Positions 1 through 64,000 of a stretch of 64,000 nucleotides of DNA are shown one piece after another. The notes under the pieces were generated by a model that was given only the letters and a program-made list of their open reading frames with translations, made no database searches and was not told the DNA's origin. How positions within the stretch are numbered: the stretch's first letter is position 1; each line of letters begins with the position of its first letter. The DNA comes from Kineococcus xinjiangensis (GTDB lineage: Bacteria; Actinomycetota; Actinomycetes; Actinomycetales; Kineococcaceae). The stretch lies in contig NZ_PTJD01000002.1 of the NCBI RefSeq assembly GCF_002934625.1, positions 62,001 to 126,000 on the forward strand. The letters are read 5' to 3'. A program made the translations under genes and the position numbers.

Positions 1-1
1 C

Positions 2-946
2 GAGCAGGTCCACCCGAGCGCGCTGCTCGCCGCCGCCCAGCGGGCCGAGCAGGCCGGCTTCACCGCGGCGATGTGCTCCGACCACCTCGTGCCCTGGAGC
101 GAGCGGCAGGGGCAGTCGGCGTTCGCGTGGTCGTGGCTGGGCGCCGCGCTGCAGGCGACGACGTTGCCGTTCGGGGTGGTCAACGCCCCGGGCCAGCGCT
201 ACCACCCGGCGATCATCGCGCAGGCGGCCGCGACCCTGACGGCGATGTACCCGGGCCGGTTCTGGGTCGCCCTGGGCTCCGGGGAGGCGGCCAACGAGCA
301 CGTCACCGGCGGCGGGTGGCCCCGCAAGAGCCTCCGCAACGCCCGGCTGCGGGAGTGCGTCGACGTCATGCGGGCGCTGCTGGCCGGTGAGGAGGTCAGC
401 CACGACGGACTCGTGACCGTGGACCGGGCGAAGCTGTGGACCCTGCCGGAGGAGCCGCCGCCGTTCATCGGGACCGCGGTGAGCGTGGAGACCGCCGGCT
501 GGGTGGCGGGCTGGGCCGACGGCCTCGCCACCATCAACCAGCCCCTGGACCACCTGCGGCGGATGGTCGAGGCGTACCGGGGCGGCGGCGGGCGCGGTCG
601 CCTCGTCCTGCAGGTCCACGTGTCCTACGCCGCCGACGAGGACACCGCCCTCGCCATCGCCCACGACCAGTGGCGCACCAACGTGTTCCAGCCGCCGGTG
701 TGCTGGGACCTCGACACCCCGCACGCCTTCGACGAGGCCGCCAAGCACGTGCCCCCGGAGGCCGTGCGGGAGGCCGTGCTCGTCTCCTCCGACCCGGGCC
801 GGCTCACCGCCTGGCTGCAGGAGCTCATCGAGGTGGGCTTCGACGAGGTGTACCTGCACCACGTCGGCAAGGAGCAGGACGAGTTCATCGACGTCTTCGG
901 TTCCCGGGTGCTGCCGCAGCTGGGCGTCACGCCGAAGGTCGGGTGA
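2..946 (+). CDS. Luciferase-like (LLM) flavin/F420 oxidoreductase, TIGR03885-like, 5' truncated
   Basis: The reading frame is open from base 2, so the N terminus lies outside the window; about 314 residues remain. The visible start reads EQVHPSALLAAAQRAEQAGF and is followed by SDHLVPW, the usual LLM-barrel beginning. GRFWVALGSGEAANEHVTG is the substrate/cofactor loop typical of F420- or FMN-dependent LLM oxidoreductases. The stop overlaps the GTG start of the GH13 gene by four bases, so the two are translationally coupled. That pairing with an alpha-amylase-family gene recalls the TIGR03885 subfamily; the subfamily name is from memory. Substrate and choice of FMN or F420 cannot be read from the sequence. 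Confidence 0.85.
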   Translation, partial: EQVHPSALLAAAQRAEQAGFTAAMCSDHLVPWSERQGQSAFAWSWLGAALQATTLPFGVVNAPGQRYHPAIIAQAAATLTAMYPGRFWVALGSGEAANEHVTGGGWPRKSLRNARLRECVDVMRALLAGEEVSHDGLVTVDRAKLWTLPEEPPPFIGTAVSVETAGWVAGWADGLATINQPLDHLRRMVEAYRGGGGRGRLVLQVHVSYAADEDTALAIAHDQWRTNVFQPPVCWDLDTPHAFDEAAKHVPPEAVREAVLVSSDPGRLTAWLQELIEVGFDEVYLHHVGKEQDEFIDVFGSRVLPQLGVTPKVG

Positions 947-2637
947 ACCCGGTGCGGATCACCGACACCAGCGACCTGTGGTGGAAGACGGCGGTCGTGT
1001 ACTGCCTGGACGTGGAGACGTTCCTCGACTGGAACGGCGACGGGATCGGTGACCTGGAGGGCCTGGCCCAGCGCATCGACTACCTCGCGGACCTCGGCGT
1101 CACCTGCCTGTGGCTGATGCCCTTCTACCCCACGCCCGAGCGCGACGACGGCTACGACATCTCCGACTTCTACGCGGTCGACCCCCGGCTGGGTTCCCTC
1201 GGGGACCTGGTCGAGGTGATCCGCACCGCCAACGACCGCGGCATCCGGGTGATCGCCGACCTCGTGGTCAACCACACCTCCCGGCAGCACCCGTGGTTCC
1301 AGGCGGCGCGCTCCAGCCCGGACTCGCCGTTCCGCGACTTCTACGTGTGGCGCGACGAGCCGCCCGAGGAGCAGCCCGACCCCGTCTTCCCCGACCAGGA
1401 GGACAGCGTCTGGACGTACGACGAGCAGGCCGGGCAGTACTACCTGCACCGCTTCTACAAGGAGCAGCCGGACCTGAACGTCACCAACCCCCGCGTCCGC
1501 GACGAGATCGCGAAGATGATGGGGTTCTGGCTGGAGCTCGGGCTGGCCGGGTTCCGGGTCGACGCGGTGCCGTTCTTCCTGGAGACGATGGGGGTGGAGG
1601 GGGCCGCCGACGGCGAGGGCGAGGACTTCGCCGACCCCCACGCCTACCTGCGGTCGCTGCGGTCCTTCCTCGGCCGGCGCGTCGGGGACGGGGTGCTGCT
1701 CGGCGAGGTGAACCTCCCGCACGAGGAGCAGCTGGAGTTCTTCGGCGGCGACGACGGCGACGAGCTGACCATGCTGTTCGACTTCATCGCCATGCAGAAG
1801 ATGTACCTGTCGCTGGCCCGGGCGGACGCGGGGCCGCTCGCGGAGGCGCTCCTGGCGCGGCCGGAGACCTCCTCCGACTGCCAGTGGGCGACGTTCGTGC
1901 GCAACCACGACGAGCTCACCCTCGACAAGCTCTCCGACGCCGAGCGGCAGGAGGTGTTCGCCGCCTTCGGCCCCGAGGAGCGGATGCAGGTCTACGGCCG
2001 CGGCCTGACCCGGCGGCTGCCGCCCATGCTCGACGGCGACCCGCGGCGGGTGCGGATGGTGTACAGCCTGCTGTTCTCCCTGCCGGGGACCCCCGTGCTG
2101 TTCTACGGGGAGGAGATCGGCATGGGGGAGAACCTGGAGGCGGAGGGGCGCCTGGCCGTGCGGACCCCGATGCAGTGGACGTCCGGGGAGAACGGCGGTT
2201 TCTCCTCTGCCGCAGCGGAGGAGCTGCCCGGCCCGGTGGTCGAGGGCCCGTTCGGGCCGGAGCACGTCAACGTGGCCGACCAGCGTCGCGACCCCGGCTC
2301 GCTGTTGAACTTCGTGCGGCAGCTCGTGCGCCGCTACCGCGAGTGCCCGGAACTGGGCTGGGGCCGCTTCGCCGTCCTGGAGCAGCCGGTCCCCGCCGTG
2401 CTGGCGCACAGCGTCACGTGGGACGAGGCCTGCACCGTCGCCGTGCACAACCTGGGCCCCGACGCCTGCACCGTGCCGCTGACCCTGGAGGGCGCCGGGC
2501 CGGGCGACCGGCTGGTGGACCTGCTCGGCGACGGCGAGACCCCCCTCGGCGAGGGCGGTTCGGTGGAACTGCCGCTCGACGGCTACGGCCACCGGTGGTT
2601 GCGGTGGGTGCGCCCCGGGGACCGGCGCCTGCCCTGA
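943..2637 (+). CDS. GH13 alpha-amylase family protein (trehalose-synthase/glucosidase-like)
   Basis: This 564-residue cytoplasmic enzyme is expected to act on alpha-glucosidic bonds. The GTG at 943 is chosen because the protein then opens with DLWWKTAVVYCLDVETFLDW, the normal beginning of trehalose-synthase-like GH13 proteins, and because it overlaps the upstream stop. GH13 motifs are intact: DLVVNH (about residues 106-111), GFRVDAV with nucleophile Asp207, GEV with acid/base Glu255, and RNHDE with Asp323. There is no signal peptide. A C-terminal beta domain with HNLG follows the barrel. The exact specificity (trehalose synthase, maltase or other) is not determined. Coupling to the luciferase-like gene suggests joint expression. 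Confidence 0.88.
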   Translation: MNPVRITDTSDLWWKTAVVYCLDVETFLDWNGDGIGDLEGLAQRIDYLADLGVTCLWLMPFYPTPERDDGYDISDFYAVDPRLGSLGDLVEVIRTANDRGIRVIADLVVNHTSRQHPWFQAARSSPDSPFRDFYVWRDEPPEEQPDPVFPDQEDSVWTYDEQAGQYYLHRFYKEQPDLNVTNPRVRDEIAKMMGFWLELGLAGFRVDAVPFFLETMGVEGAADGEGEDFADPHAYLRSLRSFLGRRVGDGVLLGEVNLPHEEQLEFFGGDDGDELTMLFDFIAMQKMYLSLARADAGPLAEALLARPETSSDCQWATFVRNHDELTLDKLSDAERQEVFAAFGPEERMQVYGRGLTRRLPPMLDGDPRRVRMVYSLLFSLPGTPVLFYGEEIGMGENLEAEGRLAVRTPMQWTSGENGGFSSAAAEELPGPVVEGPFGPEHVNVADQRRDPGSLLNFVRQLVRRYRECPELGWGRFAVLEQPVPAVLAHSVTWDEACTVAVHNLGPDACTVPLTLEGAGPGDRLVDLLGDGETPLGEGGSVELPLDGYGHRWLRWVRPGDRRLP

Positions 2638-2769
2638 CGCCACCGCAGATCACCCGTTCGGCGCAGCCTGCCCCGGGGCTTCCCCCGGACGGCTCAGCAT
2701 TTCGACACGAGACGGTAACGAAGAGCCGGGAACAGGAGTGATTCCGGCCGACGGGGGTACTTGGACGGC

Positions 2770-3219
2770 ATGAGCGCCTACTCGGACACCTCGCTGCACA
2801 CCCGCAGCCCGCTGCCCACCATCGCGAAGGCCGTCGGGGCCGTCTTCCTCCTGGTGGGCGTCCTCGGGTTCATCCCCGGGATCACGACCAACTTCGGGCA
2901 GATGACCTTCGCCGGTCACGAGTCCAACGCGTTCCTGCTCGGCCTGTTCCAGGTCTCGGTCCTGCACAACGTCGTCCACCTCCTCTTCGGCGTGGCGGGC
3001 CTGGCCATGTCCCGCACCGCCGCGGCCGCCCGCAGCTACCTGATGATCGGCGGCGCGATCTACCTGGTGCTGTGGCTGTACGGCCTGGTCATCGGCCACG
3101 ACTCCCCCGCCAACTTCGTCCCGCTGAACACCGCGGACAACTGGCTGCACCTGGTGCTCGGTGTCGCCATGATCGGTCTCAGCCTCATCGGCGGCCGCGA
3201 CCGTCGCACCCGCGCCTGA
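2770..3219 (+). CDS. DUF4383 four-helix membrane protein
   Basis: This 149-residue protein has four predicted transmembrane segments and matches the actinobacterial DUF4383 pattern: an N-terminal helix (FLLVGVLGFIPG), a loop with FGQMTFAGHESN, the LHNVVHLLFGVAGLAMS helix, and a C-terminal DNWLHLVLGVAMIGLSLIGG helix. The His-rich LHNVVH and NWLH motifs are family hallmarks. ATG 2770 is taken as the start; TTG 2761 in frame is an alternative that sits closer to a GGGGG stretch. A strong inverted repeat 24 bp after the stop suggests the gene is transcribed alone. Function is unknown. Confidence 0.82.
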   Translation: MSAYSDTSLHTRSPLPTIAKAVGAVFLLVGVLGFIPGITTNFGQMTFAGHESNAFLLGLFQVSVLHNVVHLLFGVAGLAMSRTAAAARSYLMIGGAIYLVLWLYGLVIGHDSPANFVPLNTADNWLHLVLGVAMIGLSLIGGRDRRTRA

Positions 3220-3242
3220 GCGACTCCCACTCCCGTCCGATC

Positions 3243-3276
3243 GGAGAGGCCACCCGGGATCCCGGGTGGCCTCTCC
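3243..3276 (+). terminator. Perfect 17-bp inverted repeat terminator
   Basis: Two 17-base arms beginning GGAGAGGCCACCCGGG pair perfectly with no spacer bases. It lies just downstream of the DUF4383 stop and before the iron-box promoter. There is no T tract, as is usual for high-GC actinobacterial terminators. Confidence 0.7.
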
Positions 3277-3346
3277 GCGTTCCGGGCCCCCGCGCCGGCC
3301 GGGTCGCGCACCTCCGGGGTCCCCGTCTGGACGAACCGACCCCCAC

Positions 3347-3365
3347 ATCGGTTAGCCTTGCCTAA
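3347..3365 (+). promoter_or_regulatory. IdeR/DmdR (DtxR-family) iron box
   Basis: The 19-mer ATCGGTTAGCCTTGCCTAA matches the DtxR/IdeR consensus TTAGGTTAGSCTAACCTAA at 15 of 19 positions, with GGTTAGCCT and CCTAA intact. It ends 39 bases before the start of the first siderophore-interacting protein gene, the right place for an iron-dependent repressor to block transcription. The motif and position are seen directly; repression is inferred from the family. Confidence 0.75.
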
Positions 3366-3404
3366 GCACGCCGTCCGGCGCGCGCACCGAGCAGAGGGGT
3401 CCCC

Positions 3405-4382
3405 GTGAGCGTCCTGGCAGCCGGCGCGGCACCCGTCGTGGTGACCGCGCCCCGCTACCGCCCCTTCCACCTCCAGGTCGTGCGGCGGCAGCGGTTGTCC
3501 CCCGGCTTCGTGCGCATCACCCTCGGCGGGGCGGACCTCGCGGACTTCGGCGCCGCCGGGTGGGACCAGCGCATCAAGGTCGTGCCGCCCGTGGCGGGCC
3601 GGCGCTGGCAGGACGCCCCCGAGGACTGGTTCGGCTGGTGGCGCGCCCTGCCGGAGGAGACGCGCCCCCCGATGCGGACCTACACGGTGCGCGCCGCCCG
3701 TCCCGCCGCCGGGGAGATCGACGTCGACTTCGTCCTGCACGACGTCGACACCGCGCAGGCCGGCCTCCAGCGCACCGGCCCCGAGCACGCCGGGCCCGCC
3801 GCCACCTGGGCCGCCACCGCGACCCCCGGTGACCGCGTCGTCGTCATCGGCCCCAGCGCCCCCGGCACCGGCCGGATGTGGGGCGTGGAGTTCGCTCCCC
3901 CGCCGGCCGCCCGCTCCGTGCTGCTCGCCGGGGACGAGACCGCCGTGCCCGCCATCTCCGCCATCCTCGAGGCCCTGCCGCAGCACCTGCACGTGACCGC
4001 GCTGCTGGAGGTGCCGCAGGCCGCGGACATCCTGCCGCTGACCACCGCCGCCGACGCCCGCATCGAGTGGATGCCCCGCGCAGGCAGCCGCGCCCCGCAC
4101 GGGCGCCTCCTCACCGAGGCGGTCCGCCGGCACACGGCCGGCCTCGGCGCCACCGGCGCCCAGGTGCCGGTGCTGGAGGACGTCGACGTCGACGCGGGCC
4201 TGCTGTGGGAGGTCCCCGACGCCCCCGGCGCGTGCGGGCAGGACGGGCTCTACGCCTGGCTGGCCGGGGAGGCCGGCATGGTCAAGGAGCTGCGCCGGCA
4301 CCTGGTGCGCGAGGTGGGCGTGCCGCGCGAGAGCGTGGCCTTCATGGGCTACTGGCGACGGGGACGGGCGGAGCACGCATGA
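3405..4382 (+). CDS. Siderophore-interacting protein (FAD ferric-siderophore reductase), SIP1
   Basis: This 325-residue protein belongs to the ViuB/SIP family, cytoplasmic flavoproteins that release iron by reducing ferric siderophores. The FAD-binding signature is MRTYTVRAARP (about residues 90-100) after VRITLGG. The NAD(P)H-binding half contains LLAGDETAVPAISAILEALP, and the end ESVAFMGYWRRGRA is the typical SIP tail. The GTG start follows AGAGGGG. An IdeR-type box lies directly upstream, and the stop overlaps a second SIP gene by ATGA, so the two form an iron-regulated operon. Confidence 0.9.
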   Translation: MSVLAAGAAPVVVTAPRYRPFHLQVVRRQRLSPGFVRITLGGADLADFGAAGWDQRIKVVPPVAGRRWQDAPEDWFGWWRALPEETRPPMRTYTVRAARPAAGEIDVDFVLHDVDTAQAGLQRTGPEHAGPAATWAATATPGDRVVVIGPSAPGTGRMWGVEFAPPPAARSVLLAGDETAVPAISAILEALPQHLHVTALLEVPQAADILPLTTAADARIEWMPRAGSRAPHGRLLTEAVRRHTAGLGATGAQVPVLEDVDVDAGLLWEVPDAPGACGQDGLYAWLAGEAGMVKELRRHLVREVGVPRESVAFMGYWRRGRAEHA

Positions 4383-5302
4383 GCGCCGGGGACGTGCTGC
4401 GGCAGGTGGCGGGACAGGTCGCAGAGGCCGGCGGGCGCATCGCGTCGGCCGTCACCGGCACGACCGGCCAGAGCACCAAGGGCGGACCGACCCGCCGCGC
4501 CGTCGTCCTGCGCGCCGGGCGCCTCACCCCGCACGTGGTGCGCGTCGTCCTCGGCGGCGAGTTCGACGACTTCGAACCCCGCTTCACCGACTCCTACGTG
4601 AAGCTGCTCTTCGGCGTGCCCGGCGCGAGCTACCCCGACCCCCTGGACATGGCGGCGGTGCGGCGCGACCACCCGCGCGAGGAGTGGCCGCGGCCTCGCA
4701 CCTACACGGTGCGCGCCTTCGACGCCGAGCGCGGTGAGCTGACGCTGGACCTCGTCGTCCACGGCGACGCGGGCCTCGCCGGGCCCTGGGCGGCCGCCGT
4801 CCGCCCCGGCGACGTCATCCACCTCCTCGGCCCCGGCGGCGCCTTCACCCCCGCCCCCGAGGCGGACTGGCACCTGCTGGTCGGCGACGACAGCGCCCTG
4901 CCCGCCATCGCCGTCATCCTCGGGAAGCTTCCGGCGGGGGTGCCCGCCCGCGTCGTCGTCGAGGTCGAGGGGCCCGAGGACGAGCAGCCCCTGCCCACCG
5001 CGGCCGACGCCCTCGTCCGCTGGGTGCACCGCAGCGCCGGCGGCGGCCGCGACGCGCTCGTCCGGGCCGCGCGGGAACTCCCCCGCCCGGAGGGAACCCC
5101 CCACGCCTTCCTCCACGGCGAGGCCGATGCGGTGCGGCAGCTGCGCCGCTGGGCCCGACTCGAACTGGGGGTGCCGAAGGAGCTGCTCTCGGCGTCGGGC
5201 TACTGGCGGTGCGGGCGCAGCGACGAGGACTGGCGCGCGGAGAAGCAGGATTGGAACCGCGCGGTCGAACTGGACGAGCAGGACGCCTCAGCCGCCGGCT
5301 GA
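4379..5302 (+). CDS. Siderophore-interacting protein (FAD ferric-siderophore reductase), SIP2
   Basis: This 307-residue paralogue has the same layout as its upstream neighbour: VVRVVLGGEFDDFEP, the FAD motif RPRTYTVRAFD, LVGDDSALPAIAVILGKLP, and the end LSASGYWRCGRSDEDWRAEK. ATG 4379 overlaps the preceding TGA, which argues for translational coupling and for this start over longer in-frame alternatives. It shares only family-level similarity with SIP1, so it is not a recent duplication and may serve a different siderophore. Its stop overlaps the convergent glycosylase gene by 15 bases. Confidence 0.9.
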   Translation: MSAGDVLRQVAGQVAEAGGRIASAVTGTTGQSTKGGPTRRAVVLRAGRLTPHVVRVVLGGEFDDFEPRFTDSYVKLLFGVPGASYPDPLDMAAVRRDHPREEWPRPRTYTVRAFDAERGELTLDLVVHGDAGLAGPWAAAVRPGDVIHLLGPGGAFTPAPEADWHLLVGDDSALPAIAVILGKLPAGVPARVVVEVEGPEDEQPLPTAADALVRWVHRSAGGGRDALVRAARELPRPEGTPHAFLHGEADAVRQLRRWARLELGVPKELLSASGYWRCGRSDEDWRAEKQDWNRAVELDEQDASAAG

Positions 5303-6235
5303 ATCCCGCGACCCGTCCGGGGGCAGTGCCGCCAGCAGGTCCTCGCACACCCCGAGCAGGCTCCGGCGCAGGGGTTCCGCCCGCTGCGCGAACTCCCGCT
5401 GCGCGGCGACGTACTCGGCCTTGCCCTGCGGGGTCTCGATCGCGACGGGGCTCAGGCCGTAACCGCTGACGTCGTACGGCGAGGCCCGCATGTCGAGCAC
5501 CCGCACGTCGCGCGCCAGCTCGAAGCAGTCCAGCAGCAGCTCCCCCGGCACCGCCGGGGACAGCTTCATCGCCCAGCGGTAGCAGTCCATCGTGGCGTGC
5601 AGGCACCCCGGCTGCTCCAGCGCCGCCTGGGTCTCCCGCCGCGGCTGCACCTCGTTGCGCGGCACGGCGGTGGGCGTGAAGAAGCGGAAGGCGTCGAAGT
5701 GGCTGCACCGGATCCGGTGCGCCTCCACGACGGCGTCGGTGCCCGCGCTGCCGAGGCGCAGGGGCAGCCGCGAGTGGCGGATCTCCGGCGCGGGGGTCCG
5801 GTGCACCATCGCCCACTCGTGCAGGCCGAAGCAGCCGAGCTGCGCCGGGCGGGTCAGGGTCGCCGACAGCACCGACGCCGCCAGCCGCACCGTGGCGGTG
5901 CGGGCCGCCGCGATCCCCGCGGCGTCCACCGCCACCCCGGCGCAGGTGCGGGTGTAGTGCGCCCAGCCGGCTCGCCCGACGGCGGCCGGCCCGGCCAGCA
6001 CGACCCCCGTGCCCGGGTGCCAGCGCCGCAGCCGTCCAGGCGCCCACGGGTAGTACGTGTAGAGGAAGTCCTCCACCGCGTGGGACTCCCCGCGCTCGCG
6101 GCGCTCACGGGCCGCGGCGGTGAGGCGCTCCGCCCGCTCGGCGTGAGCGGCCTCGCGGGCGCGCCAGGCCTCCTCGGGAAGGACGAGAGGCGCTCCCCCC
6201 TCAGGGAGCAGCTGCTCGGGCAGGACGTCGGACAC
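5288..6235 (-). CDS. 3-methyladenine DNA glycosylase-type protein
   Basis: This 315-residue protein matches the actinobacterial family usually annotated as 3-methyladenine DNA glycosylase. Landmarks are EDFLYTYYPWAPGRLRRWHPG near residues 46-66, FGLHEWAMVHR, LPLRLG, RCSHFDAFRFFTP and LHATMDCYRWAMKLSP. The family name is from memory and no glycosylase fold motif (such as HhH-GPD) is seen, so the enzymatic activity is uncertain. GTG 6235 is chosen because it begins five bases after the stop of the upstream patatin gene; longer in-frame starts would run through that gene. Confidence 0.72.
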   Translation of the reverse strand: MSDVLPEQLLPEGGAPLVLPEEAWRAREAAHAERAERLTAAARERRERGESHAVEDFLYTYYPWAPGRLRRWHPGTGVVLAGPAAVGRAGWAHYTRTCAGVAVDAAGIAAARTATVRLAASVLSATLTRPAQLGCFGLHEWAMVHRTPAPEIRHSRLPLRLGSAGTDAVVEAHRIRCSHFDAFRFFTPTAVPRNEVQPRRETQAALEQPGCLHATMDCYRWAMKLSPAVPGELLLDCFELARDVRVLDMRASPYDVSGYGLSPVAIETPQGKAEYVAAQREFAQRAEPLRRSLLGVCEDLLAALPPDGSRDSAGG

Positions 6236-6239
6236 CCCG

Positions 6240-9200
6240 TCAACCGTAGTGCTCGCCGGGGCTTCGCTCCGCGCATTCCCGCTCCTGCTGCCGCACCCCA
6301 CCCGGCCGGCCGGACCCGCCCCCGAACCAGCCGTCCACCACCGCGAGCTGGCGCAGGTTGCGCTCCCCGCAGAGGGCGGTGCGCAGCGCCAGCCGGGACG
6401 GCTCGGCGAGCGTCCACCCCAGGGGCGCCTGCGAACCCGGCCGCGCACGCGGGAACAGGTGCGCCACGGCCTCACCCCCGGCGGGGGCGCAGCGGGTCCC
6501 CGCCCTCGGCAGCGCCACGGTCGCGTCGAACTCCGCCACCGCCCGGGTCACCGCGATCTGCGCCTCCTGCTGCGCGGTGGAGGCCTGGCCGCCGAGGACG
6601 CCGAGGGCACCCGCCGCGGGGGCGAGGAGCTGCGGGGAGCGGGCGGCGGCCTGCCACGGCCCGGCGTCGGCGAAGGAGTTGTCCAGCAGCAGCAGGCGCG
6701 GCACCACGCAGAACGGCTGCGTGGCGTCGGCGTTGACCGCGCGCACCTGCGGCTCCAGCGCGGCCCACACCTCGACGAGCGCGTCGGCGCCGGAGTTCTC
6801 CAGCAGCCCCCCGTCCAGCACGTAGGTGCGGCGCTCGTCCGACGTCGTCCCCTCCGTGCACGTCAGCAGCGCCCCGGACGGCGAGACGTAGGGGAAGCGC
6901 GCCGACAGCAGCGCGGCGGTCGACAGGCGCACGTCACGGGCGGAACCCCCGCCGCGCGGGCACGTGGCGGTGAGCGCGTCCTCCGTGGCGGCCAGCACGC
7001 CGTCGGGAGCACGCCCCGCGGCGCCGGCGGCGCTGAACTGGCCGGCCGTCAGGCAGTCGGGGCCCGGCACGCTGCTCGGCGCCAGCCGCAGCGGGGACAC
7101 CGCCACCCGGCAGCCGTCCTCCACGGAGGTGCCGTTGAACAGCAGCAGCGGGAAGCGGGGACCGGCGCCGTCCACGCCGCTGGCCCCCGTTCCCGCGACC
7201 AGCCGCGGGTTCCGCTCCTGCCAGGCGCGCTCCAGGCTGGCGGCCCGGTTCCACGCCGGCAGCGGCAGCCGCAGCGCGCTGTTGGGCAGGTCCCGGAACA
7301 GGGTGGCCGCCACCGCGGGGGCGACGTAGTCGGCGTCGAAGGCGGGCCGCAGCCAGGGCGCGCGGTCCCCGTCCGCGAGCGCCTCGGACTCCGCGGCGCG
7401 CTCCGCGTCCGGCAGGGCGTCGCGGCGCAGCTCCTCCGCGCGCAGCATGGCCAGGCCGACGCTGCTGCCGGAGACGCCCGAGGCGAGGAAGACCCCGGAG
7501 GCGCGCGGGGTGGCGGGGCAGACGGGGCCGAGCTGGGCGTCGCCGGCCAGGTGGGCGCCGAACAGGCACTCCATGGTCAGGGCGGTCCAGTAGGCGCCGC
7601 GGATGCCGCCGCCGGACCCGGCGACCAGCACGAGGGGCACGGTGGGCCGGGTGCCGGCCGGGACCGCCCGGGGCCCCGGCTGCTGCTCCGCGAGCCAGGC
7701 CGGCAGAACGCCGCCGGCCGGTGCCGTGGCCCCGGGGGGATCGGTGAGCGGCAGCAGCGCGGGAGCCGCGTCGCCGCGGAGGCGGACGTCGTAGTACGGC
7801 GCCTCGCGGTCGGCCACGCTGGTGGCCGCGACGAAGAGCACCACGAGGGCCAGCACCGGCATCCGGCGCAGCCGCAGCACCCGCAGCGGCGGGGGCGGGG
7901 CGAAGCGGTCGCCGAGGAGCACCAGCGCGGTCACGACGACGGAGAGCGCCAGCGCACCGGCGAAGAGGACCGTCACCGTGCCCAGCGGCATCGTCCACAC
8001 CGGGTCGGCGAGGAAGCCGAGCAGGACGACGGCGCCGGCGGCGGCTCCCCACCGCAGCAGGGGCACGTCCGGGTCCGGGGCCGTGGCCGGCGCCGAGTGC
8101 CGCAGCGCCAGGCGGCCCACCAGCACGACCACGGCGAGCATGACGAGCGCCCACAGCAGCAGCCCCCCGGAGAACCGGCCGCCGACCGCGAGGCTGACGA
8201 CGGCACGCAGGATCGCCGCGACCAGCGCCAGGGGGCCCGCGGTGGCCAGCACCAGCAGGAGCGTGCGCTCCACGCCGAGGCGCGCCTCCTCCTGTTCCGG
8301 GGTCTCCTCCTCCGGGACCACCTGCTGCTGCGGGTACCGGGCCGTGCGCAGGCCCTCCGAGCGGCACAGCACCGCGAGCAGCAGGACCCCGGCCCCGGCC
8401 ACCGCCAGCGGCGCGCCGAGGCTCGCCCACGCGGACAGCGGCCCGTCGAGCGCCGTCAGCGCCGTCACCCCCACCCCGGCGAGCAGCACGGCGGCCCCGC
8501 CCGCCAGCAGCCGGCGCGCGGCCCGCTCCGTCAGCGCCCACTGCCCCGGCGCGTCGGCGTAGGCCCGCAGGGCGGCCCTGCCCCCCGCCCACTGCACCAG
8601 GGCCAGCCCGGCCGCCGCGAGCGTCGCGGCGGAGGCGGCCAGGGGGGAGGACGCGGCCCGCACGACGACGTCGTCCACCTGGAAGCCGATGTTCCCCGAC
8701 AGCGCCACCAGGACGCCGAGCAGGAGGGCGAGGACCACGGCCTGCCCGCGCAGCGCCACCGAGCGCGAGCGAGCACGCCCGCCGGGCACCGCGGGCACCC
8801 GCGGTCCGGCCGCACGGGCGCGCTCCCGCCACGCCACGGCGATCCCGGCCAGCGCCAGCCCCAGCGCGACGAGCTTCAGGAGCGACACCGCCCCCAGGAG
8901 ACCCACCCCGAACGAGCTGAGGCTGTGCCACAGCAGGGCCAGCGACGCGGTCTCCACGACGTCGGCGGCGAGGTAGACCGCGGCGGCCGTGCGGGCACCG
9001 CCGAGCACGGCGGCCACCACCCCGCCGCCCGGCTCGGCGGGGCTGCGCCGGGCCGCCCACCGCAGGAGCAGGAAGAGCGGGACCGCCACCAGCGCGAGGT
9101 CCACCAGGGCGTAGGCCCCCAGCAGCGGGCCGGGCGGCTGCAGCGACTCCAGGGGCGGGTCCGCCGCCCAGGCCCGCCAGCCCCGCAGCACGGCCAAGCC

Positions 9201-9359
9201 GTCGGAGGGGGCGACCACGCTGCCCGGGGACGCCACCGTCCCGAACCCGCCGGAGGGGTGCTCCTCGCCGTGCATCCGGGCCAGGCCGGCCTCGAGGCGG
9301 TCGAGGACCAGCAGACCCGTGAGGATCGCGAAGACCAGCGCGGTGCGGTAGAGCGGCAC
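6240..9359 (-). CDS. Membrane-anchored patatin-like phospholipase
   Basis: This 1039-residue protein has an N-terminal half (about residues 1-560) of roughly ten to twelve hydrophobic helices and a C-terminal patatin domain. The patatin motifs are the oxyanion-hole loop AGSGGGIRGAYW (about 582-594), the nucleophile elbow SGVSGSSVG (Ser near 630) and LDGGLLENSG with the catalytic Asp near 848. The elbow is SGVSGS, closer to cytosolic-PLA2-like elbows than the usual GXSXG. GTG 9359 is preferred over GTG 9383 because GGGGGGAGG lies just upstream. The likely role is a lipid acyl hydrolase at the membrane; the substrate is unknown. Confidence 0.82.
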   Translation of the reverse strand: MPLYRTALVFAILTGLLVLDRLEAGLARMHGEEHPSGGFGTVASPGSVVAPSDGLAVLRGWRAWAADPPLESLQPPGPLLGAYALVDLALVAVPLFLLLRWAARRSPAEPGGGVVAAVLGGARTAAAVYLAADVVETASLALLWHSLSSFGVGLLGAVSLLKLVALGLALAGIAVAWRERARAAGPRVPAVPGGRARSRSVALRGQAVVLALLLGVLVALSGNIGFQVDDVVVRAASSPLAASAATLAAAGLALVQWAGGRAALRAYADAPGQWALTERAARRLLAGGAAVLLAGVGVTALTALDGPLSAWASLGAPLAVAGAGVLLLAVLCRSEGLRTARYPQQQVVPEEETPEQEEARLGVERTLLLVLATAGPLALVAAILRAVVSLAVGGRFSGGLLLWALVMLAVVVLVGRLALRHSAPATAPDPDVPLLRWGAAAGAVVLLGFLADPVWTMPLGTVTVLFAGALALSVVVTALVLLGDRFAPPPPLRVLRLRRMPVLALVVLFVAATSVADREAPYYDVRLRGDAAPALLPLTDPPGATAPAGGVLPAWLAEQQPGPRAVPAGTRPTVPLVLVAGSGGGIRGAYWTALTMECLFGAHLAGDAQLGPVCPATPRASGVFLASGVSGSSVGLAMLRAEELRRDALPDAERAAESEALADGDRAPWLRPAFDADYVAPAVAATLFRDLPNSALRLPLPAWNRAASLERAWQERNPRLVAGTGASGVDGAGPRFPLLLFNGTSVEDGCRVAVSPLRLAPSSVPGPDCLTAGQFSAAGAAGRAPDGVLAATEDALTATCPRGGGSARDVRLSTAALLSARFPYVSPSGALLTCTEGTTSDERRTYVLDGGLLENSGADALVEVWAALEPQVRAVNADATQPFCVVPRLLLLDNSFADAGPWQAAARSPQLLAPAAGALGVLGGQASTAQQEAQIAVTRAVAEFDATVALPRAGTRCAPAGGEAVAHLFPRARPGSQAPLGWTLAEPSRLALRTALCGERNLRQLAVVDGWFGGGSGRPGGVRQQERECAERSPGEHYG

Positions 9360-9416
9360 GGCACCCGATCCTCCCCCCACCACGGTCCGGGGTCGAGGTC
9401 CGCGCGGGCTCCCCGG

Positions 9417-10589
9417 TCAGCCGACGTAGTTCTCGCTCAGCGCCCGCGCGTACGCCTCGGACTCCACGACGTTGCGCAGCTGCGCGATCTGGACGCGGTG
9501 GCCGTAGTCGCCGGCGCTCCCCTCGCCCTCGTCCATCCGGTGCAGCATGGACGTCATCCACCAGGAGAAGTGCTGCGCCCGCCAGACCCTGCGCAGCGCC
9601 GTCTGCGTGTAGCGCTCCAGGTGCGAGCGGTCGCCGCGGTGGAAGTGCGCCTCCAGCCCCTCCGCCAGCACCCGCACGTCGTGGACGGCGAGGTTCATGC
9701 CCTTCGCGCCGGTCGGGGGCACGATGTGCACGGCGTCGCCGGCGAGGAACAGCGAGCGGTGCTGCAGGGGCTCGGTGACGACGCTGCGCATGGGGGTGAC
9801 CCCGACGTCGACGATGCGCCCGCGGTTCGGCCCGGGGCCGTCGCTGCCGCCGAGGCGGGTCTCGAGCTCCGCCCAGATCCGCTCGTGCGGCCAGTCCGCG
9901 AGGTCGGTGTCGGGGCGGACCTGCAGGTAGAGGCGCGACACCGCGGGCGAGCGCATGCTGTAGAGGGCGAAGCCGCGCTCGTGCAGCGAGTAGACGAGCT
10001 CGTCGACCGCCGGTTCCGCCTCCGCGAGGATGCCCAGCCACGCGAAGGGGTAGGTCCGCTGGTGGGTGCGCAGCAGGCCCGCCGGCACGGCCGAGCGCGT
10101 CGTGCCGTGGAAGCCGTCGCAGCCGACGACGACGTCGCAGCGCAGCTCCTCCCGCCGCCCCGCCGCGGTCCAGGTGACCACCGGGTCGTCGGCCTCGACG
10201 CCGTCGACGCGGACCTCCGCGGCCTCGAACACGATGCGTCCGCCGTCTGCGAGCCTGCGGGCGATGAGGTCCCGAACCACCTCCTGCTGCCCGTAGACGG
10301 TGATGCGGCGGCCGGTGAGGGCCGTCATGGGGATGCGGTGGCGCTCCCCCTCGAACTGCAGGGAGATGCCCTCGTGGGGCAGCCCCTCGGCGTCCATCCG
10401 CTCCCCCAGCCCGGCCTGCCGCAGCAGGTCGGCGGTGGCGTGCTCCAGCACCCCGGCCCGGACCCGCGACTCCACGTAGGCGCGGTCTCGCGCCTCCAGC
10501 ACGACCGACTCGATGCCGTGCAGGTGCAGCAGGTGCGACAGCACCAGCCCCGCGGGCCCTGCCCCGACGATCCCGACCTGGGTGCGCAC
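9417..10589 (-). CDS. pobA: 4-hydroxybenzoate 3-monooxygenase
   Basis: This 390-residue flavoprotein matches p-hydroxybenzoate hydroxylase, which makes protocatechuate from 4-hydroxybenzoate with NAD(P)H and O2. It opens with the FAD motif VGIVGAGPAGLVLSHLLHLHGI and has ESRVRAGVLE, the DG motif CDVVVGCDGFHG, and the second FAD motif LFLAGDAVHIVPPTGAKGMNLA. The GTG start follows GAGGAGGACGC, a strong ribosome site. An IclR-family gene lies upstream on the same strand, the usual PobR/PcaR arrangement. No protocatechuate ring-cleavage genes are visible here. Confidence 0.93.
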   Translation of the reverse strand: MRTQVGIVGAGPAGLVLSHLLHLHGIESVVLEARDRAYVESRVRAGVLEHATADLLRQAGLGERMDAEGLPHEGISLQFEGERHRIPMTALTGRRITVYGQQEVVRDLIARRLADGGRIVFEAAEVRVDGVEADDPVVTWTAAGRREELRCDVVVGCDGFHGTTRSAVPAGLLRTHQRTYPFAWLGILAEAEPAVDELVYSLHERGFALYSMRSPAVSRLYLQVRPDTDLADWPHERIWAELETRLGGSDGPGPNRGRIVDVGVTPMRSVVTEPLQHRSLFLAGDAVHIVPPTGAKGMNLAVHDVRVLAEGLEAHFHRGDRSHLERYTQTALRRVWRAQHFSWWMTSMLHRMDEGEGSAGDYGHRVQIAQLRNVVESEAYARALSENYVG

Positions 10590-10698
10590 GCGTCCTCCTC
10601 GACTCGGCGGCCCGGCCCGCTCCCGGCCCGGTGCCTCCCGAGGGTGGGCCCGGGGCGGGCGCCGCGCACCGGCCCGCTTCCGCCCAGCGGAAACCCGG

Positions 10699-11466
10699 TC
10701 AGGCGCCGCCCGCCACCCCGCGCCCGATGCCCTCGGCGGTGCGCAGCAGCGCGGGCAGCAACCGCGGCAGCTCCTGCGTGCGCGAGGCGGCCACCACCAC
10801 CCCCACCGCCGCCACCACCCGGCCCGACGCACCCCCGCCCCGGCGCACCGGCACCGCCAGGGAGCAGGACCCCAGCGTCATCTCCTCCGCCGTCGAGGCC
10901 CACCCCCGGCGGCGGACCTCCTCCAGCTCCCGGTGCAGGCGCCCCGGCTCGGTGAGGGCGTAGGGCGTCGGCCGCTCCAGCTCCCGCGCCAGGTAGGTGT
11001 GCACGAACTCCGCGCCCCGCCACGCAAGCAGCACCTTGCCGACGCCCGTGGTGTGCAGCGGCAGGCGCCCGCCCACCCGCGAGGCGATCGGCACCGCCCG
11101 CCGGCCGTGGACCTTCTCCACGTAGAGGACCTCCGTCCCGTCGCACACGGCCAGGTGCACGTTCTCCCGAGTGGCCGCCGACAGCTCCTGCAGCCACGGG
11201 TGCGCCAGCTCCCGCCAACTCCCCGGGGCGAGCTGTCCCAGCTCCCACAGCCGCAGCCCCACCCGGTAGCTCCCCCCGGCCGTGCGGGTCAGCGCCCCCC
11301 ACGCCGTGAGTTCGGCGACGAGGCGGTGGGCGGTGCTCAGCGGCAGCCCGCTGCGCTCGGCCACGGCGGTGAGCGGCAGTTCCGCGTGGTCGGCGTCGAA
11401 CGCGCCGAGGACCGCGAGGACGCGCGAGGTCACCGAGCGCCCCGGCTGCCGCGCACCGCCCGCCAC
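10699..11466 (-). CDS. IclR family transcriptional regulator (PobR/PcaU-like)
   Basis: This 255-residue regulator has an N-terminal winged helix (SVTSRVLAVLGAFDADHAELPLTAVAERSGLPLSTAHRLVAEL in pieces) and the IclR ligand domain with LAVCDGTEVLYVEKV, LPLHTTGVGKVLLA and GWASTAEEMTLGSCSLAVPV. GTG 11466 follows GGAGGGGGCGAC. It lies 109 bases upstream of pobA in the same direction, so 4-hydroxybenzoate or protocatechuate is the likely effector and pobA the likely target. That link is inferred from position and family habit. Confidence 0.88.
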   Translation of the reverse strand: MAGGARQPGRSVTSRVLAVLGAFDADHAELPLTAVAERSGLPLSTAHRLVAELTAWGALTRTAGGSYRVGLRLWELGQLAPGSWRELAHPWLQELSAATRENVHLAVCDGTEVLYVEKVHGRRAVPIASRVGGRLPLHTTGVGKVLLAWRGAEFVHTYLARELERPTPYALTEPGRLHRELEEVRRRGWASTAEEMTLGSCSLAVPVRRGGGASGRVVAAVGVVVAASRTQELPRLLPALLRTAEGIGRGVAGGA

Positions 11467-11595
11467 GTCGCCCCCTCCGGTCCGCCACCACCGCCAGGTC
11501 GTCGCCGGGCCCCTCCCGCCGGCCCTGCGCCGATGCAGGATCGAGACCCGTGGATGGGCAGAACGTCCATACCACCCGGCAGGGCGTCCGACACA

Positions 11596-12072
11596 ATGTG
11601 CCGGGTGCGCCGCCTCGACACCACCGACGCCCGGATCCTCCTGGCTCTGGACTCCGACCCGCGCGCCACGGTGCTGGGGCTCTCCCGCCTCCTCGGCCTG
11701 GCCCGGGGCACCGTGCAGGCCCACCTGGAACGCCTGGAGGCCGACGGGGTCCTGGACTCCTTCACCCGGCGCCTGGCCCCCGCGGCCCTCGGCTTCACGG
11801 TCACCGCGTTCGTCATGGTGGAGATCCACCAGATCCGCCAGGACCGCGCCCTGGAGGGGCTGTCGCAGATCCCCGAGGTGCTCGAGGTGCACGGCATCAC
11901 CGGCGAGAGCGACCTGATGTGCCACGTGGCCGCCCGCGACGCCGACCACCTCTACCTGGTCGGGCAGGCGATCCTCGCCGTCGAGGGCGTCACCCGCACC
12001 CGCACCTCGCTGGCGATGCGCGAACTCGTCCCCTACCGCATCACCCCGCTGCTCCGGGGCCTGGTGGAGTGA
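11596..12072 (+). CDS. Lrp/AsnC family transcriptional regulator
   Basis: This 158-residue protein has the AsnC-type winged helix (LDTTDARILLALDSDPRATV then LSRLLGLARGTVQAHLERLEADG) followed by a RAM ligand/oligomer domain with VMVEIHQ, VLEVHGITGESDLMCHVAARD and LVPYRITPLL. ATG 11596 is taken; GTG 11605 is an in-frame alternative. It is transcribed divergently from the IclR gene across about 130 bases. The effector is probably an amino acid, but nothing nearby identifies it. Confidence 0.88.
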   Translation: MCRVRRLDTTDARILLALDSDPRATVLGLSRLLGLARGTVQAHLERLEADGVLDSFTRRLAPAALGFTVTAFVMVEIHQIRQDRALEGLSQIPEVLEVHGITGESDLMCHVAARDADHLYLVGQAILAVEGVTRTRTSLAMRELVPYRITPLLRGLVE

Positions 12073-12126
12073 GCAGCCCGGTCGGCTGAGGCGCGCCCTG
12101 CGGGTTCCCGGGAAGGGAAGAGGTCC

Positions 12127-12747
12127 ATGGAACCGGGTCCGACGTGGCCGGTGGTCGGGTCGACGGACGGTCCGCGGGATTCGGCGGCAGTGGTCGGCGA
12201 ACTCTCCGCGGTCTTCGGGAAGCCCTTGAAGGACCTGGGCTTCCGCCGCCGCAGGCGCTCCTGGTACCGCCTCGGGCCGGCCCTGTACTCGGTGCTGAAC
12301 CTGCAGGCGTCCGAGTGGGACTCGACGGTCTACCTGAACCTGGGGTTCTCCCCGGCCGCCTCCGTGGTGGGCGACTGGCTTCCCGAACGCAAGTGCATGG
12401 TGAGGTTCCGGGCGGAACGCATTCTGGAGGTGCCGCTGGAGGGCATCCGCCTCCTGGACGGCGAGGCGCTGGCCGCCGTGGGCGCCCAGGCGTGGCGGGA
12501 CGCCGTCGCGCAGCAGGTGGCCGGACCGGTCGTCGGGATGCTGGACCGCGTCGTGGACCTCCCCCGGTTGAGGCACGCCCTGGACGCCGAGGTTTCCCCG
12601 CACGTGATGGTGCGTGCCGAGGTCCGGCAGCTCCTCGAGGTGCCGCGGCAGGCCTGCTGTCAGCCGTCGCCCCCCGCGAGCGCCGGCGGCAGGGGCCGGG
12701 CGTGCACGACGACGAGCCCGGACACCGCGCGGGTCAGCACCACGTAG
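12127..12747 (+). CDS. DUF4304 domain protein, overlapping the helicase gene tail to tail
   Basis: This 206-residue protein has a DUF4304-like core (about residues 20-140): FGKPLKDLGFRRRRRSWYRLG, YSVLNLQASEWDSTVYLNLGF, and a Trp-rich RILEVPLEGIRLLDG stretch. ATG 12127 follows GAAGAGGTCC. The last 88 bases lie inside the 3' end of the convergent helicase gene and encode a low-complexity Ser/Pro/Thr tail that reads like antisense of the helicase. The stop codon may therefore have been lost and replaced downstream. The function of the family is unknown. Confidence 0.75.
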   Translation: MEPGPTWPVVGSTDGPRDSAAVVGELSAVFGKPLKDLGFRRRRRSWYRLGPALYSVLNLQASEWDSTVYLNLGFSPAASVVGDWLPERKCMVRFRAERILEVPLEGIRLLDGEALAAVGAQAWRDAVAQQVAGPVVGMLDRVVDLPRLRHALDAEVSPHVMVRAEVRQLLEVPRQACCQPSPPASAGGRGRACTTTSPDTARVSTT

Positions 12748-14717
12748 AGGCGGCGCAGGCCGGTGCGCTCGTCCGGCTCGGCGGCGACGATCGCGGCCGG
12801 CTCGGCGACCACGACGCGGTCGAACTCCAGGCCCTTCGCCAGCGACGCCGGCACCACCTGGACCCGCGCCGGTGCGCTGTCCTCCCCGAGGATCGCGTGC
12901 GGGACGGCGCCCAGCGCCCGGGCGGCGGCGGGCACGTCCGCGTCGGCGACCACCACCCCCACCGACCCCTCCACGGCGGCGGCCCGCTCCACCGCCGCCG
13001 CGACGGCCGGCCACAGCGCCCCCGCGGCCAGCACCTCCAGGGAGCCGGGGTCCTCCCGCACGGAGCGCGGGCGGGACAGGCCCGCGGCGATGTGCGGCAG
13101 CAGCCGCGTCGCGTAGTCCAGCACCGCCGAGGGCACGCGGAAGCCGCGGTCGAGGACCTCCAGCCGCCCGTCCGGCTTCCCCAGGTGCGCGAGCACCTCG
13201 GGCCACTCGCGCGCCGACCAGGGGGTGGTCCCCTGCGCGATGTCGCCCAGCACCGTCACCGAGCCGGTGGAGCAGCGGCGGGCCACGGCGCGCAGCTGCA
13301 TCGCGGAGAGGTCCTGCGCCTCGTCGAGCACCACGTGCGCCACCGAGGGGGTGCGCTCCAGCAGGTCGGCCAGCTCGTCGAGGAGGACCGCGTCGGCGGC
13401 GCTCCACCGGGCCGCGCCGGGGGTGCGGGACGGCCGGTGCCAGCGCAGCAGCTCCTGCTCGTCCGCGTCGAGCACCCCGTCGGCGCAGCCGCGGAGGAAC
13501 TCCGGCTCCGACAGCAGCCGGTGCAGCACCCTCGCGGGGTCCAGCGGCGGCCACAGCGCCTTCGCGGCGCGGCGCACCTCGGCGCTGCGGGCGACGGCGT
13601 CGGCCACCCGGTCGTCGGGGGAGTCCCCCGCGGCCTCCATCTGCTGCAGGACGGCGTGGGCGAGGCGGTGCGGCAGCAGGGCCCGGGCGGCCTCGTAGCG
13701 CACGCCGCGCCCGCGCAGCTCGTCCAGCAGGTCGCGCAGCTCGTAGCCGGGCACCCGCCAGCGCCGCGAGCCGCGGGTCACGACGAGCGCACCGCCGTCG
13801 AGGACCTCGGCGGGGTCGCGGACGGCCGACCACACCGCCGCGCGCAGCACCTGCGCCGTCCGGGCCTCGCCCTTGAGCACGGCGACGGCCACATCGTCCG
13901 CCCCGCGCACCCGGGTGCCGGGCGGGACGAGCCCGGCGACGGTGGTGTGCCCGACCTCCACCTCCCCCAGCGCGGGCAGGACCGCGCCGATGTGGGAGAG
14001 GAAGGCCCGGTTGGGTCCGACGACGAGGACGCCCTGCCGGGTGAGGCGCTCGCGGTGGGCGTAGAGCAGCCAGGCCGCCCGGTGCAGGCCGACGGCGGTC
14101 TTGCCGGTGCCGGGCGCGCCCTGCACGCAGACGCTCGTGGCGAGGTCGGCGCGCACGAGGGCGTCCTGCTCCGGCTGGATGGTGGCGACGATGTCGCGCA
14201 TGGGCCCGGAGCGGGGCCGCTCGATCTCCGCCGCCAGGATGCGGCTGGGGGCGTCGGCGTCCTCCTCGGGAGCCGCCACGAGGTGCTCGTCCTCGTAGGC
14301 CGACAGCCGCCCGCGCTCCACCCCGAAACGGCGGCGCAGCCGGACGCCGTGCGGCTCGGTGCGGCTGGCCCGGTAGAAGGCGCGGGAGACGTCGGCGCGC
14401 CAGTCGACGACGACGGGATCGCCCGCGGCGTCGGTGACGTGGCGGCGGCCGATGTAGAAGCGCTCGCCGCCGTCGTGGTCGGTGCGGCCGAAGAAGAGGG
14501 TGGTGGCGGGGTCGTCGGCCAGGCTGAGCGCGCGCCGGTGCAGGGTCCAGGCGAGCTGTGCGTCGGCGACGGCGTCCCCGCCGTCGGGGACGAGGGACTC
14601 CACGTGGGCGCGCATGCGGGCCAGTTCGGCGCGGGCCGCGTCGAGGTGGCGCTGCTCGGCGGCGAGGACCGGATCGGGGTCGGCGGGGCCCGGTTCCCCG
14701 GGAGGAGCGGTCGACAT
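12660..14717 (-). CDS. HelD/HelR-type RNA polymerase recycling ATPase (UvrD-like superfamily 1)
   Basis: This 685-residue protein is a superfamily 1 ATPase. It begins with a charged coiled-coil segment ([21 protein letters not shown], about residues 20-40), typical of HelD proteins that reach into RNA polymerase channels. Next come Walker A GAPGTGKT at about 200-207, Walker [22 protein letters not shown], and the C-terminal motifs [17 protein letters not shown] and [17 protein letters not shown]. In Streptomyces and mycobacteria the HelR subgroup removes rifamycin-bound polymerase; whether this one does is inference. No rifamycin-associated element is visible upstream. ATG 14717 has only a weak ribosome site. 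Confidence 0.82.
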
Positions 14718-14831
14718 CACCCGGAAATGCTGCCCCGAATTGTCCGGGGAAACAACGTTGCGATCTCCCCGGAAAACGCGGGAGAATAAAGTCGGGGAAG
14801 CGAGGGAAATCGGATCGAGCAAAACTCGCCC

Positions 14832-14837
14832 ATTCTA
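14832..14837 (-). promoter_or_regulatory. Possible -10 box for the helicase gene
   Basis: On the minus strand the hexamer TAGAAT stands in an otherwise GC-rich stretch, with GTGACC about 18 bases further upstream as a weak -35. It would give a 5' leader of about 100 bases that is unusually AT-rich for this genome and carries repeated CCGG-G/TTTCC fragments. This assignment rests on hexamer resemblance alone. Confidence 0.3.
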
Positions 14838-14887
14838 GGGGCGGGGCGCCGTCCGGGTCACCCCCACCCGTCTGGGAGACTCGGTGC

Positions 14888-16126
14888 GTGCTGCGCTGGC
14901 TGACTGCAGGTGAGTCCCACGGTCCGGCCCTCGCCGGCATCCTCGAGGGGATGCCCGCCGGGGTGGAGGTCACGAGTTCCGACATCTCCACCGCCCTGGC
15001 CCGCCGGCGCCTCGGCCACGGCCGCGGCGCCCGCATGGGCTTCGAGCAGGACGCGCTGGAGATCATCGGCGGCGTCCGGCACGGCCGCACCCAGGGCGGC
15101 CCGATCGCCCTGCGCATCGGCAACAGCGAGTGGCCCCGCTGGAGCGAGGTCATGGCCGCCGACCCCACCGATGCCGAGGGCCGCCGCTACGACGAGCCCG
15201 GCCGCCTGCCCAACCGCGGCCGCTCCGCGGCCCTCACCCGCCCCCGCCCCGGCCACGCCGACCTGACGGGGATGCAGAAGTACGGCTTCGACGACGCCCG
15301 CCCCGTCCTCGAGCGCGCCAGCGCCCGCGAGACCGCCACCCGCGTCGCCCTCGGCGAGGTCGCCCGGCAGTTCCTCGCCCAGGCCGTCGGCGCGGAGGTC
15401 GTCAGCCACGTCGTGTCGCTGGGCGCCGTCGCCGTCCCGGCGGGCACCGTCCCGGCCCGCGGGGACCGGGAGCGCATCGACGCCGACCCCGTGCGCTGCC
15501 TGGACCCGGCCACCAGCGCGGCGATGGTCGCCGAGGTCGACGCCGCCCACTCCGAGGGCGACACCCTCGGCGGGGTCGTGGAGGTCGTCGTGCACGGCCT
15601 GCCGCCGGGCCTGGGCTCGTACGTGCACTGGGACCGCAAGCTCGACGCGCGACTGGCCGCGGCGCTCATGGGCATCCAGGCCATCAAGGGCGTCGAGGTC
15701 GGCGACGGGTTCGAGACGGCCCGCCGCCGCGGTTCCGCCGCCCACGACGAGATCGAGCGCGTCGACGGCGGCACCGGCGCGGAGGGGATGGTCGTGCGGC
15801 GGCGCACCGACCGGGCCGGCGGCGTCGAGGGGGGCATGTCCAACGGCCAGACCCTGCGCGTGCGGGCGGCCATGAAGCCCATCTCGACCGTCCCGCGCGC
15901 CCTCGACACCGTCGACACCGCCTCCGGCGAGAAGGCCCAGGCCATCGCCCAGCGCAGCGACGTCTGCGCCGTCCCCGCGGCCGGGGTCGTGGCGGAGGCC
16001 ATGGTGGCGCTGGTGCTGGCCGACGCGGTGCTGGAGAAGTTCGGCGGCGACAGCGTCGAGCAGGTCCGCGCCAACGTCCGCTCCTACCTCGACGCGCTGC
16101 CCGTGCAGGTCGCCCCGGAGGCCTGA
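14888..16126 (+). CDS. aroC: Chorismate synthase
   Basis: This 412-residue enzyme converts EPSP to chorismate, the last step of the shikimate pathway. It has all family signatures: [11 protein letters not shown] at the N terminus, [35 protein letters not shown] with [18 protein letters not shown], and the C-terminal [34 protein letters not shown] region. GTG 14888 gives the canonical beginning [11 protein letters not shown]. Other aro genes (aroK, aroB) are not in the window, although they often follow aroC in actinobacteria. Confidence 0.96.
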
Positions 16127-16149
16127 GCCGCCCCCCGCGACCACGCGCA

Positions 16150-16173
16150 CCCCGGAAAGGACCCTTTCCGGGG
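16150..16173. repeat. Tight palindrome, GGAAAGG/CCTTTCC family copy 1
   Basis: Two 11-base arms (CCCCGGAAAGG and its complement) flank the dinucleotide AC. The copy lies between the convergent aroC and CHRD genes, 24 bases after the aroC stop. The spacer is too small for an ordinary RNA loop without opening inner pairs. The same core recurs at 16191, 55038 and 55084. Confidence 0.75.
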
Positions 16174-16190
16174 TGCTGGGTGCCGCTCCG

Positions 16191-16216
16191 CCCCCGGAAA
16201 GGGTCCTTTCCGGGGG
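16191..16216. repeat. Tight palindrome, GGAAAGG/CCTTTCC family copy 2 (inverted)
   Basis: Two 12-base arms (CCCCCGGAAAGG and complement) flank GT, the reverse complement of the AC in copy 1. It is 17 bases downstream of copy 1 and just before the CHRD gene stop on the opposite strand. The pair may act as a bidirectional terminator or a protein-binding element. Confidence 0.75.
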
Positions 16217-16237
16217 CGGCGGCGAGGTGGTGCGGGA

Positions 16238-16690
16238 TCAGCCGAGCTGGCCGCGCAGCGCGCCGCCGGGGTACTCCGCGTTGTGCACGTTGACGTAGTA
16301 GTCCTGCGGGCTGGAGAGGATCTCCTGGGCCAGCGGCGTGTCGACGCAGCCGGCGGAGTCGCCGTCGGAGGGCGGGGCGAGGCTGACGACCACGGGGCCG
16401 TTCACGCCCTCGGCGGCCTCGTGGATGTGCGCGCCGGTCGCCGTGTCGATCTTGCTGACCTTCAGGGTGTAGCAGAGGCGGTCCGGGTTGCCGTCGACGC
16501 CGAAGACCGTCGCCTTGCCCCGCCCGTTCGGGTCGCCCTTGGTGGGGACCTCGTTCTTCCCGTCCAGCTTCGTCGTCAGGACGGTCACCTCGTGGCCGGC
16601 CATCGCGGGACCCGCGGTGAGGACGGTGGCGCCGGCGCCGGCGACCAGGACAGCGCCGGCGGTGAGGAGAGCGGTGAGGGGCTTGCGCAT
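16238..16690 (-). CDS. Secreted CHRD domain protein
   Basis: This 150-residue protein has a signal peptide (MRKPLTALLTAGAVLVAGAG, cleavage probably after AGPAMA near residue 31) and a single CHRD domain: TTKLDGKNEVP, ATVFGVDGNPDRLCYTLKVSKID, GAHIHEAAEG, and YYVNVHNAEYPGGALRGQLG. CHRD domains are known from chordin and occur in many secreted bacterial proteins of unknown role. The ATG start follows AAGGAGCGCCCTC. It is convergent with aroC. Confidence 0.9.
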   Translation of the reverse strand: MRKPLTALLTAGAVLVAGAGATVLTAGPAMAGHEVTVLTTKLDGKNEVPTKGDPNGRGKATVFGVDGNPDRLCYTLKVSKIDTATGAHIHEAAEGVNGPVVVSLAPPSDGDSAGCVDTPLAQEILSSPQDYYVNVHNAEYPGGALRGQLG

Positions 16691-16803
16691 GAGGGCGCTC
16701 CTTGCGATCCGTGCGAGGCCTGTCCTCGCGCCCCCTCTTCGGCGCCGGACGCCCCCCGGATGGGTGAACGCGCCACGAGTTCGCGGGCCCCGTCCGGGTT
16801 CCC

Positions 16804-17280
16804 TCAGGCGCGCCGCAGCATCGGCAGGTGCGGGATGCCGTCCTCGACGAACTCCGGCCCGTCCACGACGAAGCCGTGCCCGGCGTAGAAGGGCTCCAGG
16901 TGGCTCTGCGCGTCGAGCACCACGTCGACGTCCCCAGCCAGCTCCAGCGCCCGCCGCAGCAGCCGCCCCGCCAGCCCCGCCCCCCGGGCGCCCGGGGCGA
17001 CCACGACCCGGCCGATGCGGGCGCGCCCGTCCGCGTCGCGCAGCAGCCGGGCGGCGGCGGCCACGCTCCCGCCGGCCTCCGCCCACAGCTGCAGCGCGTC
17101 CGGCTCCAGGTCGCGACCGTCCAGCTCCGGGTAGGCGCACTCCTGCTCCACGACGAACACGTCCACCCGCAGCCGCAGGAGGGCGTACAGCGTGGTCGGG
17201 TCCATCGCCGCCAGCGGGGCCTCCCGCAGGACGGCGTCCACCACCGGCTGCACCCCCGCCACCGGCCGCGGCCCCGTCAT
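16804..17280 (-). CDS. GNAT family N-acetyltransferase (ElaA-like)
   Basis: This protein of about 158 residues resembles ElaA-type GNAT proteins: LYALLRLRVDVFVVEQECAYPELDGRD, the acetyl-CoA motif RVVVAPGARGAGLAGRLLRRAL, and a C-terminal FYAGHGFVVDGPEFVEDGIPHLPM. ATG 17280 lies 13 bases after the purA stop; a GTG at 17301 overlapping purA is possible. The pair is probably co-transcribed, though no substrate follows from that. Confidence 0.85.
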   Translation of the reverse strand: MTGPRPVAGVQPVVDAVLREAPLAAMDPTTLYALLRLRVDVFVVEQECAYPELDGRDLEPDALQLWAEAGGSVAAAARLLRDADGRARIGRVVVAPGARGAGLAGRLLRRALELAGDVDVVLDAQSHLEPFYAGHGFVVDGPEFVEDGIPHLPMLRRA

Positions 17281-17293
17281 CCGCTGCGGGTCG

Positions 17294-18583
17294 TCAGCCA
17301 CCGAGCAGGTCGTGCCGCACGACGGTCTGCTCGCGGTCCGGGCCGACGCCCACCGCGGAGATCCGCGCGCCGCTGATCTCCTCCAGCCGCTCCACGTAGC
17401 GCTGCGCCGCCTTCGGCAGCTCGTCGAAGCTGCGCGCGCCCGTGATGTCCTCGGTCCAGCCGTCGAGGAACTCGTAGACCGGCTTGGCGTGGTGGAAGTC
17501 CGTCTGCGTCATCGGCATCTCGTCGTGGCGCACCCCGTCGACGTCGTACGCCACGCAGACCGGGATGCGCTCCCAGCCAGTGAGGGTGTCCAGCTTCGTC
17601 AGCACGAAGTCCGTCACGCCGTTGATGCGAGCCGCGTAGCGGGCGATCGGCGCGTCGTACCAGCCGCAGCGGCGCGGCCGGCCCGTCGTGGTGCCGTACT
17701 CGCCGCCGTCGGCGCGCAGCTTCTCCCCGTCCGCGTCCAGCAGCTCCGTCGGGAACGGGCCCTCGCCGACGCGGGTCGTGTACGCCTTGACGACGGCGAT
17801 GATCCGGTCGATGCGGTTCGGCGGCACCCCGCTGCCCGTGCAGGCGCCCGCCGAGACGGCGCTGGAGGACGTCACGAACGGGTAGGTGCCGTGGTCGATG
17901 TCCAGCAGCGTGGCCTGGCCGGCCTCGAACAGCACCATCTCGCCGCGGTCGAGGGCGCTCGTCAGCTCCAGCGCGGTGTCGCGGACCATCGGCCGCAGCC
18001 GCTCCGCGTACGCCAGCAGCTCCTCGGCCACCTCGTCCACCGTGATGGCCCGGCGGTTGTACACCTTCACCAGCAGGTGGTTCTTCTGGTCCAGGGCGCC
18101 CTCGAGCTTCTGCCGCAGGATGCCCTCGTCGAAGAGGTCCTGGATGCGGATGCCCACCCGGTTGATCTTGTCGGCGTAGGTGGGGCCGATGCCCCGGCCC
18201 GTCGTGCCGATGCGGCGCTTGCCCAGGAAGCGCTCGGTGACCTTGTCGATCGTGCGGTGGTACGGCGCGATGACGTGCGCGTTGGCCGAGACGAGCAGGC
18301 GGGAGCAGTCGACCCCGCGTGCGGTCAGCCCCTCCAGCTCCTCGAACAGCACGGAGAGGTCGACGACGACCCCGTTGCCGATGACCGGGGTGACGCCCGG
18401 GGTGAGGATGCCGGACGGCAGCAGGTGCAGCGCGTACTTCTCGGAGCCCACCACGACCGTGTGCCCGGCGTTGTTGCCGCCGTTGAACTTCACGACGTAG
18501 TCGGCCCGCGCGCCGAGCGCGTCGGTCGCCTTGCCCTTGCCCTCGTCGCCCCACTGGGCCCCGACGAGCACGATCGCGGGCAT
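17294..18583 (-). CDS. purA: Adenylosuccinate synthetase
   Basis: This 429-residue enzyme makes adenylosuccinate from IMP, aspartate and GTP, the first committed step to AMP. It begins [18 protein letters not shown] (GTP loop GDEGKGK, residues 12-18) and continues with [40 protein letters not shown] and [11 protein letters not shown]. Length and motifs are complete. ATG 18583 follows CAGGGGATCTG. A renalase-like gene, DUF3151 and the LOV phosphatase gene lie upstream on the same strand, but the 224-base gap before purA suggests its own promoter. Confidence 0.97.
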
Positions 18584-18807
18584 CAGATCCCCTGCTTCCC
18601 TCTCCGGCTGCTGCTCGCGCTGGGCGTCTCCGCGCGACGGCCGCCACCCGCCTGCGGCAGGGCCGTGCTCCTGCGGCACGGACAGCTCCTCGACAGGACG
18701 GCCGCGACGGACCGCCGCAGAGCGTACCCGCTGCGTGGCCCTCACCCCGCCCCGCTGTGGACGGGGGCACCCTCCCGGCGCAGCCGACCGCCCGCGCCGT
18801 CAGCCCG

Positions 18808-19860
18808 TCAGCCCGCCAGGCGCTCGAGCAGGTGCAGGCCCAGCGCCCGGCCGGACAGGAACGCCCCCTCCACCTTCGACGCCGGGCCCCACGCGTCACC
18901 GCAGACCCCCACCCGGCTCGCCGCGTCGTAGCCGAAGGGCCGCCCGTGCTGCTTCGGCGACCTGGCCAGGGACCAGCGGTGCGCGTACGTCCACTCCGGG
19001 GGCGGGGCGGCGCACCCGGCCAGCAGCAGCCCCAGCTCCGCCAGCACCGGCTCGACCACGGCCTCGGGGTCCTCCAGGTGCCCCGCCGCCAGGCCGGGCG
19101 CGGCGTGGGCGACGAGCACCGCGGCGCCGTCGCCGCGGCGCCGGCCGTCGTCGGCGACGAAGGACAGGAGCGGGGAGTCGTTGACGAAGGCGCCGTCCAG
19201 CTCCGGCCACCAGCGCTGCCGCCACCCGGCGCACACCGCGACGGCGGGCTGCCACTCCCATCCGCCCAGCACGCCGAGGCGGGCGGCCACGTCCACGGGC
19301 AGCAGGTCCGCCGCCTGCGGGTCCGGCATCGCCAGGACCACCGCGGCGGCGCTGCCCGCTCGACCGGCGCCCTCCACGCGCGGCGCGCCGGGCCCGGCCA
19401 CCACCGCCTCCACCTCGTGCTGCTGGACCACGTCCAGCCCCGCGACCAGGTCCGCGACCAGGGACCGCAGGCCCGCCGGTGCGGCCCAGCGCACCGGACC
19501 GGTGGAGGTGCTGCCGGGGTCCAGCCGCGCCCCGTCCGCCGCGGCCCCGGAGACCACGTGCAGGCGCTGTGTCCACTCCCGCGCCAGGCCGCGGGCGCGC
19601 CAGGCGTCCACGACCGCCGCGAACGCCGGGTCGGAGACCGTGAAGTACGCCGCGCCGGTGTCGACCGGCCGCACGCCCTCCCCACCGGGGACGGGCAGCC
19701 GCCGCGACGCCATCCGCCCGCCGGGCACCCGGGCCCGGTCGAGCACGCGCACGGGCACCCCGGCGTCGTGCAGGACGCGCGCGCAGGCCGCCCCGGAGAT
19801 CCCCGCGCCGACCACCGCGACCGGGGCGGCCGCGGCGGCCGCGGCGGCGGCACCCACCAC
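18808..19860 (-). CDS. Renalase-like NAD(P)/FAD-dependent oxidoreductase
   Basis: This 350-residue protein opens with an Ala-rich stretch and the FAD motif VAVVGAGISGAACARVLHDAGV, then the hallmark PGGRMASRR and DTGAAYFTV. The C terminus RVGVCGDAWGPASKVEGAFLSGRALG is the second FAD contact. This layout fits renalase-like amine oxidase family members. The start is GTG 19860 or 19857, right after the DUF3151 stop; the GCC-rich start encodes nine alanines of uncertain reality. The physiological substrate is unknown, but translational coupling to DUF3151 is likely. Confidence 0.8.
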   Translation of the reverse strand: MVGAAAAAAAAAPVAVVGAGISGAACARVLHDAGVPVRVLDRARVPGGRMASRRLPVPGGEGVRPVDTGAAYFTVSDPAFAAVVDAWRARGLAREWTQRLHVVSGAAADGARLDPGSTSTGPVRWAAPAGLRSLVADLVAGLDVVQQHEVEAVVAGPGAPRVEGAGRAGSAAAVVLAMPDPQAADLLPVDVAARLGVLGGWEWQPAVAVCAGWRQRWWPELDGAFVNDSPLLSFVADDGRRRGDGAAVLVAHAAPGLAAGHLEDPEAVVEPVLAELGLLLAGCAAPPPEWTYAHRWSLARSPKQHGRPFGYDAASRVGVCGDAWGPASKVEGAFLSGRALGLHLLERLAG

Positions 19861-19862
19861 GG

Positions 19863-20285
19863 CTACGCCAGGCCGAGGACCCGCGCGGCCTCGGGGTCGC
19901 AGTCGGCGAGGAAGGTGCGACAGCGCGCCGCCTCCTCCTCCTCGCGGATCGCGCCGGCCGCGTGGCCGAGGACGGCGAGCGCCCGCAGGAACCCGCGGTT
20001 CGGCTCGTGCGACCACGGCACCGGGCCCGCCCCCCGCCAGCCCGAGCGGCGCAGCGCGTCGAGGCCGCGGTGGTAGCCGGTGCGGGCGAAGGCGTAGGCG
20101 GTGATCGTCTCCCCGTCGGCGAGGGCGCGCTCGGCCAGCAGCGCCCAGGCCAGCGACGCCGCCGGGTGCGCGGCCGCGACCTCCTCGGGGTCGGTGCCCG
20201 CGGCCAGCGCGTCGGTCACGGCCGGGTCGGCGGGCAGGTGCGTGGGCGGGGTCGGCAGGAGGTTGCCGTGCGGCGGGTGGGCCAC
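19863..20285 (-). CDS. DUF3151 domain protein
   Basis: This 140-residue soluble protein matches actinobacterial DUF3151: LPADPAVTDALAAGTDPEEVAAAHPAASLAWALLAE in segments, ITAYAFARTGYHRGLDALRRSGWRG, VPWSHEPNRGFLRAL and CRTFLADCDPEAA. GTG 20285 follows GAGAGGACACGACG. It is typically found near fructose-bisphosphate aldolase and purA in actinobacteria, as it is here within a few kilobases. Function is unknown. Confidence 0.88.
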   Translation of the reverse strand: MAHPPHGNLLPTPPTHLPADPAVTDALAAGTDPEEVAAAHPAASLAWALLAERALADGETITAYAFARTGYHRGLDALRRSGWRGAGPVPWSHEPNRGFLRALAVLGHAAGAIREEEEAARCRTFLADCDPEAARVLGLA

Positions 20286-20341
20286 CGTCGTGTCCTCTCG
20301 GAAGGGGGCGGGTCGGAAGGGAGCGGGTCGGGAGGGGCGGG

Positions 20342-22585
20342 TCAGGAGGTCGGGGCGCCGGGTTCCCCCGGCGGGGACGACCGTAGCTCCACCCACACGA
20401 GCTTGCCGCGCCGCGTCGGCGCCCAGCCCCACTCCCCCAGCCGGGCGACGAGCCGCATGCCGTGGCCGCCGCCCCCGTCGGGCCGGGGCTCCACCACCTG
20501 CGGCCCCACCGGGTTGGCGTCCTCGACCTCGATGCGCAGCCCCGCGTCCGTCTCGAACAGCCGCAGGTCCACCTCCCCACCGCCGTGCAGGACGGCGTTC
20601 GCCACGAGCTCGGAGACGGCGATCTCCGCCTGCGGGCCGCAGTGCAGCCCCCACACCGCGCAGGCGCGCAGCGTGGCGTGGCGCGCCTTCCCGATCGAGG
20701 AGGCCTCCCCGGGCAGCCGCCAGCGCCGACGCCGCGGCAGCTCCGGCTGCTCCACCGCGGCGGGCACGGACGGGACGCGCACCACCACCAGGGCGGTGTC
20801 GTCCTCCGGGGCGTCCCCCAGCGCGGCGAGCAGCTCCCGTCCGATGCCGGCGGCGTCCTCGGCCGTGGCGGCCTCCAGGGCCGCCACCAGGTCGCCGAAG
20901 CCGTCCCGCATCGGGCGGCGGCGCTGCTCGATGAGGCCGTCGGTGTAGAAGACGAGCACGTCACCCGGCGACAGGGAGCGCTCCCGCGTGGGGCGGGGGC
21001 GGTCCCCCAGGCCCACGAGCGTGCCGGTGGCCTCGCTGAGCACCTCCACGCGGGCCCTGCCGCCGGGGTCGGCGGGGCGGCGCAGCAGCGGCGGCAGGTG
21101 CCCCGCGCTGGACCAGGCCAGCTCCCACTCCCCGTCGTCGAGGCGGGACAGGGTCGCGTAGACGGCGCTGGCCATGCGGGGGATGCGCATCGCGGCGGCC
21201 AGGGAGTCCACCCGCTGCAGGACGCTGCCGGGGTCGTGCAGGTCGTGGGCGTAGGCGCGCAGCACCGAGCGCAGCTGCCCCATGGCCGCGGCGGCCTCCA
21301 CGTCGTGCCCGACGACGTCGCCGATGACCACACCCGCGACGCCGTCGGCGAGCTGCAGCACGTCGTACCAGTCCCCCCCGAGCTGCGCGTGCTCGCGGTT
21401 GGGCTCGTAGTGCGCCCACACGTCGAGGTCCTCGACGCGGGCCACCTCGGGCAGCAGGCTGCGCTGCAGGGTCTCCGCCAGCGCCTGCTCGCGGGCGTGC
21501 AGGCGCTGGCTGCCCAGCGCCAGGCCGGTGCGGCGGGCGGCCTCGGCCACGAGCGCGGCGTCGTCCGGGGCCAGCACCGGGGCGGAGCGCCGCTCCACGG
21601 CCCCGGGTGGTCCCGGGGGCCCGGGCGGCCCGGCGGGGCCGTCGGAGCGGCGCCGGCCGCGGTGGGCGCCGACCACGAGCAGCCCGAACACCTCGCCGCC
21701 ACCCGCCACGGGCACCACGACCGCGCGCCCGCCCGCGTGGGGCGCCAGCAGCGCCCCGAGCCAGTGCGCCAGCGGCTGCTCGGCCTCCGCGGGCACGTCC
21801 GCGAGGTCGACCTCCACGGGGGCGACGGCGGCCGGGGCCCCCTCCCGCTCGCGGGGGACGGTGAGGAGCCCGGCGAGGGGGTCGGCGCTCCAGCGCTCCC
21901 GGGCGGCGGCGGGCAGCCGCGCCCCGTGCAGCTGCTCGGCGGCCGCGGCGAGCGTCCCGCTGACCGCGCCGACCTCGACGTCCGGCTCCACCCGCAGCGC
22001 GAGCGCCCAGTCCACGACGTCGCGGGTGAGCAGCCCCGCGGCGGTGCGCAGCGCCTCGGGGGCGTCGAGCTGGGCCACGGCGTCGCTCAGCTCCAGCAGC
22101 AGCGACAGGCGCGCGCGGGACTGCCGCTCCGCGCCGTAGGCCCGTTCCAGCTCCCCCTCGGTGCGGACGCGCTCGGTCACGTCGCTGAGCGCCGCCACGA
22201 AGCTCACCAGCTCTCCGCGCTCGTCGCGCACGGGCGCCAGCGAGACCTGGTTCCAGAACGGCGTCCCGTCCGCGCGGTGGTTGAGCAGCGTCACCACCGC
22301 CGCCTCGCTGCGCTCCACGGCGCGGCGCAGCGCCTCCACGGCGGCGGGGTCCGTGCCGGGGCCCTGCAGGAACCGGCAGTTGCGGCCCAGGACGTCGGCG
22401 GCGGCGTAGCCGGTGGTGCGGGTGAAGGCCTCGTTGGCCCACACGAGCGGGTTGTCGGGCTGGTGCGGGTCGGTGACGACGACGGCGAGGTCGGCGGCCT
22501 CCACCGCCAGCTCGCTGAGCCGGCGGAGGGCGGAGGCGACGCCGGAGGACACGCCCTCGACGGGCGCGTCGCTGCGCTCGGCCAT
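20342..22585 (-). CDS. LOV-GAF-PP2C(SpoIIE)-HATPase signalling protein
   Basis: This 747-residue multidomain protein starts with a LOV-type PAS domain (about residues 25-140) with the photoactive-cysteine motif GRNCRFLQ (Cys70) and FMN contacts Asn102 and Asn112. The usual conserved Gln of the last strand is Leu133 (FVAALSDVTE). A GAF-like region follows (about 160-370), then a SpoIIE/PP2C phosphatase (GGDWYD near 402, GDVVGHD, YTDGLIE) and an RsbW-like ATPase (SELVANAVLHGGG near 660, GGHGMRLVARLG). A GC-rich Gly/Pro linker lies before the phosphatase. ATG 22585 follows GAGGAGTGACCGACGC. It probably dephosphorylates and rephosphorylates a STAS anti-anti-sigma factor in response to blue light; the STAS gene next door is divergent. 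Confidence 0.88.
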   Translation of the reverse strand: MAERSDAPVEGVSSGVASALRRLSELAVEAADLAVVVTDPHQPDNPLVWANEAFTRTTGYAAADVLGRNCRFLQGPGTDPAAVEALRRAVERSEAAVVTLLNHRADGTPFWNQVSLAPVRDERGELVSFVAALSDVTERVRTEGELERAYGAERQSRARLSLLLELSDAVAQLDAPEALRTAAGLLTRDVVDWALALRVEPDVEVGAVSGTLAAAAEQLHGARLPAAARERWSADPLAGLLTVPREREGAPAAVAPVEVDLADVPAEAEQPLAHWLGALLAPHAGGRAVVVPVAGGGEVFGLLVVGAHRGRRRSDGPAGPPGPPGPPGAVERRSAPVLAPDDAALVAEAARRTGLALGSQRLHAREQALAETLQRSLLPEVARVEDLDVWAHYEPNREHAQLGGDWYDVLQLADGVAGVVIGDVVGHDVEAAAAMGQLRSVLRAYAHDLHDPGSVLQRVDSLAAAMRIPRMASAVYATLSRLDDGEWELAWSSAGHLPPLLRRPADPGGRARVEVLSEATGTLVGLGDRPRPTRERSLSPGDVLVFYTDGLIEQRRRPMRDGFGDLVAALEAATAEDAAGIGRELLAALGDAPEDDTALVVVRVPSVPAAVEQPELPRRRRWRLPGEASSIGKARHATLRACAVWGLHCGPQAEIAVSELVANAVLHGGGEVDLRLFETDAGLRIEVEDANPVGPQVVEPRPDGGGGHGMRLVARLGEWGWAPTRRGKLVWVELRSSPPGEPGAPTS

Positions 22586-22766
22586 GCGTCGGTCACTCCT
22601 CGTCGGTGGGGTCCGGGGAGCGGCGCGCACGGCCGCGGGGGCGGCCGCTTTCCCAGGACTGGCTCCCATGTTCTACCGTGCGGCTGCGGCTCGCGCGTTC
22701 GTGCGCGGGCCGGGCGGGAGTGCTTCGAGCTCGGCGCCCGCCGTCGCGAGGGGGGTCGGAGGGGAC

Positions 22767-23183
22767 ATGGCGAGGGACACGACGCCGCCGGGCGAGAGCA
22801 GCGCGGACCGCCAGCCGGACATCCGCGCCGTCGACCCGGGGTCAGTCCACGTGCTGTACGAGCCCCGCGCGACCCGCGTGGTCCTCACCGGCGAGATCGA
22901 CGCGGAGCTCGGCCCGGACCTGCTGGAGGCCGCCGAGGACGCGCTGTCCTCCGGCCGCCCGGTGCAGGTGGACGCCCACCACGTCACGTTCATGGACTCC
23001 ACGGGCCTGGCGTTCCTGGCGCGGCTGGCCTCCCGCTCCCGCGGGCGGCGCGTGACGCTGATCCGGCCGCCGGCGGTGGTGCGCTTCCTCATCGAGACCA
23101 CGAACATCGTGCAGCTGCTCGACGTGGTCGACGAGGAGCCGTCCCTGGCCCAGCACGGCGATCCGGGGCCCGAGCCCGCCTGA
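22767..23183 (+). CDS. STAS domain anti-anti-sigma factor-like protein
   Basis: This 138-residue protein has a STAS domain: RVVLTGEIDAELGPDLLEAAEDAL, VDAHHVTFMDSTGLAFLARL with the phosphorylatable Ser of the DSTG motif, and IVQLLDVV. ATG 22767 follows GGAGGGGAC. It is divergent from the LOV-PP2C-HATPase gene across 181 bases, so the two likely form a partner-switch pair: the kinase/phosphatase domains act on this Ser and the free STAS protein frees a sigma factor. No sigma factor gene is in the window. Confidence 0.9.
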   Translation: MARDTTPPGESSADRQPDIRAVDPGSVHVLYEPRATRVVLTGEIDAELGPDLLEAAEDALSSGRPVQVDAHHVTFMDSTGLAFLARLASRSRGRRVTLIRPPAVVRFLIETTNIVQLLDVVDEEPSLAQHGDPGPEPA

Positions 23184-23300
23184 GGCACCCCCGCAACGGG
23201 GCACAGGAGCCGCTCTGCGGGCCGCGCGCCGGCCGGGCGTCCCTCGGGGGCGCGACGGGGGCCGCGACACCTCAGGGCGCAGCCGGAGCCGCGACACGGC

Positions 23301-23335
23301 AGGAGGGGCGGGTGCGCAGCGCACCCGCCCCTCCT
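23301..23335. terminator. Bidirectional terminator, 15-bp perfect stem
   Basis: Arms AGGAGGGGCGGGTGC and complement flank the five-base loop GCAGC. It sits between the convergent STAS and aldolase genes and could serve both. Confidence 0.75.
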
Positions 23336-23379
23336 GGCCGTGGACCGCCGGGCTCAGCCCGTCGCGCCGGTCGGCCTCG

Positions 23380-24399
<1,020 letters not shown>

Positions 24400-24564
24400 G
24401 TCACAGCTCCTGCTGACGGCGGCTAACGGCGGGTCGATCCTGGCACGAGCGGCGCACGACCCGACAGCAGGTGCGCGCAAGGATTCCGCTCCGCGCGCCC
24501 GCCGCCCCCGGGCAGCACGGCGTCCGGATGCCGCCGCGCCCCGCCCGTGCCAGCGTGGGGGGCC

Positions 24565-25149
24565 ATGAGCGATCAGCAGCTGAACGGCAGGAAGGTCGCG
24601 TTCCTCGTCGCCCCCGAGGGCATCGAGCAGGTGGAGCTGACGGCCCCCTGGGAGGCGGTCCGGGAGGCCGGCGGACAGCCGGTGCTGCTCTCCACCGACA
24701 CCGGTGAGGTGCAGGCCTTCAACCACCTCGACAAGGCGGACACCTTCGAGGTGGACCTCCGCGTCTCCGACGCCTCCGTGAGCGAGTACGACGCCCTCGT
24801 GCTCCCCGGCGGCGTCGCCAACCCCGACGCCCTGCGGACGGACTCCTACGCCGTCGCGTTCGTGAAGCAGTTCACCGCCTCCGTCCGCCCGGTCGCCGCC
24901 ATCTGCCACGCGCCCTGGACGCTGGTGGAGGCAGACGCGGTGCGGGGTCGGCGGATGACGTCCTGGCCGAGCCTGGCCACCGACCTGCGCAACGCGGGCG
25001 CGGAGTGGGTGGACGAGGAGGTCGTGGTGGACACCAGCGGCCCCGGGCCCCTCATCACCAGCCGCAACCCCGGCGACCTCGACGCGTTCTGCGCCGCGCT
25101 CGTGCAGCACGTGGCGGCCTCCGCCGAGCAGCGGGCGGGGGTGTCCTGA
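24565..25149 (+). CDS. DJ-1/PfpI family protein
   Basis: This 194-residue protein is a type 1 glutamine-amidotransferase-like PfpI protein, often linked to glyoxal/glycation stress. It shows GRKVAFLVAPEGIEQVELTAPW, YDALVLPGGVANPDALR and the nucleophile elbow AAICHAPW with the catalytic Cys, followed by GRRMTSWPSLATDLRNAGAEWVDEEV. ATG 24565 follows GTGGGGGG. The next gene, an F420-type oxidoreductase, starts two bases after its stop, so they form one transcript. Confidence 0.9.
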   Translation: MSDQQLNGRKVAFLVAPEGIEQVELTAPWEAVREAGGQPVLLSTDTGEVQAFNHLDKADTFEVDLRVSDASVSEYDALVLPGGVANPDALRTDSYAVAFVKQFTASVRPVAAICHAPWTLVEADAVRGRRMTSWPSLATDLRNAGAEWVDEEVVVDTSGPGPLITSRNPGDLDAFCAALVQHVAASAEQRAGVS

Positions 25150-25150
25150 C

Positions 25151-26152
25151 GTGGCGGACGTGAGGATCGGCTACACCTGCATGAGCGAGCAGTCCGACCC
25201 GCGCGCGCTGGTGCGTGACGCCGCGGCGGCGGAGGAGGCCGGCTTCGACCTGGTCGTCTTCTCCGACCACTACTCGCCGTGGCTGACGTCGCAGGGCCAC
25301 GCCCCCTACGTCTGGACGGTGCTGGGCGCGGCGACGCAGGTGACGTCCCGCGTGGAGCTCATGACGTACGTGACGTGCCCGACGATGCGCTACCACCCCG
25401 CCGTGGTGGCGCAGAAGGCGGCGACCACGGCGATCCTGTCCGAGGGGCGCTTCAGCCTCGGCCTCGGGTCCGGGGAGAACCTCAACGAGCACACCGTGGG
25501 CCTGGGCTGGCCGGGCGTGGACGAGCGGCAGGACATGCTCGAGGAGGCCCTGGAGATCATCTCCGCGCTCTTCGACGGCGACCTCGTCACCTACGCCGGG
25601 GAGCACTTCCGGGTGGACTCCTCGCGGCTGTGGGACCTGCCCTCGCGGCGGGTGCCCATCGGCATCGCCGTCTCCGGGGAGCAGTCGGCGCCCCGCTTCG
25701 CCCCCTACGGCGACTTCATGGTCGCGGTGGAGCCGGACCCGTCCCTGGGGCGGATGTGGGACGAGGCCCGCGGCATGGGCCCCTCGCGCAAGGTGGGCCA
25801 GCTGCCGGTGTGCTGGGACGCCGACCGCGACGCGGCCGTGCAGCGCGCCCACGAGCAGTTCCGCTGGTTCGCGGGCGGCTGGAAGGTGAACGCCGACCTG
25901 CCGACGACGGCCGGGTTCTCGGGGGCGTCGCAGTTCGTGCGGCCGGAGGACGTGGCGGAGCAGATCCCCTGCGGCGACGACGTCGACGCGGTCGTGGAGG
26001 CGGCGCGGGCGTTCTTCGACGCGGGGTTCACGGACCTGGCGCTGGTGCAGATCGGCGGCGAGCACCAGGAGCCGTTCCTGCGGGCCGCGCAGGAGCGGCT
26101 CCTCCCGGCGCTGCGGGAGGCCGCGGAGTCCTCGGACCCCTCCCCCTCCTGA
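25151..26152 (+). CDS. LLM class F420-dependent oxidoreductase (TIGR03557-like)
   Basis: This 333-residue protein has the luciferase-like barrel: IGYTCMSEQSDPRALVRDAAAAEEAGFDL, FSDHYSPWLTSQGHAPYVW, YVTCPTMRYHPAVVAQKAATT and GRFSLGLGSGENLNEHTVG, which recalls the TIGR03557 group of F420-dependent enzymes. GTG 25151 is two bases after the DJ-1 stop. It is not close to the truncated paralogue at the window start. The substrate is unknown. Confidence 0.88.
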   Translation: MADVRIGYTCMSEQSDPRALVRDAAAAEEAGFDLVVFSDHYSPWLTSQGHAPYVWTVLGAATQVTSRVELMTYVTCPTMRYHPAVVAQKAATTAILSEGRFSLGLGSGENLNEHTVGLGWPGVDERQDMLEEALEIISALFDGDLVTYAGEHFRVDSSRLWDLPSRRVPIGIAVSGEQSAPRFAPYGDFMVAVEPDPSLGRMWDEARGMGPSRKVGQLPVCWDADRDAAVQRAHEQFRWFAGGWKVNADLPTTAGFSGASQFVRPEDVAEQIPCGDDVDAVVEAARAFFDAGFTDLALVQIGGEHQEPFLRAAQERLLPALREAAESSDPSPS

Positions 26153-26179
26153 TCCCCGCGGCGGGAGCTCGCGGGGCCG

Positions 26180-26239
26180 GGCGGGGACGTTCGGCCACGA
26201 CACGCCCGCGCGTCGCGTGCGGAACGTCCCCGCCCCGGT
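26180..26239. repeat. 60-bp inverted-repeat unit, copy A of a tandem pair
   Basis: The unit starts GGCGGGGACGTTC and ends with the complementary GGAACGTCCCCGCC; its inside is an imperfect hairpin with CACGACACGC against GCGTCGCGTG. It is nearly identical to copy B 73 bases downstream (one base differs in the middle, C26211 against T26284). It lies between the convergent oxidoreductase and dehydrogenase genes. Confidence 0.8.
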
Positions 26240-26252
26240 GCCGGCCCGCTGA

Positions 26253-26312
26253 GGCGGGGACGTTCGGCCACGACACGCCCGCGTGTCGCGTGCGGAACGT
26301 CCCCGCCCCGGT
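26253..26312. repeat. 60-bp inverted-repeat unit, copy B of a tandem pair
   Basis: This direct repeat of the unit at 26180 has the central T that makes the inner stem (ACACGC with GCGTGT) perfect. It ends 16 bases before the stop of the convergent dehydrogenase gene. Likely roles are termination from both directions or a mobile-palindrome type of repeat. Confidence 0.8.
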
Positions 26313-26327
26313 CAGCACCCGCCCCGG

Positions 26328-29273
26328 TCAGTCCGGCAGGGCGTCCGCCAGCAGCTCCACGAGGTGCCTGCCGTAGCGGGTCCCGGTGCGTCCGCCGAGG
26401 TGCTCCGCCTGGGTGCGGCAGGAGAACCCGTCCGCCACGAACGGCGCCTCCGGGTTGCGGCGCAGCGCCGGCAGCAGCTGGTGCTCCGCGACCTGCTCCG
26501 AGACGTCGAAGTGCCCGGCCTCCGCGCCGAAGTTGCCCGCGAGACCGCAGCAGCCGGACAGCACCTCCGCCTCCACCCCGGCCTTGGCGAGCAGCGCCCG
26601 GTCGGGGCTGAACCCCATGACGGCGTGCTGGTGGCAGTGCGGCTGCACCACCGCGGACGTGCCGAGGGCCGGCGGCTGCCAGTCGGGGCGGCGCTCCGCG
26701 ATGAGTTCCGCGACGGTCCGCACCCGCGAGTGCAGGGCCCGCGCGCGGGCGTCGCCGGGCAGCAGTTCCGCGGCGTCCTCCCGCAGCAGCGCCGTGCAGC
26801 TCGGCTCCAGGCCCACGACGGGCACGTCGAGGTCGTCGCCGAGGGCGTCGAGGCTGGCGCGCAACTGCTTCTTCGCGCCGTCGAGCTGCCCGGTCGACAC
26901 CCACGTCAGACCGCAGCAGACGCGCTTCTCGGCGATGCGGACGGCGAAGCCGAGGTGCTCCAGCACCTTCACCGCGGCCTTGCCGACGTCGGGGGTGAAG
27001 TGGTCGGTGAAGGTGTCCACCCACAGCAGCACGGGCTCGCCGTCCATGCGCGGCGGGCGGGCCTCGAACCAGGCCCGGAACGTCTGCTCCGCGAACCTCG
27101 GCAGCGGCCGGCGCCGGTCCACGCCCGCGCCGAGCTTCGCCAGCCGCGCCACCGGGGGCAGCGCCAGCAGCCCGTTGACGACCTTCGGGGCCAGCGCGAC
27201 GAGCTTCGACCAGCGCGGCAGCCAGCCGAGGGAGTAGTGCGACAGCGGCCGCAGCCGTCCCGCGTAGTGCTTGTCGAGGAACTCCGCCTTGTAGGTCGCC
27301 ATGTCCACCCCGGCGGGGCAGTCGACGGAGCAGCCCTTGCAGGACAGGCACAGGTCGAGGGCGTCGCGCACCTCCGGCGAGCGCCACCCGTCCTGCACGA
27401 GGGTCCCGTTCGCCATCTCCTGCAGCAGGCGGGCGCGGCCGCGGGTGGAGTCCTTCTCGTCGCGGGTGGCGAGGTAGCTGGGGCACATGACGCCGCCGGA
27501 GTCCGCGCGGCACTTGCCGACGCCGACGCAGCGGTGCACAGCCCGCGTCAGGTCGCCCTCGTCCTTGGAGTAGGCGAACTGCAGGGGCCGCTTGCCGATG
27601 CTGACGGCGGTGCGGGCGGCGGGCACCCGCAGGTCGGCCTCCAGCGGGTTGGGCCGCACCAGCACGCCGGGGTTGAGCAGGTCGGCGGGGTCGAAGGCGT
27701 CCTTGACCTGCTCGAACGCGGCGATGGCGTCGGCGTCGTACATCAGCGGCAGCAGCGCGCCCCTGGCCCGGCCGTCGCCGTGCTCGCCGGACAGCGACCC
27801 GCCGTGGGAGGCGACGAGCCGGGCGGCGTCCTCCAGGAACGCCCGGGTGCGGGCCGCGCCGCCGTCCTCGTAGAGGGGGAAGTCGATGCGGACGTGGATG
27901 CAGCCGTCGCCGAAGTGGCCGTAGGCGAGGCCGTCGACGGAGTGGGACGCCATGAGGGCGTCGAACTCGCGCAGGTAGGCGCCGAGGCGCTCCGGGGGCA
28001 CGGCGGCGTCCTCCCAGCCGGGCCAGGCGGGCTGCCCGTCCGGGGAGCGGCCGGCGAGCCCCGCCCCGTCCTCGCGGATGCGCCACAGCTTGCGGGCGTC
28101 GGCGGCGCTGGGGATGACGACGGAGTCGAGCGCCCCGGAGCCGGCGACCATCGCGCGGGCCGCGGCGAGGGACTCCTCGGGGGTCTCGCCGCCCATCTCC
28201 ACGAACAGCCAGCCGTCGCCGCGGGGCAGGCCGTCGACGGAGCCGCCGCGGCGCACCACGATGTCGGCGAGGCGGCGGTCGATGCCCTCCACGGCCTGCG
28301 GGGAGTGGGACAGCAGGGCGGGGACGTGGTCGGCGGCGTCGGCCATGGTCGCGTAGCCGAGGACGACGAAGGTGGTGGCGGGGGCCTCCCGCACGAGCCG
28401 CACCGTGGCCTGCAGCATCGTCGCGAGGGTTCCCTCGGAGCCGGTGAGCAGCCGCGCGAGCCGGGTGCCGCGGGGGCCGCCGTGCTCGGGGAGCAGGTGC
28501 TCCAGCGCGTAGCCGGACACCTGCCGGCCGAAGGTGCCGAACTTCGTGCGGATCGTCGCCAGGTGCTGCGCGGCGATCCCCTCCAGGGCGGTGACGAGTT
28601 CGGCGGGGGGCGCGTCGGTGGAGAAGCGCCGGCCGTGGCCGTCGATCACCTCCAGGCCCACGACGTTGTGGCTGGTGCGGCCGGAGGCGAGGGCGTGCGG
28701 CCCGCAGGCGTCGTTGCCGATCATGCCGCCGAGGGTGCAGCGGGCGTGGGTGGAGGGGTCCGGGCCGAAGCGCAGCCCGTGCGGGCGGGCGTGGCGCTGG
28801 AGGGTGTCGAGGATGACGCCGGGCTCGACGACGGCGGTGCGGGTGGCGGGGTCGAGGTCGAGGACCCGCCCGAGGTGGCGGGAGAAGTCCAGGACCACGC
28901 CGGGGCCGATGGAGTTGCCGGCCACGGAGGTCCCGGCGCCGCGGCTGGTCAGCGGCACGCCGAGGTCGCGGCAGGCGGCGAAGGCGGCCTCGACGTCGTC
29001 CGCGGAGCGCGGGAAGACGACGGCGCGGGGCACGACGCGGTAGTTGGAGGCGTCGGTGGTGTACTCCGCGCGCCGGCGGGAGGAGACGTCCACCTGGTCC
29101 TGGCCGCCGGGGCCCAGGGCCGCGGCGAGCCGGCGGCGCAGGTCCTCCAGCTCGCGCCCCGCTCCAGCGGTGGGCCCCAGCCCGGCGCGGGCGGGTGCGG
29201 CGGCGCGGGGGGCGACGGGGACCTCCACGGGGCCGGGGGCGCTGGGAGGGGTGGTGGAGGGGTGGGTCGTCAC
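26328..29273 (-). CDS. FAD-binding/Fe-S dehydrogenase fusion (GlcD-GlcF or D-lactate dehydrogenase type)
   Basis: This 981-residue protein fuses an FAD-linked oxidase half to an Fe-S half. The N-terminal PCMH FAD domain has VPLTSRGAGTSVAGNSIGPGVVLDFSRHL, DPSTHARCTLGGMIGNDACG and SGEHGDGRARGALLP. The C-terminal half has two 4Fe-4S motifs (CVGVGKCR...CPSYLAT and CLSCKGCSVDCP) and two CCG-domain motifs (RVCCGLTWVSTGQ, SGCCGLAGNFG). It most likely oxidises D-lactate, glycolate or another 2-hydroxy acid and passes electrons to the chain. GTG 29273 is preceded by TGGGGGA; a Pro-rich 40-residue leader precedes the domain. Confidence 0.9.
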   Translation of the reverse strand: MTTHPSTTPPSAPGPVEVPVAPRAAAPARAGLGPTAGAGRELEDLRRRLAAALGPGGQDQVDVSSRRRAEYTTDASNYRVVPRAVVFPRSADDVEAAFAACRDLGVPLTSRGAGTSVAGNSIGPGVVLDFSRHLGRVLDLDPATRTAVVEPGVILDTLQRHARPHGLRFGPDPSTHARCTLGGMIGNDACGPHALASGRTSHNVVGLEVIDGHGRRFSTDAPPAELVTALEGIAAQHLATIRTKFGTFGRQVSGYALEHLLPEHGGPRGTRLARLLTGSEGTLATMLQATVRLVREAPATTFVVLGYATMADAADHVPALLSHSPQAVEGIDRRLADIVVRRGGSVDGLPRGDGWLFVEMGGETPEESLAAARAMVAGSGALDSVVIPSAADARKLWRIREDGAGLAGRSPDGQPAWPGWEDAAVPPERLGAYLREFDALMASHSVDGLAYGHFGDGCIHVRIDFPLYEDGGAARTRAFLEDAARLVASHGGSLSGEHGDGRARGALLPLMYDADAIAAFEQVKDAFDPADLLNPGVLVRPNPLEADLRVPAARTAVSIGKRPLQFAYSKDEGDLTRAVHRCVGVGKCRADSGGVMCPSYLATRDEKDSTRGRARLLQEMANGTLVQDGWRSPEVRDALDLCLSCKGCSVDCPAGVDMATYKAEFLDKHYAGRLRPLSHYSLGWLPRWSKLVALAPKVVNGLLALPPVARLAKLGAGVDRRRPLPRFAEQTFRAWFEARPPRMDGEPVLLWVDTFTDHFTPDVGKAAVKVLEHLGFAVRIAEKRVCCGLTWVSTGQLDGAKKQLRASLDALGDDLDVPVVGLEPSCTALLREDAAELLPGDARARALHSRVRTVAELIAERRPDWQPPALGTSAVVQPHCHQHAVMGFSPDRALLAKAGVEAEVLSGCCGLAGNFGAEAGHFDVSEQVAEHQLLPALRRNPEAPFVADGFSCRTQAEHLGGRTGTRYGRHLVELLADALPD

Positions 29274-29317
29274 TCCCCCAGTGTCGCAAGCCGGGCGGGC
29301 GGTCGTGGCCGTGCGGG

Positions 29318-29857
29318 TCAGTAGCCCCGGGAGTCGCTCTTCAGCGTCGCCCAGTCGGCCGTCATGCGCCCGCACGCGGAGGTGGGCGCGGCCGCCAGCC
29401 CGGCGGCGACGGCGGCGGTCGTGGCGTCGGTGAAGCTGCGGCTGACGGGTCCGGTGACGCTGTCGTACATCGCCCAGACCTGCGCCCGGTCGTGGTACGA
29501 GACGATGCAGAACCCCGCCGGGCCGGGGCCGCCGGCGTTCTGGGCGATGCCCCGGACCGCGGTGCCGACGTCGCGGTTGCGCTTGAACTCGTTGAGGGGG
29601 TTCGGCAGGGCCGCGATGGCGGCGTCGTCGCGGAAGACGGCGTCGGTGAAGTGCCCGCTGTCGTCGGAGTGGGTGACGATCACGGTCGCGGCCTCGCGGG
29701 CGTCGCTGGAGACCGCGGTGGCCCACGCCGCCTGGCGCTGGTTCAGGTACAGGGGCACGGCGATGGCGGCGAGGACGGCGATGATGATCATCACGACGAG
29801 GAGCTCGACGAGGGTGAAGCCCTCGTCGTCACCGCCTCGGCGGTGCGAGACGTCCAC
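29318..29857 (-). CDS. Type IV pilin-like protein with canonical prepilin motif
   Basis: This 179-residue protein has a 14-residue leader and the prepilin motif DEG-FTLVELL with Glu at +5, followed by VVMIIIAVLAAIAVPLYLNQRQ, a classic pilin transmembrane helix. A soluble head with two cysteines (FCIV, SACGRM) follows. GTG 29857 follows GAGGAGAGCA. No assembly ATPase, platform or prepilin peptidase gene is nearby; the only neighbour of the family is the divergent paralogue upstream. It is probably assembled by machinery elsewhere. Confidence 0.86.
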   Translation of the reverse strand: MDVSHRRGGDDEGFTLVELLVVMIIIAVLAAIAVPLYLNQRQAAWATAVSSDAREAATVIVTHSDDSGHFTDAVFRDDAAIAALPNPLNEFKRNRDVGTAVRGIAQNAGGPGPAGFCIVSYHDRAQVWAMYDSVTGPVSRSFTDATTAAVAAGLAAAPTSACGRMTADWATLKSDSRGY

Positions 29858-29943
29858 TGCTCTCCTCGGGATGGTGGGGGTCGTCCCTGGTTCCTCGGCG
29901 GTCGGGCCGCGCACCTGCAGCGCATGTCACCCGTCCGCCCCGC

Positions 29944-30468
29944 TCAGCCGGTGCCGGTGACCGCTGCGTGCCAGCGGCCGGACAGCCGCCTGCAGGGCGC
30001 GGAGGCGGGCAGGGAGGCGACGAGCCGGGGCACGTCGGTCGCGGTGAAGCCCGCCGCGACGGCGCCGTGCGAGCTGTCGTGCATCGCGAAGAGGCCCGCC
30101 TGGTCGTGGTGGGCGAGGGCGCAGGAGCCGGCGGGCGCCGTGCCCGCGGCTGCCTCGGGGATCCCCCAGACGCGGGTGCGGACGCGGGGACTGCGCCGGA
30201 AGGCGGCCAGCTCGCCCGGGAGCGCGGCGATCGCCGCCTCGTCGGTGAGGTCCGCGTCGCGGAACGAGCCGGTCTCCAGGGCGGCGATCCGGCTGAGCAG
30301 CGCGGCGTGGCGGGCGTCGCTCGCCGCGGCGGTGGCCTGCGCTTGCCGCACCACCGCCGCGTGGACGGGGACCGCGGCGGCGGCGAGGACCCCCAGGACG
30401 GCCGCGGCGACCGTCAGGTCGACGAGGGAGAGGCCCTCGTCCGGGGAGGGGCGCTGCTGGCGGATCAC
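29944..30468 (-). CDS. Pilin-like paralogue with divergent prepilin motif
   Basis: This 174-residue protein has a leader ending DEG, then LSLVDLTVAAAVLGVLAAAAVP. Position +5 is Asp rather than Glu and position +1 is Leu. The head aligns with the downstream pilin: DEAAIAALPGELAAFRR against DDAAIAALPNPLNEFKR, VWGI against VRGI, and the same HD...A spacing in the middle, plus two conserved Cys. It is therefore a diverged tandem duplicate. GTG 30468 follows GGAGGAAGTCCCC. It may be a minor pilin or a non-functional copy. Confidence 0.78.
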   Translation of the reverse strand: MIRQQRPSPDEGLSLVDLTVAAAVLGVLAAAAVPVHAAVVRQAQATAAASDARHAALLSRIAALETGSFRDADLTDEAAIAALPGELAAFRRSPRVRTRVWGIPEAAAGTAPAGSCALAHHDQAGLFAMHDSSHGAVAAGFTATDVPRLVASLPASAPCRRLSGRWHAAVTGTG

Positions 30469-30583
30469 GGGGACTTCCTCCGGGCGGGCTCGGGAACCCG
30501 GGGAGCCTGGCAGCGCGCCCGCGGCCCGATGCGCTCCGTCACCCGTCCAGCCGGACGGCGGCACCCGTTCGGCCGCCCACCCC

Positions 30584-30612
30584 GCGGATCGTCACCGGGG
30601 GTGACGATCCGC
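30584..30612 (-). terminator. 13-bp perfect stem terminator after yciI-like gene
   Basis: Arms GCGGATCGTCACC and complement flank GGG. It lies 15 bases after the stop of the YciI gene on the minus strand and before the pilin-like gene. Confidence 0.7.
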
Positions 30613-30626
30613 GCGGCGGGCCGGGC

Positions 30627-30905
30627 TCACAGGGAGGGGAGCAGCCGCCCCAGCACGGGCGTCCAGCCCACCACCGTGCGGGCGGCGACCAGGCCCGCGC
30701 GGGTGAACGGGTCGGCGTCGAGGATGCGCTCCACGTCGGCCGCCGCGGGCACGTCGAACACCAGCACGGCCCCGTTCGCGTCCGTCGGCCCGGACAGGAC
30801 CAGCCGCTCGCCGAGGCCGGCGAGGTACTCCCGGTGCTCCGCGCGCACGGCGTCGCGGGCGGCGGTGTCCTCGGTGTAGGAGTAGGTGGCGACGAACACG
30901 GGCAC
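30627..30905 (-). CDS. YciI-like protein
   Basis: This 92-residue protein has the dimeric alpha/beta YciI fold pattern: VFVATYSYTEDTAARDAVRAEHREYLAGL with the conserved RxxHxxYL, LSGPTDANGAVLVFDVPAAADVERILDADPF and GLVAARTVVGWTPVL. GTG 30905 follows GGAGGACGCC. The role in the cell is unknown, as for most of the family. Confidence 0.88.
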   Translation of the reverse strand: MPVFVATYSYTEDTAARDAVRAEHREYLAGLGERLVLSGPTDANGAVLVFDVPAAADVERILDADPFTRAGLVAARTVVGWTPVLGRLLPSL

Positions 30906-31028
30906 GGCGTCCTCCGGAGTTCGGGCTGGGGATCTGCGGCCCCCAGCATCGACCACCGCGTCCGCCGGCCCCACCCCGCCCCGCGGTGCCCGGCCCACCG
31001 GTGGGACGTGCCGGGCCCCGGCCGCGGC

Positions 31029-31502
31029 TCAGTGCCCGGGGTGCTCCGGGGACTCCCCGCCCAGTTCCGCCAGCCGCTGCCGCAGGAGCTCGGCGAGCGC
31101 GACGGACTCCCCGTCGCGGGCGCCGCGGCCGACCTGCAGCGGAGGGTCGCCGGGCTGCAGCCGGATCCCGGTCAGGCGCTCGCGCAGGCTGGGCACCACC
31201 GCGAGGACGTAGTAGTCCCCCTCGGTGCTCACCCCGAGGGAGCCGTTGCGCTTGAGGTACCAGCCCTGCAGGCCGGTGCGGTGGCGGGGGCCGTCGGCCC
31301 CGGCGCGCAGCGCGACGGGCGGGATCCCGCGGCGGTGCAGCTCGGCGACGAAACCGGCGAGGAGGTCGCGGGCCCGGCGGTGCTCCTCGGCCCGCGCCCG
31401 CTCGTGCACGGCGGCGCGGGCCTCGGCGTCCTCGCTCCGGCGGCGGCGCCAGTCCTCGGCGTCGTCGGGCGCTGCACCTGCGGGCGGGGCTGCCTCGGGC
31501 AT
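31029..31502 (-). CDS. Hypothetical protein with charged N-terminal helix
   Basis: This protein of 157 residues has an acidic and arginine-rich coiled helix (about residues 18-60, EDWRRRRSEDAEARAAVHERA) followed by GIPPVALRAG and a small beta segment LQGWYLKRNGSLGVSTEGDYYVLAV. I do not recognise a family. ATG 31502 is the last start that keeps the whole helix; no clear ribosome site is visible. The codon pattern is consistent with a real gene (strong GC at third positions), and the gap to neighbours supports it. Confidence 0.6.
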   Translation of the reverse strand: MPEAAPPAGAAPDDAEDWRRRRSEDAEARAAVHERARAEEHRRARDLLAGFVAELHRRGIPPVALRAGADGPRHRTGLQGWYLKRNGSLGVSTEGDYYVLAVVPSLRERLTGIRLQPGDPPLQVGRGARDGESVALAELLRQRLAELGGESPEHPGH

Positions 31503-31553
31503 GGCAGGACTGTAGGCCCGCCGCGCGCCGGCGCCACGGGCCCGCACGCGCGC

Positions 31554-31587
31554 GGAGGGGCCGCCCCGGGTGCGGGACGGCCCCTCC
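31554..31587 (-). terminator. 10-bp stem terminator after the carboxypeptidase gene
   Basis: Arms GGAGGGGCCG and complement flank a 14-base loop. It sits 18 bases after the stop of the M14 gene on the minus strand. Confidence 0.55.
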
Positions 31588-31605
31588 TGTGCGCGGGGTG
31601 GACGG

Positions 31606-33738
31606 TCAGCGGCGACCCAGGGCCGTCGCGCACTTCTTCAGGTCGACCTTGGCCTGCTGGCCGCGGTCCACCACGACGGGCACGCGCTCGTGGACGGTCC
31701 CGTCGGGGCCGGCGCAGCTGAGCGTCCAGTTCTCCACGAGCCCGCCGACGACCTGGTCGGGGCCGGCGCCGTAGACGGCCGCCGTCACCTCGTAGGTCGG
31801 GGAGGCCGACGCGAAGTTGATCACCCGCAGCACGTAGGTCCCCGGCTCCGGCGATTCCAGCACCGCCGTCTCCTTCTCGCCGAGGAAGTTCCCGGAGGAG
31901 GCGACGCGGGTGAGGGTCCCGTCGGCGGCCTTGCGGTAGACCTCGAGGTCCATGTCGTCCGGTGTCGGCCAGGTCAGGTCCACCTGCAGGAGCGCCTGGT
32001 CGGCAGCCGTGACGGTGAACTCGTGGTCGACGTGGCCGATGACGGGCGTGGGGGCGACGCCGCTGAAGGTCTGCGACGCGGTGGGTTCGGAGGCGGTGGT
32101 CTTCAGTCGGCGCTCCATCACCACCGGGCGCGTCGAGGGGTTGACGTGCCACTCGTAGCGTCCGCCGGCGGGGACCGTCATGGTGGTGGCGAGGCGGTCC
32201 TGCAGGGCGATCGGCTGCCCCGTGCCGGTGGGGGACTCCACCGGGGAGGTGAGCGTGGCGAAGGACTTCTCCAGCGTCAGCGTCGCCCCGGCGGGTGCCT
32301 TGCCGGCGATGACGGAGTGCAGCGCCGGGCTGGCGGCGCTCTCCAGCGCCACGAGGTACGCCTCGCGGTTGCCCTTGCCGGCGAAGTCCCCGGCGCCGAG
32401 GTAGTGGTCGACGACCCTGTTGTACGGCGGGTGGAACTCCTCGCCGATCTCGAAGGTGAAGCCGAGACCGCCGGTGGCGTAGTACGACCAGTCCTCCGTG
32501 CCGCCGGTGGTGTCGTAGAGCTGGAACGACTTCTGGTTGGTGTAGCCGTTGTTGGCGGCCATCCGGGCACCGAGGTCGGCGTAGGCGGGCTCGTCGGGGG
32601 TGTCCCCGGCGGAGCGCAGCGCCGGGGGGCGCAGCACGAGGTTCGAGAACGTGTGGTTCGAGATGAGCGTGGTGACCTGCCGGGAGGAGACGAGGTCGCG
32701 GACGTTGCGCGTCTCGGGCTCGCTGAAGGGCGCCTCGCCGCGGTAGGTGGGGTCGGCCGGGGTGGAGCTGGCCCCGGGCCCGCCCCAGAACCCGCCGTAG
32801 TTGCGGTTGAGGTCGACGCCGATGCCGAAGCCGCCCTGGCTCTTGGCCGCGGCGCAGGCCCCGGCGGGGCTGGTGGTCACGCCGTCGGCGGGGCGGCAGT
32901 TCTTGCGCTTGTAGGCGTTGCCGGGTGTGCCGAGGATCGTGACGGTGCCGCCGTCGTCGCTCTCCCGCAGGTCCAGCAGCGCGCCGTCGGCGTAGGAGGT
33001 CGCATAGCCGTCGGGGTTGACGACGGGCACGACGACGACCCGCGCGGAGCGCAGCAGCCGGGTGATGCGCTCGTCCTGGCCGTAGTTCTGCGCCAGGTCG
33101 AAGGCGAACTCGACGGCGTGCTCGCCGCCGGGCCACTCGCGGACGTGGTGCAGGCCCATGAGGAGGAAGACGGGCTTGCCGTCGGTGGCGGCCGCGTTCT
33201 CGGTGATCTCCACCCCGCGGACGGTGCGGCCCTCGAGGGTCTTGTGCGGCAGGGTGATCGGCTTCACGAGTCCGGGGTGCGCGCGCGCGAGCCGGTCGAG
33301 GTCGGCCTCGTAGTCCTCCAGCGAGCGGTAGGTGTCCCGGCCGCTGGGGAGGGGGGAGGACTCCACGCTCGCGGCGTAGGCGGCGCTGGCCTGGTTGCTC
33401 CTGGCCCACGCGAGGGCGAGGTCGGGGATCTCGACGGTGAAGTCGAGCCCCGCCTCCCGCAGGACGTCCGCGTCCCCGGCGCCGTGCAGGACGACCTCGA
33501 CGAAGCCGGGCCCGCCGTGCTCGGTCAGGTCGAGCCCGAGACCGGTGAGCAGGTCGCGCTCGGCCCAGGTGGGGGTGGACACGCGCACCAGCTGGGCCGC
33601 GGGCACGGTCTCCTCGGCTGCGCTGGGGAGCGCGGTGAACGCGGCAGCGGCGAGGGCGATGGCGGCCACCGCGCTGGTTCGGCGGGGCAGCGACGGGCGG
33701 CTCTGCGCTCGTCGCCGCGCCAGGGCGTCCTGGGACAC
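31606..33738 (-). CDS. Secreted M14 zinc carboxypeptidase
   Basis: This 710-residue exported enzyme has an N-terminal signal region (RRTSAVAAIALAAAAFTALPSAA, cleavage near residue 42). The M14 domain spans about 120-430: HHVREWPGGEHAVEF carries the HxxE zinc ligands, the third His lies in the SNHTFSN region, and the catalytic Glu is in FTFEIGEEFHPPYN. NCRPADG and LNRNYGGFWGG are typical of bacterial T-type enzymes. The C-terminal 250 residues contain a beta domain with DHEFTVTAADQALLQVDLTWPTPDDMDLEVYRKA, resembling pre-peptidase C-terminal domains. GTG 33738 is chosen because GGAGG lies five bases upstream, excluding GTG 33744. Confidence 0.9.
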   Translation of the reverse strand: MSQDALARRRAQSRPSLPRRTSAVAAIALAAAAFTALPSAAEETVPAAQLVRVSTPTWAERDLLTGLGLDLTEHGGPGFVEVVLHGAGDADVLREAGLDFTVEIPDLALAWARSNQASAAYAASVESSPLPSGRDTYRSLEDYEADLDRLARAHPGLVKPITLPHKTLEGRTVRGVEITENAAATDGKPVFLLMGLHHVREWPGGEHAVEFAFDLAQNYGQDERITRLLRSARVVVVPVVNPDGYATSYADGALLDLRESDDGGTVTILGTPGNAYKRKNCRPADGVTTSPAGACAAAKSQGGFGIGVDLNRNYGGFWGGPGASSTPADPTYRGEAPFSEPETRNVRDLVSSRQVTTLISNHTFSNLVLRPPALRSAGDTPDEPAYADLGARMAANNGYTNQKSFQLYDTTGGTEDWSYYATGGLGFTFEIGEEFHPPYNRVVDHYLGAGDFAGKGNREAYLVALESAASPALHSVIAGKAPAGATLTLEKSFATLTSPVESPTGTGQPIALQDRLATTMTVPAGGRYEWHVNPSTRPVVMERRLKTTASEPTASQTFSGVAPTPVIGHVDHEFTVTAADQALLQVDLTWPTPDDMDLEVYRKAADGTLTRVASSGNFLGEKETAVLESPEPGTYVLRVINFASASPTYEVTAAVYGAGPDQVVGGLVENWTLSCAGPDGTVHERVPVVVDRGQQAKVDLKKCATALGRR

Positions 33739-33812
33739 AGGCACCTCCGGACGGGAAGTGGCGGCCTCTCCGCCACCGGGATGTACAGGAGTGTGCGCCA
33801 GGATGACCCGTT

Positions 33813-33824
33813 CTGACTAGTCAG
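33813..33824. promoter_or_regulatory. Perfect 12-bp palindrome at the dioxygenase stop codon
   Basis: CTGACTAGTCAG contains the TAG stop of the dioxygenase gene and lies 75 bases upstream of the carboxypeptidase start on the same strand. It looks like a TetR-type half-site pair, but a 12-bp palindrome can arise by chance. No regulator is next to it. Confidence 0.3.
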
Positions 33825-34791
33825 TCGGAACTAGACCGGCATCCTGGTCATCGGGGACGTGCAGCGGCGGCAGAGCGGCGGCGATCTGCTCCCGGTCCGG
33901 CTCCAGCCACGGCGGCAGCTGCAGGCGCCGGCCGAGCTCGAGCAGCGGCTCGTCCACGTCGAACCCGGGGGCGTCGGTGGCGATCTCGAACAGCACCCCG
34001 CCGGGCTCGCGGAAGTAGACGCTGCGGAAGTACTTGCGGTCCAGCACCTCGGTGGCCTCCAGGCCGGCGTCGACGAGGCCCTGGCGCCAGCGGGCCAGGG
34101 CGGTCTCGTCCGGCGCGCGGAAGGCGACGTGGTGGACGGTGCCGCCCGCCTGCAGGCCCCGCTCGGCGCTCGTCGTGCCGTGGACGTCGACCAGGGCACC
34201 GGAGCCGCCGTCGCCCATCGCGAAGCGGGCCCGCCCGCCGTCCTCGCCGTCCAGGCCCATGCCGAGCAGCGAGGTGAGCACCTCCGCCGTGGGGTCGAGG
34301 GCGCGCTCGGTGAGGGTGACGGCGTGCAGGCCGCGCAGCGCGTGCTCGGCGGGCACCCCGGCGACGCCGTCCCAGCCGGAGCGGGTGTCCCCCGCCGCCG
34401 TGACCAGCTCCAGCACCATGCCGTCCGGGTCGCGGAAGGCCACGACGTCGGCGCCGTGCCGGGTGGTGACGTCGGCCTCCACGCCCTGCGCGCGCAGGTG
34501 GTCGCGCCACCAGGAGGCGGAGCCCTCGGGGATGCTGAAGGCGGTGGCCGTGGCCAGGCCGGTGCCGAGCCTGCCGCGGGGGACGTCCCGCCAGGCGAAG
34601 AACGTGATGAGGCTGGAGGGCCGCCCGGCGCCGTCGCCGTAGTACAGGTGGTAGGCGCCGGGGGCGTCGAAGTTGACGGTCTGCTTGACCAGGCGCAGCC
34701 CGAGGACGCGGCAGTAGAAGTCCACGTTGCGCTGCGGCGCCTCGGCCACGGCGGTGACGTGGTGCAGGCCGTGGGGCTGCGCGGTGCTCAT
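33817..34791 (-). CDS. Ring-cleaving dioxygenase, glyoxalase/VOC superfamily (MhqO-like)
   Basis: This 324-residue protein consists of two VOC repeats. Metal-ligand motifs include HGLHHVTAVAEAPQRNVDFYCRVLGLRLVKQTVNFD at the N terminus (first His at GLHHVT), RGLHAVTL, VHHVAFRAPDE, and SVYFREPGGVLFEIATDAPGF with the terminal Glu. This pattern matches MhqO/MhqA-type hydroquinone dioxygenases. ATG 34791 follows GGGAGGACCGCC. A short palindrome and four 9-bp repeats lie about 40-85 bases upstream and may be its operator. Confidence 0.88.
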   Translation of the reverse strand: MSTAQPHGLHHVTAVAEAPQRNVDFYCRVLGLRLVKQTVNFDAPGAYHLYYGDGAGRPSSLITFFAWRDVPRGRLGTGLATATAFSIPEGSASWWRDHLRAQGVEADVTTRHGADVVAFRDPDGMVLELVTAAGDTRSGWDGVAGVPAEHALRGLHAVTLTERALDPTAEVLTSLLGMGLDGEDGGRARFAMGDGGSGALVDVHGTTSAERGLQAGGTVHHVAFRAPDETALARWRQGLVDAGLEATEVLDRKYFRSVYFREPGGVLFEIATDAPGFDVDEPLLELGRRLQLPPWLEPDREQIAAALPPLHVPDDQDAGLVPTD

Positions 34792-34830
34792 GGCGGTCCT
34801 CCCGGTCCGGCCGGACCCGACGCGATCCGG

Positions 34831-34866
34831 CTGGTTCGACTGGTTCGACTGGTTCGACTGGTTCGA
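34831..34866. repeat. Four tandem copies of a 9-bp repeat (CTGGTTCGA)
   Basis: Four exact, head-to-tail copies of CTGGTTCGA occupy 34831-34866, 40 bases upstream of the dioxygenase start. The last copy runs into the palindrome at 34860-34875. Such short, exact arrays near a start are typical of multi-site operators or variable-number repeats. Confidence 0.8.
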
Positions 34867-34875
34867 CGTTGAACC
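34860..34875. promoter_or_regulatory. 16-bp imperfect palindrome, probable operator
   Basis: GGTTCGACGTTGAACC pairs with its complement except for one base pair (position 6 with 11). It has the size and symmetry of a MarR-family site, which fits an MhqR-type regulator of hydroquinone dioxygenases; no such regulator is in the window. Confidence 0.45.
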
Positions 34876-34941
34876 ACCATGCCCCCGTCCGGCGCGCCGG
34901 GCACCCGGAAGCCACCCGCGCCGCTGTGGCAGGGTGCGGGG

Positions 34942-35454
34942 ATGGCCCGGGCCGCCTTCCTCGCCGCCGCCCTGCTGTACGCCGCGGTGGTCGCCGTCAG
35001 CGCCGTCGTCCTCCCCGAGCGGGTCCCCGTCCACTTCGGCCCCGGCGGCGAGGCGGACTCCTACAGCAGCAGGGCCTGGGCGGTCACCGTGGACGTCGTC
35101 CTCGGCGCGGCCCTGACCGCCCTGTTCGCCGGCCTGGCGGCCTGGATGCGCCGGGTCCCCCTGGACCTGGTCAACGTCCCGCACCCCGAGCACTGGAAGA
35201 CCCCCGAGCGCGCACCCGAGCTGCGCCGCCGGCTGCGCGACGACCTCTACGGCATCGGCGCGGCCACCCTGCTGCTGCTCGCCGCGCTCACCGCGCTCGT
35301 CACCCGCACCGCGGTCTCCGGCTCCGAGCGGCTGCCCTGGGGCGCCCTCGTCCTCGTCGTGGTCTACCTGGTCGGCATCGGGATCTGGACGGTGCGGACG
35401 CTGACCGTCCGCTACCGCCCGGCGGGGACGAAGCCGACGCACGACGAGGGGTGA
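34942..35454 (+). CDS. DUF1648 membrane protein
   Basis: This 170-residue protein opens with a transmembrane segment (AAFLAAALLYAAVVAVSAVVL) and the DUF1648 signature ERVPVHFGPGGEADSYSSR. Two or three further hydrophobic segments follow, separated by a charged cytoplasmic-looking region with HPEHWKTPERAPELRRRLRDDLYGIG. ATG 34942 follows GGGTGCGGGG. It is divergent from the dioxygenase gene. Members of this family often have an SdpI-like partner; none is present here. Confidence 0.8.
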   Translation: MARAAFLAAALLYAAVVAVSAVVLPERVPVHFGPGGEADSYSSRAWAVTVDVVLGAALTALFAGLAAWMRRVPLDLVNVPHPEHWKTPERAPELRRRLRDDLYGIGAATLLLLAALTALVTRTAVSGSERLPWGALVLVVVYLVGIGIWTVRTLTVRYRPAGTKPTHDEG

Positions 35455-35489
35455 GGGGCGGCCGCCGGCGTCACGCCGCGCCCACCGCG

Positions 35490-37310
35490 TCAGCGGGCGG
35501 CCACCACCGGGCCGAGCCGCAGCTCCGCGAGGGACCGCGGCCGCCCCAGCAGGAAGCCCTGCCCCTCCGAGCAGCCCAGGCCGCGCAGCCGCTCCAGCTG
35601 CCCGGCCGTCTCGATCCCCTCCGCGACGACCCGCAGGTCGATCCGGGCGGCCTGACCGAGGATCGAGGCGACGACCCCCTCCCCCACGGGTTCCCGCCCG
35701 AGGTCGCCGACGTAGGAACGGGCGATCTTCACGACGTCGACGCCCGCCTCCCCGCCGGGCCCGAACGCGCTGTGGCGGCTGGCGAAGCCGTCGACGGCGA
35801 TGCGGACCCCGAGGTCCCGCAGCCGGTGGACGTTGCGCAGGGCCGCCGGGTCGGGCCCGTCCGCCGACTCCGCGGGTGAGATCTCCAGGCAGAGGTCCGC
35901 CGCGGGTGTGCCCGTGCGGACCAGGACGTCCTCGACGATCTCGGCGAAGGCGGGGTGCCGCAGCTGCGTCCCCGACACGTTCACGGCGACGCTGCGGCGA
36001 ACGCCGTCCGCGGCGGACCAGCTGCGCACGTCCGCGCAGGCGCGCCCCAGCACCCACGCCCCCAGGGGGACGATGAGGCCGGCGCGTTCCGCCGCGGCCA
36101 CCACCGCGGCGGCGTCGACGTGGCCACCGAGGCGCTGCGGCCAGCGCACCAGCGCCTCGACCCCGACCCAGGAGGCCGTGGCCAGGTCCACGACCGGCTG
36201 GTAGGCCACCTCCAGGGAGCCCTCGGCGACCACCACCGCGAGCTCCTGCTCCAGCGACGCCCAGGAGCGCGCCCCGGCCGTTCCCGCAGCGCCTCCGCGG
36301 GCCCCACCGGAGCGGGCGGGCCGCTTCGCGAGGTACATCGCCCGGTCCGCCGCCTCCAGCAGGTGCTGCGGCAGCTCGCCCGCGCCGCTGCCCATCGCCG
36401 TTCCGATGCTGGCCCCCGCGCCGACCTCCCGGCCCTCCACCAGGAACGGGGAGCGGAAGGCCAGCGCCACCCGCTCGGCGACCCGGGCCAGCTCGCTCGG
36501 CCCGCTCAGGCCCTCGCAGACGACGACGAACTCGTCACCCCCCAGCCGGGCCAGGGTGTCGCCCGGGCGGAGGACGCTCTGCATCCGCTCCGCGACCGCC
36601 AGCAGGAGCAGGTCACCGATCCGGTGGCCGTGGGCGTCGTTGACGGCCTTGAAGGCGTCGAGGTCCAGGAACAGCACCCCGGCGGAGGTTCCCGAGCGCT
36701 CCGCGAGGAGCAGCGCCCGTGTGAGCCGGTCGAGCAGGAGGGCGCGGTTGGCCAGGCCCGTGAGCGGGTCGTGGAGGCTGCGGTGCTCCATCTCGGCGGC
36801 GCTCGCGCTGAGCTCGTCGCGGGAGCGCGCGTTCACCACGTACGCCGCCGCCACGTCGGCGAGGATCTGCGCCGCGCCGAACTCCGCGCCGCTGAGCTCG
36901 TACGGGACGTCGCTGTACAGGTCGAGCGCCCCGATCTGCCCGCTCTGCCAGCGCAGCGGGAAGGTGAAGACCGCCGCCATGCCGGCCTCGAGCGCGGCGG
37001 GCGCGAAGCGGGGGAAGCGCTCGTCCGCCGCGAGGTCCGGCACGAGGACGGGCTGCCCGGTCCGGCAGGCCTCCAGGCAGGGCCCCTCGCCGACCTCGTC
37101 CTGCAGGGACTCGATGCGCAGGAGGACGTCGTCGGAGGCCGCGGCGAAGCGCAGGCCCCGCCCCTCGGTGAGCATCACCCCGGCACCGCTGACCGGCAGG
37201 ACCTCCACGACCCGGCGCACCAGGTGCTCGAGGATGGCCTGCACGGGATAGTCGGTGACGAGCGTCCGCGCGAACTCCGCGAGGACGGCCGTGAGCCGCT
37301 GCTGGTTCAC
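35490..37310 (-). CDS. GAF-GGDEF-EAL cyclic-di-GMP signalling protein with degenerate EAL
   Basis: This 606-residue cytoplasmic protein has GAF (about 15-165), GGDEF (178-335) and EAL (350-600) domains. The diguanylate cyclase site RLGGDEFVV is intact near 255 and carries an I-site RPGD five residues upstream. The EAL starts VGVEALVRW near 384 and retains EGIE near 565, but the metal-binding DDFG loop is DGFASRHS near 506 and the helix before it reads LEISPAES. The phosphodiesterase half is thus probably inactive or c-di-GMP binding. GTG 37310 is the natural start. It is followed on the same strand by no gene; two GAF-ANTAR genes lie upstream. Confidence 0.86.
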   Translation of the reverse strand: MNQQRLTAVLAEFARTLVTDYPVQAILEHLVRRVVEVLPVSGAGVMLTEGRGLRFAAASDDVLLRIESLQDEVGEGPCLEACRTGQPVLVPDLAADERFPRFAPAALEAGMAAVFTFPLRWQSGQIGALDLYSDVPYELSGAEFGAAQILADVAAAYVVNARSRDELSASAAEMEHRSLHDPLTGLANRALLLDRLTRALLLAERSGTSAGVLFLDLDAFKAVNDAHGHRIGDLLLLAVAERMQSVLRPGDTLARLGGDEFVVVCEGLSGPSELARVAERVALAFRSPFLVEGREVGAGASIGTAMGSGAGELPQHLLEAADRAMYLAKRPARSGGARGGAAGTAGARSWASLEQELAVVVAEGSLEVAYQPVVDLATASWVGVEALVRWPQRLGGHVDAAAVVAAAERAGLIVPLGAWVLGRACADVRSWSAADGVRRSVAVNVSGTQLRHPAFAEIVEDVLVRTGTPAADLCLEISPAESADGPDPAALRNVHRLRDLGVRIAVDGFASRHSAFGPGGEAGVDVVKIARSYVGDLGREPVGEGVVASILGQAARIDLRVVAEGIETAGQLERLRGLGCSEGQGFLLGRPRSLAELRLGPVVAAR

Positions 37311-37507
37311 CGGGGCACGGCCCCCGCGGGGAACCGGCGCTCGGCGGGGCTGGCTGGACGGCTGGACATGGAACTCCCCCGGGGGTGCGACGAGCGGGCG
37401 CCACCGGGTCTGGGGCAGCTTTCAGTACGTATCGTAATCAATGCTCACGCAGACGGGAAGCCCGGCGGGCCCCCGCGCCGGGCTCGCGGGCGAGATCGGG
37501 GACGAGG

Positions 37508-38233
37508 TCAGGGGCGCACGATCCCGAGCGGCAGCTCCCCGCCGACGGCGACGCTGCGCGCCACGTCCGTGAGGCGCTGCCCCGTGCGGCGGGCGTGCGT
37601 GCGCAGGACGCCGAAGGACTCCTCGACGCCGAGGCCGTACCGCTCGGCGAGCACGCCCTTCGCCTGCTCGATGACGATCCGGCTGCTCAGCGCCATCTGC
37701 AGCTGCTGCGCCACCACCTCCTGCTCGCGCACCGCGCGCTCCTGCAGCATCGCGATGGTCGCCATGTCCGCCAGCGCCTGCCCGACCGCGACGTCCTCCG
37801 CCGACAACCGCACCTCCGCCGCGGCGTAGAGGTTGACCGCCCCCAGCACGTCGTCGCGCAACCGCAGCGGGAGCGAGTGCACCGAGCCGAACCCGGCGGC
37901 GAGCGCGGCTGCGGCGAACTCGGGCCACCGGGCCGAGACGACCGCGGCGCCGAGGTTGACCTGCTGCTCGCCCGTGGTGAAGCAGAGGACGCAGGGGCCG
38001 CCCTCCTTCCCCTGCAGCTCCAGCAGGTCGAGGACGAGCGCCTCCTCGGAGGAGGCCGCCACGACCTGCAGCGCACCGCAGGAATCCGCGATCACCAGTC
38101 CGGCGGCGTCGACGGCGAGGAGCTCCACGCTGCGCTCGACGAGCACGTGCAGCATCTCGATGACGTCGAAGGGCGTGACGAGGGTGTCCGCCAGCTCCAC
38201 CAGGACCTCGACCACCCGCTCAGCCGTCCCCAT
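37508..38233 (-). CDS. GAF-ANTAR regulator 1
   Basis: This 241-residue protein has an N-terminal GAF domain (about 15-165) with LLAVDAAGLVIADSCGALQVVAASSEEA and a C-terminal ANTAR domain (about 175-235) reading SRIVIEQAKGVLAERYGLGVEESFGVLRTHARRTGQRLTDVA in parts. ANTAR domains bind RNA hairpins and relieve transcription termination. ATG 38233 follows GGAGGGAAGACCC. Two cysteines in GGPCVLCF may sense redox state. It is 51 bases downstream of GAF-ANTAR 2 on the same strand and may share an operon. Confidence 0.88.
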   Translation of the reverse strand: MGTAERVVEVLVELADTLVTPFDVIEMLHVLVERSVELLAVDAAGLVIADSCGALQVVAASSEEALVLDLLELQGKEGGPCVLCFTTGEQQVNLGAAVVSARWPEFAAAALAAGFGSVHSLPLRLRDDVLGAVNLYAAAEVRLSAEDVAVGQALADMATIAMLQERAVREQEVVAQQLQMALSSRIVIEQAKGVLAERYGLGVEESFGVLRTHARRTGQRLTDVARSVAVGGELPLGIVRP

Positions 38234-38284
38234 GGGTCTTCCCTCCTCCTCGCGCCGACCTGGGACCCGTTCCCGCGCCGGGCG

Positions 38285-38995
38285 TCACGGGTCCTCCGGC
38301 GAGAAGCGCACCCGCCGTGCCACCACGTCGCGGGCCAGTTCGGCCACCGTCCGGCCGCCGGCGTAGGCGTGGGCGCGCAGGCGGGCGAGGGCGTCGTCGA
38401 GGGAGCAGTGCAGCTGCTCGCTGACCATCCCCGTCGCCTGGTGCACGTAGCGGTCCGCCCGCACCGCCCGCCGGACGGCGTCCGCCTCGCCGTCGGCGCC
38501 CGCACCGTCGTCAGCGGGGCGCAGCTGCAGCAGGGCGCTGCCGGCGGCGCCGGCGTGGGCGATGGCCTCGTCGACCTCGCGGGGGCCGAGGTCCTCGGGG
38601 TGCGAGCGGTAGAGGCTGAGCGTGCCCAGGCGCACCGAGCCCACGGTGACGGGGAAGGCGAAGGCGGCCCGCGCCCCGGCCTCCAGGGCGGCGGGCCCGA
38701 GCGCCGGCCACCGGTGGGCCGAGCGGGCGAGTTCGGGGTGCGACACGGGTTCCCCGGACAGCCACGCGTCGGCGCACGGCCCCTCCCCGAGGTGCACCTG
38801 GAGGTCCTCCAGCGTCCGCCCGAGCCCCGCCGTGGCGGCGACGACGACGACCGGGCCGCGGTTCCCGGCGAGGCTGAGCCCCGCGCCGTCGACGCCCGTC
38901 GCACGGATGGACGCCGCGCACACCTCGGGGGCGAGACCGCCGGTGGAGGTGGCGCGCAGCCCGCCGAGGATCCGGGCGCTCCGCGCGGACGTCAT
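38285..38995 (-). CDS. GAF-ANTAR regulator 2
   Basis: This 236-residue paralogue contains a GAF domain (LAPEVCAASIRATGVDGAGLSLAGNRG, LGEGPCADAWLSGEPV, FAFPVTVGSVRLGTLSLYRS) and an ANTAR-like C terminus (DRYVHQATGMVSEQLHCSLDDALARLRAHAYAGGRTVAELARDVV in parts). Compared with regulator 1 the first ANTAR helix has HQATGMV for EQAKGVL. The ATG has no strong ribosome site. These regulators are typically not tied to neighbours; the RNA target is not seen. Confidence 0.85.
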   Translation of the reverse strand: MTSARSARILGGLRATSTGGLAPEVCAASIRATGVDGAGLSLAGNRGPVVVVAATAGLGRTLEDLQVHLGEGPCADAWLSGEPVSHPELARSAHRWPALGPAALEAGARAAFAFPVTVGSVRLGTLSLYRSHPEDLGPREVDEAIAHAGAAGSALLQLRPADDGAGADGEADAVRRAVRADRYVHQATGMVSEQLHCSLDDALARLRAHAYAGGRTVAELARDVVARRVRFSPEDP

Positions 38996-39145
38996 GCGCC
39001 CGGTGCTCCCTGCTCGTGCACGGCCGCTCCCGGATCGGGACGGGCCCCGTCCGGGACCTGCCGGAAGCGGCGGAGCATCCAGCGCAGCGCGGCGGACGGG
39101 GCGAGTCTACGCCCGCCAACCGGGGCCGGCCGGCGGACCGGGGAC

Positions 39146-39186
39146 GTGCGCGCCCCCTCCCGGACGGTCCAGGAGGGGGCGCGCAC
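39146..39186 (-). terminator. 15-bp perfect stem terminator after the large hydrolase gene
   Basis: Arms GTGCGCGCCCCCTCC and complement flank an 11-base loop. It ends 11 bases after the stop of the 1224-residue hydrolase gene on the minus strand and separates it from the ANTAR genes. Confidence 0.75.
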
Positions 39187-39197
39187 CGAGCCGCGCC

Positions 39198-42100
39198 TCA
39201 GCGCAGCCCGGTGACCGGTCCCGCGAGCGGCGACACCGCGATCCGGTCGATCACCGGCGCCCACCGCGAGCGCAGCAGGACGCCGGGGACGGTCTCCGAG
39301 GCGTAGGTCCTGCCGTCGAAGTTCGGCAGCTCCTGTGCGGCGAACGTGACGGTGTTCTTTCCCTGCCGCAGGTCCAGCACGGCGGTGAGCTCCTCGAAGC
39401 TGTTCTCGTGGAAGGTGTGCGGAAACAGGATCCGTCCCGCGGGCCCGCCGTCGACCGTCAGGTCGGCGTGGCGGGCGAGGGGGTCGGGGTTGTAGTGGGT
39501 GGCGGGCGACTGCTCGGGGTTGGAGTAGCGGATCCGCACCGCGTGCCGGCCCGCGCGCTCTGCCGTCACCGTGAACGTGAGGGTGTTGCCGTTGCCGGGC
39601 TCGCCGCCGATCCCGGTGACCGCCGAGCCGCCGGAGGCCAGGGACAGGGGCGTCACCGCCGCGGAGCCGCGGAGCTGCGCGGCCTCCGCCTCGTAGGTCG
39701 CGACCGGCAGGTTCCCCGACGTGGGACGGACCTCGATCCGGTCGACGACGGTGGTGGCGGCCTCTCCCGTGAGGGTGACCTTGTTGACGCCGCCGGAGAG
39801 GGAGACGGGCACGGACAGGGACTTCCCCGACCTCGCCACGTCCACGCCGTTGAGGGTGAGGCGCACCTTGCCGCCGCTGACGGTGTGCACGGCGAGGGTG
39901 GCCTCGGCGTCGCGGGCGGAGTACACCCAGAACGTCGCCGTCTCGCCCTTGGCGAGGGCGGCCGCGCCGGCACCGGACAGCACCGCGTCCTTGGCCGCGC
40001 CCTTCAGGTCGCGGGTGTAGACGGTGCGCCCGCCGCGCAGGTCGGCGACCTCGGCCTCGTACACGGAGGTGGCCGCGGCCGGGTTCGGCAGCGACAGCGT
40101 GATCCGGTCGACGATCGCGTCGCCCTTCGTGGCCCGGCTGCCGTCGAGGCTGCGCGCCGCGAGGGAGATCGTGTGCCGGCCCTCGCTCAGCTCCACGGTG
40201 GTGTCCGCGTGGTCCCACACCACCCACTTGTAGGCCAGCGGCAGGAACAGCTCCTGCTCCGCGCCGCCGTCGACGCGCACGAACACGTTCGTCGGCCCCT
40301 GCTCGCGCACCAGCGGGAAGGTGTTCAGGGTGCTGGCGAAGACGCCGAGGTCGTAGCGGCCGTCCTGCGGCACGTCGACGGTGAACTCGAGGACCCCGTC
40401 GGAGCCGGTGCGCAGCCCCCCGACGTTGAAACCGCCCGAGGTGTAGAACTTCGAGACGTCGGCCGGGGAACCCTCCGGCCCGTTCCTGCTGTACCCGGCG
40501 CCGGTGTAGCGCGCGGCCTCGGCCTCGTAGCTCTCCTGCCACAGCCGCGGCGACGCCTTGGCGGGCGCGGAACCGCCGCCGGGGACGAGGACGACCTCGT
40601 AGGCGGAGGACTCCTGCAGGGCGGGCAGGTCGCTGCCGAAGTCGAGGACGACGGCCCCGTCGCGCACGGCGAGGTCGCGCTCGGCGACGACCGCGGGCTG
40701 GGCGGAGTCGCCGATCTGGCCGGTCCAGGCGATCTCGCGGACGGTGGCGCGCACCGTCGTGCCGAACACGTCGACGGGGACGTTCTCGAAGCGGACGTGC
40801 CCCGCACCGGAGGAACCGCCGAGGATGGCGCGGGCCTGCGCCTTGCCGCGGTCGAGGGTGGCGACGCCCTGGAGGGAGTAGTTGCGGCCCGGGTACGGCG
40901 GGGTGACGGCCACCGTCTGGCCGGTCATGCTGCCGTAGGCGTTGTAGAGCCACCACTGGCCGTTGCCGCGGTTCGCCTCGACGGCGGAGTCGGACAGGTT
41001 CCCGTCGATGTTCCAGTAGGCGATGTCCGCGTCGACCTTCGACTCCTCGATCGCGGAGATCCACTGGACCATCTGGCCGGGGACGGAGGTGTGGTAGTTG
41101 AAGGCGTACTCGTTGATGTTGACGGGGAGCTGTCGCCCGGCGTGCGGGGTTCCCGCGAACACCTCCGCCTCCCACTCCCGGTACGTCGCGACGCTGTCGC
41201 GGATCTGCTGCGGGTGGCTGAGCTCGTGCCAGGTCATCACGTCGGGGACGGTGCCGGCCTCGACGGTGTGCGCGAGGAACCCCTTGACCTGGCCGAACAG
41301 GATGCTCGTGTTGGGCCCGGCGATGCGTGCGTCGGGCATCTTGCCCTTGATGAGCCGGTGCGCGCGGTCCCAGGCGGCGAAGTAGTCGGTGGGGTCGCTC
41401 AGCCAGCTCGTGCCGTCGTAGCTCCACTCCCCCGTGCCGAACATGTTGCCCTCGGGCTCGTTGAAGGGCACGAAGACGATGTTGTCGCGGTAGCGCGGCT
41501 CGAGGGTGAGGACCTGGTCCACCTGCACGGACATCTTGTCCAGGAACAGGTCCAGCTTCTCCTCCGGCGTCCGCCCCGGCCACTGGTAGGGGAAGCCGCG
41601 GTGGATGTCGGTCATGTAGATGTAGACGTCACCGTCGGTGCTGTCCGCGAGCGGCTTCACGACCTCCAGCGCGTCGGCGCCGGGGTGCTGGGGCCCGTCC
41701 TGCGCCTTGGTGGAGACGGTGCGCACGTGCATGCCCTCGATGAGGTTGTTCGTGGGCACGCCCTGCCCGTACAGCCCGTAGAGGGTTCCGGAGGCGCCGC
41801 CGTGGAAGGCGCCCGTGGTCTTCGCCAGGTCGATCGTGAGTTCGCCCTCGCGGATGACGGTGACGGTCGCGGTGACCGGCAGCCCCGCCGCGGCGCCCTC
41901 GACGGTGAACCTGCCGCGGGTGGCGTACCTCGCCGGGTCGACGGGCTGCCACTGGACGCGGACCTGACGCTGGTAGCCGTCGGTGAAGGAGGCGGGCAGC
42001 GCGTGCGGCAGCTGCGGCGCCGTCCCGATCGGGGTGCGCACGTCGACGTCCGTGTCCGCGAGCGCGACGGGGGTGGGGGTCGCGCCGCCCGCCACCTCGG

Positions 42101-42872
42101 CGACCTGGGCGGGGGTGAGCGCGGAGCGCCACACCCGGAAGTCGTCGACGGCGCCGGCGAAGAGGGGGTCGGGGTAGAAGGAGCGGCCGATGAACCCGGT
42201 GGCGGCACGGGGACCGGCGATGAGGTCGGCGGCCGTGACGGTGGTCGGCGCGGAGGCCACCTCGGCGCCGTCGAGGTAGGTGGTGAGGCGGTCGGTGGTG
42301 CTGTCGAGGGTGACGGTGACGGTGCGCCAGCCGTCCGCGGGCAGGGCCGCCGAGCCGGTGACCTGGGCCTCGCCGCCGGCGGCGGTCGTCGTGGCCGCGG
42401 TGCGCAGCCTGCCCTCGCCGCTGGAGGGGGTGGTGAAGAGGTAGCGGTCGGTGTCCTCCCCGAGGGCGAACAGCCACTGCCAGGGCGCCGCGGTGCCGTC
42501 CCAGCGCACGCGGGCGGAGACGGTCACGTCGGCGGCGCCGTCGACGACGTCGCCGGGGAAGCGCACGTACGCGCCGTCGGAGGTCGGTGCGCCACCGGGC
42601 AGTCGCAGCGCCGCCCCGCCCGGCGCACCGTCGAGCAGGGAGGCGGTGGCGGGGTTGACGAGGGTGCCGTGCCGGGCGTTGCCCGAGGAGTCGGTCACCT
42701 CGCCGCTGCCGACGTCGTCGGCGTCGAACTCGTAGTGGAGGGCGGGGGCGGGCGTCGCGGCCAGCGCCGGCGCGGCGGGGGCGACGGCGACCATCGCGCC
42801 GGTCAGCGTCACGGGGAGCAGGGTCGCGGGCAGCAGGCCGGTGAGGATCCGGGTGGTCCGTCGGGGCGTCAT
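39198..42872 (-). CDS. Secreted multidomain glycoside hydrolase with LamG and CBM6/35-like modules
   Basis: This 1224-residue protein has a signal peptide (cleavage after APALAA near residue 39), a LamG jelly roll (about 45-260, ending DDFRVWRSALTPAQVAEV), a short Ig-like segment, then a TIM-barrel-like catalytic region (about 350-690). FVPFNEPEGNMFG near 472 looks like a GH-A acid/base Asn-Glu-Pro, and PVNINEYAF near 587 like the nucleophile. Three CBM6/35-like modules begin with ESYEAEAARY, SVYEAEVADL and ATYEAEAAQL. I cannot place it in a numbered GH family. ATG 42872 follows GGAGCCCTCG. Its shared control region with the GH127 gene suggests it degrades an arabinose-rich plant glycan outside the cell. 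Confidence 0.82.
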   Translation of the reverse strand: MTPRRTTRILTGLLPATLLPVTLTGAMVAVAPAAPALAATPAPALHYEFDADDVGSGEVTDSSGNARHGTLVNPATASLLDGAPGGAALRLPGGAPTSDGAYVRFPGDVVDGAADVTVSARVRWDGTAAPWQWLFALGEDTDRYLFTTPSSGEGRLRTAATTTAAGGEAQVTGSAALPADGWRTVTVTLDSTTDRLTTYLDGAEVASAPTTVTAADLIAGPRAATGFIGRSFYPDPLFAGAVDDFRVWRSALTPAQVAEVAGGATPTPVALADTDVDVRTPIGTAPQLPHALPASFTDGYQRQVRVQWQPVDPARYATRGRFTVEGAAAGLPVTATVTVIREGELTIDLAKTTGAFHGGASGTLYGLYGQGVPTNNLIEGMHVRTVSTKAQDGPQHPGADALEVVKPLADSTDGDVYIYMTDIHRGFPYQWPGRTPEEKLDLFLDKMSVQVDQVLTLEPRYRDNIVFVPFNEPEGNMFGTGEWSYDGTSWLSDPTDYFAAWDRAHRLIKGKMPDARIAGPNTSILFGQVKGFLAHTVEAGTVPDVMTWHELSHPQQIRDSVATYREWEAEVFAGTPHAGRQLPVNINEYAFNYHTSVPGQMVQWISAIEESKVDADIAYWNIDGNLSDSAVEANRGNGQWWLYNAYGSMTGQTVAVTPPYPGRNYSLQGVATLDRGKAQARAILGGSSGAGHVRFENVPVDVFGTTVRATVREIAWTGQIGDSAQPAVVAERDLAVRDGAVVLDFGSDLPALQESSAYEVVLVPGGGSAPAKASPRLWQESYEAEAARYTGAGYSRNGPEGSPADVSKFYTSGGFNVGGLRTGSDGVLEFTVDVPQDGRYDLGVFASTLNTFPLVREQGPTNVFVRVDGGAEQELFLPLAYKWVVWDHADTTVELSEGRHTISLAARSLDGSRATKGDAIVDRITLSLPNPAAATSVYEAEVADLRGGRTVYTRDLKGAAKDAVLSGAGAAALAKGETATFWVYSARDAEATLAVHTVSGGKVRLTLNGVDVARSGKSLSVPVSLSGGVNKVTLTGEAATTVVDRIEVRPTSGNLPVATYEAEAAQLRGSAAVTPLSLASGGSAVTGIGGEPGNGNTLTFTVTAERAGRHAVRIRYSNPEQSPATHYNPDPLARHADLTVDGGPAGRILFPHTFHENSFEELTAVLDLRQGKNTVTFAAQELPNFDGRTYASETVPGVLLRSRWAPVIDRIAVSPLAGPVTGLR

Positions 42873-43035
42873 CGAGGGCTCCAGGTCGGGGGGTGGGGGC
42901 GGCGCGCGGGGAGGGTGCCTCGGTGCGGGTCGCGTGCGCCGTCGTGCCGGTGGTGCCGCCCGCGGGGGCGCTCCGCTCGTCGGCGAGGGGAGCGGCCGCC
43001 GGGGACGGGGGGCATCCACCGGGCCGGGGCTGCGG

Positions 43036-43055
43036 GTGGGGGAACCTTCCCCCAC
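43036..43055 (-). promoter_or_regulatory. Operator O1 facing the large hydrolase gene
   Basis: GTGGGGGAACCTTCCCCCAC has perfect 9-bp arms around CC. On the minus strand it begins 11 bases after TTGACG (43072 to 43067), so it would cover the -10 region of a promoter reading into the hydrolase gene. It differs from O2 at only two positions. Confidence 0.7.
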
Positions 43056-43066
43056 TCGGCGGGCGG

Positions 43067-43079
43067 CGTCAAGCGTCAA
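43067..43079 (-). promoter_or_regulatory. Outward -35-like TTGACG boxes (minus strand)
   Basis: Two overlapping-phase copies of TTGACG, seven bases apart, read toward the hydrolase gene. The proximal one is 11 bases from operator O1. A clear -10 is not visible because the operator occupies its place. Confidence 0.45.
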
Positions 43080-43117
43080 GCCAGGCAATCTCCTGGGAAG
43101 TGACCGGCAGGCAGTGC

Positions 43118-43123
43118 TTGACC
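43118..43123 (+). promoter_or_regulatory. -35-like TTGACC box of the GH127 operon
   Basis: TTGACC stands 12 bases before operator O2, the same geometry as on the other side. With 17-base spacing the -10 would fall inside the operator. It is 113 bases upstream of the GH127 start. Confidence 0.5.
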
Positions 43124-43135
43124 GCAGAGGCCTGA

Positions 43136-43155
43136 GTGGGGAAACCTTTCCCCAC
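43136..43155 (+). promoter_or_regulatory. Operator O2 facing the GH127 operon
   Basis: GTGGGGAAACCTTTCCCCAC has perfect 9-bp arms around CC and lies 81 bases before the GH127 start. Near identity to O1 and equal distance from a TTGAC box strongly suggest one repressor binds both, most simply the LacI-family protein encoded in this operon. Confidence 0.72.
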
Positions 43156-43235
43156 CTCGCCGCACCGCCTCCGGGCCGGCGCGGCCCGCACCCCTCCGAC
43201 TCCACGGCGAGCGACGCTCCCTGGAAGGACGACCC

Positions 43236-45155
43236 ATGACGCTCCACGCCGTGACCGCCTGCCGACCCGGCGGGCCGGTCCTGCCCTCCGACGGGACCGG
43301 CTGCACCCTGCAGCCCCTCCCCCACCGCAGCTTCCGCCTCGGCCGCCACGGCTGGCTGGGGTCCTGGCAGGCCACCACGGTCGAGCGGACCCTCCCCCAC
43401 GTCCTGCGGCACGTGCTCGACGGCGAGGCGTTCACCAACCTCGCGCGGCTCACCGGGGAGTCCGACGCCCCCTTCACGGGGATGCTCTTCACCGACAGCG
43501 ACGTCTACAAGACCCTCGAGGCCGTCGCCTGGGCCGCCCACGACCTGCCCGCCGGCGACGAGCGCCTGGAGCAGGCCGAGCGACTGGTCGACCTGCTCCA
43601 GCGCGCCCAGGACCCCGACGGCTACCTCAACTCCCGCGTCCAGGGCGACCCGGGCGTCCCGCGCTGGTCGGACCCGCAGTGGGGCCACGAGCTCTACACC
43701 GCCGGGCACCTGTTCCAGGCCGCCGTGGCCGCCGCCCGCTGCGACGTCCTCCCCCGCCTCGTCGACGTCGCCACCCGCAACGCCGACCTGGTCCTCGACG
43801 CCCTCGGGGACGAGGAGAACCCCCACGTCGACGGCCACCCCGAGGTCGAGACCGCCCTCGTGGAGCTGTACCGGGCCACCGGCCACCGCGCCTACCTCGA
43901 CTTCGCCCGCCGGCAGCTCGACCGGCGCGGGCACCGCTGGCTCGGCGAGAGCCACTTCGGCTCCGGCTACTTCCAGGACGACGTGCCCCTGCGGGAGGCC
44001 ACCCGCGCCACCGGACACGCCGTGCGCCAGCTCTACCTGCTCGCCGGGGCGGTGGACGTGGCCGTGGAGACCGGCGACGCGGAACTCCTCGCCTACGCCG
44101 TCCGCATCTGGGACGACCTGGCGGCCAGCAAGACCTACCTCAGCGGCGTCCACGGCTCCCGCCACCGCGACGAGTCCATCGGCGACCCCTACGAGCTGCC
44201 GCCGGACCGCGCCTACGCCGAGACCTGCGCGGCGATCGCCGCGTTCCAGCTCGCCTGGCGACTCCTGCTCGCCACCGGCGAGGCCCGCTACGCCGACGCC
44301 ATGGAGACCACCCTGCACAACGCGATCGCCGTCTCCACCTCCACCGACGGCACCGCGTTCTTCTACTCCAACCCGCTGCACCTGCGCTCCGGCCACGACG
44401 GCACCCACGAGGACGCGCCCTCGCAGCGCCTGCCCTGGTTCACCTGTGCCTGCTGCCCGCCGAACCTCGCGCGGCTCCTCACCAGCATCCACGACTACTG
44501 CCTCACCACCTCCGCCGCCGGCGTCCAGGTCCACCACCCCAGCGCCGGGAGCGCCGTCCTCGACCTGCACGGCGGGCACGCCGTGCGGCTGGACGTCACC
44601 ACGGAGTACCCCCTCGACGGGGCCGTGGCGATCCGCGTGGAGACGGCTACCGACGCGCCCTGGGAGCTCGCCCTGCGCGTCCCCGGCTGGTGCACGAACT
44701 GGTCGCTGACGGTGGACGGCGAACGCGTCGACGCCACCGCCCCCGACGGCTACGCCCGCCTCCGCAGGTCCTGGCGGGGCGGCCACGAGGTGCTGCTCCA
44801 CCTCGACGCCCCCGCCCGCACCGTCTCCCCGCACCCGCGGGTGGACGCGGTCCGCGGGTGCGTCGCCCTCGCCCGCGGCCCCCTCCTCTTCGCACTGGAG
44901 GAGGCCGACCTGCCCGAGGGGGTCGTCCTGGAGGACGTCCGCCTCGTCGGCCTCGCCGACGACGGGAGCGGCACCCGGCCCGGCGTGCGGATCCGCGCCG
45001 TGGTGGAGACGTCGTCGCAGCCCGGGGAGCTGTACACCTCCACCCCCGGCACCGGGCGGACCTCCGCACCCTTCGACGTCGACCTCGTCCCGTACCACCG
45101 CTGGGGCAACCGGCGCCCCGGCGCCATGCGCGTCTGGATCCCCACCGCGTCCTGA
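43236..45155 (+). CDS. GH127 beta-L-arabinofuranosidase
   Basis: This 639-residue cytoplasmic protein matches GH127, retaining zinc-thiolate enzymes that remove beta-L-arabinofuranose. The active-site cysteine cluster is visible: YAETCAAIAAFQL carries the Glu and first Cys and FTCACCPPNLARL the Cys-Cys pair. The N-terminal GSWQATTVERTLPHVL and EAVAWAA plus GYLNSRVQG are typical of the alpha/alpha barrel. No signal peptide is present, so it acts on imported oligosaccharide. ATG 43236 follows GGAAGGACGACCC. It leads an operon with sugar transport genes 44 bases downstream. Confidence 0.92.
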   Translation: MTLHAVTACRPGGPVLPSDGTGCTLQPLPHRSFRLGRHGWLGSWQATTVERTLPHVLRHVLDGEAFTNLARLTGESDAPFTGMLFTDSDVYKTLEAVAWAAHDLPAGDERLEQAERLVDLLQRAQDPDGYLNSRVQGDPGVPRWSDPQWGHELYTAGHLFQAAVAAARCDVLPRLVDVATRNADLVLDALGDEENPHVDGHPEVETALVELYRATGHRAYLDFARRQLDRRGHRWLGESHFGSGYFQDDVPLREATRATGHAVRQLYLLAGAVDVAVETGDAELLAYAVRIWDDLAASKTYLSGVHGSRHRDESIGDPYELPPDRAYAETCAAIAAFQLAWRLLLATGEARYADAMETTLHNAIAVSTSTDGTAFFYSNPLHLRSGHDGTHEDAPSQRLPWFTCACCPPNLARLLTSIHDYCLTTSAAGVQVHHPSAGSAVLDLHGGHAVRLDVTTEYPLDGAVAIRVETATDAPWELALRVPGWCTNWSLTVDGERVDATAPDGYARLRRSWRGGHEVLLHLDAPARTVSPHPRVDAVRGCVALARGPLLFALEEADLPEGVVLEDVRLVGLADDGSGTRPGVRIRAVVETSSQPGELYTSTPGTGRTSAPFDVDLVPYHRWGNRRPGAMRVWIPTAS

Positions 45156-45199
45156 GCCCCGCCCCCGCACCCCGCCACCTGTTTCAGAGAGGAAACACC

Positions 45200-46459
45200 G
45201 TGCTCCCCTCCCCCGCACCACGCCGCGGCCGCACCGCCGCCCTGCTCCTCGCCACCGCCCTGTCCGTCTCCGCCTGCGGCGGAGGAGGGACCACGGGCGA
45301 GGCCGCCGCCGGCGGCGCAGCGGGGGAGTTCACGCTCTGGGACCCCTACCCCCAGTTCGACGAGACCTCGGAGTGGACGAAGCTCGTCGAGGAGTGCGGC
45401 ACCCAGGCGGGGGTGACGCTGGAGCGCCAGGGGTTCGACACCTCCGACCTCACCAACAAGGCGCTCCTCGCCGCCCAGCAGGGCGGCGCCCCGAACATCC
45501 TCGTCGTCGACAACCCCGTCGTCTCCACCCTCGCCGACGCCGGCGTCCTCACGACGGCCGAGGAGTTCGGCGGCGACACCTCCGCCATCGCGGAGAACCT
45601 CCTCGCGGCCGGCGAGGTGGACGGCGACGCCTACGGGGTGCCCATCGGCGCGAACACCCTCGCCCTCTACTACAACGAGGCCGTCCTCGACGCGGCCGGC
45701 GTCGACCCCGCCTCCGTCACCGACTGGGCCTCCCTCACCGCCGCCCTGGAGAAGGTCAAGGCCGCGGGCAAGAAGGGCATCACCTTCTCCGCCATCGGCA
45801 CCGAGGAGGGCAGCTTCCAGTTCCTGCCGTGGTTCTGGGGCGCCGGCGCCGACCTGCAGGAGCTCGACTCCCCGGAGGGCCTGGCCGCACTGTCCCTGTG
45901 GAAGGACTGGCTCGACAAGGGCTACGCGCCCAACTCCGTCCTCAACAACACCCAGACCACGAGCTGGCAGGAGTTCGAGACCGGCGAGTACGCGTTCGCG
46001 GAGAACGGCACCTGGCAGCTGGGGAACGTGAAGGAGTCGGGCATCGACTGGGGCGTCATGCCCATCCCGGCGCGCGACGGCGGTCCCGCCCCGGCCCCCA
46101 CCGGCGGGGAGTTCGTCTCCGTCCCCGTCCAGGAGGACACCTCCACCTACGAGGCCGCCGGGAAGATCGTGGACTGCCTCACCAGCGGGGAGAACAGCCT
46201 CACCACCACGACGACCCTCTCCTACGTCGCCCCCACGGAGGAGGTCCAGGCGAAGCAGGTCGAGGCCGACCCCGACCTGGAGGTCTGGGTCGAGGCGGTG
46301 CAGGCGGCCAAGGGACGCACCAGCGACAACCTCGGCACGAAGTACCCCCGGATCTCCGAGCCGATGTGGGGGGCCTTCCAGAAGGCCCTCAGCGGCGCGG
46401 CCGACCCCGCCGCTGCCCTCGCCGAGGCGCAGGACGCGGCGGCCGCCGCGACCTCCTGA
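45200..46459 (+). CDS. Sugar ABC transporter substrate-binding lipoprotein (CUT1)
   Basis: This 419-residue lipoprotein has an N-terminal signal ending in the lipobox LSVSAC (Cys26), then the extracellular solute-binding protein family 1 fold: FTLWDPYPQFDE, GGAPNILVVDNPVVSTLADAGVL, YGVPIGANTLALYYNEAVLDAAGV and a Trp-rich ligand cleft FLPWFWGAG. The start GTG 45200 follows AGAGAGGAAACACC, which itself lies in a small inverted repeat TGTTTC/GAAACA. The ligand is presumably the arabinose-containing oligosaccharide degraded by the neighbouring enzymes. Confidence 0.92.
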   Translation: MLPSPAPRRGRTAALLLATALSVSACGGGGTTGEAAAGGAAGEFTLWDPYPQFDETSEWTKLVEECGTQAGVTLERQGFDTSDLTNKALLAAQQGGAPNILVVDNPVVSTLADAGVLTTAEEFGGDTSAIAENLLAAGEVDGDAYGVPIGANTLALYYNEAVLDAAGVDPASVTDWASLTAALEKVKAAGKKGITFSAIGTEEGSFQFLPWFWGAGADLQELDSPEGLAALSLWKDWLDKGYAPNSVLNNTQTTSWQEFETGEYAFAENGTWQLGNVKESGIDWGVMPIPARDGGPAPAPTGGEFVSVPVQEDTSTYEAAGKIVDCLTSGENSLTTTTTLSYVAPTEEVQAKQVEADPDLEVWVEAVQAAKGRTSDNLGTKYPRISEPMWGAFQKALSGAADPAAALAEAQDAAAAATS

Positions 46460-46499
46460 CGGACCCCGCCGCCGCACCCCCACCGCAGAGGACACCCTG

Positions 46500-47468
46500 G
46501 TGACGACACCGATGATGACCGAGCACGCCGTGGAGGGCGGTGCGGGCCGTGCGCCCGCACCGCCACCCGCGGGGCGGGTGCGGCGGCCCCGCTCCGGGCA
46601 GTGGACCGCCTGGGCGTTCCTGGCGCCCGTGGCCCTGTACCTGGTCGCCTTCTACGCCTACCCGCTGGCGCGCAACGCCGACCTCAGCCTCCGCGACTAC
46701 ACCGTGCGCTCCTTCGTGCAGGGCGGGGCGGAGTTCACCGGCCTGGACAACTACCGGGCCGTCGTGCAGGACGCGACGTTCGGCACCGCCCTGCTGAACA
46801 CCCTGCTGTTCACCGGCGTCTCGCTGCTCTTCCAGTTCGTCCTGGGCCTCGCGCTCGCCGTCTTCTTCTTCCAGAACTTCCGCCTGTCGACGACCCTGCG
46901 GGCGCTGTTCCTCGTCCCGTGGCTGCTGCCTCTCATCGTGTCCTCGTCCACGTGGGCGTGGATGCTCAACAGCGACTCCGGCGTCGTCAACCACGCCCTG
47001 TCGCTGGTGGGGGTGGAGCCGGTGAACTGGCTCACGTCGCCGCAGTGGGCGCTGGTGTCGGTCATCATCGCCAACATCTGGATCGGCATCCCGTTCAACC
47101 TCGTCGTGCTCTACAGCGGCCTGCAGTCCATCCCCGGCGAGGTCTACGAGGCGGCCTCCCTCGACGGCGCCGGCGCCTGGCAACGGTTCCGGTTCATCAC
47201 CTTCCCGCTGCTGAGGCCGGTCTCGGCCATCACCCTGCTGCTGGGCCTGGTGTACACGCTGAAGGTCTTCGACATCATCTGGATCATGACGCGGGGCGGG
47301 CCCGGCGACGCCTCCACCACCCTCGCCACCTGGTCCTACCGCGAGAGCTTCGGATCCCTGCTGCCGCAGTTCGGGCCCGGCGCGGCGATCAGCAACCTCC
47401 TCATCGTGATGGCACTCCTCTGCGGGCTGCTGTACATCCGCTCGGCCGGACGGAGCACGGAGTCGTGA
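46500..47468 (+). CDS. Sugar ABC transporter permease, MalF-like
   Basis: This 322-residue inner-membrane protein has about six transmembrane helices and the conserved EAA loop EVYEAASLDGAGAWQRFRFITFPLL, which contacts the ATPase. The N-terminal 35 residues are Pro/Arg-rich and cytoplasmic. The stop overlaps the next permease start (GTGA). No ATPase gene lies here, as usual for actinobacterial CUT1 systems that share an MsiK-type ATPase. Confidence 0.94.
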   Translation: MTTPMMTEHAVEGGAGRAPAPPPAGRVRRPRSGQWTAWAFLAPVALYLVAFYAYPLARNADLSLRDYTVRSFVQGGAEFTGLDNYRAVVQDATFGTALLNTLLFTGVSLLFQFVLGLALAVFFFQNFRLSTTLRALFLVPWLLPLIVSSSTWAWMLNSDSGVVNHALSLVGVEPVNWLTSPQWALVSVIIANIWIGIPFNLVVLYSGLQSIPGEVYEAASLDGAGAWQRFRFITFPLLRPVSAITLLLGLVYTLKVFDIIWIMTRGGPGDASTTLATWSYRESFGSLLPQFGPGAAISNLLIVMALLCGLLYIRSAGRSTES

Positions 47469-48313
47469 ACACCCGCGTCGCGGGCAACGATCCCGCGGGC
47501 ACCAGGTCGCAGCTGCTGAAGTCCGTCGTCGGCGTGCTGCTCACCGCCGTGATGCTCTTCCCCGTCTACTGGATGGTCAACGTCTCCCTGACACCGGCCG
47601 CGCTCATGCGGCGCACCCCGCCGCAGCTGCTGCCGCTGACCCCCACGCTGGACGGGTACCGCAGCGTGCTGGACGAACAGCTCCCGTTCCTCGGCACCAG
47701 CCTGGTCCTCGGGCTCGGCACGGTGCTGCTGACGCTGCTCGTCTCCGCGCCCGCGGGTTTCGCCCTGGCCAAGCTGCGCCCCCGCGGCGCCCGGGCCCTC
47801 ACCTTCACGATGCTCGTCGCCCAGATGGTCCCCGGCATCATCATGGCCAGCGGCTTCTACGCCATCTACCTCAGCCTCGGCGTCCTGAACACCCTGCCCG
47901 GCCTGATCCTCGCCGACTCCACCATCGCCGTGCCGTTCGGTGTCCTGCTCTTCACCGCCTTCATGCGCGGCATCCCCGACGAGCTCATCCAGGCCGCGAC
48001 GATCGACGGCGCCGGGACGCTGCGCACGTTCGTCTCCGTCGTCCTCCCCGTCAGCCGCAACGCCGTGGTGACCGTGTCGCTGTTCGCCTTCCTGTGGGCC
48101 TGGTCCGACTTCATCTTCGCCTCCACCCTCGACGGCGGCGGCAGGCACCAGCCCATCACCCTCGGGATCTACCGCTACATCGGGAACAACAACCAGGAGT
48201 GGGACGCGATCATGGCCACGGCGGTGGTGGCCTCCGTCCCGGCCGCCGTGCTCCTCGTCCTCGCCCAGCGCTACGTCGCGGCCGGGATCACCGCGGGTTC
48301 CGTGAAGGACTGA
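47465..48313 (+). CDS. Sugar ABC transporter permease, MalG-like
   Basis: This 282-residue permease has six helices and the EAA-type loop ELIQAATIDGAGTLRTFVSVVLPVS. It begins with GTG 47465, four bases before the end of the preceding gene. FPVYWMVNVSLTP at the N terminus and the C-terminal AGITAGSVKD are typical of MalG-like CUT1 permeases. It pairs with the upstream MalF-like protein. Confidence 0.94.
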   Translation: MNTRVAGNDPAGTRSQLLKSVVGVLLTAVMLFPVYWMVNVSLTPAALMRRTPPQLLPLTPTLDGYRSVLDEQLPFLGTSLVLGLGTVLLTLLVSAPAGFALAKLRPRGARALTFTMLVAQMVPGIIMASGFYAIYLSLGVLNTLPGLILADSTIAVPFGVLLFTAFMRGIPDELIQAATIDGAGTLRTFVSVVLPVSRNAVVTVSLFAFLWAWSDFIFASTLDGGGRHQPITLGIYRYIGNNNQEWDAIMATAVVASVPAAVLLVLAQRYVAAGITAGSVKD

Positions 48314-48437
48314 GCCGGTGGACCGCGCAGAGGACCACGCGGAGCGCACCGCCGGGCGCGTCCTCGCGCTCCCCCGGCCGACACGCGACGGGGCACCGGC
48401 CGACGGCCGGACCACCTCCGGCGCGTCGCGCTCTGGC

Positions 48438-49475
48438 ATGATGCGCCGCGTGACGGCGCGCCGCGCATCCACGCTCACCGAGGTCGCCGCCCGGGCCGGG
48501 GTCTCGCTCACCACGGCCTCCAAGGCCATCAACGGGCAGAGCCGCGTCTCCGAGGAGACCCGCGCACGGGTTCTCAAGGCGGCCCGGGAACTCTCCTTCA
48601 CGCCGAACCCGATGGCCCGCAGCCTCATCAGCGGCCGCAGCGGCACCGTGGGGCTGGTCATCGTCGACAGCCTCTCCCAGCGGTTCGTCGTCCCGACGAT
48701 GCTCGGGGCCGAGGCAGCGCTCAGCGAGATCGACCTCACGATGATCACCAGTGACGCCCGCGGCGACGCGGGGCGGCTCAAGGCGATCCTCGACATGCTG
48801 CGCCAGCGCAAGGTGGACGGGATCCTCGTCCTCGGCGACGACAACGCGGTCACCCCGTCCCTGTCCGCCGACATCGACGTCCCCGTCGTCTACGTCCACG
48901 GCGAGACCACCCAGCCCCGCGACATCGCCCACGTCCCCGACGACCGCTACGGCGGCCACCTCCTGGCCGAGCACCTCCTCGACACCGGCCGGCGGCGCAT
49001 CGCCCACGTCAGCGGCCCGGCCGGCACCCGCGCCGTCACCGAGCGCGCCGCCGGGGTGCAGAGCGCGCTCGGCTCCGCGGGCCTGGAGTTGGCCGCCCCC
49101 ATCGCCTACGGCCCGTGGTCGCAGCGCTGGGGCCGGCAGGCGGTGGAGCGCCTCCTCACCGAGGTCCCCGACGTCGACGCCATCGTCTGCGGCTCCGACC
49201 AGATCGCCTACGGCGTCGTCACCGGCCTGCAGGCAGCCGGACGCGGGGTGCCCGACGACGTGGCGGTCACCGGCTACGACAACTGGGCCCCCTTCGCCCT
49301 GGAGACCGACCCGCCGCTGACCACCGTCGACATGAACCTCGAGGACCTCGGCGCGGCGGCCGTGCGGGACCTGTTCGGCATCATCGACGGCGAGCGCGTC
49401 GGCCACGGCGTCCGGCTGCACGACTGCACCCTCGTGGTGCGCGAGTCCACCGGCCCCGCAGCGACCGGTCGCTGA
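48438..49475 (+). CDS. LacI family transcriptional regulator
   Basis: This protein of about 345 residues has the LacI helix-turn-helix [24 protein letters not shown] and hinge helix [13 protein letters not shown], followed by a periplasmic-binding-protein-like sensor domain ([59 protein letters not shown]). The start is uncertain: ATG 48438 or 48441, GTG 48450, or GTG 48318 four bases after the transporter. It lies at the end of the sugar operon and probably represses it through the two operators at 43036 and 43136, with the sugar as inducer. Confidence 0.9.
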
Positions 49476-49554
49476 TCCGGCGGCACGGCGTGCCGCGCAC
49501 CGGCGACCGGACGCCCTCCCGGCCGGCCGGCGGCGCTCCTGGCAGGATCGCGCC

Positions 49555-50223
49555 GTGACCACCGCCTCCGCCCTCACCCGCGACGACGTCGCCCGCCTCG
49601 TCGACCACACCCTCCTCAAGCCGGAGGCGACGCCCGCCGACGTCGCCGCCCTCTGCGACGAGGCCCGCGACCTCGGGGTCCTCGCCGTCTGCGTCTCCCC
49701 GAACATGCTGCCCGTCGACGGCACCGGCCTCGTCGTCGCCACCGTCTGCGGCTTCCCCTCCGGCAAGCACGCCAGCGCCGTGAAGGCCGTCGAGGCCGCG
49801 ACCGCCGTGGCCGCCGGCGCCGCCGAGGTCGACATGGTCATCGACATCGCCGCCGCCCAGAGCGGCGACTTCGACGCCGTGCGCGCCGACGTCGAGGCCG
49901 TCCGTGCCGCCGTCCCCGCCCCCGGCGTCCTCAAGGTCATCATCGAGTCCGCCGCGCTGAGCGACGAGGCGATCGTCGGTGCGTGCCGTGCCGCCGAGGC
50001 CGCCGGCGCCGACTTCGTGAAGACCTCCACCGGCTTCCATCCCGCGGGCGGTGCCAGCACCCACGCCGTCGCCCTCATGGCGCAGACCGTCGGCGGGCGC
50101 CTGGGCGTCAAGGCCAGCGGCGGCATCCGCACCGCCGAGCAGGCCCGCGCCATGATCGACGCCGGCGCCACCCGCCTCGGCCTGTCCGGCAGCCGCGCCG
50201 TCCTCGACGGCTGGACCGCCTGA
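49555..50223 (+). CDS. deoC: Deoxyribose-phosphate aldolase
   Basis: This 222-residue enzyme splits deoxyribose 5-phosphate into glyceraldehyde 3-phosphate and acetaldehyde. Motifs include [49 protein letters not shown] with the proton-relay Asp, [14 protein letters not shown], and the Schiff-base Lys in [18 protein letters not shown] 49555 follows GGCAGGATCGCGCC. It is 79 bases after the LacI gene and 30 bases before the HAD gene, so it may belong to the same transcript. Confidence 0.94.
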
Positions 50224-50253
50224 GACCCCACCCACCAGCAGCAGGAGGTACCC

Positions 50254-51045
50254 GTGTCCCACCCCCAGGGAGACCAGCCCGAGATCGAGTGCTGGCTCAC
50301 CGACATGGACGGCGTGCTCGTCCACGAGGAGAGGGCCCTGCCGGGAGCGGCGGAGTTCCTGAACCGGCTCGTGGAATCCGGTCGCCGCTTCCTCGTCCTC
50401 ACCAACAACTCGATCTTCACGCAGCGCGACCTCGCCGCCCGCCTCGCCCGCAGCGGGCTCAACGTGCCGGAGGAGTCCATCTGGACCTCCGCGATGGCCA
50501 CCGCGGACTTCCTCGCCCGGCAGATGCCCAGCGGCTCCGCCTACGTCATCGGCGAGACCGGCCTCACCACCGCGCTGCACGAGGCCGGGTTCATCCTCAC
50601 CGACACCGACCCCGACTACGTCGTGCTCGGGGAGACCCGCACCTACTCCTTCGAGGCCATCACCCGCGCCATCCGGCTCGTGCAGTCCGGGGCCCGGTTC
50701 ATCGCCACCAACCCCGACGCCACCGGCCCCTCCGCCGAGGGACCGCTGCCCGCCACGGGCTCGGTCGCCGCGCTCATCACCCGCGCGACCGGCGCGGAGC
50801 CCTACTTCGTCGGCAAGCCGAACCCGATGATGTTCCGCTCCGCGATGAACCGCATCGAGGCGCACTCCGAGTCCACCGCCATGATCGGCGACCGGATGGA
50901 CACCGACATCGTCGCCGGCATGGAGGCGGGGCTGCGGACGTTCCTCGTCCTCACCGGTTCCACGAAGCGCGAGCAGGTCGACCGCTTCCCGTTCCGGCCG
51001 CACCGGGTCGTCGACTCCGTCGGAGACCTCGTCCAGCTCGTCTGA
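50254..51045 (+). CDS. HAD-IIA family hydrolase (NagD-like phosphatase)
   Basis: This 263-residue protein has the HAD motifs WLTDMDGVLVHE (nucleophile and second Asp), LTNNSIFTQRD, FVGKPNPMMF with the Lys, and IGDRMDTDI. The C2a cap and NagD-like order are complete. GTG 50254 follows AGGAGGTACCC, the strongest ribosome site of the operon. Its substrate is a small phosphate ester; a role in sugar-phosphate disposal next to deoC is plausible. Confidence 0.93.
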   Translation: MSHPQGDQPEIECWLTDMDGVLVHEERALPGAAEFLNRLVESGRRFLVLTNNSIFTQRDLAARLARSGLNVPEESIWTSAMATADFLARQMPSGSAYVIGETGLTTALHEAGFILTDTDPDYVVLGETRTYSFEAITRAIRLVQSGARFIATNPDATGPSAEGPLPATGSVAALITRATGAEPYFVGKPNPMMFRSAMNRIEAHSESTAMIGDRMDTDIVAGMEAGLRTFLVLTGSTKREQVDRFPFRPHRVVDSVGDLVQLV

Positions 51046-51050
51046 GGGCC

Positions 51051-51094
51051 GGGTCGGCTGACAGCCCGCCTGCGGGCCCGCTGTCGGCCGACCC
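51051..51094 (+). terminator. 15-bp stem terminator after the HAD hydrolase gene
   Basis: Arms GGGTCGGCTGACAGC and GCTGTCGGCCGACCC pair with one mismatch around a 14-base loop, starting five bases after the stop. It marks the probable end of the carbohydrate operon. Confidence 0.7.
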
Positions 51095-51208
51095 ACCTCA
51101 CGCAGCGCAGCGGCCCCTCCACCCGGTCGGGCCCCCGGAGGGCCGTCGGGGTGACCGTGGGCGACGCCGCTCCCCGGACGGCCCAGCGGCAGGACCACCA
51201 CGATGGCC

Positions 51209-51246
51209 TTTCCATGCCGGAAAGGCGCACCTTTCCGGCATGGAAA
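51209..51246 (+). promoter_or_regulatory. 17-bp perfect hairpin covering the start codon of the next gene
   Basis: Arms TTTCCATGCCGGAAAGG and complement flank the loop CGCA. The ATG at 51240 is inside the right arm, so folding of the mRNA would hide the start codon. The inner GGAAAGG/CCTTTCC core links it to the palindromes at 16150, 16191, 55038 and 55084. There is no ordinary ribosome site between the loop and the ATG other than within the stem. Confidence 0.7.
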
Positions 51247-51713
51247 CGAACGGCGCCTCCCTCACCCCCCAGCAGGCCCTGGCCGCCGTCGCGGACGCCC
51301 GCGCTCAACTGGCCGAGCGCCCGGTGCACCCCTCCTGGTACTCCCCCGCCCGGGCCGTCGTGCTCGGCGCACTCGTCGCCAGCTTCGCCACCGCCGACGC
51401 CACCGTGATGATCGCCGCGGCCGCCGCGACCCTCGTGGCGCTGATGGCGCTGTCCCTCGCCGCGCGCTCCCGCACCGGCACGGCGGTCCTCAGCGACCGC
51501 AGGCACGGCGCACGGCGCGCCCTCGACGACTACCTCAGCATGCTGTCCCTCTTCGTCGTCCTCGGCCTGCTGTCCCCCGTCCTCGGCGGGCCCTCCTGGC
51601 CGGCGCTGCCCGTCGCGCTCGCCACGGTCGTCGGCATGACCGTCTCCGGCCGCCGGCACGAGCGCGCCCTGCAGGCCGACCTGCGCGCCCTCGCCGCCGG
51701 AGCGGTCAGATGA
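51240..51713 (+). CDS. Four-helix membrane protein paired with a winged-helix regulator
   Basis: This 157-residue protein has a soluble start (LTPQQALAAVADARAQLAERP) and two hydrophobic hairpins, PARAVVLGALVASFATADATVMIAAAAATLVALMALSLAA and SLFVVLGLLSPVLGG/ALPVALATVVGMTVSG, written here in parts. I do not recognise a named family. Its stop overlaps the following regulator start (ATGA), a pairing seen commonly in actinobacteria. ATG 51240 is the only in-frame start near the coding pattern, but lies in a strong hairpin. Function is unknown. Confidence 0.75.
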   Translation: METNGASLTPQQALAAVADARAQLAERPVHPSWYSPARAVVLGALVASFATADATVMIAAAAATLVALMALSLAARSRTGTAVLSDRRHGARRALDDYLSMLSLFVVLGLLSPVLGGPSWPALPVALATVVGMTVSGRRHERALQADLRALAAGAVR

Positions 51714-52048
51714 GCGCCGTGGACGTGGAACCCCGCTTCGACGAGGTCCTCAACGCCCCCCACCGCCTGCGGATCGCCGCGCTCCTCAGCAGCGCCGACC
51801 AGGTCGAGTTCGGCGTGCTGCGCGACCACCTCGCCGTCGCCGACTCCGTCACCAGCAAGCACCTGAAGGTCCTCGTCGACGCCGGCTACGCCCGCCTCAG
51901 CAGGATCCCCGGCCTCGGCGGGCGCAGCAGGACGTGGGCGGAGCTCACCGGGGCGGGGCAGCGCGCCCTCCGGGGCCACCTCGCCGACCTGCAGCGGATG
52001 GTCGAGGCCGCCCGCGCCGTGCAGCCGCCCGGCCCCGGCGCTCCCTGA
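51710..52048 (+). CDS. Winged-helix (HTH_34/ArsR-like) transcriptional regulator
   Basis: This 112-residue protein has the compact winged helix: FDEVLNAPHRLRIAALLSSADQVEFGVLRDHLAVADSVTSKHLKVLVDAGYARLSRI in parts, with GGRSRTWAELTGAGQRALRGHLADLQRMV forming the wing and last helix. It matches the HTH_34-type regulators rather than metal-binding ArsR; no Cys pair is present. ATG 51710 overlaps the stop of the membrane protein gene, implying coupling. Confidence 0.88.
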   Translation: MSAVDVEPRFDEVLNAPHRLRIAALLSSADQVEFGVLRDHLAVADSVTSKHLKVLVDAGYARLSRIPGLGGRSRTWAELTGAGQRALRGHLADLQRMVEAARAVQPPGPGAP

Positions 52049-52258
52049 CCGAGCGGCGAGCAGCCCGCCGACGGCGCCCTCGCCGCACCGCGGCTGCACC
52101 GCCGTCGTCACCGCTCCCCACCGGAGCAGCGCACCGCTCGCCCGGCCCAGCAGGGTGCCGGCCGGGCACGTGACGCTCCGTGGTGGGCGGCCGGGGTGCT
52201 TGCGCCGTCGGAAGGTCACTGCGTCAAGTGCCCCTCCGGGCAGGTCGATGAGCACACC

Positions 52259-55024
52259 ATGCCGGACGAACCGATGCCAGGGACGCAGCCCGCCTGCACA
52301 CCCGGCAGCGGCCCAGGTGGCGCCCGCCCCCTCCTGCTGGCCGCCCTCGCCGGTGCCGCCGCCGTGGGCGTCGCCGTCGCCGCCACCGGCCTGCCCGGCG
52401 CCGACGGCTCCGGCGGCCTCGGGCCGCTGGCCGTGCTGCTGCTGGCCTACCTCGCCCTCGCGGGCGTCGTCGTGCGGCACCTGCTGCTGGCGGGCCGCCC
52501 CACCGAGGCGCCCGCCCACCGGGCCGAGGCGCCGGCCGCCCCCGTCGCGCAGCCGCGCCCCGGCGGGGACCTGCTCGCCGCGATGCTCACCGCCAGCCCC
52601 GACGCGTTCATCGCCACGGACTCCGCGGGCCTCGTCACCCACTGGAACCCCGCCGCCGAGCGCATGTTCGGCTGGAGCGGCGCCGAGGCCACCGGCCGCG
52701 AGCTCGCCGAGCTGATCATCCCCGCGGAGCTGCGCGCCTCCCACCGCGAGGGCATCGCCCGCTTCGCCGCCACCGGCGAGCGCGCCCTGCCGAGCTCCGC
52801 GATGGAACTGCCCGCCGTGCACCGCGACGGCCACCGGCTCACCGTGGAGATGGCGCTCGGAACCCTCGCCGTGGAGGGCGGCTGGTGGTGCCACGCCTTC
52901 GTCCGCGACATCTCCCACCGCCGCGAGCACCAGCGCACCCTGGAGCACCTCAACACCGTCCTGCGCTCCGCCGAGGCCGAGGCCCGTCAGCAGAGCGCCC
53001 TCATGAGCGCCGTCATGAACAGCATCAGCGACGGCGTCGTCGTCATCGACGAGAACGGCGACCCGCTCCTGCACAACGAGGCCGCCAAGGCCGTGCTGGA
53101 CCCCGACGACACCTGCGACGACCCCGCGCAGTGGCTGTCGAGCTACCGGATCCTCCGTCCCGACCGCAGCCGCTTCCCCATGCGGGAGACGCCGCTGGCG
53201 CGGGCACTGGCCGGGGAGAGCACCGACGACGTCGAGGTCCTGCTGCAGCGACCCGACCAGGAGCACGGCACCGTCCTGTCCGTCTCCGGACGCCCCCTCG
53301 GCGCGGGTGCCGGCCTGCACGGCGCCGTGGCGGTCTTCTCCGACATCACCGACCGCAAGCGCAGCCAGGGCCAGCTCGAGCAGGCCGAGACCCGCTGGCG
53401 CCTCACCCTCGACCACGCCCCCACGGGCATCGTGCTGGCCACCCTGGACGGCAGGTTCCTGCACACCAACGAGGCCCTGCGCCGCATCCTCGGCTACGGC
53501 GAGGCCGACCTGCGCACCCGCACCTGGCGCGACATCACCCACCCGCAGGACCTCGCGGGCGAACTGGTCCTCGCCAAGCGCCTCCTCGCCGGGGAGATCG
53601 ACGACTACGCGCTGGAGAAGCGCTACCTGCACGCCGCCGGGTACGTCGTCTGGGTGGACTCCTCCGTCGCGATGGTCCGCGACGAGAACGGCGAGGCCCT
53701 GCACATCGTCATGCACCTGCAGGACATCACCCGCCAGCGCTACGTCGAGGAGCAGCTGCGCAGCCAGGCGGCGGTCTTCGACGTCATCCACGACGCCGTG
53801 CTCATCAACGACGCCGACGGCACCCTCGTCGACTGCAACCCCGCGATGGCCGCCATGACCGGCTACCCGCAGGAGGTGCTGCTCCTCGGCCGCGCCGACG
53901 CCAGCCTCGACCTCGGCGACCCGGCCGCGCAGGAGGCCCGGCGCAGGGCGGCGCAGGAGCACCTCGTCGCACACCCCAGCTGGCACGGGGACGTGCCGTT
54001 CCTGCACGCCGACGGCAGCACCCACATCGCCGAGTGCGTCACCGTCGCCGTGCGCGACCACACCGGCCGCCTCGACCGCACCATCAGCGTCCTGCGCGAC
54101 GCGACCGCGGCCCGCGAGGCCGCCGAGGAGCTGCGGCAGGCGGAGGAGCGCTTCCGCCACGCCTTCGACCGCTCCCCCGTCGGCATGGTGCTCACCGACC
54201 TCACCCCCGGCGACGAGGGCAGGATCCTGCGGGTCAACGACGCCTACTGCTCCCTGCTGGGCCGCAGCGCCGCGGATCTGCTCACCATGCGCGAGCAGGA
54301 CCTCACCCACCCCGAGGACGTCGAGAACGACCGGGCGGCCGTCGAGCGGCTGACGCAGGGCGAGGACAGCAGCGCCACCTACGAGAAGCGCTACCGGCAC
54401 GCCGCCGGGCACGTCGTCTGGGTGGAGGTCAACACCGCCATGGTCGCCCGCGCCGACGGCACCCCGCACTACGCCGTCACGCAGGCCGACGACATCACGG
54501 CCCGCCGGGCGGAGTCGGAGCGGCTGGCGGCGCTGGCCCTGCGGGACCCGCTGACGGGGCTCGGCAACCGGGTGCTGCTCGAGGACCGCCTGAAGCTGGC
54601 GGTGCACCGGGCCAGCCGCAGCATGCGCCCGCTCGCGGTGCTGTTCTGCGACCTGAACGGCTTCAAGCCGATCAACGACACCTACGGGCACGCCGCCGGT
54701 GACGAGCTGCTGAAGGTCGTGGGCGGCCGGATCAGGGAGAGCGTGCGGCCCGCGGACACCGTCTGCCGCCTCGGCGGCGACGAGTTCGTGATCCTCTGCG
54801 AGGACCTCGACGCCCCGTCGGTGGCCGAGGCCATCGCCGAGCGCATCCGGGCCACCGTGGGGGTGCCGCACACCATCGCGAGCGGCGAGGAGGTCCGGGT
54901 CGGCGTCAGCATCGGCATCGGCATCAGCGACCGCTGCACCGTCGACCCGGCGGAGATCCTCGCCCGCGCCGACGCCCACATGTACGAGGTGAAGGCGATC
55001 TCGAAGGTGGCCGGCCGCCGCTGA
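52259..55024 (+). CDS. Multi-PAS diguanylate cyclase
   Basis: This 921-residue protein has two N-terminal transmembrane segments (about 24-75), then five PAS-type sensor domains starting ASPDAFIATDSAG, MNSISDGVVVIDENG, LDHAPTGIVLATLDG, FDVIHDAVLINDADG and FDRSPVGMVLTDLTPG. A C-terminal GGDEF domain follows, with LRDPLTGLGNRVLLEDRL, the intact catalytic RLGGDEFVI near 840 and an I-site RPAD. The third and fifth PAS blocks share the PAC phrases EKRYLHAAGYVVWV/EKRYRHAAGHVVWV. There is no EAL domain. The start is probably ATG 52259; GTG 52196 would add 21 residues. The signal sensed is unknown. Confidence 0.88.
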   Translation: MPDEPMPGTQPACTPGSGPGGARPLLLAALAGAAAVGVAVAATGLPGADGSGGLGPLAVLLLAYLALAGVVVRHLLLAGRPTEAPAHRAEAPAAPVAQPRPGGDLLAAMLTASPDAFIATDSAGLVTHWNPAAERMFGWSGAEATGRELAELIIPAELRASHREGIARFAATGERALPSSAMELPAVHRDGHRLTVEMALGTLAVEGGWWCHAFVRDISHRREHQRTLEHLNTVLRSAEAEARQQSALMSAVMNSISDGVVVIDENGDPLLHNEAAKAVLDPDDTCDDPAQWLSSYRILRPDRSRFPMRETPLARALAGESTDDVEVLLQRPDQEHGTVLSVSGRPLGAGAGLHGAVAVFSDITDRKRSQGQLEQAETRWRLTLDHAPTGIVLATLDGRFLHTNEALRRILGYGEADLRTRTWRDITHPQDLAGELVLAKRLLAGEIDDYALEKRYLHAAGYVVWVDSSVAMVRDENGEALHIVMHLQDITRQRYVEEQLRSQAAVFDVIHDAVLINDADGTLVDCNPAMAAMTGYPQEVLLLGRADASLDLGDPAAQEARRRAAQEHLVAHPSWHGDVPFLHADGSTHIAECVTVAVRDHTGRLDRTISVLRDATAAREAAEELRQAEERFRHAFDRSPVGMVLTDLTPGDEGRILRVNDAYCSLLGRSAADLLTMREQDLTHPEDVENDRAAVERLTQGEDSSATYEKRYRHAAGHVVWVEVNTAMVARADGTPHYAVTQADDITARRAESERLAALALRDPLTGLGNRVLLEDRLKLAVHRASRSMRPLAVLFCDLNGFKPINDTYGHAAGDELLKVVGGRIRESVRPADTVCRLGGDEFVILCEDLDAPSVAEAIAERIRATVGVPHTIASGEEVRVGVSIGIGISDRCTVDPAEILARADAHMYEVKAISKVAGRR

Positions 55025-55037
55025 CCGTCCCATCCCG

Positions 55038-55061
55038 CCCCGGAAAGGACCCTTTCCGGGG
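55038..55061. repeat. Tight palindrome, GGAAAGG/CCTTTCC family copy 3
   Basis: CCCCGGAAAGG and complement flank AC, identical over 24 bases to copy 1 at 16150. It lies 14 bases after the diguanylate cyclase stop. Confidence 0.75.
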
Positions 55062-55083
55062 TCGAGGAGGGCACTCCGGGCAT

Positions 55084-55099
55084 GGAAAGGACCCTTTCC
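55084..55099. repeat. Tight palindrome, GGAAAGG/CCTTTCC family copy 4
   Basis: The core GGAAAGG-AC-CCTTTCC is exact; the left flank GGGCAT differs from copies 1-3 and resembles the GGCATGGAAA of the 51209 hairpin. It lies between the convergent cyclase and nucleosidase genes, 23 bases from copy 3. Confidence 0.7.
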
Positions 55100-55139
55100 G
55101 GGGTCGGAGGGGGGCGCGGGAGTCGGGAGGCGGGCAGCG

Positions 55140-55766
55140 TCAGAGCGCGTCGAGGAAGGCTGCGGTGGCGCGGCCGAGCTCGCGCGCACCGCGGTCGAGG
55201 GTGCCGGCGAAGTCCCGCAGCGCGCCCTCCGAGGCCCCGTCGCTGACCCACTTCAGCGCCGCCAGCGGCACCCCGAGGCCGTGGCACGTCTGCGCCAGCG
55301 CCGCGCACTCCATGTCCACCACCACCGCCCGGGCCGCGAGCTGCGCCCGGCGGGCCTCGTCGGCGACGAAGGAGTCCCCCGTCGCGATGGTCCCCCCGTC
55401 CCCCAGCACGAGCGGGTAGGCCTCCCGCGGCACCTCCCCCGGCTGCGCCCGCACCGCCACCCGGCCCACGTCCCACGCCCACGCCTCGCTGGGGCGGACC
55501 ACCCCGGCCACACCGTCGCGCAGCCCGCCGCAGGTGCCGACGTTGAGCACGCCCACCCCGTCCAGGCCCCGCTCGCCCGCCAGCCGGGCCAGGCGGTGGG
55601 CGAGGCGGGCCGCGGCGTTGACCTTGCCGATGCCGGTGACGAGCACGTCCAGCACCGCGGGGTGCTCCCGGGGCAGGGCGGCGGCCTCCGCGGTCATCGC
55701 CACGGCCAGCAGCCACCTGCGGGGGACGGGCGGCTGTTCGGGGCCGGCGGGGCTCGGGTCGGTCAC
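55140..55766 (-). CDS. MTA/SAH nucleosidase-like phosphorylase-fold protein
   Basis: This 208-residue protein fits the purine nucleoside phosphorylase-like family: LLAVAMTAEAAALP, VLVTGIGKVNAAARLA, VLNVGTCGGLRDGV, VVVDMECAALAQTCHGLGVPLAALKWVSDGA with MEcAA and the catalytic SD. It resembles 5'-methylthioadenosine/S-adenosylhomocysteine nucleosidase, but Cys replaces the usual Gly in the MEGAA motif. GTG 55766 follows AGGATCCCGTCC. It is in tandem with the metallopeptidase gene. Confidence 0.84.
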   Translation of the reverse strand: MTDPSPAGPEQPPVPRRWLLAVAMTAEAAALPREHPAVLDVLVTGIGKVNAAARLAHRLARLAGERGLDGVGVLNVGTCGGLRDGVAGVVRPSEAWAWDVGRVAVRAQPGEVPREAYPLVLGDGGTIATGDSFVADEARRAQLAARAVVVDMECAALAQTCHGLGVPLAALKWVSDGASEGALRDFAGTLDRGARELGRATAAFLDAL

Positions 55767-55813
55767 GGACGGGATCCTGCCCTGCCCGCACCAGCCCGCG
55801 CCGCCCGCCCCGG

Positions 55814-56161
55814 TCAGTCCCAGCCCAGCTCGTGCAGGCGCTCGTCGTCGATGCCGAAGTGGTGGGCGATCTCGTGGACGACGGTGGTGCGGACCTCGTC
55901 GACGACCTCGTCGGCGTCCTCGCACATCGCCAGCGTCGGCAGCCGGAAGATCGTGATCCGGTCGGGCAGCGCCCCCGCGGCCCACCAGGAGTCGCGCTCC
56001 GTCAGGGGCACGCCCTCGTAGAGGCCCAGCAGGTCCTGCGGCGCGTCCGGCGGGGGCACGTCCTCCACCAGGACCACGACGTTCTCCATCGCGCGCGCCA
56101 GTTCCGGCGGGACGGCGTCCAGCGCGTCGGCCACCGCCTCCTCGAAGTCCTCCCGCGTCAT
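55814..56161 (-). CDS. Zincin-like metallopeptidase family protein
   Basis: This 115-residue protein belongs to the small zincin family with a single HExxH: TTVVHEIAHHFGIDDERLHELGWD near the C terminus. Other landmarks are MTREDFEEAVADALDAVPPELARAMENVVVLVED and LGLYEGVPLTERDSWW, and DRITIFRLPTLAMCED. ATG 56161 is taken; GTG 56179 is possible. The substrate and location are unknown. Confidence 0.88.
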   Translation of the reverse strand: MTREDFEEAVADALDAVPPELARAMENVVVLVEDVPPPDAPQDLLGLYEGVPLTERDSWWAAGALPDRITIFRLPTLAMCEDADEVVDEVRTTVVHEIAHHFGIDDERLHELGWD

Positions 56162-56230
56162 CTCGACCACGGCGACCACTCTGCCCGCCCGTTCCGGCGC
56201 CCCGCGCCCCGCCCCGTCCGGCCCGCCCGC

Positions 56231-56959
56231 TCAGCCGGTGATCCGCGCCCACAGCCCCGTGTGCAGGGCGACGAGGGCGAGCGCGGCGAAGCCCGCCACC
56301 GGGACGATCAGGTAGTGCTCGACGGGCGAGCCGGTGCGGAACAGGTCGAGCGAGACGCGCCTGCGGCGCCGGCGCAGCCACGTGAACGGAACGGGCACCC
56401 CGCCGCGGGTCAGCCAGTCGCCCAGGATGTGCACCACCACCCCGCCGGCCACCGCCAGGGGCAGCCACCGGACGTCACCCAGCTCCCGCGTCGTCAGCCA
56501 CCAGGCGCCGCCCCAGGAGAGCACGGCGTTGCCCACGACCGTCGTCTCCAGCCGCCCGGGGATCACGACGTGGCAGGCCCGCAGCGCCATGCCGAGGGCG
56601 AGGGCGAGGGCGGCGATCGCCGTCGGCTGCCACAGCGACGCCAGCGCCGTGACCGCCCCGAAGACCAGCGGCGCGAGCAGCACGTCGTGGGTGCCCTGCC
56701 GGTGCCCGCGGGCGAGACGGGCGACACCGGAGGACAGCCCCGTCGTGACCGGCCCCCACATCGTCGCCACGGTGGAGCCGGACAGCCGCGGCAGCGCCCG
56801 CCGCCAGTGCAGCCCGCCCTGGTCGAGGTCGGGCAGCAGGGCGAAGCCACCCCAGGCCGCGACCCAGGCGAGCTGCTCGGCGGTGCCGGCGACGGGGGCG
56901 AGGGGCAGCAGCGCGGCACCGGCGGCGAGACCGGTCGTGGCGTGGGAGTGGCCGAGCAC
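56231..56959 (-). CDS. YdjM-like membrane-bound metal-dependent hydrolase
   Basis: This 242-residue protein of several membrane helices has conserved motifs of the family: MLGHSHATTGLAAGAAL at the N terminus, FALLPDLDQGG, RQGTHDVLLAPL, and VVVHILGDWLTRGGVPVPFTW, with conserved His/Asp for metal binding. The start is GTG 56959, reading straight into this signature. It sits between hisS and the metallopeptidase gene on the same strand. Confidence 0.86.
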   Translation of the reverse strand: MLGHSHATTGLAAGAALLPLAPVAGTAEQLAWVAAWGGFALLPDLDQGGLHWRRALPRLSGSTVATMWGPVTTGLSSGVARLARGHRQGTHDVLLAPLVFGAVTALASLWQPTAIAALALALGMALRACHVVIPGRLETTVVGNAVLSWGGAWWLTTRELGDVRWLPLAVAGGVVVHILGDWLTRGGVPVPFTWLRRRRRRVSLDLFRTGSPVEHYLIVPVAGFAALALVALHTGLWARITG

Positions 56960-57022
56960 CGCGCGGACGCTAGCGGGCGGCCCGGACAGGCTGCGCCGGG
57001 CGCCCGCAGGCGCGGGCCGGGC

Positions 57023-58276
57023 TCAGTCCGCGGTGAGCTCCCGGACGTCGAGCTCCCGGTCCGGGTCGTCGCCGTCGACCGACGCGTGGTGGGTCGCGCC
57101 CTGCGCCCGCAGCTCCTCCAGCTGCCGGCGCGGGTTGCGCCCCCGCCGCACCGCGCGCACGGTCCAGCCCTCGGTCACCAGCCGCTGCTGGAGCAGGCCG
57201 AGGGTGACGGGCGAGGCGTCGCGGTGCAGCAGCGCCACCACCCGCTGCTGGGGCAGCAGCACGTCCGGGTCGACGATCTCCATGATCCGCTCGAAGCCGA
57301 GGGAGAACCCGCACGCGGGGGTGGCGACGCCGCCCAGCTTGCCGATCAGGCCGTCGTAGCGGCCGCCGCCGGCGATGGAGCTGCGCGAGGCCGGGTGCGC
57401 CACCTCGAAGATCGCACCGGTGTAGTAGCCCATCCCCCGCACCAGGCTGGGGTCGAAGACGACCTGCGCGCCCGGCACGAGGCGGCGGACGGCGTCGGAG
57501 ATCGTCGCGATGCCCTCGGCGGCGTCCTCGGGGGCGCCCGCGGGCATCGGGGCGTCGGAGCCGGGGGCGCCGAAGCCCGCCACCAGCGCGGCCACCGCCT
57601 CTGCGGCGGCCGGCTCCAGGCCCGCGAGGCCCCGCACCTCCGCCGCCACACCCTCGGCGCCGACCTTGTCGAACTTGTCGACGGCGACGAGGACCCGCCC
57701 GTGCAGCTGCTCGGGCACCCCGGCCGCGGCGAGCATGCCGGTGAGGATGCGGCGGTCGTTGACGCGCAGCACGCAGCCGGTCAGGCCCAGCTCGCCGAGG
57801 ACGCGCAGCGTCGCGACGCACAGCTCGACCTCCGCGAGCACCGACGCCTCCCCGAGGACGTCGATGTCGCACTGCACGAACTGACGGAAGCGGCCCTTCT
57901 GCGGGCGCTCGGCGCGCCACACCGGCCCGATCTGGAGGCTGCGGAACATGGTGGGCAGCTGCGCCCGGTTGTTGGCGTAGTAGCGGGCCAGGGGGACCGT
58001 CAGGTCGTAGCGCAGGCCCAGGTCGCACGCGTCGTGGGGCAGGACGGGCTGGTCCTCCTCCAGGCCGCGGCGCAGGATGCGGAAGAGCATCTTCTCGTTC
58101 TCGCCGCCGGAGTCGGACTGCAGCCGGTGCAGGGACTCCACCGCCGGGGTCTCCACCTGCTGGAAGCCCGCCGTCGCGTAGGCGCGGGTGATGGCGCGGA
58201 GGACCTCCGCGCGCAGCGCCACATCGGCGGGCAGCAGGTCCCGGAAGCCGCGCGGGGGCGTCGCCTCGACCTTCAC
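57023..58276 (-). CDS. hisS: Histidyl-tRNA synthetase
   Basis: This 417-residue class II aminoacyl-tRNA synthetase starts KVEATPPRGFRDLLP and has motif 2 IGPVWRAERPQKGRFRQFVQCDIDVLG, the His-specific LVRGMGYYTGAIFEV and motif 3 ACGFSLGFERIME, plus an anticodon-binding end. GTG 58276 follows GGAGGACAAGGCA. Confidence 0.96.
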   Translation of the reverse strand: MKVEATPPRGFRDLLPADVALRAEVLRAITRAYATAGFQQVETPAVESLHRLQSDSGGENEKMLFRILRRGLEEDQPVLPHDACDLGLRYDLTVPLARYYANNRAQLPTMFRSLQIGPVWRAERPQKGRFRQFVQCDIDVLGEASVLAEVELCVATLRVLGELGLTGCVLRVNDRRILTGMLAAAGVPEQLHGRVLVAVDKFDKVGAEGVAAEVRGLAGLEPAAAEAVAALVAGFGAPGSDAPMPAGAPEDAAEGIATISDAVRRLVPGAQVVFDPSLVRGMGYYTGAIFEVAHPASRSSIAGGGRYDGLIGKLGGVATPACGFSLGFERIMEIVDPDVLLPQQRVVALLHRDASPVTLGLLQQRLVTEGWTVRAVRRGRNPRRQLEELRAQGATHHASVDGDDPDRELDVRELTAD

Positions 58277-58349
58277 TGCCTTGTCCTCCTGCCGTCGTCG
58301 AACACCCGGCAGGGCCCGACCGGGGCCGGTCGACGGGGCACGCCGGGAC

Positions 58350-58371
58350 GGGTGGCGACGATACGCCACCC
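58350..58371 (-). terminator. Hairpin terminator after ybdD-cstA
   Basis: Arms GGGTGGCG and complement flank ACGATA, with further GC pairing outside. It is just downstream of the ybdD stop on the minus strand and upstream of hisS. Confidence 0.55.
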
Positions 58372-58386
58372 GGCCCGGCGCGACCT

Positions 58387-58581
58387 TCAGCAGCAGCGCG
58401 ACTGCGGGCTGCTGGCCCGGGCGTCGGCCCGGCACTGCTCGAACTCCCGCCGGGACACCGGCTGGTGGCCGTGCTCGGCGCAGTGGGCCAGGTAGTCGTC
58501 CCAGCGGGTCTCCCCCGCCAGGGCGCGCACGTACCAGCGCAGGCCGCGCAGGCCGCGGCCCAGCGCCGCGAGCGGGTTCAC
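58387..58581 (-). CDS. YbdD/YjiX family small protein
   Basis: This 64-residue protein matches the small partner of CstA: LGRGLRGLRWYVRALAGETRWDDYLAHCAEHGHQPVSRREFEQCRADAR in parts. GTG 58581 follows GAGGCGGGC and lies seven bases after the cstA stop. It is known to sit beside carbon-starvation (peptide/pyruvate) transporters. Confidence 0.9.
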   Translation of the reverse strand: MNPLAALGRGLRGLRWYVRALAGETRWDDYLAHCAEHGHQPVSRREFEQCRADARASSPQSRCC

Positions 58582-58588
58582 GCCCGCC

Positions 58589-60796
58589 TCACCGCGACGC
58601 ACCGCTCAGCGCCTGCTCGTGCTCGGCCATCGCCCGCTTCTCCTCCTCGGTGGCGAACAGCCCCGACGGCGCGACGATGCGCGACTCCACCGCCGGCACC
58701 TCCGTGGTCGGCAGGCCGCCGGCGCGCAGGGCGCGGGCGATGACGACGAGCGCGTTGGCCAGGACGACCAGCACGAGCACGGCGAAGAACGCCTGGAGGA
58801 AGCCGTTGATCGTGGAGTTCGTGATGATCTGGTCCATCTGGTCCATGTCCTTGGCCGGGCCCAGCAGCTCACCGTTCGCGCGGGCGTCGGCGTAGGCGTC
58901 GCGCTGGGCGAAGAAGCCGAGCTTGGGGTTGTCGGAGAAGACCTTCTGCCAGCTGGCCGTCATGGTCGTGGTGAGGTCCCACGCCAGCGCGATGCCCGGC
59001 ACCCAGGCGTACTTCGCGCGCCCGTGCTTGATGAGCAGCGTGGTGACCAGGGTCAGCGCGATGGCCGCCAGCAGCTGGTTGGCGATCCCGAACAGCGGGA
59101 AGAGCTGGTTGACCCCGCCCAGGGGGTTGGTGACCCCGAGGTAGAGGAAGCCGCCCCACGCCCCGACGACCACGGCGCTGGCGATGTAGGTGCCCGGCTT
59201 CCAGGAGAGGTCGCCGAACTTCTTCCACACGTTGCCGACGGTGTCCTGGAGCATGAACCGCCCGACCCGGGTGCCGGCGTCCACCGCGGTGAGGATGAAC
59301 AGCGCCTCGAACATGATCGCGAAGTGGTACCAGAAGGCCATCAGGCTGCCGCCGAAGGCGGAGTTGAAGATCTGCGCGATGCCCAGCGCCAGGGTGGGGG
59401 CACCACCCGTGCGGGAGACGATGTCCTCCTGCACGGCGGCGGCGGTGGCGGCGATGGTCTCCGGCGGCGTGGAGATCCCGATGCCGGCGAGGAACTCCGC
59501 GGCCGACTCGGGGGTGCCGCCGGTCGCGCCCGCCGGGGAGTTCATCGCGAAGTAGACGCCCTGGTCGATGACGGAGGCGGCGATGAGGGCGCTGATGGCG
59601 ACGAAGGACTCCATGAGCATGCCGCCGTAGCCGATGAGCCGGACCTGGCTCTCCTTCTGGATCATCTTCGGCGTGGTGCCCGAGGCGATCAGCGCGTGGA
59701 AGCCCGAGAGCGCACCGCAGGCGATCGTGATGAACACGAACGGGAACAGGGATCCCGCGAAGACGGGGCCGTTGCCCTCCAGCGCGAACGTCGTCACGGC
59801 GTCGTTGGCCAGCACCGGACGGGCGATCAGCAGGGCCAGCGCCAGCAGGACGATGACGCCGATCTTCATGAAGGTGGAGAGGTAGTCGCGCGGGGTCAGC
59901 AGCAGCCAGACGGGCAGCACCGAGGCGATGAAGCCGTAGACGACGAGCGCGACGACCAGCGTCTCCTTGGACAGGGTCAGGGACTCCGCGAGGCCCATCT
60001 GCTGCACGTAGCCGCCGCCGACGATCGCCAGCAGCAGCAGCACGACGCCGATGGCCGTGGCCTCCAGCACCCGCCCCGGGCGCAGGTAGCGCAGGTAGAC
60101 GCCGAGGAACAGGGCGATGGGGACGGTCAGGGCGATGGAGAACACGCCCCAGGGGGACTCGGCGAGGGCGTTCACCACGATGAGGGCGAGCACCGCCAGG
60201 ATGATGATCATGATGGCGAAGACGGCGACCAGGGCGGCGGCACCACCCACCGGCCCGATCTCCTCGCGGACCATCTGGCCGAGGCTCTTGCCGTCGCGCC
60301 GGATGGAGAAGAACATCACGGTCATGTCCTGCACCGCCCCGGCGAAGATGACGCCGACGACGATCCAGATGGTTCCGGGCAGGTAGCCCATCTGCGCCGC
60401 CAGCACCGGGCCGACCAGCGGGCCCGCGCCGGCGATGGCCGCGAAGTGGTGGCCGAAGAGGACCCGGCGGTCGGTCACCTCGTAGTCGAGGCCGTTCTCC
60501 AGCCGCTCTGCCGGCGTGGCGCGGCGGTCGTCGACGCGCAGCACGCGCGTGGCGATGAAGCGGGCGTAGAAGCGGTAGGCGATCGCGTACGAGGCCAGGG
60601 CCGCGAACAGGATCCACAGGGCGGAGATCTGCTCGCCGCGGGAGATGGCGAGCACGCTCCAGGCGACGGCGCCGACGAGGGCGACGCCGACCCAGAGGGC
60701 GATCGAGGCGGGGGTGGGGCGACGCCGGCCCGTGGTGGGGGCGTCGCCGGGGTCTGGGGTGGTTCCGCCCGGTGGGGGCGCGAACGTCGAGGGCAC
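58589..60796 (-). CDS. cstA: Carbon starvation protein CstA (pyruvate/peptide transporter)
   Basis: This 735-residue membrane protein has about 16-18 helices. Family motifs include GHHFAAIAGAGPLVGPVLAAQMGYLPG, FAGAVQDMTVMFFSIRRDGKSLG, HALIASGTTPKMI, SAFGGSLMAFWYHFAIMFEALFILTAVDAGTRVGRFMLQD, and NPLGGVNQLFPLFGIANQLLAAIAL. It is involved in pyruvate or peptide uptake in carbon-limited cells. GTG 60796 is preferred because GAGGAGG lies eight bases upstream, excluding GTG 60820. It is divergent from the acyl-CoA-reductase-like gene. Confidence 0.94.
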   Translation of the reverse strand: MPSTFAPPPGGTTPDPGDAPTTGRRRPTPASIALWVGVALVGAVAWSVLAISRGEQISALWILFAALASYAIAYRFYARFIATRVLRVDDRRATPAERLENGLDYEVTDRRVLFGHHFAAIAGAGPLVGPVLAAQMGYLPGTIWIVVGVIFAGAVQDMTVMFFSIRRDGKSLGQMVREEIGPVGGAAALVAVFAIMIIILAVLALIVVNALAESPWGVFSIALTVPIALFLGVYLRYLRPGRVLEATAIGVVLLLLAIVGGGYVQQMGLAESLTLSKETLVVALVVYGFIASVLPVWLLLTPRDYLSTFMKIGVIVLLALALLIARPVLANDAVTTFALEGNGPVFAGSLFPFVFITIACGALSGFHALIASGTTPKMIQKESQVRLIGYGGMLMESFVAISALIAASVIDQGVYFAMNSPAGATGGTPESAAEFLAGIGISTPPETIAATAAAVQEDIVSRTGGAPTLALGIAQIFNSAFGGSLMAFWYHFAIMFEALFILTAVDAGTRVGRFMLQDTVGNVWKKFGDLSWKPGTYIASAVVVGAWGGFLYLGVTNPLGGVNQLFPLFGIANQLLAAIALTLVTTLLIKHGRAKYAWVPGIALAWDLTTTMTASWQKVFSDNPKLGFFAQRDAYADARANGELLGPAKDMDQMDQIITNSTINGFLQAFFAVLVLVVLANALVVIARALRAGGLPTTEVPAVESRIVAPSGLFATEEEKRAMAEHEQALSGASR

Positions 60797-61036
60797 AGCG
60801 GGCCTCCTCGCGAGATCCACGCCGGCCGGCGGTCACCGTCCGCGAACGGCCCCGCCGGCACTGGCGGGGGCGCCGCAGAGGGGCGCCCCGCCGCGAATCC
60901 TCACCCGCCGTGGCCCCGATGTCACTCGGACAGGCCGTGCGCGGTCCCTCGAACGGCCGACGGCGGGTGGGCGCGGTGCGCGCGGGGCGGCGCGGAGGGA
61001 CGGCGGCGGTGCGATGACGTGGTTGGATTCCTCCTC

Positions 61037-63328
61037 GTGAGACTGGCAGACGAGCTCGACGGCAAGCGCCTCTTCCTGACTGGGGTCACCGGATTCGTGG
61101 GGGAGGCCCTGCTCCAGCGCCTGCTGGTCGACCTGCCCGGCACGCGGGTCGTGGCGCTCGTGCGCCCCAAGCCCGGGCAGTCGGGCGAGGAGCGCATGCG
61201 CAAGCTGCTGCGCAAGCCCATCTTCTCCGGCCTCGACGCCGAGGAGGTGCTCGCCAAGCGCCTGGAGGTCTTCGAGGCCGACCTCGACGACGTCCCCGAG
61301 CTGCCCGGAGACCTGGACGTGGTCGTCCACTGCGCGGGCGACGTCTCCTTCGACCCGGTGATCCAGGAGGCGTTCTCGACGAACGTCCACGGCACCGAGC
61401 GCCTCGTGCAGCGGGTGCTGGAGGCGAACGGGCGCACCACCTCGCAGATCCACTACGTGCACGTCTCCACCGCCTACGTCGGCGGCCGCCGCCGCGGGGC
61501 GATCCCCGAGCGCGCCGTCGAGCACACCGTCGACTGGCGCGTCGAGGCCGCCGCCGGGGAGCGCGTCGCCGCCCGCATCGAGGACCTCTCCCGCACCGAG
61601 GAGCACCTCGTCCGCTTCCTGCGCGAGGCCGAGCGCGAGCACGGCCACGCCGGGCCGCTGACCGCCGCCGCCGACGCCGAGCGCCGCCGCGGCGAGTGGG
61701 TCGTGGAGCAGCAGAAGGCCGCCGGCAAGGAGCGGGCCCGCACCCTCGGCTGGACGGACGTCTACACGTTCACCAAGGCCATGGGCGAGCGGGTCGTGGA
61801 GGAGCTGGCCGCGCCGCGCATCCCCACGAGCATCGTGCGGCCCAGCATCATCGAGTCCGCCCTCAAGCACCCGCACCCGGGCTGGATCGAGGGCTTCAAG
61901 ATGGCCGAGCCGATCATCCTGGCCTACGGCCGCGGTGAGATGCCGGAGTTCCCCGCCGCCCCCGACTCCGTCCTCGACGTCGTGCCGATCGACCACGTCG
62001 TCAACGCGATCCTCAAGGTCTGCGCGACCCCGCCGCCGCCGTCGCGGCCCGGCTACTTCCACGTCGCCTCCGGCTCGCGCAACCCCGCGACGTTCCGCAC
62101 GTTCTACGAGCACATCCGCGAGCACTTCCGCCAGCACCCCTTCGAGGGCGCGCCCGCCGAGCTGCCCGTGTGGAACTTCCCCGGCGCCGACCGCATCGAG
62201 CGCAAGCTCGTGCGCGGGGAACTCGCGATCAAGGTCGCCGACCGGGCGCTGAGCCTGGCTCCCCGCAGCGACCGGGCCCGCGAGACCGCCCGCAAGCTGG
62301 ACAAGCAGCGCCGCCAGCTGGAGTTCCTGCGCCGCTACATGGACCTGTACCAGGTGTACACGCAGGCGGAGCTGCGCTTCGTCGACGACAACACCCTTGC
62401 GCTGCACCGCTCCCTCGACCCGGCCGACGTCGACGCGTGGGGCTTCGACACGGCCGTCATCGACTGGCGGGAGTACGTGGAGGACATCCACTGCCCCAGC
62501 GTCACGGCGCAGATGCGCAAGTACGACGAGATCCGCCGCCGCCGCAAGGAGAACGAGTCCGCCGCCGCACCGCGGCAGCTGAAGCCGGTGGCCGAGGGCG
62601 ACGCGCCGGTGCTGGCGGTGTTCGACCTCGCCGGAACCCTCAAGCCGGGCACCGTGGTGGACACCTACCTGCAGCTGCGCCTGTCCCAGCTCGACGCCGC
62701 CGACCGGGTGCGGGAGTTCTCCCGGATCATGCGCCGCGTGCCGCGGTGGATCGCCGCCGAGCGCCGCGACCGCGGCAGCTTCCTGCGCTCGCTGTTCCGC
62801 GGCTACGACGGCGTGGACCTCGACGAGCTGGAGGAGTACGTCGACGAGGTGGTGGGCCCGCAGCTGCTGAAGCAGATCAGCTCCGAGGCGCTGCGCCGCA
62901 TCTCCGCCCACCGCGAGGCGGGGCACCGCACGATCCTCATGACCGGTGACGTGCGACAGATCACCCGCCCCCTCACGGGCCTCTTCGACGAGGTCGTGTG
63001 CACGGAGCTGGAGGAGCGCATCGACTCCGGGCGCCGCCTGGCCACGGGCTTCCTCACCTCCCCGCCGCTGGTGGGCGAGTCCCGCGCCGCCTGGCTGCGC
63101 CGCTACGCAGAGCTGCAGGGCGCGGACCTGGGGGCGAGCCACGCCTACGCCGACTCCCACTCGGACCTGCCCCTGCTGCGGGCGGTCGGCTCCCCCACCG
63201 CCGTCTCCCCCGACGTGCCGCTGTTCCGGGCCGCACGGGCGGCGCGGTGGCCGGTGGCGGACTGGGCGGCGGAGGCCTCCACCAGCCGCCTGCGGCTGCC
63301 GCAGCGGATCCTGGCGGGCCGGGACTGA
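61037..63328 (+). CDS. Fatty-acyl-CoA-reductase-like SDR fused to a HAD-IB domain
   Basis: This 763-residue protein has an extended-SDR half (about 1-500): TGVTGFVGEALLQRLL at 15-30, VVHCAGDVSFD, HVSTAYVGGRR and the active-site YTFTK (Tyr243, Lys247), resembling Male-sterile/FAR-type acyl-CoA reductases. A C-terminal HAD-IB half (about 525-740) follows with the motif I phrase VFDLAGTLKPG (Asp530, but Ala532 for the second Asp) and YADSHSDLPLL. The phosphatase half may therefore be inactive. GTG 61037 has no ribosome site; GTG 61019 or a leaderless start is possible. The acyltransferase gene follows in the same direction. The role is likely in lipid, wax or alkane metabolism. Confidence 0.82.
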   Translation: MRLADELDGKRLFLTGVTGFVGEALLQRLLVDLPGTRVVALVRPKPGQSGEERMRKLLRKPIFSGLDAEEVLAKRLEVFEADLDDVPELPGDLDVVVHCAGDVSFDPVIQEAFSTNVHGTERLVQRVLEANGRTTSQIHYVHVSTAYVGGRRRGAIPERAVEHTVDWRVEAAAGERVAARIEDLSRTEEHLVRFLREAEREHGHAGPLTAAADAERRRGEWVVEQQKAAGKERARTLGWTDVYTFTKAMGERVVEELAAPRIPTSIVRPSIIESALKHPHPGWIEGFKMAEPIILAYGRGEMPEFPAAPDSVLDVVPIDHVVNAILKVCATPPPPSRPGYFHVASGSRNPATFRTFYEHIREHFRQHPFEGAPAELPVWNFPGADRIERKLVRGELAIKVADRALSLAPRSDRARETARKLDKQRRQLEFLRRYMDLYQVYTQAELRFVDDNTLALHRSLDPADVDAWGFDTAVIDWREYVEDIHCPSVTAQMRKYDEIRRRRKENESAAAPRQLKPVAEGDAPVLAVFDLAGTLKPGTVVDTYLQLRLSQLDAADRVREFSRIMRRVPRWIAAERRDRGSFLRSLFRGYDGVDLDELEEYVDEVVGPQLLKQISSEALRRISAHREAGHRTILMTGDVRQITRPLTGLFDEVVCTELEERIDSGRRLATGFLTSPPLVGESRAAWLRRYAELQGADLGASHAYADSHSDLPLLRAVGSPTAVSPDVPLFRAARAARWPVADWAAEASTSRLRLPQRILAGRD

Positions 63329-63491
63329 GCGGGCCGGGGCTGAACGGGCCCGCCGCGCTCGACCGGTCGGCCGGGCACGGGCGTGATTGGATGCGCGGCG
63401 TGCCCCCTGCCGCAGTTCCCGCCGGGCTCCGCGCCCGGCTTCGCATGACGACAGCGGCCGCGCCGGCCGCCGTGGGCGAGGAGGTCCGCCG

Positions 63492-64000
63492 ATGACCCTG
63501 CTGATGTCGACGTCGCGGCCCTCCCGCTGGCTGTCGGGGCTGCTGCGGCGCCCGGGCGCGGGCGGTTCGCCGTCCCCGGGCGGTGCCGCCGGCTCCCCCG
63601 GCGGATCCCCGGAGCGCGGCATGCACTCCAACGACTGGGTGCGCAGCGGCCCGGCGACGCTGCTCCGCTCCGCGCTGCAGCGGGGCCTGCTCATCCCGGT
63701 GCTGCGGGCGGAGCTGCGCACGGAGGTGCACGGCGCGGACGTCTTCGACCGCATCGACGGGCCCGCGGTGATCGTCGCGAACCACTCCTCCCACCTGGAC
63801 ACGGCGGTGCTGCTGCAGGCGCTGCCCCCGAAGCGGCGCCGGCGCACGGCGGCCGCGGCGGCGGCGGACTACTTCTTCGACGTCTGGTGGCGCGCGGTCC
63901 CCTCGGGCCTCGTCATCGGCGCCTTCCCCCTGGAGCGGCGCGGCGGGGTGTCGAGCATCCCCAGCGAGCTGGTGCGGCAGGGCTGGAGCCTCCTGTGGTT
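63492..64000 (+). CDS. PlsC-like 1-acylglycerol-3-phosphate acyltransferase, truncated by the window
   Basis: ATG 63492 follows GAGGAGGTCCGCCG. The frame stays open to the end of the window, about 169 residues: MTLLMSTSRPSRWLSGLLRR..., a Gly/Pro-rich linker, VFDRIDGPAVIVANHSSHLDTAVLLQAL with the NHX4D catalytic motif, ADYFFDVWWRAV and FPLERRGGVSSIPSELV. It is the natural partner of the upstream acyl-CoA-reductase/HAD fusion. The 3' end is missing. Confidence 0.87.
   Translation, partial: MTLLMSTSRPSRWLSGLLRRPGAGGSPSPGGAAGSPGGSPERGMHSNDWVRSGPATLLRSALQRGLLIPVLRAELRTEVHGADVFDRIDGPAVIVANHSSHLDTAVLLQALPPKRRRRTAAAAAADYFFDVWWRAVPSGLVIGAFPLERRGGVSSIPSELVRQGWSLLW

Follow-up and report, generated by a model that had tools for sequence, protein, structure and literature searches.

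A leucine at the conserved LOV glutamine position in a Kineococcus phosphatase-kinase encoded at a conserved Actinomycetales signalling locus

The glutamine in the last strand of LOV domains was long thought essential. A 747-residue protein encoded in the stretch of Kineococcus xinjiangensis DNA analysed here (64,000 nucleotides, hereafter the window) carries a leucine in its place, and the question is whether this protein is still a blue-light receptor or a LOV domain that is losing its light sensing. A first-pass annotation made from the sequence alone had described a single chain of LOV domain, GAF-like region, PP2C phosphatase and RsbW-like ATPase, with a STAS gene lying head to head. We examined the layout with Pfam, an AlphaFold2 model and Foldseek (Table 1). 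Pfam matched PAS_9 and SpoIIE/PP2C (E 4e-41), while HATPase_c_2 scored 24.5 against a cut-off of 27.4. The model was confident for the LOV domain and the phosphatase and contained the HATPase, and its phosphatase-kinase half superposed on the RsbU-RsbW domains of Rv1364c (PDB: 3ke6). Pfam GAF gave no match in the 747-residue protein and sub-threshold matches in two orthologs (L234 and L223); this region was modelled as an alpha/beta fold of moderate confidence, less certain than the LOV domain and the phosphatase. The LOV and PP2C parts of the proposed layout were upheld, the RsbW-like part is probable, and the GAF-like part is retained tentatively. The start codon is preceded by GAGGAG, with an alternative longer start at 22669, and the span under study (20342-23183) ends with the STAS stop codon.

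Table 1 Features of the LOV-phosphatase-kinase locus and its flanks, in window positions
Feature	Position	Strand	Evidence or remark
purA	about 17294-18586		beyond the DUF3151-type gene
DUF3151-type gene (presumed family)	19863..20285	(-)	conserved flank, sensor side
LOV-GAF-PP2C-RsbW-like gene, 747 aa	20342..22585	(-)	ATG 22585, stop 20342-20344
RsbW-like HATPase, residues about 616-738	20372..20740	(-)	Glu659, Asn663, Asp689, Gly707, Gly709
SpoIIE/PP2C phosphatase, residues about 385-605	20771..21433	(-)	Pfam; Asp405, 423, 428, 549, 595, 596
Linker helix ahead of phosphatase, residues 340-376	21458..21568	(-)	model
GAF-like region (tentative), residues about 171-308	21662..22075	(-)	sub-threshold Pfam GAF in orthologs, model
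Long helix after LOV, residues 137-170	22076..22177	(-)	AlphaFold2 model
LOV domain, residues 27-139	22169..22507	(-)	PAS_9, ungapped LOV alignment, model, Foldseek
Leu133, codon CTC	22187..22189	(-)	at conserved Gln, AsLOV2 Q513
Asn112	22250..22252	(-)	AsLOV2 N492
Asn102	22280..22282	(-)	AsLOV2 N482
Adduct Cys70 in GRNCRFLQ	22376..22378	(-)	AsLOV2 C450 position
Divergent intergenic region, 181 bases	22586..22766		between sensor and STAS genes; coordinates
STAS anti-sigma-factor antagonist, 138 aa	22767..23183	(+)	Pfam STAS_2; Ser78 in DSTG, 22998-23000
fba, fructose-bisphosphate aldolase	23380..24399	(-)	conserved flank, STAS side

With residues numbered from the ATG at 22585, phmmer aligned the LOV part with solved LOV domains without a gap, and Leu133 faced the glutamine (PDB: 9vf7, FVGIQSDVS). 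The modelled LOV domain matched Meiothermus MrLOV (PDB: 9vf8) at 0.6 Å over 103 columns in Foldseek. The alignment places Leu133 at the FMN-contacting position where LOV photoreceptors carry their last-strand glutamine, with Cys70, Asn102 and Asn112 kept, as had been read from the letters. In AsLOV2 numbering, residues of a type accepted in LOV domains occupy 19 of 20 flavin-contact positions, by a position list and allowed residue sets defined for this analysis. All nine residues named in the published filter for Gln-less LOV domains are present (G67, N69, C70, R71, F72, L73, Q74, N102 and N112). Five canonical LOV orthologs share 47 invariant positions, of which the Kineococcus protein retains 41. 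Among the other six, three lie side by side (G131A, V132A and Q133L), giving AAL in the Kineococcus protein versus GVQ in the canonical orthologs; as half of the losses fall at residues 131-133, the change appears local and not a general decay. In the comparison with the ortholog L241, the flavin contacts showed no extra identity (13/20 versus 57/92 elsewhere, Fisher p 0.5).

Loss of the glutamine is rare among the relatives of this protein. In the loci retrieved from the family, from the order and from named genomes, 108 LOV domains with the cysteine carried the glutamine and five did not, namely the Kineococcus gene and four from Nitrospirae and Planctomycetes-type metagenome-assembled genomes. 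These four (L048, L055, L061 and L078) have Ile, Ile, Met and Leu at the position, respectively. Two further LOV genes of the Kineococcus genome carry the glutamine. A pattern search over 395 genomes of the class, covering CTN codons for leucine and a single spacing, found NCRFLQ followed by 58 residues and Leu-x-Asp once, in the Kineococcus gene, while the same pattern with Gln instead of Leu gave 25 matches in 21 genomes; by sequence, leucine at this position is rare in the class.

The substitution itself is not new, because about 350 natural Gln-less LOV receptors, mostly with Leu or Ile, were catalogued in 2022 by a filter demanding at least eight of nine named LOV residues and no glutamine (Dietler et al., PMC9098866). 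One of them, a LOV-GGDEF-EAL protein with Met, was shown to respond to blue light, and Leu variants of NmPAL, YF1 and AsLOV2 still signal in light, mostly more weakly and with a slower return to the dark state, whereas Gln-to-His variants of YF1 and NmPAL lose the light response (PMC9098866). As published work found the glutamine dispensable, it no longer defines a LOV domain. The first-pass suggestion of an altered mode of light reading in this natural variant is weakened by these findings. What is new here is the locus at which the substitution occurs.

Orthologs of the phosphatase-kinase half were found in 68 of the 376 genomes of the order, one clear ortholog each at identities up to 74%, with a cut-off of E below 1e-70; the raw tally of 73 included five weaker, paralog-like matches. 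Related loci are present in Actinotalea, Cellulomonas and Isoptericola. The head-to-head STAS gene noted at first, with its DSTG serine at position 78 and a STAS_2 match, proved to be part of a wider arrangement, a divergent STAS gene standing beside at least 64 of 71 orthologs, Kineococcus included. The fba gene, the gene that we take to be DUF3151-type, or both lie near 65 of the 70 ortholog loci fetched, many of which stop short of one of the two flanks. The six phosphatase aspartates and the five tested kinase residues are invariant in all 71 orthologs, and the phospho-acceptor serine is conserved in 68/68 STAS proteins. These data are good evidence for a single inherited locus whose output is constant. 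In the divergent intergenic region (22586-22766), no match to a sigma-70-type promoter or a terminator was found. In many orthologs (L045, L071, L118, L178, L183 and others), a second, weaker STAS match lies on the opposite side of the phosphatase-kinase gene, and some of these matches may have arisen by chance in GC-rich antisense frames.

The sensor half of the same locus varies. In a tree built from the phosphatase-kinase half, the Kineococcus protein, from the one Kineococcus genome in the sample, is sister to ten genomes of a second genus of the family (SH-aLRT 97); the next branches are three full-LOV orthologs (Cys/Asn/Asn/Gln), followed by another four that also have the full LOV domain. 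In all ten sister-genus orthologs, His replaces both the glutamine and Asn112; nine have Asp in place of Asn102, and eight lack the LOV cysteine. Identity between the sister genus and the Kineococcus protein is 35% in the PAS domain and 74% in the phosphatase. By parsimony, the common ancestor of these proteins probably had a full LOV domain, with the glutamine lost once or twice; the direction of change at the cysteine is read within this local clade only, as paralog rooting did not settle the deep branching. The sister-genus residues Asp/His/His at positions 102, 112 and 133 (L231-L240) resemble a 2-His-1-carboxylate set. Judged from position alone, this pocket might possibly be a metal or other ligand site, which is a guess; a zinc-binding cytosolic PAS domain is described for WalK (PMC6624279). 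A distant group of six orthologs (L045, L071, L082, L118, L131 and L191) has Pro for the LOV cysteine and keeps Asn, Asn and Gln. Their motif is of the GRNPNLL or GQRPSVL type, resembling halobacterial BAT-LOV, and by this analogy they are candidates for flavin-based redox sensing with this phosphatase-kinase as output. In the remaining orthologs, the PAS domain lacks the LOV residues.

On this evidence we consider it somewhat probable that the Kineococcus protein is a working, Gln-independent LOV blue-light receptor joined to a partner-switching output. We infer that the domain binds FMN and that blue light would produce the Cys70-FMN adduct and protonate the flavin N5. Without the glutamine, the signal could reach the beta-sheet through a transient water molecule, by analogy with the water-relay model proposed for other Gln-less LOV domains (PMC9098866). 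It would then pass along helix 137-170 to the GAF-like region and through helix 340-376 to a PP2C dimer, by analogy with the coiled-coil linker mechanism described for PPM phosphatases, in which OsaC and Rv1364c were modelled (PMC12143880). The divergent STAS protein is the assumed substrate, because the gene pair is conserved and partner switching is known: the PP2C domain would remove phosphate from Ser78 and the RsbW-like domain would restore it, and the phosphorylation state of the STAS protein would decide between binding and release of an anti-sigma kinase. The predicted consequences are a slower dark recovery and a slightly blue-shifted spectrum; the light effect could be of either sign.

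Since the sister genus lacks LOV chemistry at the same locus, loss of light sensing is a serious alternative and the main rival, although we regard it as unlikely. Here the glutamine would have gone first, flavin may still bind, and the phosphatase would be uncoupled and controlled by the GAF-like region or another input. The sister genus, with its replaced LOV residues and diverged PAS domain, would be the end state, and the Kineococcus protein groups with this genus; constraint on light sensing in the family therefore looks weak. The replacement of GVQ by AAL as a block fits such a course, as do the loss of light response in the Gln-to-His variants of YF1 and NmPAL and the codons, since the sister-genus His codon CAC is one base from CTC and the CAG of the Gln orthologs is two. 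The codon argument is weak, however, because a synonymous change from CTG to CTC is easy in a GC-rich genome, and the retention of Cys70, both asparagines and most of the LOV-invariant positions speaks against erosion.

A LOV domain swapped in from another LOV protein is quite unlikely; it would fit either mode of action, light sensing or its loss. A tree of the PAS domain alone leaves the place of the Kineococcus LOV domain unresolved, which leaves room for a swap, but the nearest rows by path in that tree are the locus orthologs L241 and L242, and mean LOV identity to the canonical locus orthologs is 60%. Still less probable is that the flavin in the LOV pocket answers cellular reduction with light of little weight: the same-locus orthologs with Pro for Cys and Asn/Asn/Gln kept, as in BAT-LOV, lend this some appeal, but the Kineococcus protein keeps the cysteine, which normally makes the adduct dominate. 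An error at the Leu codon, conceivable in a draft assembly of 42 contigs, is scarcely credible, as the codon is two bases away from CAG, the reading frame is unbroken and residues 131-132 are changed as well.

Several known systems resemble the Kineococcus protein in part. Like the Gln-less receptors of Dietler et al. (PMC9098866), it keeps the LOV signature and replaces the glutamine, Leu being common among them; the natural example tested there belongs to another output class, and the Kineococcus gene would encode a Gln-less LOV receptor with a phosphatase-kinase output. Rv1364c of Mycobacterium tuberculosis (PAS-RsbU-RsbW-STAS), whose structure 3ke6 ranked first among fold matches to the output half, likewise joins PAS, PP2C and an RsbW-like kinase in one chain. 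Its STAS domain is fused, whereas in Kineococcus the STAS protein is encoded separately, by a divergent gene, and the sensor consists of a LOV domain with the GAF-like region after it. OsaC of Streptomyces coelicolor also bears an RsbW-like kinase. By its literature description, on which the comparison is based, OsaC shares PAS, GAF and PP2C with the Kineococcus protein, but differs in sensor order and locus and is not known as a LOV protein (PMC12143880). Within the Kineococcus genome, an actinobacterial LOV-SpoIIE protein (L002) has a LOV domain followed by PP2C and is 51% identical over residues 21-200; unlike the 747-residue protein it has no HATPase match, carries the glutamine and has no matched STAS gene alongside. 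Halobacterial BAT-LOV, which responds to chemical reduction and photoreduction (Yee et al. 2015, PMC4682037), shares Pro for Cys with the six distant orthologs, whereas the Kineococcus protein keeps the cysteine.

The locus thus places a natural loss of the glutamine at an order-wide conserved signalling site, where sensor chemistry appears to have changed several times and the output has stayed constant. A wider reading, possible but on the doubtful side, is that of a vertically inherited Actinomycetales locus with a fixed output, its pocket shifting among four states: light (Cys/Asn/Asn/Gln), redox (Pro/Asn/Asn/Gln), Gln-free light (Cys/Asn/Asn/Leu) and non-flavin, possibly metal-binding (Asp/His/His). 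The Kineococcus protein would then be intermediate between light-sensing and light-blind forms. Dietler et al. reported no evidence on whether LOV domains gained Gln or Cys first in the course of evolution (PMC9098866). A syntenic locus with unchanged output and sensors without Cys, without Gln or without both forms a natural series that would allow each loss or gain to be weighed, residue by residue, against the same phosphatase.

Two SigB/F/G-type sigma factors scored above the family cut-off in the Kineococcus genome, and their link to the sensor and STAS pair is conjecture. In the same genome, 41 places match the 747-residue protein, mostly in PP2C or HATPase parts, which points to many partner-switching regulators.

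Follow-up and report, generated by a model that had tools for sequence, protein, structure and literature searches.

Within the 64,000-nucleotide stretch of Kineococcus xinjiangensis DNA analyzed here (the window), a perfect inverted repeat covers the start of a small membrane protein gene, which is followed by the gene of a winged-helix regulator. The features of the locus are as follows.

51209-51246, no strand: perfect 17-bp inverted repeat with a 4-nt loop, composed of box 1, the spacer GGCGCACC and box 2
51209-51223, no strand: predicted operator box 1, TTTCCATGCCGGAAA, a palindrome of the form TTTCC-R-NNN-Y-GGAAA
51232-51246, no strand: predicted operator box 2, TTTCCGGCATGGAAA, which runs over the membrane gene's start codon into codons 2-3
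51240-51713, plus strand: gene of a small membrane protein (157 aa, beginning Met-Glu-Thr) with five helices in its structural model
51710-52048, plus strand: gene of a winged-helix regulator (112 aa), assigned to HTH_34 with an ArsR/MarR-like fold by Pfam and the structural model

The stop of the membrane gene and the start of the regulator gene overlap by 4 bases. The upstream neighbors encode a deoxyribose-phosphate aldolase and an HAD-IIA phosphatase, the gene of the latter lying upstream of the hairpin at 50254-51045, and the downstream neighbor encodes a PAS-GGDEF protein. A first-pass annotation of this DNA had described a 17-bp stem with a 4-base loop, the ATG of the membrane gene in its right arm and a GGAAAGG/CCTTTCC core inside, and all of these elements were confirmed: the arms at 51209-51225 and 51230-51246 are complementary at 17 of 17 positions around a loop of 4, the core is present, and the ATG (51240-51242) falls within box 2. 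The stem is real and far beyond chance, a search of the window for the exact core CCGGAAAGG-N4-CCTTTCCGG, tolerating 3 mismatches at most, finding a single copy where 0.03 would be expected. It exists because two 15-bp palindromes of the form TTTCC-N5-GGAAA, with centers 23 bp apart, flank a palindrome-like spacer. This palindrome has exactly 2 copies in the genome (4,617,682 bases), both at this locus, compared with a chance expectation of about 0.35 copies computed from the genome composition of about 75% GC. A genome search allowing one mismatch retrieved no further operator, a result of weak weight since the reversed control likewise gave 0. Considering its sequence organization, the hairpin is best read as DNA rather than RNA, namely as two copies of a candidate protein-binding site.

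The regulator scored 43.6 bits against HTH_34 (PF13601) in Pfam, above the cut-off of 27, and the same family was matched at E 0.01 or better by all 47 of its aligned relatives. Its AlphaFold2 model is a winged helix of mean pLDDT 94.6, with elements in the order helix-helix-helix-strand-strand-helix, and its top fold match is the archaeal winged-helix protein PH1061 (1ub9; Z 14.0, rmsd 2.2 over 95 residues). The best PDB chain found with the regulator alignment profile was 1ub9 too (E 1.1e-6), and a PDB search with the single regulator sequence gave 0 matches. The model of the membrane protein contains five helices (mean pLDDT 88.1). Pfam returned no family above cut-off for this protein (best score 17.5 bits, YwiC), and among 51 members of its group searched against NCBIfam the window protein had no match, with a single stray match among the others. 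Its model had 174 matches in the PDB at E up to 10 and none at E of 0.001 or less, so that the fold of the membrane protein is unplaced. From the available relatives, 47 and 51 entered the structure predictions.

The two genes also occur as a pair in other actinomycetes and in some proteobacteria. When 394 genomes of the class were searched with the membrane protein, matches were found in 19, and a regulator homologue directly adjoined the membrane gene in 15 of these 19 loci, which had been found by the membrane protein alone. A contig scan with six regulator sequences yielded 424 relatives, and the best 80 of these, which were used, come mostly from actinomycetes, with additional representatives from Brevundimonas, other Caulobacterales, Aliikangiella and one Sporosarcina record. 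In the own family (12 genomes), a search with the membrane protein matched the own genome alone, and regulator homologues are present in 10. These amount to 20 regulator loci (the window's own excluded and its paralogue L052 included), of which 11 carry a box pair scoring at least 16, four of the 11 being near-identical copies in one genome (G009), and 9 have no such pair on either strand. A sister genus in which no membrane-protein homologue was detected still has box pairs at its regulator homologues (L038, L039, L041, L056 and others). The G009 copies (L038, L047, L053 and L055) are near-identical regulator loci with a box pair on four contigs of one genome of this sister genus, and may represent either a mobile element or an assembly artifact.

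Among 91 non-redundant loci selected by protein only, 84 carry a tandem box pair, defined as at least 16 of 20 fixed bases located 150-950 bp upstream of the regulator. The controls were negative, with 0 of 86 downstream of the regulator and 0 of 91 for the reversed motif. The seven loci without a pair of score at least 16 within 950 bp comprise four whose boxes lie just beyond the scanned range (L099, L102, L109 and L116), one that scores 15 (L024), one with only one weak box (L026) and one with no box at all (L064). The box-conservation, pairing and permutation counts omit four duplicates (L019, L022, L029 and L034) and five loci selected by DNA (L138 and L140-L143). Analyses on 85 loci refer to the 91 minus six without a pair of score at least 15, and counts on 100 loci (start codon and box presence) retain the nine duplicate or DNA-selected ones. 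In the 85 loci the boxes are spaced by 24 bp (33 loci), 28 (19), 23 (17), 29 (9), 27 (5) or 25 (2). An apparent third box follows the usual pair in nine loci (L101, L112, L120, L122, L125, L126, L134, L136 and L137) from Brevundimonas and other Caulobacteraceae and one pseudomonadote.

A conserved start codon elsewhere had been named in the first-pass annotation as grounds for giving up its proposal; instead, 69 of 100 loci have an upstream gene whose start codon falls within a box, in frame, and 68 of these 69 proteins begin with Met-Glu. Since the predicted operator spans the start codon and codons 2-3, regulatory DNA would constrain a protein N-terminus across many genera. Other loci, such as L058, L059, L020 and several from Brevundimonas, have intact boxes and a start about 25-45 bp past the beginning of the last box, in some cases with a purine-rich Shine-Dalgarno-like stretch. 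The boxes are therefore the conserved element, and their overlap with the start codon is common but dispensable.

The first-pass annotation had also suggested a translation switch. According to this explanation, the stem would form in a transcript started upstream, for example by read-through from the phosphatase gene at 50254-51045, and would hide the ATG at 51240, blocking translation until opened. The RNA stem is indeed very stable, with the fold of 51200-51290 reaching -46.2 kcal/mol (z -4.84, and 0 of 200 shuffles equally good), and three relatives (L094, L106 and L133) share 15-of-15 complementarity between boxes. These and the own locus are nevertheless the only 4 of 85 loci in which the full 15-bp stem is possible, whereas the boxes persist, and this speaks against an RNA switch. 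Poor conservation of the stem pairing was the outcome that the annotation itself had set against its proposal, and it weighs on the RNA readings in particular. Moreover, in several relatives (L058, L059 and L020 among them) translation starts at a separate codon downstream of the two boxes, and Rfam gave no family above cut-off, the single match, at 20.4 bits, falling short of the gathering score of 50. Complementarity between the N5 spacers of the two boxes does exceed permutation (193 versus 163.7, sd 8.1; full matches 7 versus 1.3). Examined per column, the excess is confined to box1-8:box2-8 (p 0.02) and box1-9:box2-7 (p 0.001), and pairing within each single box shows no excess; these permutation statistics ignore kinship, except in a run restricted to the 77 rows with distinct spacer combinations. 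The excess is a modest, minor feature beyond the need of a simple two-operator model. On the basis of the pairing counts and permutation over 85 loci, an RNA switch was rejected as the main function, and we regard it as very unlikely.

The boxes are linked to the regulator in two further ways, both of which bear on whether the operator could belong to another regulator encoded elsewhere, with the neighboring winged-helix gene as a bystander. First, 396 genomes of the phylum were scanned with the DNA pattern only, which returned a tandem pair in 6 genomes (reversed pattern, 0). One pair is the own locus, and the other five are new loci that all carry the regulator type (E 1.5e-31 or better) beside an ORF of 147-170 aa. 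Second, the box bases co-vary with the predicted recognition helix of the regulator, in which the residues DSV or DSA are placed by the winged-helix fold of the model rather than by a complex. The 82 loci with DSV-helix regulators have 187 boxes, of which 186 carry a purine at position 6 and 184 a pyrimidine at position 10. The scan for relatives (A2) used the DSV helix pattern, which accounts for the DSV majority; box bases were not a selection criterion there. The loci with DSA-helix regulators are few and related, with 17 boxes in 8 loci, one box (in L143) overlapping another at a shift of one base. All 17 boxes have a purine at position 10 and none a pyrimidine, and 14 have a pyrimidine at position 6. 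In seven other loci, which total 14 boxes, position 6 is a purine in 13 and position 10 a pyrimidine in all 14; three of these loci have a PSA helix and keep the R..Y bases, so that the helix code involves more than a V/A difference. In L024 and L026 the regulators have an EANLSK helix and the boxes are altered, their left half reading TTAAC or TTGAC, a further hint of a helix-operator code. What speaks for a foreign regulator is that the role of the co-encoded protein at the boxes is read from sequence; against it, all six pairs retrieved by DNA alone adjoin the regulator type and the box bases follow the helix of the co-encoded protein, and we consider this possibility extremely unlikely. 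Among the three functions originally offered for the hairpin, recognition by the winged-helix protein encoded downstream is thus well supported, by conservation of boxes and gene pair, by the search from motif to gene and by the co-variation, and the translation switch and terminator control are not supported.

That the hairpin acts as an intrinsic terminator, or is one more member of the palindrome family GGAAAGG..CCTTTCC of this genome, has a negligible probability: the GGAAAGG/CCTTTCC core is common to 62 other genome places, but a T-run and a terminator-like site are both absent (0 sites in 51040-51300, the 3' flank of the stem being CGAACGG), which also leaves the suggested terminator read-through control without support, the other family consists of GGAAAGGRYCCTTTCC, typically paired at 42 bp, and TTTCCN5GGAAA is unique to 51209-51246 in the whole genome.

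The looser core GGAAAGG-N0-12-CCTTTCC has 63 copies in the own genome, nearly all of which, among the matches listed, belong to this different repeat family, and none in the 11 other genomes of the family Kineococcaceae. Paired palindromes of the form GGAAAGGRYCCTTTCC-N26-GGAAAGGRYCCTTTCC occur in the window at 16154-16211 and 55042-55099 and also genome-wide. With linkers of 10-40 bp allowed, 27 pairs were found, with a linker of 26 bp in 25, 25 bp in one and 24 bp in one, and the middle of the linker varies between copies. Contig C11 holds nine of these 27 pairs, and the 669-kb contig C1 holds none. The constant spacing and free linker sequence suggest a protein reading two sites at a set distance. 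A REPIN/RAYT reading of these pairs was rejected, there being no Y1_Tnp transposase in the genome.

Returning to the double operator, its position relative to a promoter is visible in part of the relatives. Among the 30 loci of spacing 27-29 with the ATG in box 2, 22 have a TANNNT hexamer whose last base is the first T of box 2, 7 nt ahead of the ATG. In loci of this spacing, box 1 often has TTGAC or TTGCC as its left half, which is -35-like. In Mycobacterium tuberculosis, TANNNT elements centered 7-12 bp before the transcription start have been described (PMC3898074). The geometry of the spacing 27-29 loci fits a leaderless promoter, in which one operator would lie on the -35 element and one on the start. 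The 29 loci of spacing 24 show no TANNNT. At the own locus no sigma-70-like promoter is recognizable, the hexamer in the -10 place being GCACCT, and a leaderless start is therefore presumed there.

Conserved palindromic sites at the start of an operon, linked to a co-encoded regulator, characterize an autoregulated operon, and both were found here. We consider it very probable that 51209-51246 is the double operator of an autoregulated two-gene operon bound by the co-encoded HTH_34 protein. Dimers of this protein (51710-52048) would bind both TTTCCRnnnYGGAAA palindromes, the downstream box extending over the presumed start of transcription as well as the membrane gene's start codon. The bound regulator would block RNA polymerase and hold both genes low, acting by autorepression rather than activation. 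For the membrane protein a role as signal receiver is probable, by analogy with SdpI/SdpR (PMC1626106): on sensing its signal it would lift the repression, perhaps through recruitment of the regulator to the membrane.

A puzzling hairpin becomes, in this way, a specific predicted pair of operator and regulator within a family of small regulators, and because the box bases track a helix residue this family would offer a natural recognition code. A full-text literature search for HTH_34 or PF13601 found no paper, and no description of the operator or of the gene module was found in the literature searched, which included few subscription papers. More tentatively, and with rather less than an even chance of being right, the locus may represent a widespread and apparently undescribed one-component membrane-signaling module made up of a small helical membrane protein and an HTH_34 repressor, in which a double operator fused with the start codon dictates the Met-Glu N-terminus, the membrane protein sequesters its own repressor, and the helix-to-operator code is readable.

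Overlapping operators are already known from autoregulated operons. The regulator resembles PH1061 (1ub9) and the HTH_34 members of the ArsR-MarR superfamily in passing the HTH_34 cut-off and in its best PDB match by both profile and fold, but a single-sequence search gives it no solved relative in the PDB. Among leaderless actinobacterial promoters, those of M. tuberculosis (PMC3898074) are comparable with the TANNNT 7 nt before the ATG in 22 of the 30 relatives of spacing 27-29, whereas the own locus has no recognizable promoter. For the operon as a whole, the comparison is with SdpI/SdpR of Bacillus subtilis. In that system, the autorepressor SdpR is accompanied by the membrane protein SdpI, which sequesters it (PMC1626106). 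Unlike there, the gene order at 51240-52048 is reversed and no toxin or ligand gene is known. The SdpI model was matched at E 0.01 by 0 of 51 relatives of the membrane protein, and the window protein itself matched no Pfam family above cut-off. SdpR, in turn, is of the ArsR type. The likeness might concern a possible mode of action rather than family membership, since both systems are small two-gene operons that pair a membrane protein with an autorepressor, a putative one in our case (for SdpI/SdpR, PMC1626106).
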